A stretch of DNA of 40,662 bases, taken from positions 80,109 through 120,770 of the forward strand of contig JAFTQW010000015.1 of assembly GCA_017462565.1 (NCBI GenBank), given 5' to 3'. Under the pieces are notes generated by a model. That model saw only the letters and a list, made by a program, of their open reading frames with translations, did not search any database and was not told the origin of the DNA. This document shows, one piece after another, positions 1 to 40,662 of this stretch. The DNA is from Ruminococcus sp. Its GTDB lineage: Bacteria; Bacillota; Clostridia; Oscillospirales; Ruminococcaceae. Every line of letters begins with the position of its first letter. The stretch's first letter is position 1. Position numbers and translations under genes: made by a program.

Positions 1-1034
1 TTCTGCAATACTTCATCGCTGAAAAGAGCGTTCAGAAATATCCATGCTCCTTCTTTGTTTGGACTTGCGTCCATGATAGCATAAAGTGAGTCTATTTGCG
101 CCGAAGCTCCGTTTCCGTTTGCAGATGGAAAACCTGTGTATGTTATATCTGCTCCATTAAAGTCGTTATAATAAAGTGTGGTGACGGAACTGTTTATCCC
201 GAAGAAAGTCATGACATCTACAAGAGCAGTATCGTCTATGAGGCTTCCGGTTGGATTACCTGTTTTGCGTTTATCCTCAATTTCCGGAAGATCAAGCAGA
301 AACTCCAGAACTTCGGGCAGATTTTTACTGAAATCGCAGGTATTGCTTTCAAAGTCGATGCAGTCATGACCGATATTTTTCATCATATACTGCCATAGAT
401 CAAATTTGGTCATCTGAGCTTTGAGAAAATCGGAGCTTGCAGGCAGAGTGTCATATGCTTCAATAGCCTGAGAATAAGTCCAGTTAGCATATTCGCTGTC
501 GAAGCGTGAAGACTTTACAGCCGCAGTATCAAGAAGAAAGGTGTTGAAAAGAGCGCTGAGTTCTCCGTTGGTTTCAAGGGATTCAAGGACGTTCGGGAGA
601 AAATCTTCTTTCTTTACACCATCGTAATTTTCCATAAGAGGGTAGATATCGGCAAGGTAGTCCGATCTGCGCAGACTGTCGATGGATTGAGTGTCCGCCA
701 TGACAATATCAGGGATTTTTCCAGTCAGAATATCCGCAGTAAAATTGGAAAGCGACGTTGTTTCAAAGTGGTCGTCCTCGGTGTAATAATCAATAACGTT
801 GACGGCATAAAGCTCATTTGAGTTATTGAAGTCGTTTATCAGGGCTTGGATATCCTGATCCATGTGCAGCGCAGCCATAGTGATGACCGTTTTTCCGGTT
901 GCTTCAGGAGCTGTTGTTGTTACCTCGCCGTCCGGAGCTGAATCGACAGATGAACTGCTGTTTTCTCTGCCGCACGATATAGTGCATAAAAGTGAAAGCG
1001 CTGTAAGAGCCGATAATATAGATTTTTTCTTCAT
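1..1034 (-). CDS. Extracellular solute-binding lipoprotein, 3' end outside the window
   Basis: About 344 codons are visible before the reading frame leaves the window at its left edge. The start at 1034 is preceded by AAGGAG eight bases upstream on the minus strand. The N-terminus is a lipoprotein signal: basic MKKK, a hydrophobic stretch, and a Cys near residue 21 in a lipobox reading LCTISC, followed by a Ser-rich linker. The rest reads as a family 1 solute-binding fold: a hinge-type segment with DIVMADTQSI, then late DASPNKEGAWIFLNAFFSDE, the usual C-terminal motif of sugar-binding proteins. It is probably anchored outside the membrane and feeds an ABC importer, most likely for oligosaccharides. 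It lies 28 bp behind the 809-residue binding protein, so the two should share one transcript. Permease genes, if present, lie outside the window. The substrate is unknown. Confidence 0.85.
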   Translation of the reverse strand, partial: MKKKSILSALTALSLLCTISCGRENSSSSVDSAPDGEVTTTAPEATGKTVITMAALHMDQDIQALINDFNNSNELYAVNVIDYYTEDDHFETTSLSNFTADILTGKIPDIVMADTQSIDSLRRSDYLADIYPLMENYDGVKKEDFLPNVLESLETNGELSALFNTFLLDTAAVKSSRFDSEYANWTYSQAIEAYDTLPASSDFLKAQMTKFDLWQYMMKNIGHDCIDFESNTCDFSKNLPEVLEFLLDLPEIEDKRKTGNPTGSLIDDTALVDVMTFFGINSSVTTLYYNDFNGADITYTGFPSANGNGASAQIDSLYAIMDASPNKEGAWIFLNALFSDEVLQ

Positions 1035-1062
1035 TTTAATTACTCCTTTGTTTCTTTTTCTT

Positions 1063-3492
1063 TTATCCAAACTGTTCTGACAGATAGAGTGAGATTCTGT
1101 TCTGGAGCAGTTCTGCACATTGTTCCGCAGTTATTTCTCCGTTGAAGAAACGTTCTGTTTCCTCGTGATAAATATCGCTGACCATATCTGTTTGTTCAGA
1201 GTATCCTTCAAAGTCATATGAATACGGAACGGCTTCGTCAATGAGCTTATCAACTACAGCAATCATCTCATCAGTAACTTCTCCTATTTTGACAATATCT
1301 TCTGTTCCGTCCGGATTTATTCCCTTCTGGAAGGTATATCCGGTATAATCTGCAAGTTCTGGGAAAATAGTTTCGTCATAGCTTTGCGGAGCTTTACTGT
1401 ATTCAACAAGAAGTTCTCTTCCGCTTTTAGTAACGGGAAATCCGGTTTGCATACTGCGTGAGCTGTAGCAGAAATTCTTGTAATACTCGTCACTGAGCAT
1501 AAATTTAACGAATTCCCACGCAGCTTCTTTATTTTCAGAATTTTTTGTAATTGCCAGACATTCATGTGAGGTTGTGATAACAGGTCTATGACCGTCTGTG
1601 AACACATCGCCGAGAATAGTTATCGGTTCGCCGCCGAATTTTCCTTTTGTCATGTTAAGGTAGCTGCGATAGTTGTAGAGGTCATCCTGTGATAAAATTG
1701 CTTTATCATTAATGTACTGCTGCTGTAACATATTATCATTCAAACGTATTTCTTCCTCGGTCATTTCGGGATAAGAATAGTAATCATCAGTTACAGGCTC
1801 GCCTTCGCCGCAGTATTTAAGATGACGGAGAAATTCAGGAGAATCAAATCGACAGGTTGCATTTTTAATGTCTATCCATTTGTACCAGTCGAACTGAATG
1901 CGGTCATACTTAGTGTTGCCTTCGTTAAAGGAACGCATTCCCATGTCATCAGGCTTGTTTTCGAGAAGATTCATATAAGAGTCAAATCCCCAGTTATCGG
2001 CTAAATCTCCGACAAACTTGGTTTTGCCGACGTAACCAAGGTTGAGGTCGAACATATATGGCATAACATAAGCGTGTCCGTTCTGATTGCCTTTAATGAG
2101 CGAATTTAAAGCAGCAGGAACAAAGGAATCCTCGTTAAGAGTATCATCGTTTTCCATAAAATCGAGCATATCGCAGAGAGCTTCTTTTTCAATTAAATTT
2201 ACTCCAAAGCTGCCATATCCGCCGAAAAATCCGTTCATATTGTCCAAAATGAGAACATCCGGCAGATTGCCGCTAAGAGCATCCTGAGTAATTTGTTCCT
2301 CGAATGCAGACAGGCTTGAATCGTTGACATCTCTGCTAAGATAAGTTTTCACATCAATCTGAAAATCATCGTGAGTTTCATTAAAATAGTCAATAACATC
2401 AGTCATCATCCAAAGCTCGCTTACTGCTCCGATTGTAATATGCGGAATATTTTCCAGCTCTTCAGGATCGCAGGGGATGAATTTTTTCAGGTCGCAGCTC
2501 CAGTTGGAGTAATTTTTGACAGGAATGATGAAGCTTCCATCAGAACCAACGGCAAATCCGGCAACCTTGTCAGCAGTTAAGCCGGAGCGGTTGACGCTGA
2601 ACAGCGGTTCTACTGAAGAATCGTCTTTGCGGACTCCGTAGATATCGCTCATGGAGCGGAAATACATCGAATAATCGCCGCTTGCCGGAAGTATCTCGTC
2701 ATAGACAGAGCCTGAGATAGTATAGTTTATACTGCTTTTTTCGAGCGTTCCGTCGGAATTAATTTTGTCGATACGGAAAGATTCTCCGTCCGTCACAGCA
2801 CAGACGATAGAACCGCTGTCGTTACGTCCGATATTTTCAACGTATTCCTCTGAATCGGTGCTTATCGTTCCGATGTAAGAACCGTCGATTCTGAACAGTT
2901 CATACGTTGAATTTACGCATACAACGACCGTTTCGCCGTCGGAAACAAGTCCGCTTATCTGGAGGTCCTTTCCTGGGGTAGTCGGGAAGTCCGTTACTTC
3001 ATTATCCGTGAGCATCTCGCCGTTGAGGGAGTATGTCCTCATGCGGAAGCTATATTCGGCGGAATCATCGTACTGCTGGACTGCCGTGGGATCGTTATAA
3101 TCCGGTTCAGGCATATCGCCGTGGTCTGCACATACCACGAAGACTACAATTGTACCGTTTTCGGTAATATTGATATCATAAGATACGCCGTAATCAAAGT
3201 TTTTTATGCCAATGTTTCTGAACTCGGAAAAGTTTGAATCTACAGTCCAGAATCCGACAGTTTCAGCGCCGGAGCCGACTATCAGATATTCTGAGTTCTT
3301 ATTGAAAGGACAAAAACGGTAGATCATGTTCATATCGTCAGGCAGCGGAAGCGACGTTTTCTTATAGGAAACATTGCTGAGCGATTCTGCTGTAAAACTT
3401 TTGGGATTATTATTTTTTTCCGGTTTTTTAATGCAGGAAACTGCTCCTGCAAAAATTGTTAAAGCTGAGATAAACGCAATTATTTTTTTCAT
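1063..3492 (-). CDS. Large solute-binding lipoprotein with N-terminal propeller-like domain
   Basis: An 809-residue lipoprotein. The start at 3492 has a strong AAGGAGG site. The signal peptide ends in lipobox AGAVSC, with the Cys near residue 20. Residues about 40-350 are rich in short beta strands with GSGAETVGFWTVD-like and repeated DGE or DGS turns, resembling a beta-propeller or PQQ-like sensor domain. This is inference from texture. From about residue 360 a family 1 binding-protein fold begins (HITIGAVSELWMMTDVIDYF) and ends with a late segment around KEAAWEFVKFMLSDEYY. Ordinary binding proteins are 400-450 residues, so the N-terminal half is an addition. It is the first gene of a minus-strand operon with the truncated binding protein downstream, and is divergent from a LacI-like/GGDEF sensor that may respond to the same ligand. 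It is likely extracellular and membrane-tethered. Confidence 0.85.
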   Translation of the reverse strand: MKKIIAFISALTIFAGAVSCIKKPEKNNNPKSFTAESLSNVSYKKTSLPLPDDMNMIYRFCPFNKNSEYLIVGSGAETVGFWTVDSNFSEFRNIGIKNFDYGVSYDINITENGTIVVFVVCADHGDMPEPDYNDPTAVQQYDDSAEYSFRMRTYSLNGEMLTDNEVTDFPTTPGKDLQISGLVSDGETVVVCVNSTYELFRIDGSYIGTISTDSEEYVENIGRNDSGSIVCAVTDGESFRIDKINSDGTLEKSSINYTISGSVYDEILPASGDYSMYFRSMSDIYGVRKDDSSVEPLFSVNRSGLTADKVAGFAVGSDGSFIIPVKNYSNWSCDLKKFIPCDPEELENIPHITIGAVSELWMMTDVIDYFNETHDDFQIDVKTYLSRDVNDSSLSAFEEQITQDALSGNLPDVLILDNMNGFFGGYGSFGVNLIEKEALCDMLDFMENDDTLNEDSFVPAALNSLIKGNQNGHAYVMPYMFDLNLGYVGKTKFVGDLADNWGFDSYMNLLENKPDDMGMRSFNEGNTKYDRIQFDWYKWIDIKNATCRFDSPEFLRHLKYCGEGEPVTDDYYSYPEMTEEEIRLNDNMLQQQYINDKAILSQDDLYNYRSYLNMTKGKFGGEPITILGDVFTDGHRPVITTSHECLAITKNSENKEAAWEFVKFMLSDEYYKNFCYSSRSMQTGFPVTKSGRELLVEYSKAPQSYDETIFPELADYTGYTFQKGINPDGTEDIVKIGEVTDEMIAVVDKLIDEAVPYSYDFEGYSEQTDMVSDIYHEETERFFNGEITAEQCAELLQNRISLYLSEQFG

Positions 3493-3743
3493 AATAAAAA
3501 CCTCCTTGAAAGATAATTTTCCTGTTTTCTATAAACAAGTGATTTTCATGTATGAAAAAGACGATAAATCGAAACATTTCGTATAATTGCACAAAAATGA
3601 TTCTTGTTTTGTGTGATAAGTGCTGAAATTACTATTTAGGCTTTTATTTTTTTAGAAAAAATGTTATAATATTATAAATGAAAGTAAGCACTTTTACAGT
3701 TATTTATATTTTTTAAAAATAATTTGATTTGAGCAGGTGAAAA

Positions 3744-5657
3744 ATGAATAATTTTAAGAATATTGCCGTTGTGGTTGCCGGTCTCGATGAAGAGTACCAG
3801 TATAATATTATTAACGGAATCAACAAGTTTGCTCGTGAAAACGAGATAAATGTCTCTTATTTTGCAGCATTCGGCGGAATGCTCGCAAGCAGACGTTTTG
3901 ACATCGGAGAATACAGTATTTATAATTTTATTGATTTTAAAAAATTTGACGGCGCATTGATTATGACCAATACCATTTGTGATCCGGAGGTCAAGGCAAT
4001 TATTATTGAGAAGTTAAGAAGCTCCGGAATACCTGCTGTTGTTCTTGATAGCTCGGAATATCCTGAATTTTACAGCATTTGTATTGATAATGACAATGCA
4101 ATGGAGGAAATGGTGAACCATATCATTCAGGAACATGGCGCAAAGGTTATCAATTATATTTCCGGACCGCTCTCTAATCCCGATGGTAAGGCAAGATATG
4201 AAGCTTTCCTTAAGGTTATGCGTGAAAATGATCTGAATGTTGAGCCTGAGCGAATCTATTTCGGCGAATTCAGAAGCCACGACGGAAAACTTGCTGTCGA
4301 AGAATTTGCAGAGCGTGAAATGACTCTGCCGGACGCTTTCATATGCGCTAACGACGCTATGGCTCTTACTGCGGTCACAGCCCTTGAAAAGCTTGGATAT
4401 AAAGTTCCCGAAGACGTTATGGTTACGGGATTCGATTATACAAATAATGCAAGGAATTTCTGCCCGGCGCTCACTTCAGTAAAAAGACCGCTGTTCACTG
4501 CCGGATATAAGGCTTGCAGTATAATTTATGACGTTATAAACGGCGGAAAACCGCATAAAGACACAATTCTTGAGGCTTATCCTGTGTTTTCGGAAAGCTG
4601 TGGCTGCACAGATGAATTTTCAGACGATTTCAGAGATTTCAGAAAAACAACTCATAGAAACAAAGAGCGGACGGACTCTAATATCTCAATGCTGAACCGT
4701 CTCACTGCACGTCTTGCGGAAACAGAAACTGCTTCTGAGCTGTTTGATGTTCTTGAAGAATTTGTCGAAGAGATAGGCTGTGAAAAGTTTTCGCTCTGTC
4801 TGAAAGAGGATTGGCAGGAAGCTTATAACGTCAAGCTGATCGACTCGGACGCTGAAGCTGATGCATTTAACGTATTTATGACAGCTCCGCTTATCTGGGA
4901 AAATGGCGAGAGAAGAAATGTTGAATACTTCCCGGCAAATGAGATGAATCCCGAAAAGTTTAAGTCTGGGGGCAACATCAGTTATTTTCTTCCTCTTCAT
5001 TTCGGGGAAAGATGTCTGGGTTATTACATAATCACAAACGGGGATTTTCCGATAAACAGCCTTCTCTGTCATACTCTCACCATGAATATCAGCAATTCTA
5101 TTGAAAATATCCGCAAGCTTCTTCACCTAAATAACGCCATGGATGAGCTGAATCGCCTTTCTGTTATAGATCCTCTTTGCAATATTTATAACAGAAACGG
5201 ATTTATCAACGTTGCGGACGATATGTTTAAGGAATGCGCTGCAAACCATAAGAGCATTATGCTTAGTTTTATTGATATGGATGGACTTAAATTTATTAAC
5301 GATAACTACGGTCATAACGAGGGAGATTTTGCAATCCAAAGACTTGCAAGCACGATTTCTGAATGCTGCGGAAAAGGAAGCGTCTGCGCACGCTTTGGCG
5401 GAGATGAATTCGTTATTTTCGATACCATTGTAAACGACGGCTCGGCTGAAACTCTTGCAAGAAAGTTCGGAGCAAAGATCGACAGCATAAATTCGATCAT
5501 TAAAAAACCGTATACTCTTTCAGCAAGCGTCGGCAGTATAATTACTGTTCCGGAAGAAGGCGATACGCTTTACGGTATAATCAAGCAGGCTGACGATAAA
5601 ATGTACGAAATCAAGAAAACTAAAAAGAATGCGAGAAAATCCGAAAAAATTAAATAA
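3744..5657 (+). CDS. LacI-type periplasmic-binding sensor fused to GGDEF diguanylate cyclase
   Basis: A 637-residue protein with no signal peptide or membrane segment, so it should be cytosolic. Residues about 5-285 match the ligand-binding core of LacI/GalR repressors (NIAVVVAGLDEEYQ at the start; later DAFICANDAMALTAV and GFDYT), but there is no helix-turn-helix. Residues about 310-460 form a GAF-like or coiled linker. Residues about 475-630 are a GGDEF domain with the intact A-site ARFGGDEF, preceded by DMDGLKFINDNYGH. The residues before the A-site (GKGSVCARF) lack the RxxD inhibitory I-site, so product feedback may be absent. The domain should make cyclic di-GMP from two GTP under control of a small ligand, probably a sugar. 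It is divergent from the two solute-binding lipoproteins, which suggests a shared substrate. Confidence 0.88.
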   Translation: MNNFKNIAVVVAGLDEEYQYNIINGINKFARENEINVSYFAAFGGMLASRRFDIGEYSIYNFIDFKKFDGALIMTNTICDPEVKAIIIEKLRSSGIPAVVLDSSEYPEFYSICIDNDNAMEEMVNHIIQEHGAKVINYISGPLSNPDGKARYEAFLKVMRENDLNVEPERIYFGEFRSHDGKLAVEEFAEREMTLPDAFICANDAMALTAVTALEKLGYKVPEDVMVTGFDYTNNARNFCPALTSVKRPLFTAGYKACSIIYDVINGGKPHKDTILEAYPVFSESCGCTDEFSDDFRDFRKTTHRNKERTDSNISMLNRLTARLAETETASELFDVLEEFVEEIGCEKFSLCLKEDWQEAYNVKLIDSDAEADAFNVFMTAPLIWENGERRNVEYFPANEMNPEKFKSGGNISYFLPLHFGERCLGYYIITNGDFPINSLLCHTLTMNISNSIENIRKLLHLNNAMDELNRLSVIDPLCNIYNRNGFINVADDMFKECAANHKSIMLSFIDMDGLKFINDNYGHNEGDFAIQRLASTISECCGKGSVCARFGGDEFVIFDTIVNDGSAETLARKFGAKIDSINSIIKKPYTLSASVGSIITVPEEGDTLYGIIKQADDKMYEIKKTKKNARKSEKIK

Positions 5658-5660
5658 AAA

Positions 5661-5689
5661 TAAGGAGCTGTTCATACAGCTCCTTTTTC
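5661..5689. terminator. Bidirectional rho-independent terminator
   Basis: A 9-bp stem (AAGGAGCTG at 5662-5670 with CAGCTCCTT at 5677-5685) with a 6-nt loop is followed by Ts on the plus strand, and by a T run on the minus strand from the A-rich bases before 5662. It separates the convergent sensor gene and the lysine-operon tail. Confidence 0.85.
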
Positions 5690-5693
5690 ACGT

Positions 5694-6098
5694 TTATTTA
5701 TTTTTCTTATAGCCGAGAAATTTCAGCGCTGCAACAGGATTTCCCAGTTCGTCGCTGACATTTACATTGTAGCAGCAAGTAGTCCTGCCATCCTTGATAA
5801 GCTCGGTTTCGGCTATAATACGTTCAGTTTTCGGAACTCCGACAAATGAGATATCAGTGTTTATTGATACGATTCCGATCTGCTGCCAGTTTGAAGCAAC
5901 AGCAAAAGCAAAGTCGGCGAGAGTGAAATAAACTCCGCCCATTATCCCTCCGGCAGCATTTTTATGATGCTCGTTCAGAGAAAGGCTTACCTTAGCGTAA
6001 TGGTCGTCGATTTCGTCAATAACTGCACCGGCTTCTGTTGCAAAGCGGTCGTTCTGAAAAAGTGAACGAACTCTTTCAAGCTCTTCTTTTGATACCAT
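5694..6098 (-). CDS. PaaI-family hotdog thioesterase
   Basis: A 134-residue single hotdog domain. The central segment GGIMGGVYFTLADFAFA matches the helix and catalytic region of PaaI/YbgC-like acyl-CoA thioesterases, in which an Asp or Glu on the long helix drives hydrolysis. The C-terminal strands (TTCCYNVNVSDELGNPVA) complete the fold. Such enzymes are cytosolic and usually tetrameric, and hydrolyse aryl- or acyl-CoA esters; the substrate cannot be read from sequence. It follows dapB by 12 bp and is the last gene of the lysine operon, ending just before the bidirectional terminator. Its role in lysine synthesis, if any, is unknown; the pathway in some bacteria uses acyl intermediates, but co-transcription may be incidental. 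Confidence 0.85.
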   Translation of the reverse strand: MVSKEELERVRSLFQNDRFATEAGAVIDEIDDHYAKVSLSLNEHHKNAAGGIMGGVYFTLADFAFAVASNWQQIGIVSINTDISFVGVPKTERIIAETELIKDGRTTCCYNVNVSDELGNPVAALKFLGYKKNK

Positions 6099-6110
6099 TT
6101 TAACTACCCC

Positions 6111-6860
6111 TTAAACGAGAGCCGACATATCATAAAGTCCGGCTGACTGATTTTTAAGGAAAACAGCCGCATTGATTGAACCCTCGGCAAAAACTGTTTT
6201 TGAAGCTGCTGAATGAGAAAGGGTGATAACTTCGTCATGTCCGGCAAAAATGATATCATGTTCACCAACGATCGTTCCGCCTCTTATTGCGTGCATACCG
6301 ATCTCGCTCTTTTCACGTTTCTGACGGCGGGAATGACGGTCGTAAACGTAATGCTTTGAATTATCAAGAGTTTCGTTGATAGCGTTTGCGATCATTATTG
6401 CAGTTCCGCTCGGAGCGTCGAGCTTCTGATTATGGTGTTTTTCAACAATTTCAATGTCGAACTGATCTCCGAGAACCGATGCAGCTTTTTTTGCAAGCTG
6501 AACAAGCAGATTGATTCCGAGGGACATATTGAATGTGAAAAATACCGGAATCTGCTGTGCTGCATTTTTTATCTGATTTATCTGCTCATCGTTGTAGCCT
6601 GTTGAAGCGAGGACTACCGGAGTTCCGGTAGAAAGGCAGTAATCAAGCAGGGCGTTCAGCGAAGCAGGATTTGAAAAATCAATAATAACATCGGCTTTTA
6701 CCGGAAGCTTGTCCGGAGCGTCAACGATAGGAAAATCGGCGTACTGCTCGGTGTAGATATCTATTCCGGCAACGACTTTGCAGTCATCGCGCTCCTGAAT
6801 ACAGCTGTAAATGGTTTTGCCCATTTTGCCGTTTGCGCCGCATATAACTATATTTGTCAT
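6111..6860 (-). CDS. dapB: 4-hydroxy-tetrahydrodipicolinate reductase
   Basis: A 249-residue enzyme that reduces hydroxy-tetrahydrodipicolinate with NAD(P)H in the lysine/diaminopimelate pathway, in the cytosol. The Rossmann motif GANGKMG lies at residues 8-14, and the family signature KHHNQKLDAPSGTA, carrying the catalytic His pair and substrate-binding Lys, lies mid-protein. Length is normal for the family (about 240-270). The ATG at 6860 is preferred over an in-frame GTG at 6869 because AAGGAG sits 8 bases before the ATG but abuts the GTG. It starts 12 bases after the small lipoprotein gene ends and 12 bases before the thioesterase gene, consistent with one operon. Confidence 0.96.
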   Translation of the reverse strand: MTNIVICGANGKMGKTIYSCIQERDDCKVVAGIDIYTEQYADFPIVDAPDKLPVKADVIIDFSNPASLNALLDYCLSTGTPVVLASTGYNDEQINQIKNAAQQIPVFFTFNMSLGINLLVQLAKKAASVLGDQFDIEIVEKHHNQKLDAPSGTAIMIANAINETLDNSKHYVYDRHSRRQKREKSEIGMHAIRGGTIVGEHDIIFAGHDEVITLSHSAASKTVFAEGSINAAVFLKNQSAGLYDMSALV

Positions 6861-6872
6861 TAAAAACACTCC

Positions 6873-7388
6873 TTAATTTGGATATACTCTCCATTCATCA
6901 TCAGTGCAGTAAACGTATACCGGCACCGTGTAGGTTTCGTTATTGTAGCTGATATCAAGATAAACACAATATCCGTCGGTTATCTCCATCGGAGAAATGT
7001 TGACATCATTATATTCATCTCCGATATCATCATATATTTCTTCAAGCTGTTCATCATCAAGCTTTTCCTTTTTTTCGATTTCGTATGTAGAATAAGGCGC
7101 TTCGCCTGAAGCCACTCCCAAATCGTCCATCCAATCATCGTATATTTCGGTATCTTGAATAGCTTCCAGATATCTTGAGGGCAGTATTGCTTCAAGCATT
7201 GCGTCAGCATCATTGTTGTTTGAAGCATTAAAAAATCTTTTTATTGCAGCTTCATATGAATCGTTTTCATTTTTGGTGCTTTCTGATATCTTAGTTTTCG
7301 CTTTTTCGTCATTATTATCATTGCCGCATGATGAAAAAGCGCATACAGTAATTGCTAAAGAAATTATACCGGCAATAATTCTTTTCAT
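6873..7388 (-). CDS. Small lipoprotein of unknown function in the lysine operon
   Basis: A 171-residue predicted lipoprotein: MKRIIAG, a hydrophobic stretch, then lipobox AFSSC with the Cys near residue 21, and an Asn/Asp/Lys-rich linker. The mature part begins with a helix containing FFNASNNNDADAMLEAILP, which resembles the start of small NTF2-like or DUF4878-type lipoproteins, and ends in beta strands (DISYNNETYTVPVYVYCTDDEWRVYPN). I do not recognise a specific family. It should sit on the outer face of the membrane, an odd place for a member of a biosynthetic operon. It lies between dapA (about 64 bp upstream) and dapB (12 bp downstream). Confidence 0.8.
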   Translation of the reverse strand: MKRIIAGIISLAITVCAFSSCGNDNNDEKAKTKISESTKNENDSYEAAIKRFFNASNNNDADAMLEAILPSRYLEAIQDTEIYDDWMDDLGVASGEAPYSTYEIEKKEKLDDEQLEEIYDDIGDEYNDVNISPMEITDGYCVYLDISYNNETYTVPVYVYCTDDEWRVYPN

Positions 7389-7452
7389 GAATTTCTCCTT
7401 TGAATTACAGGGCGAAGGGGTCGGTCTTATGACCCATTCGCCCTTAGCTTTA

Positions 7453-8343
7453 TTACTTTATAAGACCATGCTTAGCAAGCGCAGCTCTGAGTACTGACTT
7501 ATGCTCATCTGACATTTCGCAGAGCGGCAGACGGCAAGGTCCGACATTCCAGCCTGTCATATTGAGAGCTTCTTTTACCGGAATCGGATTTACTTCAATA
7601 AAGAGAGCGTTTATAAGGTCGAGATACTTAATCTGCATTTCAGTTGCCTTGGCAAAATCGTTGTCGAGACAAAGCTGAACCATATCGTGAGTCTCTTTCG
7701 GGAGAATATGCGAAAGAACTGAAATTACTCCCTTTCCGCCGAGAGACATAACAGGAACGATCATATCGTCGTTTCCGCTGTATATGTCGATGCTGTCGCC
7801 GCATTCGGCAATGAGCTTGGCAGTATAGCTGATATTTCCGCTTGCTTCTTTTACAGCGGCGATATTCTTATGCTTTGAAAGCTCCTTAACGGTTGCGATA
7901 TCCATATTCATGCCGGTTCTTCCCGGAATATTATAAAGGATGATCGGTATGCTTACAGCGTCTGCAATTGCGGAGAAGTGGAGAATAAGACCTTTCTGCG
8001 TTGTCTTATTGTAATAAGGAGTAACGAGAAGAAGAGCGTCTGCCCCTGCCGCTTCGGCTTCTTTTGAAAGCTCGACGGCATATTTAGTATCGTTGCTTCC
8101 TGTACCTGCGATTACCGGAATCCTTCCGGCAGTTCTTTTAACTGCAAATTTGATGCACTCAAGATGCTCCTCATCGGTCATAGTGGAGGCTTCACCGGTA
8201 GTGCCGCAGATAATAATTGCGTCGGTATGATTTTCGATCTGATGATCTATCATTTCTCCGAGACGGTCATAATTAATAGATCCGTCGTCATTGAACGGTG
8301 TGACAATGGCAATGCCGGCACCGGTAAAAATTGTATTTTTCAT
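7453..8343 (-). CDS. dapA: 4-hydroxy-tetrahydrodipicolinate synthase
   Basis: A 296-residue class I aldolase-type TIM barrel that condenses pyruvate with aspartate semialdehyde, the committed step to lysine and diaminopimelate. Key residues are visible: the GTTGE loop at 47-51, the Tyr at about 137 in LYNIPGRTG, and the Schiff-base Lys at about 165 in AAVKEASGN. Length is typical. It follows the GNAT gene by 15 bases and shares the lysine-riboswitch transcript. AAGGAG precedes the start at 8343. Bacterial DapA is often feedback-inhibited by lysine at the tight dimer interface; here the riboswitch gives a second layer of control. Confidence 0.97.
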   Translation of the reverse strand: MKNTIFTGAGIAIVTPFNDDGSINYDRLGEMIDHQIENHTDAIIICGTTGEASTMTDEEHLECIKFAVKRTAGRIPVIAGTGSNDTKYAVELSKEAEAAGADALLLVTPYYNKTTQKGLILHFSAIADAVSIPIILYNIPGRTGMNMDIATVKELSKHKNIAAVKEASGNISYTAKLIAECGDSIDIYSGNDDMIVPVMSLGGKGVISVLSHILPKETHDMVQLCLDNDFAKATEMQIKYLDLINALFIEVNPIPVKEALNMTGWNVGPCRLPLCEMSDEHKSVLRAALAKHGLIK

Positions 8344-8358
8344 AGAAAAGTTCTCCTT

Positions 8359-8814
8359 TCAGAAAGACGATTCATTTAAAGTGTAGATATCCCAGCTTTT
8401 ATCTTTTTGCATTCCGTGAGATTCATAAAATCCCGCAGAGTTTTTATTCCAGACGGCACATTTCAATTCGATCTGTTCACAGTCGTTTGCGGCGGCGATT
8501 TCTTTTGCTTTGTCAAGAAGCTTTCCGCCGATACCGCATCCCCTGTATATTTCACGGGCATATAAATCTTCGATATACAGAATTTTTCTTCCTGAAAAAG
8601 TTGTGTATTTGTAAAAAGCGTTCATTAAACCAGCCGCTTTGCCGTCGATATATGCAATATAGCTCATAAGCGCATGGCTTTCTATAAGCTCTTTGAAACG
8701 CTGCTGCGTCATTGTGAATATATCCAGAGCATTGTGGTATTCCATAAGCTCTCTGGTAAGAATGAAAGCAGTTTCCGTTTCTTCCGGTGAAGTGATTTTT
8801 ATGTTGATTTCCAT
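8359..8814 (-). CDS. GNAT-family N-acetyltransferase
   Basis: A 151-residue GNAT fold. Motif A, which binds the acetyl-CoA pyrophosphate, is visible as REIYRGCGIGGKLLDKA, and the C-terminal strand-helix (LKCAVWNKNSAGFYESHGM) is typical of the polyamine/amino-acid acetyltransferase branch. Its start codon shares one base with the asd stop (TGATG at 8816-8812), so it should be translationally coupled to asd. It lies between asd and dapA. Some pathways N-acetylate intermediates, but the classical enzyme for that step is a different fold, so acetylation of lysine or diamines is only a guess. Confidence 0.88.
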   Translation of the reverse strand: MEINIKITSPEETETAFILTRELMEYHNALDIFTMTQQRFKELIESHALMSYIAYIDGKAAGLMNAFYKYTTFSGRKILYIEDLYAREIYRGCGIGGKLLDKAKEIAAANDCEQIELKCAVWNKNSAGFYESHGMQKDKSWDIYTLNESSF

Positions 8815-9893
8815 CAGTCAAAATATCCTTTAGCTGCAAGAAGCTCGGCAAGAAGGACTCCGCCGCCTGCTGCGCCTCTGAGAGTATTGTGAGAGAGACA
8901 AACGAATTTGTAGTCATACTGTGTATCTTCACGAAGACGTCCTGTTGAAACAGCCATACCGTTTTCAAGATTTCTGTCAAGCTTAGCCTGTGGACGGTTA
9001 TCCTCTTCAAAATAGTGAATGAACTGCTTTGGTGCGCTTGGAAGCTCAAGCTCCTGCGGAACGCCCTTGAAGTCAGCCCAGAGCTGAAGGATCTCTTCCT
9101 TAGAGGGCTTGTTCTCAAAGCTTACGAAAACAGCGGCAGTATGACCGTCGGAAACAGGAACTCTTAAACACTGAGTTGTGATTGAAGGAGTTGAAGCCTT
9201 AACGATTTCATTGCCTTCGATTGTTCCCCATACTTTAAGCGGCTCCTGTTCGGATTTTTCTTCTTCTCCGCCGATGAACGGAATGAGGTTATCGACCATT
9301 TCAGGCCATGTTTCAAAGTTCTTTCCTGCGCCTGAAATAGCCTGATAAGTACAAGCGAGAACATTTTTCAGACCGAATTTTCTGAGCGGATGAAGTGCAG
9401 GAACATAGCTCTGAATAGAGCAGTTTGACTTAACTGCGATAAAGCCTTTTTTAGTGCCGAGACGTTCACGCTGAGCCTTGATGATTTCGATATGATCGGG
9501 ATTTATCTCCGGAACTACCATAGGAACATCGGGAGTAAAACGATGAGCGGAGTTATTGGAAACGATAGGACATTCAGCTTTTGCATAAGCCTCTTCAAGA
9601 GCTTTTATCTCGTCCTTTTTCATGTCAACAGCGCAGAAGCAGAAGTCAACCATTCCTGCGATCTTTTCGATATCGGCAGTTGCGTCGAGAAGCTTCATAT
9701 CTTTCATTGATTCCGGCATAGGAACAGACATCTTCCAGCGTCCTCCGGCAGCTTCTTCATAAGTCTGACCTGCGCTTCTCGGGGAAGCTGCAAGAACCTT
9801 TACTTTGAACCACGGATGATTTTCGAGAAGAGTTGCAAACCTCTGACCAACCATACCTGTTGCGCCGATAATACCTACGTTATACTGTTTCAT
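8814..9893 (-). CDS. asd: Aspartate-semialdehyde dehydrogenase
   Basis: A 359-residue enzyme that reduces aspartyl phosphate to aspartate semialdehyde with NADPH. The N-terminal Rossmann motif GATGMVGQRF, the catalytic Cys at about 158 in VKSNCSIQ, and the catalytic His at about 251 in VSDGHTA are all present. Length and the SNCS motif resemble the archaeal/fungal-type Asd more than the Gram-negative type. The start at 9893 follows AAGGAG. It is the first gene after the lysine riboswitch and terminator, so lysine should cut its expression. The downstream GNAT start overlaps its stop by one base. Confidence 0.96.
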   Translation of the reverse strand: MKQYNVGIIGATGMVGQRFATLLENHPWFKVKVLAASPRSAGQTYEEAAGGRWKMSVPMPESMKDMKLLDATADIEKIAGMVDFCFCAVDMKKDEIKALEEAYAKAECPIVSNNSAHRFTPDVPMVVPEINPDHIEIIKAQRERLGTKKGFIAVKSNCSIQSYVPALHPLRKFGLKNVLACTYQAISGAGKNFETWPEMVDNLIPFIGGEEEKSEQEPLKVWGTIEGNEIVKASTPSITTQCLRVPVSDGHTAAVFVSFENKPSKEEILQLWADFKGVPQELELPSAPKQFIHYFEEDNRPQAKLDRNLENGMAVSTGRLREDTQYDYKFVCLSHNTLRGAAGGGVLLAELLAAKGYFD

Positions 9894-9931
9894 ATTGATT
9901 TCTCCTTAGAAAAAATTTTTCAGAAAATAAC

Positions 9932-9953
9932 AAAAACCGGTTGCAAACCGGCT
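9932..9953 (-). terminator. Riboswitch-linked intrinsic terminator
   Basis: On the minus strand a 6-7 bp stem (GCCGGTT, loop TGC, AACCGGT) is followed directly by a run of Ts. It lies between the lysine aptamer and asd, where a transcriptional lysine switch places its expression platform. Confidence 0.85.
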
Positions 9954-9984
9954 CATCATACGTTATAATAGAAATGTTGACATA

Positions 9985-10172
9985 GCAGACAAGCTGTATG
10001 CCGATAGCTCTCCATCATAAAGTGAATGATGACAGTCACAAACCTATTAAGCCTGTGACCAGAACTGAGTTTACCAAAAACAGTTCTTCGGCGGCATTGC
10101 CTTTCACCATTCACCATAGGAGCGGTAATCCCGTGAATAGCTACTCATCGCAGCCGCACCTCTACCTGTATA
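9985..10172 (-). promoter_or_regulatory. Lysine riboswitch (L box)
   Basis: The minus strand carries the conserved L-box blocks in order: AGGTAGAGGTGCGG near 10168-10155, a GATGAGTAG segment, GGTGAAAGGC then GCCGCCGAAG near 10108-10086, paired arms forming the long outer helices, and TGGAGAGCTATCGG near 10015-10001. Spacing and order match the lysine aptamer. It lies between a consensus promoter and a terminator ahead of asd and the dap genes, so bound lysine should favour termination. Aptamer ends are approximate. No other aptamer class fits these blocks. Confidence 0.95.
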
Positions 10173-10178
10173 TTTACT

Positions 10179-10207
10179 ATAATATCACTTAATTTTTCTT
10201 ATGTCAA
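10179..10207 (-). promoter_or_regulatory. Sigma-A promoter of the lysine operon
   Basis: TTGACA (10207-10202) and TATTAT (10184-10179) are separated by 17 bases on the minus strand, placing the transcription start about 10172, at the 5' edge of the lysine aptamer. Confidence 0.88.
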
Positions 10208-10313
10208 TACTTTTTGAAAAAAATTTGCAGTAATGTGTGTTTTCCGGCATATAACGGCGATTCTGTTTTTCTTAACCTTGGCGAAAGAATGCTTACTCTA
10301 TTGGGCGCAGACC

Positions 10314-10419
10314 TGATTTTCTGAAATTTCTTTGAGAAATTTCAGAAAATCAATATCGGGTTTCCAAAGGGGATGTACTCCCCTTTGGCAGAGGGTTTAA
10401 GGGAGACAGCGTCTCCCTT
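10314..10419. repeat. Dispersed palindromic repeat R1 with adjacent perfect hairpin
   Basis: Three stem-loops in a row. First a perfect 18-bp AT-rich stem (10314-10331 with 10335-10352, loop TTG). Five bases later comes the conserved repeat, opening with GGGTTTCC and forming CCAAAGGGG/CCCCTTTGG (10364-10388). Then AAGGGAGAC/GTCTCCCTT (10399-10419). Related sequences occur at 12409-12902, 27674-27838 and 31290-31398. It lies in the queA leader, about 25 bases before the queA start, so its stem may affect queA expression. There is no T run, so it is not an ordinary terminator. The gene-free stretch 10208-10313 shows nothing else I can name. Confidence 0.85.
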
Positions 10420-10445
10420 GCATTGCCGGAGAAAGGAGATAAAAT

Positions 10446-11477
10446 ATGGAATTATTAAAATCAGATTTTTATTATGATCTGCCGGAGGAGCTTATTGCCC
10501 AGACTCCTGTTGAGCCGAGAAATTCGTCAAGGATGATGTGCGTGAACAGGAAAACGGGTGAAATAAGTCACGACCGTTTCTATAATCTATGCGATAAGCT
10601 CAAAAAGGGTGACCTTCTCGTCATGAACGATTCAAGAGTTATTCCGGCGAGACTTTACGGCGAAAAAATCGGTAATCAGACCTTCATTGAGTTCTTTCTT
10701 CTTGAACAGAAGGGCGATAAGATATGGGAGATAATCTGCCGTCCCGGAAAAAAGGCGAAGGTCGGAACACGTTTCAGCTTCGGAGGAGGAAGGCTTGTCG
10801 CCGAGGTCATTGAGGTAAAAGACGACGGAAACCGTATCGTGAAATTTGAGTGCGAGGGGAATTTTTTCACGGCTCTTGACGATGTCGGACGGATGCCGCT
10901 TCCACCCTATATCACGGCAAAGCTTGAGGATAAGGAACGCTATCAGACCGTTTATTCAAAAGAGCTTGGTTCGGCGGCAGCTCCTACAGCCGGACTTCAT
11001 TTTACTCCCGATCAGCTTGCGGAGCTTCGTGAGCGAGGGATAAAAACAGCGTTTGTAACGCTTCATGTCGGACTTGGAACTTTTCGTCCGGTAAAGGAAG
11101 ATAATGTTCTCAACCATAAAATGCACAGCGAGCATTATCATCTCCCGAAAGAAACAGCCGATCTCATAAATGAAACAAAGTTAAGCGGCGGAAGAGTTAT
11201 AGCGGTCGGAACGACCACCTGCCGTACTCTTGAAAGCGTTGCTACCTTTTACAATGAAATTGCCGAGCATGACGGCTACACGGATATTTTCATTTATCCC
11301 GGCTATGAGTTCAAGTGCATCGACGGTCTTATAACTAATTTCCATTTGCCGGAGAGTACTCTCATAATGCTTGTTTCAGCGTTCATGGGCTATGATAATA
11401 CTATGAATGCTTACAAGACAGCCGTTGAGGAGCGTTACCGCTTCTTCAGTTTCGGCGATTGTATGTGCATTCTGTAA
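10446..11477 (+). CDS. queA: tRNA preQ1(34) S-adenosylmethionine ribosyltransferase-isomerase
   Basis: A 343-residue QueA, which transfers and isomerises the ribosyl group of S-adenosylmethionine onto preQ1 in the tRNA wobble base to give epoxyqueuosine. Family blocks are clear: N-terminal [19 protein letters not shown], then [17 protein letters not shown], the [13 protein letters not shown] signature, [12 protein letters not shown], and the end [16 protein letters not shown]. Length is typical (340-360). GAAAGGAG precedes the start at 10446. The tgt gene of the same pathway lies 1.4 kb downstream, with a PAS membrane protein and a repeat structure inserted between. Confidence 0.97.
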
Positions 11478-11486
11478 GGAGTGAGT

Positions 11487-12408
11487 ATGGATACAGACAA
11501 AGAAAAAGCCGTTCGGAAACAGCTTCGTACAGACTTTATTATTTCTTTAGCCGCCGGAATGATACTGCTTGGAATGGGAATATTTGCAATTATCGTATGC
11601 ATAAGCTATTCCTCTTTTGCATCAGAAATCGGATTGCCTATTAAATTTGAACAAATAACAGGTTTTCCGCTTTTTGACATATTCGGATATTTGGCACAAT
11701 CCATGTTTGCCTTTCTGATTCTGGGTATGTATGGATTTTTTCCGGGATTAAGCGGAGCTGTCATTATTCTGAGAAGCAATATCATGAGGCTGTTTAAAAA
11801 TAAATTTGCTGATGAATCTGCTTATTATCGCTGGTCAGCAAGAATGAGCGTTGTCGACTTGTGTATCGTTATTGTGAATGTTGTTTCTACCATAGGATTC
11901 ATGCAGCTTGGAATATATCCGTTTATATACACAACTGTGAATATTATGCTTGCTGTGGTAATGACTGCAAATAAAGTGGTAATGATGGTAAATGAAATAA
12001 AAAGTTCACAATTGAAAAAGAAAAATGACGAGGAGTATCTTATGAAAATTTCAGCTTTATTCAAAAGTATTGTCGATTCGGATATCGCACCGATAGTTAT
12101 CTGCGAGACGGATCATAAAATCGTTTATATGAATCCTGCGGCAGTTGAACGTTATGCCAAAAGGGGAGGAGCAAACCTTATCGGGAAGTCGCTTCTGGAT
12201 TGTCACAATGATGAATCCAATGAAAAAATCAAGTCCATAGTGGCATGGTTTGAAGAAAGTCCGGAGAATAACAGGATCTTCACTTTCCATAATCTTAAGG
12301 AGAACAAGGATGTTTATATGATAGCTCTCCGTGACGACCACAATATACTTATCGGATATTATGAAAAGCATGAATACCGTACCCCGGAATCGGATTTGAC
12401 TAATATCA

Positions 12409-12425
<17 letters not shown>
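11487..12425 (+). CDS. Membrane protein with C-terminal PAS domain
   Basis: 312 residues from the ATG at 11487. An in-frame GTG at 11481 is rejected because it overlaps the AAGGAG site that serves the ATG. The N-terminal half has about four hydrophobic segments (residues about 20-40, 58-85, 118-138 and 145-165). A short charged linker then leads to a PAS domain at about 190-300 with DSDIAPIVICETDHKIVYMNPAA, GKSLLDCHNDESNEKI and DVYMIALRDDHNILIGYYEKHEYR. This PAS subclass is common in Clostridia, often attached to membrane or response modules; no output domain is seen here, so it may be a sensor subunit acting through a partner. The last few codons and the stop lie inside palindromic repeat R2, so the original C-terminus may have been replaced. 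Confidence 0.85.
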
Positions 12426-14057
<1,632 letters not shown>

Positions 14058-14070
14058 GAGATGATTTTTA

Positions 14071-14718
14071 ATGAAAACAGCAATTTTTGACCTTGACGGT
14101 ACTATTGCCGATACGCTTGCCGATCTTGCGGACGCTGTAAATTATGCTCTGGATAAGCTGGGGTATCCTGTTCATCCATATGAGAGTTTCAATCAATTTG
14201 TCGGCAACGGAGTTCAGAAGCTCTGCTATCGTGCGCTTCCTGATGACAAAAAAGATGAAACCGAAAATCTTGTCGGGCTTTTCAGCGAATATTACAACGA
14301 GCATTTTCTTGATAAAACTGTGCTTTATAAAGGCATGAGCGAAACTATACATAAGCTGGGATCTTTCGGAATCAGGCTTGCGGTTGCAACGAATAAGCCG
14401 CAGGATTTTGCAAGAAAAATTGTCGATGCGCTTCTTCCGGATGTTGAGTTTATATCGGTTCTCGGAGGATGCAGTGAAAGACCGAAAAAGCCTGATACAG
14501 CTATAATTCGTGAGATACTCGAACGGCTTCCCATTGAGGATAATCAGGTTTTTATGATAGGCGACAGCAATGTTGATATTCAGACGGCAAAAAATTCAGG
14601 AATTATCTCTATCGGCTGTATATGGGGATTTCGTGGACGTGAAGAGCTTGAATCCGAGGGAGCGGACTACATCGCCGAAACTCCCGGGGATATAGCAAAA
14701 ATAATTCTTGAATGTTAA
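14071..14718 (+). CDS. gph: HAD-family phosphoglycolate phosphatase-like hydrolase
   Basis: A 215-residue HAD hydrolase with a helical cap. Motif I FDLDGTIADT places the nucleophile Asp at residue 7 and the acid/base Asp at 9; motif II is VATNKP; the Lys motif is GCSERPKKPD; motif III is MIGDSNVDIQTAKNSG. This matches the Gph/PGMB branch, which removes phosphate from phosphoglycolate or similar small phosphosugars. The substrate cannot be fixed from sequence, so the symbol is a family label. It follows tgt by 13 bases and precedes the SUFU gene by 12, so the three probably share a transcript. Confidence 0.88.
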   Translation: MKTAIFDLDGTIADTLADLADAVNYALDKLGYPVHPYESFNQFVGNGVQKLCYRALPDDKKDETENLVGLFSEYYNEHFLDKTVLYKGMSETIHKLGSFGIRLAVATNKPQDFARKIVDALLPDVEFISVLGGCSERPKKPDTAIIREILERLPIEDNQVFMIGDSNVDIQTAKNSGIISIGCIWGFRGREELESEGADYIAETPGDIAKIILEC

Positions 14719-14730
14719 AGGAGCGATATT

Positions 14731-15867
14731 ATGAGCAGAAAGAAAAAAAACGAATTCGAGCCGGAGCTTTATACGGAAGAACAGCTTGATGCGATAGATC
14801 AGCATATAGTTCAGCATTTCGGTGAATATAAAAATGTTTTTCACGAACTTGTTTCACCCGATGTCCATATTGATATCTGCATTATCGAGCCTGATGAAGA
14901 GTGCGATTATTATACTCTTGTCACAATGGGGGCAGGAGCGCATAAAATGAATGTTCCCGAAAAGCTCGCAGGGCAGGGACTTGAACGTGCGGAACTTGTC
15001 ATCTGTCTGCCGTCCGACTGGAATATAAACAGTTCGGATGAAAAAGACTACTGGCCGATAAGACTTCTCAAGGATATAGCGAGACTGCCAATCAATTCCG
15101 ATACATGGATAGGTTGGGGACATTCTGTTGAAAATCAGGAACCCTTTGCCGAAAATACAGAGCTTTGCGGAACGCTTATCCTTTCTCCGCCTTTTGGAGA
15201 GGATTGCTGCGTCTGCGTTATGCCTGACGGCGAGGAAGTCAATTTCTATCAGCTTATCCCCATTTATCAGGACGAAATGGACTTCAAGATAGAACGTGGA
15301 ACAGATGAGCTGCTTGATATGTTCGATAATGAGTTAAGTCCGATTATCGAGCCTGGCCGCGAGCCTTGTGTAAGACGTGTTGATTATACCATAGTGGACA
15401 GAGAAGAATGGCACGTTGGCTCGATAAGGGAGAAAAATCTCTCCGTCGACGAGATAACGGGATATAATCATATGGCGATATATCTTCGCTGGGCGATTGA
15501 AAACGACTTGATGTGCGTGAATTTCAATGAAGCGTTTTCGGATACTGTTAAGGCGGTCAGATCCGGAAAAAACACCGATCTGCGTGAATTTATCCGTGAC
15601 GAGCTGGAGGGAAAGCTTTTCCGTGAGATGTTCAATGAAGAGGGCGAAACGTTTGCTGAATTTTATTATAATCACGAAAATGATTACGGCGAACCTTGCT
15701 ATCCATGCGATGTAGACGATCATGCGCTGAAATATTTCGGAGAGGAACGCTATAATTCGGACGAGTTTCAGGATGAAGCTTATCTTTTCGTACCATTTGA
15801 CGAGGATTATTACAACGCCATGAAAGAGTATATCGAGCATTATTATGCTGAATTCAGGAATAAATGA
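14731..15867 (+). CDS. Suppressor-of-fused (SUFU) domain protein with extra C-terminal domain
   Basis: A 378-residue acidic cytosolic protein. Residues about 35-200 match the bacterial SUFU domain: VSPDVHIDICIIEPDEECDY, TLVTMGAGAHKMNVP, ERAELVICLPSDW, then WPIRLLKDIARLP and a region around TLILSPPFGEDC. The remaining 170 residues (YNHMAIYLRWAIENDLMCVNF, later CYPCDVDDHALKYF) form a separate domain I cannot name. SUFU domains in bacteria are often found as immunity proteins of polymorphic toxin systems, but no toxin gene is adjacent here. The start has AAGGAG 9 bases upstream. It is the last gene before the secA promoter. Confidence 0.82.
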   Translation: MSRKKKNEFEPELYTEEQLDAIDQHIVQHFGEYKNVFHELVSPDVHIDICIIEPDEECDYYTLVTMGAGAHKMNVPEKLAGQGLERAELVICLPSDWNINSSDEKDYWPIRLLKDIARLPINSDTWIGWGHSVENQEPFAENTELCGTLILSPPFGEDCCVCVMPDGEEVNFYQLIPIYQDEMDFKIERGTDELLDMFDNELSPIIEPGREPCVRRVDYTIVDREEWHVGSIREKNLSVDEITGYNHMAIYLRWAIENDLMCVNFNEAFSDTVKAVRSGKNTDLREFIRDELEGKLFREMFNEEGETFAEFYYNHENDYGEPCYPCDVDDHALKYFGEERYNSDEFQDEAYLFVPFDEDYYNAMKEYIEHYYAEFRNK

Positions 15868-15898
15868 TTGATTTGAAGAAACAAATATTTTATAAGTA

Positions 15899-15927
15899 TT
15901 GACAATCGGTCGGATTTGGTGTAAAAT
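15899..15927 (+). promoter_or_regulatory. Sigma-A promoter of secA
   Basis: TTGACA at 15899-15904 and TAAAAT at 15922-15927 with 17 bases between. The leader to secA is about 145 bases and holds no stem I would call a riboswitch. Confidence 0.8.
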
Positions 15928-16078
15928 ATAATATGTGTATTTATATCATGAGTACTAAATAATCATGACAGCAGTATCTTCTTTTTTGTACATAACGGTG
16001 ACAGTGTCCTCCCTTATAAATACTGGAAAAAGCAAATAATGCTGTTCATGTAAAAGAATTGTAAAGGCGGTATAATAA

Positions 16079-18838
16079 ATGGGTTTATTCAAAGGAATTT
16101 TCGGTGCAAACGGCTATAGTAACCGTGAACTGAAGCGTATCGAGCCTATTAAAAATAAAGTTCTCGAACTGGACGAAGAGTATCAGAAGCTTTCAGACGC
16201 TGAACTGAAGGCAAAAACTGTTGAATTCAAGGAAAGACTTGAAGACGGAGAAACTCTCGACGATATCCTGCCGGAGGCTCTTGCAACTGTCAGAGAAGCC
16301 GCATGGCGAGTTCTTGAGAAAAAACCATATCCGGTTCAGATCATCGGAGCTATTGTTCTTCATCAGGGACGTATCGCCGAAATGAAAACCGGTGAAGGTA
16401 AAACTCTCGTTGCCTGCGTTGCTTCATATCTTAATGCTCTTTCAGGTAAGGGTGTTCACGTTGTTACGGTAAACGACTATCTTGCAAAAACTCAGGCAGA
16501 GGAAATGGGAAAGGTTCATCGCTGGCTGGGTCTTACGGTCGGCTGTATTCTTCATGGACTTAACAACGACGAGCGCCGTGCAGCATATAACTGCGACGTA
16601 ACATATGCTACCAATAATGAGCTTGGATTCGATTATCTTCGTGACAACATGGTTACTCATAAAGAAGAGCGTGTTCAGCGTGTTCCGAACTTCGCTATCG
16701 TCGACGAGGTTGACTCAATTTTGATTGACGAAGCAAGAACTCCGCTTATTATTTCCGGAAGAGGCGATAAATCTACAGAGCTTTATTCTATCGTAGACCG
16801 TTTCGCTAAAACTCTTACATCAACTACTGTCGTTGAAATGGACGATAAGGTCGATCAGGACGCTATTAACGAAACTGCCGACTATATCATAGACGAAAAA
16901 GCAAAAACTGCTACTATCACTCAGCGAGGAGTTAAAAAGGCTGAAAAGGCATTTAATGTCGATAACCTTATGGATTCTGAAAATATGACGCTTCTTCATC
17001 ATATTAATCAGGCTATTAAGGCTAACGGTGTTATGAGAAACGATATTGACTACGTTGTTAAGGACGGCGAGATCATTATCGTTGATGAATTCACAGGCCG
17101 TCTTATGATGGGAAGACGTTTCAACGACGGTCTGCATCAGGCTATCGAGGCTAAAGAGGGCGTTAAGATAAAGAGCGAATCAAGGACTCTTGCAACTATA
17201 ACATTCCAGAATTTCTTCCGTCTTTACCAAAAGCTTTCCGGCATGACCGGTACTGCTATGACGGAAGAAGGCGAATTCAAGGAGATCTACAAACTTGATG
17301 TTATCTCTATCCCGACAAATAAGCCTGTTATCCGTATAGATCATAACGATCAGGTTTACAGCTCGGAAAAGGGCAAGTATTCGGCAATTATTGATAAGAT
17401 AATTGAGTGTCACGATAAAGGTCAGCCTATCCTTGTAGGTACGGTTTCTATCGAAAAGTCGGAGCTTCTCTCCGCCATGCTCAAAAGAAAAGGCATCAAG
17501 CACGAAGTCCTCAATGCTAAACAGCACGCTAAGGAAGCCGAGATCGTTGCTCAGGCAGGTAAATACGGCGCTGTAACTATCGCTACAAATATGGCCGGAC
17601 GTGGTACTGATATCATGCTCGGCGGTAACGCTGAGTTTCTTGCAAAGGCTGAAATGAGAAAGCGTGAAATGTCCGAAGAGCTTATCAACGAAGCTATCGG
17701 TTTCGCAGATACAGACAATCAGGAGGTTCTTGCCGCAAGAAAGCTCTACCGTGAGCTTTATGATAAATTCAACGCTGAAGTCAAGGAGAAGGCTGTTAAG
17801 GTCAAGGAAGCCGGCGGACTTTACATTCTCGGTACAGAGCGTCATGAATCAAGACGTATCGACAATCAGCTCCGTGGACGTTCCGGACGTCAGGGCGACG
17901 AGGGTGAAAGCTGTTTCTTCCTTTCAGTTGAAGACGATCTTATGAGAATTTTTGCAGGCGAGCGTCTTGAAAATATGATGAGAACTCTCAATGTTGCAGA
18001 GGATATGCCTATCGAGAGCAAGCTCCTCACTAAAATTATTGAGTCCTCGCAGAAAAAGGTTGAGGGTAATAATTTCAGCATAAGAAAGAACGTCCTCAAT
18101 TACGATGACGTTATGAATACTCAGCGTGAGATCATATACAAACAGCGTTCACAGGTTCTCGACGGAGAAGATCTCCATGAGAGCATCCTCAACATGATGG
18201 AAGAGCTTATTTCGTCAACTGTTGATTCTTATCTTATCGACGACGATGTTAAGGACGACTGGAATATCGTTGGTCTTAAGGAACACTTCCAGGGCTGGCT
18301 TATCGGTGAAGAGGATCTTGAATTTACCGAGGAGGAGCTTGCTTCCGTTACCAAGGAAGATATCGTTAACGCTCTTAATGAAAAGGCAGGAGAAATTTAT
18401 CAGGCTAAGGAAGAAGAATACGGTACTGATATCATGCGTGAGCTGGAGCGTGTTATTCTCCTGAAAGTTGTTGATACAAAGTGGATGGCTCATATCGACG
18501 ATATGGAAGAGCTTAAAAAGGGTATCGGACTTCGTTCCTACGGACAGAAGAATCCTGTTATTGAATATCGTTACGAAGGATTTGAAATGTTTGACGCTAT
18601 GGTTGAATCTATCAGAGAAGATACAATCCGTATGCTCCTTACAGTTAAGGTTCGCAAGGACGCAATTCCGGAGCGTGAGCAGGTTGCAAAGCCGGACGCT
18701 CCTAATGCTGGAGCAGGCGACGGAAGCTTCTCAAATCAGGCACGTTCAAAGAAGATCGGAGATAACGATCCATGTCCGTGCGGAAGCGGAAAGAAGTACA
18801 AGAAGTGCTGTAAATCCAAGGATATGGCAAATAAGTAA
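16079..18838 (+). CDS. secA: Preprotein translocase ATPase SecA
   Basis: A 919-residue motor that drives unfolded preproteins through SecYEG at the membrane. Walker A is in [11 protein letters not shown] (about residues 102-112), Walker B/DEAD-type [17 protein letters not shown] follows, then the preprotein cross-linking domain, the second nucleotide-binding fold with [10 protein letters not shown] and [11 protein letters not shown], the helical scaffold, and a C-terminal zinc finger [14 protein letters not shown] Gly-rich linker precedes the zinc tail, so this is the full-length form. The start at 16079 follows AAAGGCGG. It has its own promoter and terminator and is probably monocistronic. 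Confidence 0.98.
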
Positions 18839-18845
18839 TTTTCAG

Positions 18846-18871
18846 AAGGCGGATGATTTTGTCCGCCTTTT
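18846..18871 (+). terminator. Rho-independent terminator of secA
   Basis: Stem AAGGCGGA (18846-18853) with TCCGCCTT (18862-18869) around an 8-nt loop, then Ts. It lies 8 bases after the secA stop. Confidence 0.85.
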
Positions 18872-18900
18872 GCTGTAATCAGCGAAAAAAGGAGAGTATC

Positions 18901-20067
18901 ATGAAAAAATATATCATCGCCCTTGTCCTGACCGGATTGCTTGTCGGATGTTCAGACAGGGATGAAAGTACTGTTTCAAACGTAAATGAGACCACTTCCG
19001 CTCCCGAAACGACTGCGGAAACAACAACCGCGGAGGAAATAACAACAGAATCTGAATCTGTTTCAGACGGATATAATTTTAAGGTAGAAACTGACGGAAT
19101 ATTTTTTTGTGAAGGCTCAATTTGTCAGAAAATAGAGCTTGACTGCTCGGAATTTCTGGAGTCTGTGGAAAAATATGATAAAGATCCGGAGGAGTTTCTC
19201 ACAATTGCTGATTTCAATTTTGACGGCTATGACGATCTTTTTGTACCAACCAGAGTCGGAGCGCCTAACATTCCCGGAAAATATTTCTATATGAACCCGA
19301 CAAGGGATTTTAATCCTTTTGAGGAATGGGACGAACTTAATAAAATTGGTTTATTAATGAGCGTTGACAGCGAAAATCAGGTTTTGAATCTTTCCGAAAC
19401 TGGCAGTGCTGTTGATCATGAAGTTACTGTCTATAAATGGAAAACCGGAAAGCTTCATCCTTTGTCTCATGAAATTCAGTATGCCGTTTACAATCAGATT
19501 TATATTGACCATTTTGAATTTGATGACGCTGGAAAAGAAACTTTTATTAAAAGGGAACGTGCGCTGCTTGACGAAAATAATGAGTGGCTGGGTACAGAAG
19601 AAGTTGAATTTCCACACAGCTATGCTTTCAGCGTGAATGAGAACAGCGTTGAAGTTTTGCTCGACGGAGAAATCGTTCAGAATATTGAATGCGGTCATAC
19701 TCTTAGTGAAAAGAATCTGTTTTTTGAGGATTATGATTTTGACGGTTACAACGATTTGTTTATTATTAATGAAAATTTTAATGGAACTTATTACCGGTAT
19801 GTTCCTGATACAGGACTTTTTGAAAATTGGGATGAGTTAAATAAAATCGGAAAATTTATGTATACCGGAGTTTCATCCAATGTGAGCATAGGAAAAATAC
19901 TTGTGCAGGATGACGGAAACGGTCAGACTTTTATTTATAAGTGGAGTGATGAAAGTCTTATTTTGGTAGAACGCAGTGAGACTGTTATTGATGAAAATAC
20001 AAATGAATCCGTAAAAAAGTGGTATTATATTGATGAAAACGGGAACGAGGTTATCCGTGACGCATAA
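18901..20067 (+). CDS. Lipoprotein with two DFDGY repeat units (copy A)
   Basis: 388 residues from the ATG at 18901, 8 bases after AAGGAG; an upstream in-frame start at 18853 is rejected because it lies in the secA terminator. Signal peptide MKKYIIALVLTGLLVGC has lipobox LVGC, followed by a Thr/Glu-rich linker. The mature part has two units of about 50 residues, each opening DFNFDGYDDLFVP or DYDFDGYNDLFII and closing with a Tyr-rich strand then F..WDELNKIG. The acidic DxDxDG loop looks Ca-binding, like FG-GAP/VCBS or XAC2610-type repeats. Next to it is a paralogue with the same plan. The function is unknown; surface or cell-wall binding is possible. Confidence 0.85.
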   Translation: MKKYIIALVLTGLLVGCSDRDESTVSNVNETTSAPETTAETTTAEEITTESESVSDGYNFKVETDGIFFCEGSICQKIELDCSEFLESVEKYDKDPEEFLTIADFNFDGYDDLFVPTRVGAPNIPGKYFYMNPTRDFNPFEEWDELNKIGLLMSVDSENQVLNLSETGSAVDHEVTVYKWKTGKLHPLSHEIQYAVYNQIYIDHFEFDDAGKETFIKRERALLDENNEWLGTEEVEFPHSYAFSVNENSVEVLLDGEIVQNIECGHTLSEKNLFFEDYDFDGYNDLFIINENFNGTYYRYVPDTGLFENWDELNKIGKFMYTGVSSNVSIGKILVQDDGNGQTFIYKWSDESLILVERSETVIDENTNESVKKWYYIDENGNEVIRDA

Positions 20068-20080
20068 GGGAGATGAATAA

Positions 20081-21319
20081 ATGAAAAGAAAAGAACTAAT
20101 CAATTTGATATCTGCCGTATGCCTATGCGCCGGAGTTTTGTCCGGATGTTCAGATAAGGAAAAAAACGCTGTTTCAAGCGAAAAAGAGATAATTATTGCT
20201 CCTGAAACTACTTTGAAAATAACGTCTGCAACAGAAGAAACTACAGCTTTAGCAACTGAAGCTCCTACCGAAGCTGTTACTCAACCGGAGGTAAAAACGA
20301 CCAACGCCCTTACTTATTCCATTGATGAAAACGGAATCGAGCTTATTGTTGACGGTGAATCGACTCAGTACATTTCACTTGGATATGAGACGGAAAAAAG
20401 AGATATTGTTGCTGATGATTTTGATTTTGACGGATATAAGGATATTTTTATTCCGGCAAAGGAGTATGGAGGCATTCCAGGCACTTTTTATCGCTATATT
20501 CCCGATTCAAAGCAGTTCGAGCCATGGGATGAGCTGAATAAGATAGGTCGGCAAATGACTGTTTACAATGGCGAGCCAATTCTTGTTCTCAGCGATTATT
20601 CTCAAACAGGCAGCAGATACACATATTATAAGTGGAATAATGAAGTTCTGGAAAAAATTTCGTTCAAGGACGTTTACTTCAGTAATTACGAGATATCGGA
20701 TTACTATGAGTATTCTGCGGACGGAAGTAAAGTTCTTGTAAAAAGAGAACTCAGAAATTGGGAAAACAATGCGTTATTGAAAACTTTAGAGCGTGACGAG
20801 CTTGTGTATTTTTCTGTCGAGGAAAACGGGATAGAGGTTCTTAGAGACGGTGAGGTCATACAGACTATTGAGGGGAATTACGCTGAAATCTATGCTCCTA
20901 TAGCAGAAAACTCATATTACACTATTGAAGACGCAATATATAAAATGGACTATGATTTTGACGATTATCTTGATGTTTTTATTCCTGATGATATCAGTTA
21001 TAATTCAACGGGAACATACTACCGATATGATCCTGATACCGGACTTCTTGAAGAATGGAATGAGTTGAACAAATTAGATTCAAGAGCATATGCAAGCAGG
21101 AAAAAAACGATAAATGTTTATCAAGGCGTTGGGGAAGATTTTTGTACAACCGCTTATCAATGGGATAACGGAACTTTGAAAGCAATAGGCTACAGAGTGC
21201 GTGGGACTTCTGATGAAGACGGAAAATCTACGGTTACTGATTATACTTTTGACGAAAACGGAGAAAAGGTTTTTTCTGAATCTTATGAGGCAGGAGAAGC
21301 TCCGGCTTTTTATGAATAA
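20081..21319 (+). CDS. Lipoprotein with two DFDGY repeat units (copy B)
   Basis: A 412-residue paralogue of the preceding gene, 13 bases behind it. The signal peptide ends in lipobox LSGC, and again a Thr/Ala/Glu linker follows. Two repeat units open with DFDFDGYKDIFIP and DYDFDDYLDVFIP and close with TFYRYIPDSKQFEPWDELNKIG and TYYRYDPDTGLLEEWNELNKL. In the last unit a Gly of the DxDxDG loop is Asp (DFDDY), so one calcium site may be weakened. The two genes look like a local tandem duplication and are probably co-transcribed. No enzymatic domain is visible. Confidence 0.85.
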   Translation: MKRKELINLISAVCLCAGVLSGCSDKEKNAVSSEKEIIIAPETTLKITSATEETTALATEAPTEAVTQPEVKTTNALTYSIDENGIELIVDGESTQYISLGYETEKRDIVADDFDFDGYKDIFIPAKEYGGIPGTFYRYIPDSKQFEPWDELNKIGRQMTVYNGEPILVLSDYSQTGSRYTYYKWNNEVLEKISFKDVYFSNYEISDYYEYSADGSKVLVKRELRNWENNALLKTLERDELVYFSVEENGIEVLRDGEVIQTIEGNYAEIYAPIAENSYYTIEDAIYKMDYDFDDYLDVFIPDDISYNSTGTYYRYDPDTGLLEEWNELNKLDSRAYASRKKTINVYQGVGEDFCTTAYQWDNGTLKAIGYRVRGTSDEDGKSTVTDYTFDENGEKVFSESYEAGEAPAFYE

Positions 21320-21333
21320 CGAGGTGATATCTG

Positions 21334-22101
21334 ATGTCAGGTTACAGTGTTTTTGCTCGATACTACGACGAATTGACTGCCAATATCGACTATGTCGGGC
21401 GAGGGGAATACTTCCATGAAATTATAAAAAGATTCAAGGCAACTAAGGAAAATATCCTCCTTGATCTTGCCTGCGGAACGGGAAGCATTTCCGAGGTCAT
21501 GGCTCGGCTTGGTTACGATGTTATCGGAGTTGATAACTCCGACGAAATGCTCGGAATGGCCATTGAAAAAAAGTTTGAAAGCGGACTTAATATCCAGTAT
21601 CTTTGTCAGGATATGCGAAAGCTCGATATGTTCGGGACTGTGGATGTGATAATCTGCGCTCTCGACAGTATAAATCATCTTGCAAATCTTAATGATGTAA
21701 GAAAAGTTTTCGAGGGAGCGGCGTTTTTCTGCGAGATGAACGGTCTTTTCATTTTCGATGTCAACACGCTTTATAAGCATCGAAAAATTCTCGCAAACAA
21801 TACTTTCACATATGAAACCGACAGCGTTTACTGCATCTGGGAGAATACTCTTAATGCGGAAACGGACGAAGTCAGGATGAATCTCGAATTCTTCGAGCGT
21901 GAGGAAAACGGTCTTTATTCGAGAAGCGGCGAGAGCTTTTCCGAAAAAGCTTACAGCGAAGAAACTATAGAAAAGCTCCTTGAAGAAAGCGGATTCGAGG
22001 TTCTTGCTAAATACGGCGACGATACTTTCGAGCCGCCTGCGGAAACTTCACAGCGCATAATTTATGCGGCAAGGTGCATTAAAAACGGACAAACTATATA
22101 A
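21334..22101 (+). CDS. Class I SAM-dependent methyltransferase
   Basis: A 255-residue methyltransferase. Motif I LDLACGTGSISEVMA (about residues 42-56) binds S-adenosylmethionine, followed by the acidic residue in GVDNSDEML, motif II QDMRKLDMFG, and a region around VDVIICALDSINHL. The N-terminal YSVFARYYDELTANIDY is characteristic of the small-molecule methyltransferase group seen in many Clostridia. The substrate is unknown. It starts 14 bases after the lipoprotein pair and 16 bases before hslO, in what looks like one transcript. Confidence 0.9.
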   Translation: MSGYSVFARYYDELTANIDYVGRGEYFHEIIKRFKATKENILLDLACGTGSISEVMARLGYDVIGVDNSDEMLGMAIEKKFESGLNIQYLCQDMRKLDMFGTVDVIICALDSINHLANLNDVRKVFEGAAFFCEMNGLFIFDVNTLYKHRKILANNTFTYETDSVYCIWENTLNAETDEVRMNLEFFEREENGLYSRSGESFSEKAYSEETIEKLLEESGFEVLAKYGDDTFEPPAETSQRIIYAARCIKNGQTI

Positions 22102-22117
22102 AAGAGGTAGATTCAGA

Positions 22118-22987
22118 ATGGGAAAATTATACAGAGCAATCTCAGCCGACGGTTCGGCATTTGCAGAGGTTATTGACGCAAAGGATATCGTGGCGGAGGT
22201 CGAAAGAATTCACAAAACATCAGCAGTCGTAACAGCAGGTCTTGGAAGACTTACCATAGCGGCTTCGCTCATGGGATATATGCTCAAAAATGACGGCGAC
22301 AGCATTACTCTCCGAGTTGACGGCGGAGGTCCGGCAGGTCAGCTCACTGCGGTTGCGGATAACTGGGGAAACGTTAAAAGCTGCGTTGGAAATCCTGTAG
22401 TAGAGATTCCGCTCAACGCTCAGGGAAAGCTTGACGTAGGCGGAGCTGTCGGAATTGACGGAACGCTTTCAGTCGTTAAAGATCTTGGAATGAAAGAGCC
22501 GTATGTCGGAGTTATACCGCTCGTTTCGGGAGAAATTGCAGAAGATATCGCAAGCTATTATGCGACAAGCGAGCAGATACCGACCGTTTGCAGTCTTGGA
22601 GTTCTGGTGAATCCTGATCTGACTGTGAAGTCTGCGGGAGGATTTCTCGTTCAGCTTCTCCCATTTGCTGACGAAAAATGTATTGACATAATCGAGAAGA
22701 ACGTAGCCGGAATGCGTCCGATATCGGCAATGCTTGACAAGGGAAAAACTCCGGAAGAGATCGCAGGAATGCTCCTTGAGGGTCTCGAACCGAACGAGCT
22801 TGATTCAGCAAATCCTGTGTACGGATGTGATTGCAGCCGTGAGAGGACGGAAAGAGTTCTTATCAGTATAGGAAAAGACGAGTTGAACTCAATCGCTGCT
22901 GAGGGAAAGGATACATCGGTCTGCTGTCATTTCTGCGGAAAGGAGTATGTTTTCACTCCGGAGGAAATAAAAAATCTGATAAAATAA
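22118..22987 (+). CDS. hslO: Redox-regulated chaperone Hsp33
   Basis: 289 residues from the ATG at 22118, which has AGAGG upstream; a frame extension to 22064 is rejected because it overlaps the methyltransferase. Hsp33 is a cytosolic holdase switched on by oxidation and unfolding. N-terminal KLYRAISADGSAFAEVIDAK and GRLTIAASLMGYMLK, the DGGGPAGQLTAVAD strand, and the zinc ligands in YGCDCSRERT (CxC) and CCHFCGKEY (CxxC) are all present. Length is typical. It lies between a methyltransferase and hflX on the plus strand. Confidence 0.96.
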   Translation: MGKLYRAISADGSAFAEVIDAKDIVAEVERIHKTSAVVTAGLGRLTIAASLMGYMLKNDGDSITLRVDGGGPAGQLTAVADNWGNVKSCVGNPVVEIPLNAQGKLDVGGAVGIDGTLSVVKDLGMKEPYVGVIPLVSGEIAEDIASYYATSEQIPTVCSLGVLVNPDLTVKSAGGFLVQLLPFADEKCIDIIEKNVAGMRPISAMLDKGKTPEEIAGMLLEGLEPNELDSANPVYGCDCSRERTERVLISIGKDELNSIAAEGKDTSVCCHFCGKEYVFTPEEIKNLIK

Positions 22988-23039
22988 AGGAAGTCATAAA
23001 CTCATTTTCAGACAATATTTTTGATTTCAGGAGGTATTT

Positions 23040-24287
23040 ATGTACGAAAATAAAACCGAAGAGCTTCCGGTAAAAACAGTTCTTGCCTGCGTCGATACCG
23101 GAGAATTCGATGCGGAAACTTCTATAAACGAACTCGCCGAGCTTGCTGAAACTGCCAATGCCGAGGTAGTGGGAACGGTGATACAGAGGAAAACCTCCTA
23201 CGATCCTGCAACTTGTATGGGCGCAGGCAGACTTCAGGAGCTTAAAGAACAGCTTGAACCTCTTGAAGCGGAGCTTGTCGTTTTCGACCATGAGCTTACA
23301 GGAATTCAGGTGCGTAATATAGAGGAAATTCTTGATGTTCGTGTTATCGACCGAACTACGCTTATTCTCGATATTTTTGCTCAGAGGGCAAGAACGAAAG
23401 AGGGTAAGCTTCAGGTCGAGCTTGCTCAGCAGAAATATCGTTTGCCGAGACTTACAGGAATGGGAACTGCTCTTTCAAGGCTCGGCGGAGGTATCGGAAC
23501 GAGAGGTCCGGGCGAAACTAAGCTTGAAACTGATAAGCGTCATATCCGCAGGAGAATTTCTTATCTTGAAAGCGAACTTGAAGAGCTGAAAAAACACCGC
23601 AGTTTCTCTCGTTCAAGACGTAAAAAGGACGGCGTACTCTGCGCAGCGATAGTCGGATATACTAATGTAGGCAAATCCACTCTGCTTAACGCTCTGACCG
23701 ATGCCGGAGTTTTTGCCGAAAACAAGCTGTTTGCAACTCTTGATATAACCTCACGCTCAGTGGAGCTTCCCGACGGAAGAACGGTAATGCTTATTGATAC
23801 GGTAGGACTTATACGCAGACTGCCGCATAATCTTGTGGAAGCTTTTAAATCGACTCTTGAAGAAGCTGCCGCAGCGGACGTTATTCTTAATGTACAGGAT
23901 TTGTCTTCACCCGAAAGAGTTCAGCAGGCGGAGGTTACGGAAAAGCTTCTGAGCGAGCTTGGATGCGGTGATATTCCGAAAATAAACGTTATGAATAAAC
24001 TTGATGAGGCAATTGATGCTGATACTGTTTTTGAGGATGATTCTACTGTTCTTATAAGTGCAAAAGAACGCATCGGATTTGATAAACTCCTTGAATGCAT
24101 TGCAGCAAAACTTCCGGAAACTGCAAAGAGAATGAAGCTTCTTGTACCCTATGACCGTACCGCCTTTATCGGAAAAATAAGAGAAGACGGCAGGATTTTT
24201 TCCGAGGAATATACCGAGAACGGAACTCTTATCGACGCTCTTGTAGATATAAAACTTGTGAAGGAATCGCAGGGGATGATTATTTAG
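23040..24287 (+). CDS. hflX: GTPase HflX
   Basis: A 415-residue ribosome-associated GTPase that splits stalled or hibernating ribosomes. The N-terminal HflX domain (DPATCMGAGRLQELKEQL, then LDIFAQRARTKEGKLQVELAQ) and coiled helical linker lead to the G domain with G1 GYTNVGKST, G2 FATLDIT, G3 DTVG and G4 NKLD. Length is normal. AGGAGG stands 6 bases before the start. It follows hslO by 52 bases. Confidence 0.96.
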   Translation: MYENKTEELPVKTVLACVDTGEFDAETSINELAELAETANAEVVGTVIQRKTSYDPATCMGAGRLQELKEQLEPLEAELVVFDHELTGIQVRNIEEILDVRVIDRTTLILDIFAQRARTKEGKLQVELAQQKYRLPRLTGMGTALSRLGGGIGTRGPGETKLETDKRHIRRRISYLESELEELKKHRSFSRSRRKKDGVLCAAIVGYTNVGKSTLLNALTDAGVFAENKLFATLDITSRSVELPDGRTVMLIDTVGLIRRLPHNLVEAFKSTLEEAAAADVILNVQDLSSPERVQQAEVTEKLLSELGCGDIPKINVMNKLDEAIDADTVFEDDSTVLISAKERIGFDKLLECIAAKLPETAKRMKLLVPYDRTAFIGKIREDGRIFSEEYTENGTLIDALVDIKLVKESQGMII

Positions 24288-24357
24288 CTGATTGATGATT
24301 TTTGCCTTAAAATCGGCAGATGCAACCTGCCGTTGACAAATTGTAAAGCATGATTGC

Positions 24358-24386
24358 TTGAATGTAACCGACATTCATGGTATGAT
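24358..24386 (+). promoter_or_regulatory. Extended -10 promoter of the XRE regulator gene
   Basis: TTGAAT at 24358-24363 and TATGAT at 24381-24386 with 17 bases between; TG at 24378-24379 gives an extended -10. The leader to the gene is about 70 bases. Confidence 0.65.
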
Positions 24387-24461
24387 TTTTACAGAAACGA
24401 TGAATTGAATCTGCCGGCGGATTCGTGGTTCATAGTAATAGTTTAAAAGGAGAAAATCACA

Positions 24462-25454
24462 ATGATACTTGCAGATAAAATAATCAATTTAAGGAAGAAA
24501 AACGGTATGTCTCAGGAAGAGCTTGCCGAGAAAATGGACGTGAGCCGACAGTCGGTTTCCAAATGGGAGGGAGCGCAGTCCGTTCCCGATCTTAATAAGA
24601 TAATCATGCTTTCTGAAATATTCGGGGTAACTACCGATAGTCTTTTGAAAGACGAGCTTGACCTTGAAATGCTTTGCAGTAATGAAATTTCCGATGATAC
24701 TCCTTATTTAAGAAAGGTGACTATGGAAGAAGCCACTGCATTTCTTAAAACTAATATACGCAATGCCGGAAGAACTGCTTTGGCAATTTTGCTTTTTATA
24801 TTATCGCCTATTCTTATGATAATTCTTGCCGTTGCAGGAGAAACAGGCAGGATCCCTCTGTCAGAAGATCAAGGAGGCGAGATCGGATTTGTTGTTATGA
24901 TAGTTATCGCTGCGATCGCAACAGCAATTTGCATTGTCATAAACAGAGAGATGTCGCCGTATGAATTCCTTGAAAAAGAAGCTATCGAAACTGAATACGG
25001 CGTTTCCGGAATGGTGAGGAAGAAAATGGAGAGCCGTGAAGCTTCTCACACGAAAAGTATTATCGTAGGAACTATTCTTTGTATTTTGGCTATTGTTCCG
25101 CTGTTGGCAATACAAATAATTAAGGGAGAAAACGATTTTTACGACGCTTGGGGCATAGGAATGCTCTTCTTTATTTGTGCAATAGGAGTTTATTTTATTG
25201 TAAAAACTACTGCCGAGTTTAATGGCTACCGCAAGTTGCTTGAAGAGGAGGATTATTCACGGGAGAAAAAGTATGAAAAGCAGAACAAGGTGAATATTTC
25301 TGCGGTATACTGGCTTGTCGTTACAGCAGTTTTCTTACTTCTTGGATTCAGTTTTGATGGCTGGGGATGGAAATACGCTGGTTTGGTATGGCCTATTGCA
25401 GGAATTTTATACGGCGTTATATATGAATTGAAAAAACTTGGCAAAAAGAAATGA
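24462..25454 (+). CDS. XRE-family regulator with membrane domain
   Basis: 330 residues. Residues about 1-62 are a Cro/CI-type helix-turn-helix (LRKKNGMSQEELAEKMDVSR followed by QSVSKWEGAQSVPDLNK). After a spacer come about six hydrophobic segments between residues 100 and 325, among them AILLFILSPILMIILAVA and VMIVIAAIATAICIVI. This architecture (DNA-binding head, polytopic membrane tail) is common in Clostridia and often sits with drug or stress genes, but target and signal are unknown. It has its own promoter and a strong terminator downstream. AAAGGAG precedes the start. Confidence 0.92.
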   Translation: MILADKIINLRKKNGMSQEELAEKMDVSRQSVSKWEGAQSVPDLNKIIMLSEIFGVTTDSLLKDELDLEMLCSNEISDDTPYLRKVTMEEATAFLKTNIRNAGRTALAILLFILSPILMIILAVAGETGRIPLSEDQGGEIGFVVMIVIAAIATAICIVINREMSPYEFLEKEAIETEYGVSGMVRKKMESREASHTKSIIVGTILCILAIVPLLAIQIIKGENDFYDAWGIGMLFFICAIGVYFIVKTTAEFNGYRKLLEEEDYSREKKYEKQNKVNISAVYWLVVTAVFLLLGFSFDGWGWKYAGLVWPIAGILYGVIYELKKLGKKK

Positions 25455-25533
25455 TAGTGCAGCAGCATTTTGGTATGATGTCGGTAATTATTAATAACTG
25501 GATGACGGATGTAATATTACTTGTCAGTAAAAA

Positions 25534-25563
25534 AACAACTCCCTACACTGTAGGGAGTTGTTT
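25534..25563. terminator. Strong bidirectional terminator hairpin
   Basis: A nearly perfect 13-14 bp palindrome AACAACTCCCTACA / TGTAGGGAGTTGTT (25534-25562) is followed by Ts on the plus strand and, read the other way, by Ts from the A run before it. It serves the convergent XRE and kinase genes. Its core, CTCCCTACA-TGTAGGGAG, recurs at 27708-27726, linking it to the dispersed palindromes. Confidence 0.8.
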
Positions 25564-25617
25564 GCATTTACGGCAGAGAGCACGGGTAAACTGTTATTGG
25601 AAGAGTTGTTTGAAGTG

Positions 25618-26217
25618 TCAACCTTGTTCGCCCATTCTTGCTCTGATATATTTTTCAAGCATATCGACAGTACCGTCGATTCCAAGACGGCTGCTGTTTA
25701 TGCTGAGGTCATAAAGACGTGAATCGCCCCAGTGACCTGAACAATGATAGTTATGGTAACGCTTTCTTTTTCTGTCTTTTTTATCGATAAAAGCTTTTGC
25801 TTTATCTTCAGAAAGCTCATAAACTTTCATAACACGCTTTATTTTTTCGTCCATGTCGCCGAGAATGAACAGTGAAACAAGCGACGGGTATTTTTTTAGC
25901 TTTGTTTCAGAGCAGCGTCCGACAACAACAAAAGATTCTCCGCTTTTTGCCTTTTCCTCGATAAAATCAAACTGCATTTCCGCAATATTGTCCTCGATAG
26001 AATTGCTGTAGCCTCTTACTGAACGTGAGAAAAGACGATGCTTCGGATTTTCGTTATACTTTTCAATCTCTTCCGGAGCAAGACCGGTTTTTTCAGCAAT
26101 TTCCGTAATAAGATGTCTGTCATAAATCGGAATATTGAATCTTTTTGCCAAAGTCTCAGCAATAACACGTCCTCCGCTTCCGAATTCACGTCCGACTGAA
26201 ATAATGATCTGTCCCAT
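25618..26217 (-). CDS. Cytidylate kinase-like family protein
   Basis: A 199-residue P-loop protein of the cytidylate-kinase-like family. N-terminal MGQIIISVGREFGSGGRVIAETLAKRF is a nucleotide-binding loop, followed by IPIYDRHLI, a shield region with FVVVGRCSET, an Arg/Lys-rich lid (AFIDKKDRKRKRYH) and DLSINSSRLGIDGTVDML. These members differ from true Cmk in sequence, and the substrate is not proven. It lies 26 bases behind the ion transporter gene, probably as one operon. GAGGAGG precedes the start. Confidence 0.88.
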   Translation of the reverse strand: MGQIIISVGREFGSGGRVIAETLAKRFNIPIYDRHLITEIAEKTGLAPEEIEKYNENPKHRLFSRSVRGYSNSIEDNIAEMQFDFIEEKAKSGESFVVVGRCSETKLKKYPSLVSLFILGDMDEKIKRVMKVYELSEDKAKAFIDKKDRKRKRYHNYHCSGHWGDSRLYDLSINSSRLGIDGTVDMLEKYIRARMGEQG

Positions 26218-26243
26218 GATAAAATCCTCCTCATCCTTATTAA

Positions 26244-27596
26244 TTATAAGTATCTTGCGAAAATATATACTGTTGAAATCGCAAGAACTATTACTGTTGC
26301 CGGAGCAAGCTTCTTACAGTATTTTCCCCAGCCTATCGGATAGCCGTTCTTCGCAGCTACTGATGTTCCGACTACGTTTGCAGATGCTCCGATCGGAGTT
26401 GCGCTTCCGCCGATATCGGTTCCGATAGAAAGCGCCCATGCAAGCGTATTCAGGTTAACGCCGGCTGTTGCGGCAAGGCTCTGAATAACGGGAACCATTG
26501 TTGCTGCAAACGGAATATTATCAACAAATGCGCTTGCAATTGCAGAAACCCAAAGAATGATCGCAACCATAAGCATAACGTTTCCGCCGCTGATCTTTTC
26601 GATAAATTCAGCGATAAGCTCAAGAATTCCGGTTTCTTCAAGTCCGCCGACAACTATAAATAATCCTATGAAGAAAACGAGAGTTTTATAATCTACCTTT
26701 TTAATAAGCTCCAAAGCGTTTTTTCCCGAGGTTATGAGCGTAATTGCAGCAATGAAAAGTCCGATACTTGCAACGGTAAGATGAGTCATCGCATGAGTTA
26801 TAAGCAAAACGACTGCGATGCCAAAAATAACGCTGCTGATAATGAAATCCCTTTTATTGGTTATAGCTTCTGAAGGCTTAGGAAATTTGCTTAGATCAAC
26901 GTTTGAAGAACCTTCTGTAACTATCTCTTTTCTGAAAGCAAAATAGAAGAAAACGATAGTGAAAACAAGGCAGATACCTGCGGCAACACCTGTATTCGTA
27001 AGAAAATCAAAGAACGAATATCCAAGCGAAGTTCCCACGATAATATTAGGCGGATCTCCGCACATTGTTGCGCTTCCTCCGAGATTTGCGCAGAATATCT
27101 CGGAAAGTATCATCGGAACAGGATTGAATTTAAGTAGTTGTGCAAGCTCAATAGTAACCGCTGCAAGGAACATGATAACAGTGATACTGTCGATAAACAT
27201 TGAAAGAACAGACGACATTATCATAAAAGTAATGAAAATCGGTATAGTTTTGCATTTAACAAGAAAAGCTATCTTCATGCAAAGCCACCTGAAAAATCCC
27301 GCTTTAGCCATTCCTTCAACCATGACCATCATTCCGGCAATAAAAATAATAGTCGCCCAGTTAATTCCCTTACTTTCGCTTTCCGTAACCTGATACCAGA
27401 AATCCTTAGTAACAAAGCCTTTGATTGCGATCGTATCCCATATTGCCTTTCCGCTTCGCATACAGATGCCGAAAACGATGATAAGCGTCAGAATTCCGCT
27501 TCCGAGAGTAACGTAATGCCGTTCAATTTTATCAAGAACTATCATAACAAACATAGCTATGAAAATTATAACGGCAAAGATTTGTGCTGCTGTCAT
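26244..27596 (-). CDS. ArsB/NhaD or SLC13-type ion transporter
   Basis: 450 residues from the ATG at 27596, which has GGAGG 7 bases upstream; an upstream in-frame start at 27653 has no such site. About eleven membrane helices. Two pseudo-symmetric signatures are clear: NLGGSATMCGDPPNIIVG in the first half and DIGGSATPIGASANVVG in the second, with SAFVDNIPFAATMVPVI between. They mark the ion transporter superfamily, in which such proteins carry anions (citrate, arsenite) or exchange Na+ for H+. The actual ion cannot be told from sequence. The kinase-like gene follows. Confidence 0.88.
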   Translation of the reverse strand: MTAAQIFAVIIFIAMFVMIVLDKIERHYVTLGSGILTLIIVFGICMRSGKAIWDTIAIKGFVTKDFWYQVTESESKGINWATIIFIAGMMVMVEGMAKAGFFRWLCMKIAFLVKCKTIPIFITFMIMSSVLSMFIDSITVIMFLAAVTIELAQLLKFNPVPMILSEIFCANLGGSATMCGDPPNIIVGTSLGYSFFDFLTNTGVAAGICLVFTIVFFYFAFRKEIVTEGSSNVDLSKFPKPSEAITNKRDFIISSVIFGIAVVLLITHAMTHLTVASIGLFIAAITLITSGKNALELIKKVDYKTLVFFIGLFIVVGGLEETGILELIAEFIEKISGGNVMLMVAIILWVSAIASAFVDNIPFAATMVPVIQSLAATAGVNLNTLAWALSIGTDIGGSATPIGASANVVGTSVAAKNGYPIGWGKYCKKLAPATVIVLAISTVYIFARYL

Positions 27597-27673
27597 AAAC
27601 CAACCTCCATAAAACTGCGGTAAATATACCTGATATGTAACAAATATCGTCAACTTAAGGCATTCTGCTTCTT

Positions 27674-27838
27674 ACTCCCCCTTTGGCAGGGGTACGGGGA
27701 CTGTGACTCCCTACAGTGTAGGGAGATGTCACGAAGTGACAGAGGGGTGCGGGTCTCCAGTGGAGACCTCTCGCAAAGTGAGAAGCACCGACCGAACCGA
27801 CAGGTGAGACCGCGGCTCCTGTTAGGAGTCCCCGCTTA
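27674..27838. repeat. Cluster of palindromes related to the dispersed repeat (R4)
   Basis: At least five stem-loops follow one another: CTCCCTACA/TGTAGGGAG (27708-27726), TGTCAC/GTGACA, GGTCTCC/GGAGACC, CTCTCGC-AAA-GTGAG, and GGCTCCT/AGGAGTCC, opened by the CCCTTTGGCAGGGG end of the repeat family and closed by GGAGTCCCCGC. No frame or T run explains them. The stretch 27839-28049 is AT-rich and shows nothing I can name; the promoter for the next gene begins at 28050. Confidence 0.75.
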
Positions 27839-28049
27839 AATTGACAATATTGCTTATATAGCGTCAGGTGTAAACCGCTGAAATAAATTTTTCTGAAGCA
27901 CTGCTCAGAAAAGCCCTTACGAATTATAGCACATCTTCCAAATTATTTCAAGATTATTTCGCATTTTTTATTTTTACGCTTGCTTTTCTACAAATCGAGT
28001 CCGTATTTTAAATTTTTCCGAAAAAATTAGTACATCTTGTCAAAATGTA

Positions 28050-28078
28050 TTGCAAAAATTAAGAGCTTGTGATATAAT
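28050..28078 (+). promoter_or_regulatory. Sigma-A promoter of the GNAT-exchanger operon
   Basis: TTGCAA at 28050-28055 and consensus TATAAT at 28073-28078 with 17 bases between, 43 bases before the GNAT start. Confidence 0.8.
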
Positions 28079-28121
28079 AAATAGTAATTCAATGCAAAAC
28101 AAGTTTGAGGGGTGAGTCTGT

Positions 28122-28562
28122 TTGATCATCAGAAAAATGAAATTATCCGACTATGAAACCGTTTATGCATTATGGCTTTCCTGCAAGGGGATGGGATTAA
28201 ACGACATTGACGATTCCAGAAACGGCGTAGAGAGATTCTTAAATAGAAATCCTGAAACCTGCTTTGCCGCTGAAATAAATGATAAGCTTGTTGGAGTTAT
28301 TATGGCAGGAAACGACGGCAGGAGAGGGTATATTTATCATACCGCAGTTCATCCCGATTTCAGAAATCAGGGGATAGCAAGAACACTGGTCGAAACCGTT
28401 ATGAAAGCCTTAAAAGAATGCGGCATAAACAAGGTCGCACTCGTTGTATTTGAACGGAATCAGGGGGGCAACGATTTCTGGGAAAAACTCGGATTTACTG
28501 TTCGTAACGATCTTGTTTACAGAAACAGATCTATTGTTGAAATGGTTCGGATCGATACCTGA
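28122..28562 (+). CDS. GNAT-family N-acetyltransferase
   Basis: A 146-residue GNAT protein with a TTG start; GAGGGGTG lies about 10 bases upstream, and no ATG in frame gives the complete N-terminus (MIIRKMKLSDYETVYALW). Motif A FRNQGIARTLVETVM binds acetyl-CoA, and the C-terminal motif B (VALVVFERNQGGNDFWEKLGF) matches the small-substrate branch. The substrate is unknown. It is the first gene after a consensus promoter and lies 38 bases before the exchanger gene, so the two are probably co-transcribed. Confidence 0.88.
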   Translation: MIIRKMKLSDYETVYALWLSCKGMGLNDIDDSRNGVERFLNRNPETCFAAEINDKLVGVIMAGNDGRRGYIYHTAVHPDFRNQGIARTLVETVMKALKECGINKVALVVFERNQGGNDFWEKLGFTVRNDLVYRNRSIVEMVRIDT

Positions 28563-28600
28563 GCCGCTTGAAATTACTCTGGCATTTTTAGGAGAAAAAT

Positions 28601-29539
28601 ATGATGTATCTTTTACTTGTAGTCGGCTTTGTACTGCTCATCAAAGGAGCCGACTTCTTCGTTGATGGAAGCTCGGCGGTTGCTAAAAAGCTCAGGATAC
28701 CGCCTCTTATTATCGGTATGACCATTGTTGCTATGGGGACAAGCCTTCCGGAAACATCCGTAAGCGTTAGCGCTTCGCTTGCAGGAAAAAATGATTTGTC
28801 CATAAGCAATGCAGTCGGCTCGAATATTTTTAATCTTATGATCGTCGCAGGCTTCTGTGCGATATTGTGTCCGCTTCCTATCGGAAAGGATACGCTGAAA
28901 AAAGATTTTCCATTTTCCATTCTTGCTGCCGGAGTTCTTCTTGTTATGGGAGCAGTTTCCGGTGAAATCACCCGAATAGATGGTATTCTTCTGTTGCTTT
29001 TGTTTGCTTTTTTTCTTTATATGATGATTAGAAGCGCTCTTAAAGCAAGGAACTCCTCCGGTTTTTCTTCCGATGATGAAGAGATAAAAAATCTGCCCGG
29101 CTGGCAGTGTCTGCTTTATATTATCGGAGGAATAGCTGCGATCGCTTTTGGCGGCAAAATGGTTGTTGAAAGTGCATCCGATATAGCGCGTAATTTCGGA
29201 ATGACTGATAATCTTATCGGAATGACCATTGTTGCTCTCGGAACAAGTCTGCCGGAGCTTGTAACATCTATTGTTGCCGCAAGAAAAAATGAAATGGATA
29301 TGGCTCTTGGAAATGTTATCGGCTCTAATATATTCAACATTCTTTTTGTTCTCGGAATTGCCGCAGCCATTTCACCTATCGGATTTACTTCGGCAAATAT
29401 GATCGATACTGCTGTGCTTATTGCATCAAGTCTGCTGGTGCTTATATTCTGCCTTCCAAAAAGAAAACTCGTTCGCTGGAACGGAGCTTCAATGGTAGCT
29501 GTTTATGCCGGATTTACTGTTTATCTCTTTTTAAGATAA
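28601..29539 (+). CDS. Calcium/sodium antiporter of the CaCA family (YrbG-like)
   Basis: A 312-residue integral membrane exchanger with about ten helices. The two alpha repeats characteristic of the family are nearly identical: MTIVAMGTSLPETSVSVSAS with AVGSNIFN in the first half and MTIVALGTSLPELVTSIVAA with VIGSNIFN in the second. They form the ion pocket. It should exchange Ca2+ for Na+ or H+. The start could be the ATG at 28601 or the next at 28604; AGGAG is about 7 bases before. A lipoprotein gene follows after 52 bases. Confidence 0.92.
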   Translation: MMYLLLVVGFVLLIKGADFFVDGSSAVAKKLRIPPLIIGMTIVAMGTSLPETSVSVSASLAGKNDLSISNAVGSNIFNLMIVAGFCAILCPLPIGKDTLKKDFPFSILAAGVLLVMGAVSGEITRIDGILLLLLFAFFLYMMIRSALKARNSSGFSSDDEEIKNLPGWQCLLYIIGGIAAIAFGGKMVVESASDIARNFGMTDNLIGMTIVALGTSLPELVTSIVAARKNEMDMALGNVIGSNIFNILFVLGIAAAISPIGFTSANMIDTAVLIASSLLVLIFCLPKRKLVRWNGASMVAVYAGFTVYLFLR

Positions 29540-29591
29540 TAAGAGCTTGTACAGTGAAATGATAATATAACTTTTAAGGAGGAACAATAAC

Positions 29592-30125
29592 ATGAAAAAG
29601 AAAATTTTATCATTGGCTCTTGCTATGCTCTGTATGGGAGCTTGCTTTGTCGGCTGCGGTGATAAGAATGAAAGCGAGAGCGAGGGCAAAAGCGAATCAT
29701 ATATTGAGAAAAAAATTGCATCCATGAATTCCGCTTCAAGCACACTTCAAAAATCATTTAGCGCATCTTTAATTGATCTTGAAGATTTGAATGGAGCAGA
29801 TATTTATTCAATCAGCGGTTGGATAGAATTAAGCGATTGGGATTGGGAAAATGCAGAAGAACCTGATAGTGATGCAACTGTGTTAAACTCAGACAATGCA
29901 GAAAAACTGCTTGCACATTATGTTCAGTTATATTTTAGTGATATAGTTAAGTTTGATGCTGCTGCGGTTTATGTTAATGAGGGTGAGGTTTTGGGTACTT
30001 GCTGTACAGACGGTGAATATTGCGGAACTTATCCCGACGGTCTTATTACATACGCCGACTACGAAAATTCAGGTAAAATAGATATGCAGGAATGCATGAA
30101 CAGAGTTGAAGAAAAGATAAAATAA
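29592..30125 (+). CDS. Small lipoprotein of unknown function
   Basis: A 177-residue predicted lipoprotein: MKKKILSLALAMLCMGACFVGC with the Cys at about 22, then a Glu/Ser-rich linker. The mature part has a helical start (KKIASMNSASSTLQKSF), the segment ISGWIELSDWDWENAEE, and a C-terminal strand pair near CTDGEYCGTYPDGLITY. I do not recognise a family; the paired Cys near the end (CCTDGEYC) could form a disulphide outside the cell. AAGGAGG precedes the start at 29592. It may be co-transcribed with the antiporter. A terminator follows within 5 bases of the stop. Confidence 0.8.
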   Translation: MKKKILSLALAMLCMGACFVGCGDKNESESEGKSESYIEKKIASMNSASSTLQKSFSASLIDLEDLNGADIYSISGWIELSDWDWENAEEPDSDATVLNSDNAEKLLAHYVQLYFSDIVKFDAAAVYVNEGEVLGTCCTDGEYCGTYPDGLITYADYENSGKIDMQECMNRVEEKIK

Positions 30126-30129
30126 AAAC

Positions 30130-30151
30130 AAGGGACTGTTTTCAGTCCCTT
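30130..30151. terminator. Bidirectional terminator
   Basis: Stem AAGGGACT (30130-30137) with AGTCCCTT (30144-30151), loop of 6. AAAATTTT follows on the plus strand and a T run on the minus strand. The stop codon of the minus-strand peptidase lies at its edge. Confidence 0.75.
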
Positions 30152-30725
30152 AAAATTTTGTATGATCGGAAATAAAAAGAATAACCGAAATGAGAAACAG
30201 TGGGAATAACGCTCTTTCCTTGAAAATAAAAAGCGTGAAGAGTATTGCTGAAAACCCAAGCTTTACCGCAGTCAAAATTTTTTCCGCAGTTCGTTCACCG
30301 GAAGCGCCGAGAGTGAACAGCGATATAGCCGAACCTCCGTCAAGCTGTTTATAGGGAAGCAGATTATAAACGGAAAGCGCAAGGTTTATTGTCCGGAATA
30401 CAGGAAATAAATTTGCCGATTTACAAAAAGCAAATATAAAAAGATTAAATGCCGGACCTGACAGAAGCACAAAAAGCTCTTGTTTAACAGGTGATGCGGC
30501 ATTTTTTTTGAGTATCATGCAAATACCTGAACCCATAAAATCAATCGAGGTTATTTTTCTTTTGGAAATAAATGCGGCGAAAATATGTCCCAGTTCGTGA
30601 AGAATGCAGGCGGTATAAAACGATAAAATCGTTCCGTTTTCCTTGCTCAGGAATATAAGAGCGTTGAAGAGCAAAAAAGTAAAATGTATCCGGAGCTGTA
30701 TATGATTAATCTTAAAGTTTATCAA
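30150..30725 (-). CDS. M50-family site-2 type membrane metallopeptidase
   Basis: A 191-residue polytopic protein with the HELGH zinc motif in ACILHELGHIFAAF and the second metal-binding element YNLLPYKQLDGG, the Asp being the third ligand. With about four hydrophobic segments this matches short SpoIVFB-like intramembrane peptidases. It cleaves membrane-spanning substrates; the substrate here is unknown. The start is a TTG at 30725 inside the end of the upstream gene (14-base overlap) with no clear ribosome site, so translation may be coupled, and the exact start is uncertain. The stop touches the terminator stem. Confidence 0.82.
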   Translation of the reverse strand: MINFKINHIQLRIHFTFLLFNALIFLSKENGTILSFYTACILHELGHIFAAFISKRKITSIDFMGSGICMILKKNAASPVKQELFVLLSGPAFNLFIFAFCKSANLFPVFRTINLALSVYNLLPYKQLDGGSAISLFTLGASGERTAEKILTAVKLGFSAILFTLFIFKERALFPLFLISVILFISDHTKF

Positions 30726-30996
30726 TTAACGAGGCAATAAAGTCGATCGGATTCGGAAAAAGCTCTTTCGGCTGCGATGCAAGGGTAGTTATCCGATGCA
30801 AAAGACTTCCTGCAACGTCAGGATAAATCATGTTTGCTCCGAAGAGGAGAGCTGAAATAATAATACACATTACAGACTGCATTGCCGCAGCGTCATCAGC
30901 TCTGCCAAGACGTTTATTATCATATTCTTCAAGAAGAGCCTCCGGAGAATCTTCTTCCGGTTCGGTTGGTGTAGTGATTTCGTCATTATCGTTCAT
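30712..30996 (-). CDS. Small single-span membrane protein ahead of the M50 peptidase
   Basis: 94 residues. An acidic N-terminus (EITTPTEPEEDSPEALLEEY) is followed by one likely membrane helix near residues 40-62 (AAMQSVMCIIISALLFGANM) and a C-terminal amphipathic tail. AAGGAG precedes the start at 30996. It overlaps the peptidase by 14 bases and may be its partner or substrate; this is inference from position only. No family is recognised. Confidence 0.7.
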   Translation of the reverse strand: MNDNDEITTPTEPEEDSPEALLEEYDNKRLGRADDAAAMQSVMCIIISALLFGANMIYPDVAGSLLHRITTLASQPKELFPNPIDFIASLIDKL

Positions 30997-31011
30997 GATA
31001 TCAGCTCCTTT

Positions 31012-31177
31012 TTAAGGCAATCTCTAAAAACATATTTTCACAAAAATCAGCTATGCATGGCATTGGCAGCGACAAACCCTCTCGGAAGGCGACAGTCCGC
31101 CTTCGAGTGCTTTCCTTGCAACTGCCGCACCTATCTGATTTTTGTCTAACTAAACAGGTTTTTAGAGATTGCCTTAA
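31012..31177. mobile_element. MITE-like element with 20-bp perfect inverted ends
   Basis: Perfect 20-bp terminal inverted repeats: TTAAGGCAATCTCTAAAAAC at 31012-31031 and its reverse complement at 31158-31177. The similarity continues inward imperfectly (ACAAAAATCAG against CTGATTTTTGT). The 166-bp interior codes for nothing credible. TTAA ends could be part of the arms or a duplicated target. It resembles a non-autonomous IS derivative. The stretch 31009-31586 has no certain gene and holds this element, repeat R5 and the greA promoter. Confidence 0.85.
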
Positions 31178-31183
31178 ATAATT

Positions 31184-31312
31184 ATGCTGAAAAAAGATGA
31201 AATAGTACAGAAACGAGACCCTTTAAGATATTGGAATCTATGCTTGTATATTTTTATCGGAGCGACAGCATTTACTTTTCTGTTAGTTATTAAGGGGACT
31301 CTGTCCCCTTAA
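31184..31312 (+). pseudogene. Short membrane-type frame ending in repeat R5
   Basis: A 42-codon frame (MLKKDEIVQKRDPLRYWNLC, then a hydrophobic helix ending FTFLLVIKG) beginning 7 bases after the MITE-like element. It looks like a fragment of a small membrane protein, lacks a ribosome site, and its final codons (KGTLSP) come from the palindromic repeat. The element insertion may have removed its original start. It may be untranslated. Confidence 0.35.
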
Positions 31313-31398
31313 ACCCCTGCCAAATGGTGAATTCACCCTTTGGAAACCCACAATTAAATTATTACAAATACCCCATAAAGGGGTATTTGTAATAATTT
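31290..31398. repeat. Dispersed palindromic repeat R5 (inverted orientation) with adjacent perfect hairpin
   Basis: Read on the minus strand, this is GGGTTTCC, then CCAAAGGG/...TTTGG (31343-31320), then TTAAGGGGAC/GTCCCCTTAA (31312-31290), the same order as R1. Five bases beyond its 5' end is a perfect 19-bp hairpin (31356-31374 with 31380-31398, loop ATAAA) unrelated in sequence to the hairpin next to R1. Confidence 0.85.
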
Positions 31399-31512
31399 AG
31401 GAAGAATCCCCAGACGGAAATATACCGTTCAGCAGGAAATTAAAGAAACAAAGTCCGCTTGATAAATATAAAAAAGTAAATGCTGTCACCGTGGAAAAAA
31501 GCTTTCTGTCTA

Positions 31513-31541
31513 TTGACAAGTTAGCGAAAATATATTATAAT
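31513..31541 (+). promoter_or_regulatory. Perfect consensus sigma-A promoter of greA-lysS
   Basis: TTGACA at 31513-31518 and TATAAT at 31536-31541 with exactly 17 bases between, 45 bases before the greA start. Confidence 0.92.
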
Positions 31542-31586
31542 AATATGTAATGCTTTAAAATTTATTTTTATAAGGAGTGCATTTAA

Positions 31587-32057
31587 ATGGCTTTAAAAAA
31601 GATGTCCAGAGAAAGCTACGAAAAGCTCGTTGCAGAACTCGATGACCTTAAAATCAATAAACGTAAGGAAGTTGCTGAAAGACTGAAAGTTGCCCGTTCC
31701 TACGGAGACCTTTCAGAAAACGCCGAATACGATGAAGCAAAAAATGAACAGGCTATCCTCGAAGCTCAGATCGCAGAGCTTCAGTATACTATTGACAACG
31801 CTGAAATCATTGAAGATTCAAACATCTCGGTTGACGAAGTCGGCATGAGCTCAAAAATAACTATTAAGCGTGTTGATACCGGAAAAATCGAAACCTTTAC
31901 TATTGTCGGAACAAATCACGCAAATGTAAGAGAAGGACTTATCTCTGATGAGTCTCCGATTGGTAAAGCTGCTATGAAGAAAAAAGTCGGAGATATTTTC
32001 CTTGTAGACGCTCCGGCAGGCGAACTTCGGTTTGAAATAATGGAGATTTCAAAATAA
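31587..32057 (+). CDS. greA: Transcription elongation factor GreA
   Basis: A 156-residue factor that rescues backtracked RNA polymerase by stimulating transcript cleavage. N-terminal coiled coil with the tip acidic residues in ARSYGDLSENAEYDEAKNEQ, then the FKBP-like C-terminal domain (ITIKRVDTGKIETFTIVG, later SPIGKAAMKKKVGDIF). Length is typical (155-160). TAAGGAG lies 8 bases before the start. lysS follows after 27 bases, so greA-lysS is one operon, an arrangement common in Firmicutes. Confidence 0.97.
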   Translation: MALKKMSRESYEKLVAELDDLKINKRKEVAERLKVARSYGDLSENAEYDEAKNEQAILEAQIAELQYTIDNAEIIEDSNISVDEVGMSSKITIKRVDTGKIETFTIVGTNHANVREGLISDESPIGKAAMKKKVGDIFLVDAPAGELRFEIMEISK

Positions 32058-32084
32058 ATTCCCCTTGAAAGGATGTTTAATATA

Positions 32085-33674
32085 ATGAGCGAAAATCTTA
32101 AAAATAATTCCGGTCAGGCTGCTGAGACTGAACAGGATATAAATATTCTCAAAAAAGACCGTCTTAATAAGCTTGCTGATTTAAGAGAGCTTGGGAAAGA
32201 TCCGTATCAGATAACAAAGTTTGATGTAACAGGTCATGCAGCTGACTATAAGGCTGAATATGAAGCAAAAGAAGCAGAGATAATTGCTGCCTGCGGAGAT
32301 GACGAGGAGAAGAAAACCGCTGAAATAGAGGCTCTTCACGCATCAACTGTCAGAATTGCAGGACGTATTATGAGCTGGAGAGATATGGGGAAGGCTAACT
32401 TTATCGATCTTCGTGACGGCTCAGACCGCATTCAGGTTTATATCCGTTCCAACGATGTCGGAGCAGACCTCTTCAAGGAGTTCAAGAAAAAATGGGATAT
32501 CGGTGATATCATTGGTGTTGAGGGCTTTGTTTTCAGAACTAAAAAGGGTGAGATATCTGTTCATGCCCGCAACATCGTGTTGCTTTCAAAATCTCTTCTT
32601 CCTCTTCCTGAAAAATGGCATGGACTCAAGGATCAGGATATGAGATATCGTCAGCGTTATGTTGACCTTATCGTGAATCCGGATGTTAAGGATACATTCG
32701 TGAAGAGAAGCCGTATTATAAGCGAGGTAAGAAATTATCTTGATAATCTTGGCTATATTGAAGTCGATACGCCTGTTCTTCACACTCTTGAAATCGGCGC
32801 TGCCGCCAGACCGTTTATTACTCATCATAATACACTTGATATGGATATGTACCTCAGAATCGAAACAGAGCTTTATTTAAAGCGTCTTATTGTCGGTGGA
32901 TTTGAGAAAGTTTATGAGGTCGGACGTATTTTTAGAAACGAGGGTATGGATACTTCTCACAATCCGGAATTTACTTCTGTTGAAATGTATCAGGCATACA
33001 CCGATTATATCGGAATGATGGATCTTATTGAGAATATGTACAGAACTATCGCTGAAAATGTTTGCGGAACTTCTAAGATCACTTATCAGGGAGTTGAGAT
33101 CGACCTTGGTAAGCCTTGGGAACGTCTTACCATGGTTGAAGCTGTTAAGAAGTATGCCGGAGTTGACTATAACGAATGGGAAGACGATGCTGCTGCCCGT
33201 GACTGCGCTAAAGAAAAGGGCATTGAGGTTGACGAGGGTGAAGCCGCAACAAAGGGTCATGTTCTTATTGCATTTTTCGACGCTTTTGTTGAAGATAAAC
33301 TTATTCAGCCTACTATTATTTACGATTATCCGGTTGAAAATTCTCCGCTTGCAAAGAGGAAGCCTTCAGATCCGGCATTTACAGAGCGGTTTGAGTATTT
33401 CATCTACTGCCGTGAAATGGGCAACGCTTTCTCAGAGCTTAACGATCCTATCGACCAGAAGGAACGTTTTGTAAAACAGGTTGAGGCTAAACGTGCTCAG
33501 GGAGCAAATGCAGAGGTTGATGAAGATTTTGTAACGGCTCTTGAATACGGTCTGCCTCCAACGGGAGGTCTTGGCTTCGGTCTTGACAGACTCGTTATGC
33601 TCCTTACAGACAGCGCTTCGATCAGGGATGTTCTGCTGTTCCCGACGATGAAGCCTCTCCCGAACGAAAACTAA
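32085..33674 (+). CDS. lysS: Lysyl-tRNA synthetase, class II
   Basis: 529 residues from the ATG at 32085; an in-frame ATG at 32073 abuts the GAAAGG site and is less likely. It charges tRNA-Lys. The OB-fold anticodon domain is at about 60-170 (RIAGRIMSWRDMGKANFIDL), class II motif 1 around TPVLHTLEIGAAARPF, motif 2 GRIFRNEGMDTSHNPEFT, and motif 3 GLGFGLDRLVML near the C-terminus. The length is slightly above the usual 490-505 because of a longer N-terminus. No terminator is seen behind it: the mobile island begins within about 40 bases. Confidence 0.97.
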   Translation: MSENLKNNSGQAAETEQDINILKKDRLNKLADLRELGKDPYQITKFDVTGHAADYKAEYEAKEAEIIAACGDDEEKKTAEIEALHASTVRIAGRIMSWRDMGKANFIDLRDGSDRIQVYIRSNDVGADLFKEFKKKWDIGDIIGVEGFVFRTKKGEISVHARNIVLLSKSLLPLPEKWHGLKDQDMRYRQRYVDLIVNPDVKDTFVKRSRIISEVRNYLDNLGYIEVDTPVLHTLEIGAAARPFITHHNTLDMDMYLRIETELYLKRLIVGGFEKVYEVGRIFRNEGMDTSHNPEFTSVEMYQAYTDYIGMMDLIENMYRTIAENVCGTSKITYQGVEIDLGKPWERLTMVEAVKKYAGVDYNEWEDDAAARDCAKEKGIEVDEGEAATKGHVLIAFFDAFVEDKLIQPTIIYDYPVENSPLAKRKPSDPAFTERFEYFIYCREMGNAFSELNDPIDQKERFVKQVEAKRAQGANAEVDEDFVTALEYGLPPTGGLGFGLDRLVMLLTDSASIRDVLLFPTMKPLPNEN

Positions 33675-33709
33675 GAAAATAACGGGGTTTTGATAGGTTT
33701 TGCCGGGTT

Positions 33710-33941
33710 TCGTTAATCCAAATTTAACCCGAAAAAAGGGGTTTACGACAAATTTACGACAAATGACTTCGAGGACAAAGGCGGATTTTTACGACAAATG
33801 GCTGTCGTAAACACCGTGAATCGAAAATCGTTAATCCAGTGGCTTCATTGTAGTGGCTACATTGTAAAAACGGCAAAAAATCCTTATAAAATGGGTGTCC
33901 GCAGTCGTTTACGACAGGAAAATCCAAACTATTTACGACAA
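33710..33941. repeat. Cluster of TTTACGACAAA repeats, candidate integrase arm or att region
   Basis: TTTACGACA(AA) occurs in direct orientation at 33742, 33753, 33788, 33908 and 33932, with one inverted copy at 33803-33811. TCGTTAATCCA occurs at 33710-33720 and 33828-33838. Such clusters are typical of tyrosine-integrase arm sites at element ends. The gene-free stretch 33675-34052 holds this cluster and the terminator at 33949. Confidence 0.65.
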
Positions 33942-33948
33942 CAAAAAC

Positions 33949-33984
33949 AGAGCTTCAATCTTACGGTTGAGGCTCTATTTTTTT
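33949..33984 (+). terminator. Rho-independent terminator inside the island
   Basis: AGAGCTTCAA (33949-33958) pairs with TTGAGGCTCT (33967-33976), allowing one wobble, around an 8-nt loop, followed by eight Ts. The gene it ended is no longer present. Confidence 0.8.
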
Positions 33985-34052
33985 GTCTGAAAATCGTATC
34001 CTTTCCTGATTTCTGTTTTTTCGTATAATGAAGATGTCAGGAGGTGCAATAG

Positions 34053-34232
34053 TTGAAGCAAAAGGATTTTCATATATATTTAACCGAGCAGGAACGCACT
34101 CAGGTCATAGGTGCTTTGATTGAACTCAAAAACAGCCTTATAGCACAAGGCAGATATACCGACGCAGTAGACGATATACTTATAAAACTTACGAAGGCTC
34201 GAAAGAAACGCCTTGCTGTGCATTACATTTGA
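34053..34232 (+). CDS. Small conserved-looking protein of the conjugative element
   Basis: A 59-residue protein with a TTG start at 34053, 7 bases after AGGAGGTG. The sequence begins MKQKDFHIYLTEQERTQVIG and ends with a basic tail (KARKKRLAVHYI). It has a helical, charged look without signal or membrane segments. I associate such small frames with the parA side of Tn1549-like elements, but no function is known. A strong terminator follows at 34245. Confidence 0.7.
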   Translation: MKQKDFHIYLTEQERTQVIGALIELKNSLIAQGRYTDAVDDILIKLTKARKKRLAVHYI

Positions 34233-34244
34233 ATAAGATAGGTT

Positions 34245-34288
34245 AAGCCGCTTGTTTCTCTTATTTGAGAAGCAGGCGGCTTTTTTTG
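34245..34288 (+). terminator. Strong rho-independent terminator
   Basis: A 16-bp stem (34245-34260 with 34267-34282, two wobble pairs) with loop TTATTT, followed by Ts. It ends the small TTG-start gene. Confidence 0.85.
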
Positions 34289-34323
34289 CGTTCTAAAAAT
34301 TTTTTTGAAAAAATTTCAAAACA

Positions 34324-34364
34324 GAGTCCCCAAAGGGTGTCTCTCAGTGGGAACAAGTGAAGGG
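34324..34364. repeat. 41-bp direct repeat, left copy
   Basis: Begins GAGTCCCCAA and ends CAGTGGGAACAAGTGAAGGG; matches 35 of 41 bases with 40301-40341. The two copies bracket the decayed conjugation genes. Confidence 0.8.
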
Positions 34365-34388
34365 GGTTAAAAACCACTCCTAAACGGA

Positions 34389-34700
34389 GTGCCTCCCTTC
34401 GCTGCATTTTGACAACTGAATACACAGGCACTAAGGACTTTATTTCTGATGATTAGCCCGAAGGAGGGTACGCCATAACCTCTCTTTTATGAGAGCAAGC
34501 GAGAACTCCCGTCCTGAAACTCGGATTGCTACCGAGATTGGCAATGACAGTCAGAATGATAATGATACTTCCCTATGGGGCTGGCGGAGAACCCGGCAGA
34601 GGTGAAATCCCTATGATACGGTGCAGCACACCGTAACCTTAGTGCTTCCCACAAGGGCAGGCGGTGTAAACGGTCTGCCCTCCGCAGGGGTAGTTGAGAA
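34389..34700 (+). ncRNA. Candidate structured leader RNA upstream of parA
   Basis: The 580 bases between the small gene and parA contain a dense run of stem-loops: GTGCCT/AGGCAC (34389-34431), CTCTC/GAGAG (34480-34495), CTCGG/CCGAG (34520-34536), TACGGTG/CACCGTA (34617-34635) and GGGCAG/CTGCCC (34655-34680). There is no reading frame of note. TTGACA at 34409-34414, with a poor -10 17 bases on, could start a transcript. It may be a regulatory RNA or leader, or an origin-like region of the element; no known RNA family is recognised. Confidence 0.4.
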
Positions 34701-34722
34701 CAAATACTGCGGCTGATACATA

Positions 34723-34795
34723 GCCGACTTTATATAAGATCGGTTATGAATACAGCGAAGCCGATTTATATAAGATCGGTTATGAATATAGCGAA
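34723..34795 (+). repeat. Tandem 36-37 bp repeat just upstream of parA
   Basis: Two near-identical units (34723-34759 and 34760-34795) share TATATAAGATCGGTTATGAA and end in AGCGAA, 18 bases before the parA start. The position suggests a ParA operator or centromere-like site, by analogy with partition loci. Confidence 0.75.
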
Positions 34796-34812
34796 AGGAG
34801 GAAAAGCGAAAG

Positions 34813-35508
34813 ATGTCAAACTGTAAAACCATAGCGATATGCAATCAGAAAGGCGGCGTGGGCAAAACCACAACGGCGGTCAATCTCGGTATCGGTCTTG
34901 CTATGCAGGGTAAAAAGGTACTCCTTGTGGACGCTGATCCACAGGGAGATTTAACGACCTGTCTCGGCTGGCAGGAAACAGACGAGCTTCCCATCACAAT
35001 TTCGGATAAGCTGTTGTCCGTTATAATGGATAAGAATGAAAATCCGTATGACGGTATTCTTAGGCACGAGGAAGGCGTGGATTTAGTTCCGTCCAATCTT
35101 GATTTATCGTCAATGGAAATGAGCCTTGTCACCGCTATGTGCAGAGAGATGGTAATGAAGAATTACCTGAGTGAAATCAAAAACGGCTATGATTATGTTC
35201 TCATAGATTGTATGCCTTCGCTCGGTATGATTACCCTTAACGCACTCACAGCGGCGGACAGCGTGATTGTACCCGTGCAGGCTCAGTATCTTCCGGCGAA
35301 AGGAATGACGCAGCTTCTAACAACTATATCCAGTGTGAAGCGGCACTCAAATCCGCAGTTAAATATTGACGGGATACTCCTAACCCTTGTGGACGGAAGA
35401 ACAAACCTTGCCAAAAGTACCGTAGACGCATTGCGTGAGCAGTTCGGAAGCCATATCCGTACAGACAGGTTCTACCACGATTGTAGAAATGCACAATGTT
35501 CTGCGTGA
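34813..35508 (+). pseudogene. parA: ParA-family ATPase, 3' end lost and fused to foreign sequence
   Basis: The first 216 or so residues are a good ParA: Walker A QKGGVGKTTTAVNLG, DADPQGDLTTCLGW, DCMPSLGMITLNAL and ILLTLVDGRTNLAKSTVDAL. At about 35458 the similarity ends after FGSHIR, and 14 unrelated residues (TDRFYHDCRNAQCSA) follow before a stop. Full-length relatives run to about 260-275 residues, so the C-terminal helices are missing. In such elements ParA acts with DNA-segregation functions to keep the circular form. The start has AAAGGAGG. The other frame at the join encodes the end of a surface protein. Confidence 0.85.
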
Positions 35509-35635
35509 TACGCCGAAAACCGGGGACGACAGCAATCCCGGACTTTGGATTGCACTTGCGGGACTTTCCCTGATCGGCATTACCGCCTGCGGTATTGTAG
35601 GCTTTAAGAAAAAGAAGAAGGGAGAGAATCAGTAA
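35459..35635 (+). pseudogene. C-terminal sorting-signal fragment of a cell-wall surface protein
   Basis: 59 residues of the end of a Cna-B/SpaA-type adhesin: VQTGSTTIVEMHNVLRD, then a TPKTGDD sorting motif, the hydrophobic span GLWIALAGLSLIGITACGIV, and the basic tail FKKKKKGENQ. The motif TPxTG fits class B sortases, one of which (broken) lies at 39313. The frame extends back to a GTG at 35435, but that part is parA DNA. No N-terminus or ribosome site belongs to it. The stop codon shares a base with the start of the 30-residue gene. Confidence 0.85.
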
Positions 35636-35727
35636 TGGAGCTTAAAACCATTATCGCTATCGTATTAGTCGCTTTTATCATCGGCGGCTTTATTTTTTTG
35701 CAGGTACGAAACAAAAAGAAGAAATAA
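35635..35727 (+). CDS. 30-residue single-span membrane protein
   Basis: MELKTIIAIVLVAFIIGGFI begins a 30-residue protein made of one membrane helix and a QVRNKKKK tail. Its ATG overlaps the surface-protein stop (TAATG), with GGGAGAG a few bases upstream. It probably accompanied the surface-protein gene in the intact element. Function unknown. Confidence 0.6.
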   Translation: MELKTIIAIVLVAFIIGGFIFLQVRNKKKK

Positions 35728-35761
35728 CGGACTGGGGGCGGAGGTTGTTGGGGTCCCCACG

Positions 35762-36148
35762 GAGTCATTTAGACTTGCAGAAGCCTTAAAAGCAGATTTA
35801 GCCGTGTTCCTTAAAGAAAAACTGAACCTTACACTGTCAGTGGAGAAAACCAAAATCACCCACGCAACTGACCGGGCGAGATTTCTTGGATATGATATTT
35901 CTATCTCAAAAAGCCAGGAAGTCACAAAACGCCAGGGCAGGAAAGTGAAAGGGTACAGCGGCGCAATGAAACTGTATATGCCGCATGAAAAGTGGGAAGC
36001 GAAACTGTTAGAGTATGGTGCAATCCGTATCAAGAAAGACAAAGTTACACAAAAAGAGCATTGGAAAGCCATCCACAGACCACAGTTCATTAACCGCAAA
36101 GATATTGAGATTCTGTCAAAGTACAACTCTGAAATCAGGGGGCTGTGC
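35762..36148 (+). pseudogene. Group II intron reverse transcriptase/maturase, internal fragment
   Basis: About 129 residues from the thumb/domain X part of an LtrA-like protein: ADLAVFLKEKLNLTLSVEKT, ATDRARFLGYDISIS, KWEAKLLEYGAI, then EHWKAIHRPQFINRKD and SKYNSEIRGL. The catalytic YADD box and everything before it are missing; the frame breaks after RGL where a typical protein continues with YNYYRIANN-like sequence. No domain V/VI of an intron RNA is found on either side. It is a relic carried in by deletion or recombination. The continuing frame to 36283 is chance. Confidence 0.85.
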
Positions 36149-36161
36149 GGGAGAGCCGAGT

Positions 36162-36401
36162 CAGAATGTAGGCAAGAGCTTTATCAAGAGCTACTGCGCT
36201 GTCTGCTTGGAGGGTGCTGTCATTGTTTTAGCGTGTATCATCTTTTCGCTCTTTGCCGCTTCGCCGCCTGTTGTCAATCCTGACGCTGCGGCGGTAACAC
36301 AGGTGTGGGCATATATCGGGGAACTGCTCTTTAATATGTTGGTGCTTGTCGGAGCTGTGAAAATGAGCGACCGGATTATCCGTGAGATGATGGGACTTTA
36401 A
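36162..36401 (+). pseudogene. VirB6/TrbL-like membrane protein, C-terminal fragment
   Basis: 80 residues: QNVGKSFIKSYCAVCLEGAV followed by IVLACIIFSLF, a PPVVNPDAAAV loop, then GELLFNMLVLVGAVKMSDRI and a REMMGL end. The pattern G.SFIKSY.A.CLE followed by a hydrophobic span matches the end of VirB6-like proteins in the conjugation channel. The N-terminal membrane part is missing, replaced by maturase DNA. It lies just before the small Cys-rich gene and PrgI, the expected position in such elements. The family call is inference. Confidence 0.6.
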
Positions 36402-36411
36402 GGAGAACGAA

Positions 36412-36603
36412 ATGAAATATATCTACAACAGATTTGAGGGATACACCCTTAAAGATTGCGACTGTCAATACTGCCTTTACTCCGGAGGAAAGCGAAAAGG
36501 CAAAATAACCTGTCTTGCAGACGAGTGTGTCTGTGCCGATGAAATCCGCAGGGCGAAGGAACGCAGCCGCAAGGAAAGGAGCTTTAATGGAAGTAAAAAT
36601 TAA
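36412..36603 (+). CDS. Small Cys-rich protein of the conjugative element
   Basis: 63 residues with CDCQYC, then ITCLADECVCADEIRRAKER and a basic tail. The Cys spacing (CxCxxC and CxxxxCxC) suggests a small zinc or iron-sulphur knuckle. AAGGAG lies 8 bases before the start. It overlaps the start of PrgI by 17 bases, so they are probably translated together. It is typical of Tn1549-like conjugation modules; function unknown. Confidence 0.75.
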   Translation: MKYIYNRFEGYTLKDCDCQYCLYSGGKRKGKITCLADECVCADEIRRAKERSRKERSFNGSKN

Positions 36604-36952
36604 CCGTGAAATCAGAAATTACACGGAAGCGATGTTTTTCGGACTGTCTTTAAGACAGTTCATTTTTTCAGTCTGTGCCTGTGCGGTGGCGGTAGGACTT
36701 TATTTCCTGCTGAAACCCTATGTCGGCACGGAAACCGTATCGTGGATGTGTATTTTGGGAGCTGCACCCTTTGCAGTTCTCGGCTTTATCAAATACAACG
36801 GAATGACCGCAGAGAAATTTATCTATGCGTGGATAAAATCGGAGTTTCTTATGCCGAAGAAGCTCGTCTTTCATTCCACCAACACCTACTTTGAGCTGAT
36901 GAAGCCGGGTATGGAAAAGAAGCAGAAGGAGGTTTTGAAATCAAATGATTAA
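36587..36952 (+). CDS. prgI: PrgI-family conjugation membrane protein
   Basis: 121 residues from the ATG at 36587, 7 bases after AAGGAG; an earlier frame start at 36515 lies inside the preceding gene. N-terminal MEVKINREIRNYTEAMFFGL is the PrgI signature, followed by two membrane helices (RQFIFSVCACAVAVGLYFLL and WMCILGAAPFAVLGFI) and a cytosolic tail. It is the VirB3-like partner of VirB4 in Gram-positive type IV secretion. It overlaps the VirB4 gene by 8 bases. Confidence 0.9.
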   Translation: MEVKINREIRNYTEAMFFGLSLRQFIFSVCACAVAVGLYFLLKPYVGTETVSWMCILGAAPFAVLGFIKYNGMTAEKFIYAWIKSEFLMPKKLVFHSTNTYFELMKPGMEKKQKEVLKSND

Positions 36953-39278
36953 AACGCTTACCAATTTATTCAAACAGGATAAGGAAAAGTTTGTTGTGCC
37001 GAAGGGCGTTCAGAATGTGATCCCCATTGCCGCCATTTATGATGACGGCATTTTTCAGGTTGGCAGGGACAAATTTTCTAAGACCTTTAAGTTTTCGGAT
37101 ATAAACTACGCCGTGGCAAGCCGTGAAGATAAGGAAGCGATGTTCCTTGAATACTCGGAGCTGCTTAACTCTCTTGATTCCGGTGCAACGACAAAAATCA
37201 CAATCAACAACCGCCGCTTAAACAGGCTGGACTTTGAGAAAACAATCCTGATTCCAAAGACGGGCGATGAGCTGGACGAGTACCGTGAGGAATACAACAA
37301 AATGCTGCTCGAAAAGGCTACCGGGGCAAATGCTATCGTGCAGGATAAGTATATGACAATCTCGGTCAATAAGAAGAATGTGGAGGACGCCCGTACTTAC
37401 TTTGCCCGTGTGGGAGCTGACCTGATCGCCCATTTTGGCAGGCTCGGCAGCAAATGCGTAGAGCTTGAAACGGACGATCGACTTCGTATCTTCCACGACT
37501 TCTACCGTGTGGGAGAAGAAACCGCCTTCCACTTTGACATTAAGGAAACACGCAAAAAGGGACACAGCTTTAAGGACTATATCTGCCCGGATTCAATGGA
37601 ATTTGAAAAGGACTATTTCAAGATGGGAAACCGTTACGGCAGAGTTCTTTTTCTCCGTGAGTATGCCTCCTATATCAAGGACAGTATGGTGGCGGAGCTG
37701 ACTGACCTGAACCGAAACCTGATGATGTCGATTGATGTTGTTCCCGTTCCAACAGATGAAGCAGTCAGAGAAGCAGAAAGCCGATTGCTCGGCGTAGAAA
37801 CGAACATAACGAACTGGCAGCGCAGGCAAAATTCCAACAACAATTTTTCCGCAACCGTTCCCTATGATATGGAGCAGCAGAAAAAGGAAATGAAGGAGTT
37901 TCTCGATGATTTGACGACGAGAGATCAGCGAATGATGTTTGCTGTCCTGACAATGGTGCATACGGCGGAGACAAAGGAACAGCTTGACAATGATACCGAA
38001 GCTCTGCTTACCACAGCGAGAAAGCACCTTTGTCAGTTCGGCGTTCTGAAATTTCAGCAGATGGACGGGTTGAATACGGTTATGCCTTTCGGCACACGAA
38101 AGATTGACACCTTCCGCACCCTGACTACGGAATCATTGGCTGTGTTCATTCCGTTCCGGGTACAGGATATTTACCACGAGAACGGCATTTATTACGGTCA
38201 GAATGTAATCAGCAAAAATATGATTATCGCTGACCGTAAGCAGTTACTCAACGGCAACGAGTTTATCTTGGGCGTATCCGGCGGTGGTAAATCTTTTGCC
38301 GCAAAGGGCGAGATTATCAATCAGGTATTATCAAGCAATGCCGATATAATCATTATTGATCCGGAGCGAGAGTATTCACAGCTCGTAAAGGCAATGGGCG
38401 GCGAGGTTATACACATCTCCGCCACCTCTGCAAACCATATCAATGCTATGGATATGACGAAGGAATACGGAGACGGTGCAAACCCGGTTATCCTGAAATC
38501 CGAGTTTATTATGTCGCTGTGCGAGCAGCTTATCGGCGGCACGAACTTGGGAGCGAAGCAGAAATCTATTATTGACCGCTGCACCGCTTCGGTTTACCGC
38601 ACCTATCAGCAGAATGACTATAAAGGCGAAGTGCCTACTTTGCAGGACTTCCGTAATGAACTTTTGAAGCAGGACGAGCCAGAAGCAAAGGAAATAGCCC
38701 TTGCCATTGAGCTTTTCACCAACGGTAGCCTGAATACCTTTGCAAAGCATACCAATGTGGATACCAATAACCGCCTGATCTGCTATGACATTCTCGACCT
38801 CGGCAAGCAGCTTATGCCTATCGGTATGCTTGTCGTGCTTGACAGTATCTTAAACCGCATTACACAGAACAGGGCGAAAGGCAGAAATACCTTTATCTTC
38901 ATAGACGAGATTTATTTGCTGTTCCAGCACGAGTATTCCGCTAACTTCCTGTTTACCTTGTGGAAGCGAGTCAGAAAGTACGGAGCTTATGCAACAGGTA
39001 TCACGCAGAATGTTGACGATCTCTTGCAGAGCCATACCGCAAGGACAATGCTCGCAAACTCTGAATTTATCATTATGCTCAATCAGGCTTCCACCGACCG
39101 CTTGAAACTTGCCGAGCTGCTCAACATCTCTGATTTACAGATGAGCTATATCACCAATGTGGAAGCCGGACACGGATTGATTAAGGTGGGCAGCTCCCTT
39201 GTGCCGTTTGCGAATAAGTTTCCCAAGAATACAAAGCTCTATAAGTTAATGACAACCAAACCGGGCGAGAGTGCGTAA
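36945..39278 (+). CDS. virB4: VirB4/TraE-family conjugation ATPase
   Basis: A 777-residue ATPase that powers the type IV secretion channel. N-terminal domain residues 1-400 (VIPIAAIYDDGIFQVGRDKF and a long helical part), then Walker A in GVSGGGKSFAAKGE at about 447, DPEREYSQLVKAMGGE, Walker B IFIDEIYLLFQHEYS and the TGITQNVDDLL helix. Length is normal and no break is visible, so this gene may still be intact although its partners are not. It overlaps prgI by 8 bases. Confidence 0.94.
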   Translation: MIKTLTNLFKQDKEKFVVPKGVQNVIPIAAIYDDGIFQVGRDKFSKTFKFSDINYAVASREDKEAMFLEYSELLNSLDSGATTKITINNRRLNRLDFEKTILIPKTGDELDEYREEYNKMLLEKATGANAIVQDKYMTISVNKKNVEDARTYFARVGADLIAHFGRLGSKCVELETDDRLRIFHDFYRVGEETAFHFDIKETRKKGHSFKDYICPDSMEFEKDYFKMGNRYGRVLFLREYASYIKDSMVAELTDLNRNLMMSIDVVPVPTDEAVREAESRLLGVETNITNWQRRQNSNNNFSATVPYDMEQQKKEMKEFLDDLTTRDQRMMFAVLTMVHTAETKEQLDNDTEALLTTARKHLCQFGVLKFQQMDGLNTVMPFGTRKIDTFRTLTTESLAVFIPFRVQDIYHENGIYYGQNVISKNMIIADRKQLLNGNEFILGVSGGGKSFAAKGEIINQVLSSNADIIIIDPEREYSQLVKAMGGEVIHISATSANHINAMDMTKEYGDGANPVILKSEFIMSLCEQLIGGTNLGAKQKSIIDRCTASVYRTYQQNDYKGEVPTLQDFRNELLKQDEPEAKEIALAIELFTNGSLNTFAKHTNVDTNNRLICYDILDLGKQLMPIGMLVVLDSILNRITQNRAKGRNTFIFIDEIYLLFQHEYSANFLFTLWKRVRKYGAYATGITQNVDDLLQSHTARTMLANSEFIIMLNQASTDRLKLAELLNISDLQMSYITNVEAGHGLIKVGSSLVPFANKFPKNTKLYKLMTTKPGESA

Positions 39279-39312
39279 CTCTCGCCTTTGCCTTATAAAG
39301 AAAGGAAAGTCT

Positions 39313-40059
39313 ATGAAAAAAACAATTTGTATCATTCTGATTGTGGCGTTTGTTGCTTTGTTTGGCACAAGCGCCTATTTTATTTATGACCATTACAGAC
39401 AGGAAGAACAGCAGGCGGAGCTTTACGACAGCCTTGCCGATATAGTGGATTCTGCCGCAGAAACAGAGGAAGAACCCACAGAGCCGATTTTATATACAGA
39501 AGAAAAAACGGTGCTGCCGGAGCTTGCCGAATTGTATCAGCAGAACAGCGATTTAGCGGGCTGGATTCGCATAGAAGATACTAATATCAATTATCCGGTA
39601 ATGCACACGCCGGATAATCCTGACTTCTACCTGAAGCACGGCTTTGACAAGGAATACAGCGACTATGGCTGTCCTTATGTGCAGGAGAATTGTGATGTGC
39701 AGTTACCGAGCGACAATGTGGTTATCTACGGACACCATATGAAAAATGGCAGTATGTTTGCCGATCTTGAAAAATTCAAAAGTCAGGACTTTTGGCAGGA
39801 GCATAAGACTTTTTTCTTCAGCACCGTAACGGACAGATATGAATATGAGATTGTTTCCGTGTTCAAGACATTTGTTTATTCGGACAGTCCTGAATCCTTT
39901 AAGTATTATCACTTTGTAAACGCTGAAATGCCGGAGGATTTCTCCGCATTTGTTGACAAGTGCAAGGAGCTTTCCCTTTATGATACCGGAGTATCAGCAG
40001 AATACGGGGATAAGCTGATAAGGTCAGAGGTCATATTTATTCGCTGGAGGAGGATTTAG
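39313..40059 (+). pseudogene. srtB: Class B sortase lacking its catalytic cysteine
   Basis: 248 residues from the ATG at 39313 (AAAGGAAAG before it). An N-terminal membrane anchor (IILIVAFVALFGTSAYFI) is followed by the sortase fold: DLAGWIRIEDTNINYPVM, YGCPYVQENCDV, the catalytic His in VVIYGHHMKNGSMFADL, and the late strand ending YGDKLI. A complete SrtB goes on with TLSTC (nucleophile) and a later Arg; here YGDKLI is followed by unrelated residues (RSEVIFIRWRRI) from a sigma-factor gene. The protein should be inactive. The surface-protein tail upstream carries its likely substrate motif, TPKTG. Confidence 0.85.
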
Positions 40060-40337
40060 AAGAACATCACCCTGAAATAGCCGTAGAGGATTGCGTGTCT
40101 CAGATTTTTGCACAGGAGCAAAGCCGAGAGCTTTTGGGAGCAATAAACTCTCTGAACGAGAAACAAAGGAAGCGGCTCATTGCTTATTATTTTGAGGGAA
40201 AAACCTATCGGGAGATTGCCGATGAGGAAGGTGTCGATCATAAAGCCATAGTTCATAGTGTTGAGATCGCCTTAAAAAATCTAAGGATTTTCTTGGAGGC
40301 GAGTCCCCAAAAGACCTTTCCCAGTGGGAACAAGTGA
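40032..40337 (+). pseudogene. Sigma-70-like factor, C-terminal fragment fused behind the sortase
   Basis: About 101 residues: HIYSLEEDLEEHHPEIAVED, then QEQSRELLGAINSLNEKQ and a sigma region 4-type helix-turn-helix KTYREIADEEGVDHKAIVHS. The N-terminal part is missing, cut at the join with the sortase. In intact elements this class of small sigma factor sits near the integrase end, so the join removes much of the element. The last residues (ASPQKTFPSGNK) are encoded by the 41-bp repeat, not by the family's normal end. Confidence 0.85.
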
Positions 40338-40341
40338 AGGG
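40301..40341. repeat. 41-bp direct repeat, right copy
   Basis: The right partner of 34324-34364 (35 of 41 bases). It overlaps the end of the sigma fragment and supplies its stop codon. It marks the approximate right limit of recognisable element DNA. Confidence 0.8.
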
Positions 40342-40511
40342 ACTTGTTCCTATTCCGGATATGGAACGCCTTTCAAATACTTATATTGAGCGGAATTTAT
40401 ATAATATCCACATTATAACAAACAAAGCCGAAAAAATCAATGCCAAACATTATTCGTCCGGTTTTCTGCATTATTCGTCCAAAAATTATGGGAATACAGA
40501 TTTTGAATTGT

Positions 40512-40662
40512 TTACGATCCCGTTCCGCTGTATTTCATTGCGCCATACATCCAGAATTTGTAACTTAGCCAGAAGAACAGTACACCAATCAGCGGCGACA
40601 GCCATGACAGCATGGGTACTTCATCCGGACGGAGTATCACAATGCTCGGATAGTATGCAATA
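40512..40662 (-). CDS. ABC-2 family transporter permease, 5' end outside the window
   Basis: 49 codons of the C-terminus, running off the right edge. The sequence reads IAYYPSIVILRPDEVPMLSW, a membrane span LIGVLFFWLSYKFWMYG, then MKYSGTGS and a stop at 40512. This matches the end of the ABC-2 permease family with a final transmembrane helix and a YSGTGS tail. It should belong to an ATP-driven exporter whose other genes lie outside. It looks chromosomal or native, on the far side of the decayed element. Confidence 0.75.
   Translation of the reverse strand, partial: IAYYPSIVILRPDEVPMLSWLSPLIGVLFFWLSYKFWMYGAMKYSGTGS

Follow-up and report, generated by a model that had tools for sequence, protein, structure and literature searches.

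A Tn1549-type ICE at lysS in a Ruminococcus genome, very probably cut to a small remnant by several separate deletions

In streptococci, lysS is a recorded target of ICEs (PMC4701971). Decayed ICEs (dICE) have been reported from the same hosts, together with a Tn1549-family remnant that was too decayed to detail, and a dICE is defined by defects in one or two signature genes or by one missing extremity (PMC4701971). At lysS islands, a 13-bp repeat nearly identical to the core described below has been reported (PMC8301612). Here, a locus of Ruminococcus sp. was compared with these systems and with fuller elements in related genomes. It is very probably a Tn1549-type ICE at lysS which several separate deletions have cut to a remnant of ~6.7 kb.

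The window, that is, the whole analysed stretch of 40,662 bases, corresponds to G000:C40:80109-120770, and its final base (40662) is also the final base of the contig. The remnant sits between lysS (32073-33674, plus strand), a 533-aa ORF which is the chromosomal insertion target, and the end of a permease-like gene on the minus strand (40511-40662). The lysS of the window showed 92% nucleotide identity to that of the congener G031 over 1-1598. The right flank, the C-terminus of the permease-like gene, was 86% identical to G031:C11:1435954-1436105, "permease" being our reading of the ORF in G031. The attL core TTCCCGACGATGA (33639-33651, plus strand) was the sole window match to TTCCCRACRATGA with at most one mismatch. 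At least one such match was also obtained in 19 of 100 shuffles, and it is the position inside lysS that carries weight. The same search (at most one mismatch) found no second copy of the 13-bp core right of the element in the window. Elsewhere in the window, we observed a copy of an interspersed repeat of ~200 bp (31290-31489), with at least 20 similar places in the same genome, and a lysine riboswitch on the minus strand (9997-10172; RF00168, 113.7 bits). No resistance genes were found among the ORFs scanned (10 chosen from 51).

A search with the VirB4 of the window retained 80 of 552 related stretches, among which L043 from a Lachnospiraceae MAG (genome G060) was nearest, with 99% protein identity. 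The best E value was 0 in 14 of the 18 genomes compared, which excludes chance. The G060 element spans ~49.3 kb. It begins with the lysS core at 2274 and ends with an imperfect second core at 51592 (coordinates of the G060 stretch), which has 12 of 13 bases as in the published repeat TTCCCGACAATGA (PMC8301612). The element carries parA, a 1411-aa pilin, a 3132-aa protein, a TOPRIM protein, MobC, relaxase (PF03432, 131.6 bits), VirD4 (NF045973, 523.7 bits), virB6-like, PrgI, VirB4, sortase, a CHAP protein, FeoB, sigma, a MazF-like toxin and a tyrosine integrase with a Tn916 N-terminal DNA-binding domain; VirB4, sortase and parA were assigned there by homology to the window. Between its virB6-like gene and prgI, G060 holds ~0.8 kb extra (33681-34621, L142), in which an ORF of 232 aa lies; neither the window nor G063 has this stretch. 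In G063, a second element at lysS, neither a second core in the 60 kb read nor a sigma or mazF gene was found, so that G060 alone serves as complete parent. The annotated Monoglobus pectinilyticus element (NZ_OY725736.1) showed the same backbone order. Among plasmid records, 26 had a match and none covered 80%; the best was Monoglobus, which was used as the annotated reference. Among phage records, 25 had a match, again none covering 80%, and the 5 listed were unannotated fecal contigs matching virB6 to sortase.

Four blocks of the window aligned to G060 in the same order and on the same strand: 33300-35459 (83%), 35457-35743 (95%), 36143-36416 (90%) and 36574-40021 (91%). The G063 element matched window 34125-35457, 35459-35727 and 36146-40019, and the nucleotide identity of the element blocks was 83-95% to G060 and 70-80% to G063. 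The initial annotation had described a mosaic of Tn1549-type functions in plausible order, and ParA, the pilin tail, the VirB6-like C-terminus, PrgI, VirB4, sortase and sigma were indeed found. Its four fusions (about 35458, 35730-35765, 36150 and 40020-40032) were placed by the relatives within 10 bases of, or inside, those positions. The alignment to Tn1549-like elements also carried the element beyond the end given there (40345) and added a fifth join near 40393, which that annotation did not have.

At the left end, a 59-aa ORF is intact (34053-34232, plus strand), with homologues 78% identical in G060 and 68% in G063. It is followed by the left copy of a paired direct repeat (34324-34364, plus strand), 85% identical to 40301-40341 and with equivalent pairs in relatives, and by a pemK RNA motif upstream of parA (RF02913, 34559-34616, plus strand; 69.8 bits, gathering 34.8). 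The motif was also observed ahead of parA at L143, L240, L251 and L253, and the right-end loci L141, L236 and L237, which carry mazF-like genes, gave no match to RF02913. The parA gene (34813-35508, plus strand; ParA PF13614, 2e-60) is truncated at join 1, leaving 215 parental codons followed by ~16 foreign codons and a stop, compared with 276 aa for G060 parA. Join 1 (35457-35459) fuses parA to the pilin 3′ end with a 3-bp overlap, CCG, and ~6.1 kb from the parA 3′ end to the pilin are absent relative to both G060 and G063.

The piece behind join 1 (35459-35743, plus strand) holds the last 58 codons of a SpaA-like LPXTG pilin gene and a downstream stretch, 95% identical in nucleotides to G060 10146-10432. 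The LPXTG models matched the tail weakly (Pfam 0.003, below cut-off), yet it was 97% identical in amino acids to the G060 pilin end. The piece stretches to the middle of a terminator-like hairpin of the parent, GGGCGGAG/CTCCGCCC, which is cut by join 2 at 35743. Behind it lies a remnant of a group II intron reverse transcriptase (RT)/maturase gene (35777-36145, plus strand; TIGR04416, 3e-5). Its alignment covers residues 354-476 of a group II intron RT of 632 aa, and it shows 53% amino acid identity to the RT of L048. A live group II intron was considered and dropped: the full RT/maturase ORF is not present, residues 354-476 alone remaining, and no Rfam intron match, domain V included, was obtained in the window at the gathering threshold. 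Besides its own locus, the scrap matched L048, L122 and L094 alone among the loci compared, and in all three a group II intron with a full RT gene lies inside virD4 (5220-7736, 4723-7239 and 4827-7374, respectively), at an identical insertion site in L048 and L122. The virD4 genes there were recognised by likeness to G060 VirD4 and by comparison with intron-less relatives. In the 391 genomes of the class, a search for nucleotide parents of the scrap gave no close one: matches turned up in 4 genomes besides its own, over ~25-225 bases, the longest 66% identical. Because the three relatives carry their introns in virD4 and collinearity would place the scrap there, the ancestral element probably had a group II intron, with virD4 as its most likely site.

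At join 3 (36143-36146), with an overlap of presumably ~1 bp, the intron ORF meets a virB6-like membrane protein gene, of which the N-terminus is lost and the C-terminal 84 codons remain (36147-36401, plus strand; 84 of 84 residues identical to G060). The name VirB6-like is given by position, no family model having matched. Across joins 2 and 3, 23 kb are absent relative to G060, relaxase and coupling protein included. A small ORF of 63 aa, also found in relatives, is retained (36412-36603, plus strand). The next two genes were described as intact by the initial annotation, which holds for both: prgI (36587-36952, plus strand) matched PF12666 at 7e-33, and virB4 (36945-39278, plus strand; CD1110 family, 777 aa) matched NF045971 at full length, with 1055 bits against a cut-off of 325, all 752 model positions covered and 99.1% amino acid identity to G060. 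A CD1110-family VirB4 with PrgI directly upstream, as in Tn1549-type ICEs, is present. A class B sortase gene follows (39313-40059, plus strand; TIGR03064, 8e-40, 137 bits, below the cut-off of 154), truncated just ahead of the TLSTC motif, which we take to hold the active-site Cys; the G060 and G063 parents run on into TLSTC. The cut frame stops 38 nt past join 4 (40019-40021, from G060/G063 alignments), at which the sortase gene meets a sigma factor gene and ~10 kb, from the sortase 3′ end to sigma, are absent relative to G060.

The sigma piece (40026-40337, plus strand) is the C-terminal half of a sigma-70-like factor of the element (sigma-70 region 4, PF08281, 9e-9), 39% identical over 102 residues to the sigma of the Monoglobus element. 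A search for its nucleotide parents gave no close one, matches in 8 genomes besides its own being all short and the 81 bp in G399 alone being useful; in viral contigs it had no match. An origin of the sigma half from a second element at tRNA-Glu was rejected, the orientation of the integrase piece on contig C53 presumably putting sigma on the opposite strand. The right copy of the paired repeat (40301-40341, plus strand; 85% to 34324-34364) overlaps the sigma-mazF spacer (40338-40393, plus strand), the last recognisable element sequence, which was 89% identical to G399 over 40313-40393. At join 5 (40393-40395), element passes into chromosome: G399 homology stops at 40393, and promoter-like homology to G083 and G117 begins at 40394/40395. 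The promoter-region-like stretch ends 30 bases ahead of the permease-like match. Within it, 40395-40481 carries two ATTCGTCC direct repeats and is 73-83% identical to the G117/G083 regions, which adjoin genes resembling exported proteins and sensor kinases; these labels, and that of a "LytTR-type site", are our own reading. Right of join 5, mazF, regulators, integrase and attR are gone. Integrase, relaxase and coupling protein had been called missing before, and neither the mobC-relaxase-virD4 nor the mazF-integrase stretch of G060 gave a blastn match in 33674-40662. By tblastx, the same stretches gave one short match, between the 59-aa ORF at 34053 and a small ORF region before virD4.

The choice posed initially was between serial deletions eroding the element and a chimeric contig. 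For joins 1-4, serial deletion is far likelier than chimerism as judged from the sequence, because parental order and strand are kept relative to G060 and G063 and the overlap at join 1 is 3 bp only. Such an overlap is too short for a k-mer join, there are no Ns, and k-mer misassembly at join 1 was thus ruled out. Join 1 is the sole full measure of overlap, joins 2-4 being not fully measurable with an intron scrap and a sigma half that lack close nucleotide parents. Random joining would give the observed order on one strand with a chance of ~1 in 192 for four blocks, or 1 in 1920 with the intron scrap, and the region is single copy in the genome apart from six matches of ~30-205 bp. That the contig joins element pieces which are non-adjacent in the cell is accordingly improbable, even with the region reaching the contig end and other element fragments present in the genome, such as the integrase piece beside tRNA-Glu on C53 and parA-like matches near the ends of C52, C1 and C27. 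We infer that the joins are real features of the cellular DNA, beyond the assembly itself. None of the alignments from other genomes spanned any of the five joins (258 loci, 174 with a match), so far making the five-join layout unique to the present assembly, which is compatible with both hypotheses. The four join sequences had no exact match (0 of 4) in viral_contigs, a weak test in a collection of viruses. The initial annotation would have taken a full element at the same place in a related genome as a sign of an artefact; this rule does not apply here, and the fuller elements of other genomes show the parental layout.

The chimera reading keeps its footing at join 5. In all five congeners with both flanks on one contig (G031, G012, G035, G008 and G086), lysS and the permease-like gene are non-neighbours, 89-601 kb apart, and join 5 therefore calls for a rearrangement of the chromosome, unless it is a misjoin. 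In the same genome, the gene which neighbours lysS in G031 sits at the end of contig C26, and the tRNA-Glu neighbour of the permease-like gene is on C53, where a transposase and an integrase fragment adjoin it. The gene order left of lysS differs from G031 as well, making a genuine rearrangement plausible. Join 5 may reflect such a rearrangement or a misjoin at 40393. As for C53 itself, an integrase C-terminus beside tRNA-Glu was observed at L215 13300-15358 (G000:C53), interrupted by a transposase at the contig end; the transposase is IS3-like by domain reading, and the arrangement is a trace of another integrated element.

Because the channel ATPase might have been kept by selection, as suggested initially, the conservation of prgI and virB4 was compared with that of the dead pieces. 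Both genes are 97.5-99.1% identical in protein to G060, and their window-G060 dN/dS was 0.020 for virB4, the lowest of the set, and 0.044 for prgI. For the dead pieces it was 0.049 (parA), 0.095 (pilin tail), 0.046 (virB6-like) and 0.077 (sortase). The virB6 piece is protein-identical to G060, "non-synonymous" counts there being multi-step codon changes only. A low virB4 value is expected from slower virB4 evolution before the cut, since the window-G063 comparison, which predates the cuts, gave 0.044 for virB4 versus 0.099 for parA. When changes were polarised by outgroups, those in the dead pieces numbered 23 (synonymous) and 9 (non-synonymous) for the window branch, compared with 25 and 14 for the G060 branch (Fisher p = 0.61); prgI and virB4 had 42 and 6 versus 39 and 5 (p = 1.0). 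The polarised counts are small, as 209 positions that differ could not be placed on either branch across prgI, virB4 and the four dead pieces; the number is 224 when the 63-aa ORF is added, which was left out of the pooled test with 23 codons only aligned to G060.

Dead pieces and intact genes thus both showed low dN/dS without a branch shift, and selection on prgI-virB4 is unsupported: certainly dead pieces are about equally conserved on the same branch. That the pair is kept by selection, for example to serve another element in the cell, is very unlikely. A relaxase gene on C27 and a second VirB4, 35% identical, on C28 could be read in its favor, but the VirB6-like and coupling proteins of the same channel are destroyed; domestication of virB4/prgI was likewise rejected for want of contrast with the dead pieces. 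The neutral share of the window branch for the dead pieces was at most ~19% (one-sided 95% bound, no baseline subtracted). With so low a share, the deletions seem to be young compared with the split, and the decay looks recent enough for the intact virB4 to need no special cause. That a key gene seems intact can be no more than a sign of recent death, and dead neighbouring fragments offer a cheap control before orphan virB4 genes are called selected.

Traces of other elements are present in the genome. Relaxase matches were obtained on C27, on C9 and weakly on C39, and none on C40; the C27 relaxase lies at G000:C27:3103-3516 and the C28 VirB4 at G000:C28:174715-177003. Nothing ties the C27/C9 relaxases or the C28 VirB4 to the remnant. 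The remnant has lost integrase, relaxase, coupling protein, attR and the larger part of the VirB6-like protein, and as far as the gene content tells, self-driven excision and transfer should be impossible. We also considered a compact functional element, mobilizable or satellite, instead of a relic. The survival of attL, of the left stretch with the pemK RNA motif and of both paired-repeat copies would suit it; the locus has no recombinase, relaxase or attR, however, five element genes are cut in mid-frame, and no alignment from any other genome crosses the five joins, leaving it barely conceivable.

The paired direct repeat deserves separate description. A repeat of ~41-57 bp, with a first copy ahead of parA and a second in the sigma-mazF interval, was found in 8 of 8 testable elements (the window, G060, Monoglobus, G399, G067, G069, G070 and G071b). 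G063, G065, G066, G071a and G072, with no sigma or mazF in the stretch read, stood outside this count. The pairs lie at 34324-34364 and 40301-40341 in the window and at L141/L143, L235/L236, L237/L240, L249-L252 and L255-L258. Within an element, the two copies were 82-100% identical, and identity between dissimilar elements was 50-78%, G069 being dropped from this table as its 53-mers equal those of Monoglobus. In the alike trio G067, G070 and G071b, repeats were 92-100% identical across elements and the within-element match was not always the best; concerted evolution is thus suggested, not proven. The pair may reflect concerted evolution or shared element-specific operators, and our guess is a putative regulator-binding site specific to each element. 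From its position in intact relatives and the seeming joint evolution, it may be likened to the operators of an immunity group. That the remnant is not inert, its attL, pemK RNA motif and repeat pair titrating or regulating an incoming sister element at lysS, is a long shot. For such a paired repeat in Tn1549 elements, and for pemK RNA, nothing on point was found in the literature as judged by titles. For a C. difficile element, att repeats, sigma factors and a group II intron RT are described, and the portion of that report at hand mentions no such paired repeat (PMC3158075).

Taken together, the remnant keeps the parental order, with joins between its blocks, genes missing and one att site missing. 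The preferred course, serial deletion, would run as follows. A Tn1549-type ICE, ~49 kb in the closest complete relative, would have integrated at the 13-bp core near the lysS 3′ end. One deletion would have removed the parA 3′ end through most of the pilin gene, and deletions on either side of the intron scrap the region that starts behind the pilin gene and includes relaxase, virD4 and the larger part of the virB6-like gene. Another would have taken the sortase 3′ end and all that follows up to and including the first half of sigma, and the entire part right of sigma, integrase and attR included, would have been lost. We infer the number of these events; they would have proceeded by end-joining with little homology, the overlap being measured at join 1 alone, and prgI and virB4 would have come intact through a young decay. 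The locus offers a well-resolved case of conjugative element decay, with segments lost and tiny homology at the one fully measurable join.

Compared with Tn1549-type ICEs carrying the CD1110/CD1115 module (G060, G063 and Monoglobus), the remnant is alike in gene order, VirB4 family, PrgI, pilin and sortase. The sigma factor is common to the remnant, G060 and Monoglobus, and the lysS site to the remnant, G060 and G063. It differs in that ~6.7 kb are left of ~49 kb (G060), without integrase, relaxase, VirD4 or attR. The vanD islands Tn6711-Tn6713 are reported with the same lysS 3′ target and a nearly identical 13-bp repeat, also without conjugation genes; they span 112-126 kb with vanD, whereas the window holds a small remnant in which part of a conjugation module is kept (PMC8301612). 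The dICEs described in streptococci share signature-gene loss together with one lost end, but the remnant is more decayed, with 3 of 4 signature genes missing (PMC4701971). "Remnant" therefore fits better than dICE: one extremity is missing, but 3 of 4 signature genes are gone. It is of a known kind, a Tn1549-type ICE remnant at the known lysS site, and represents an ordinary fate in an unusually legible example.
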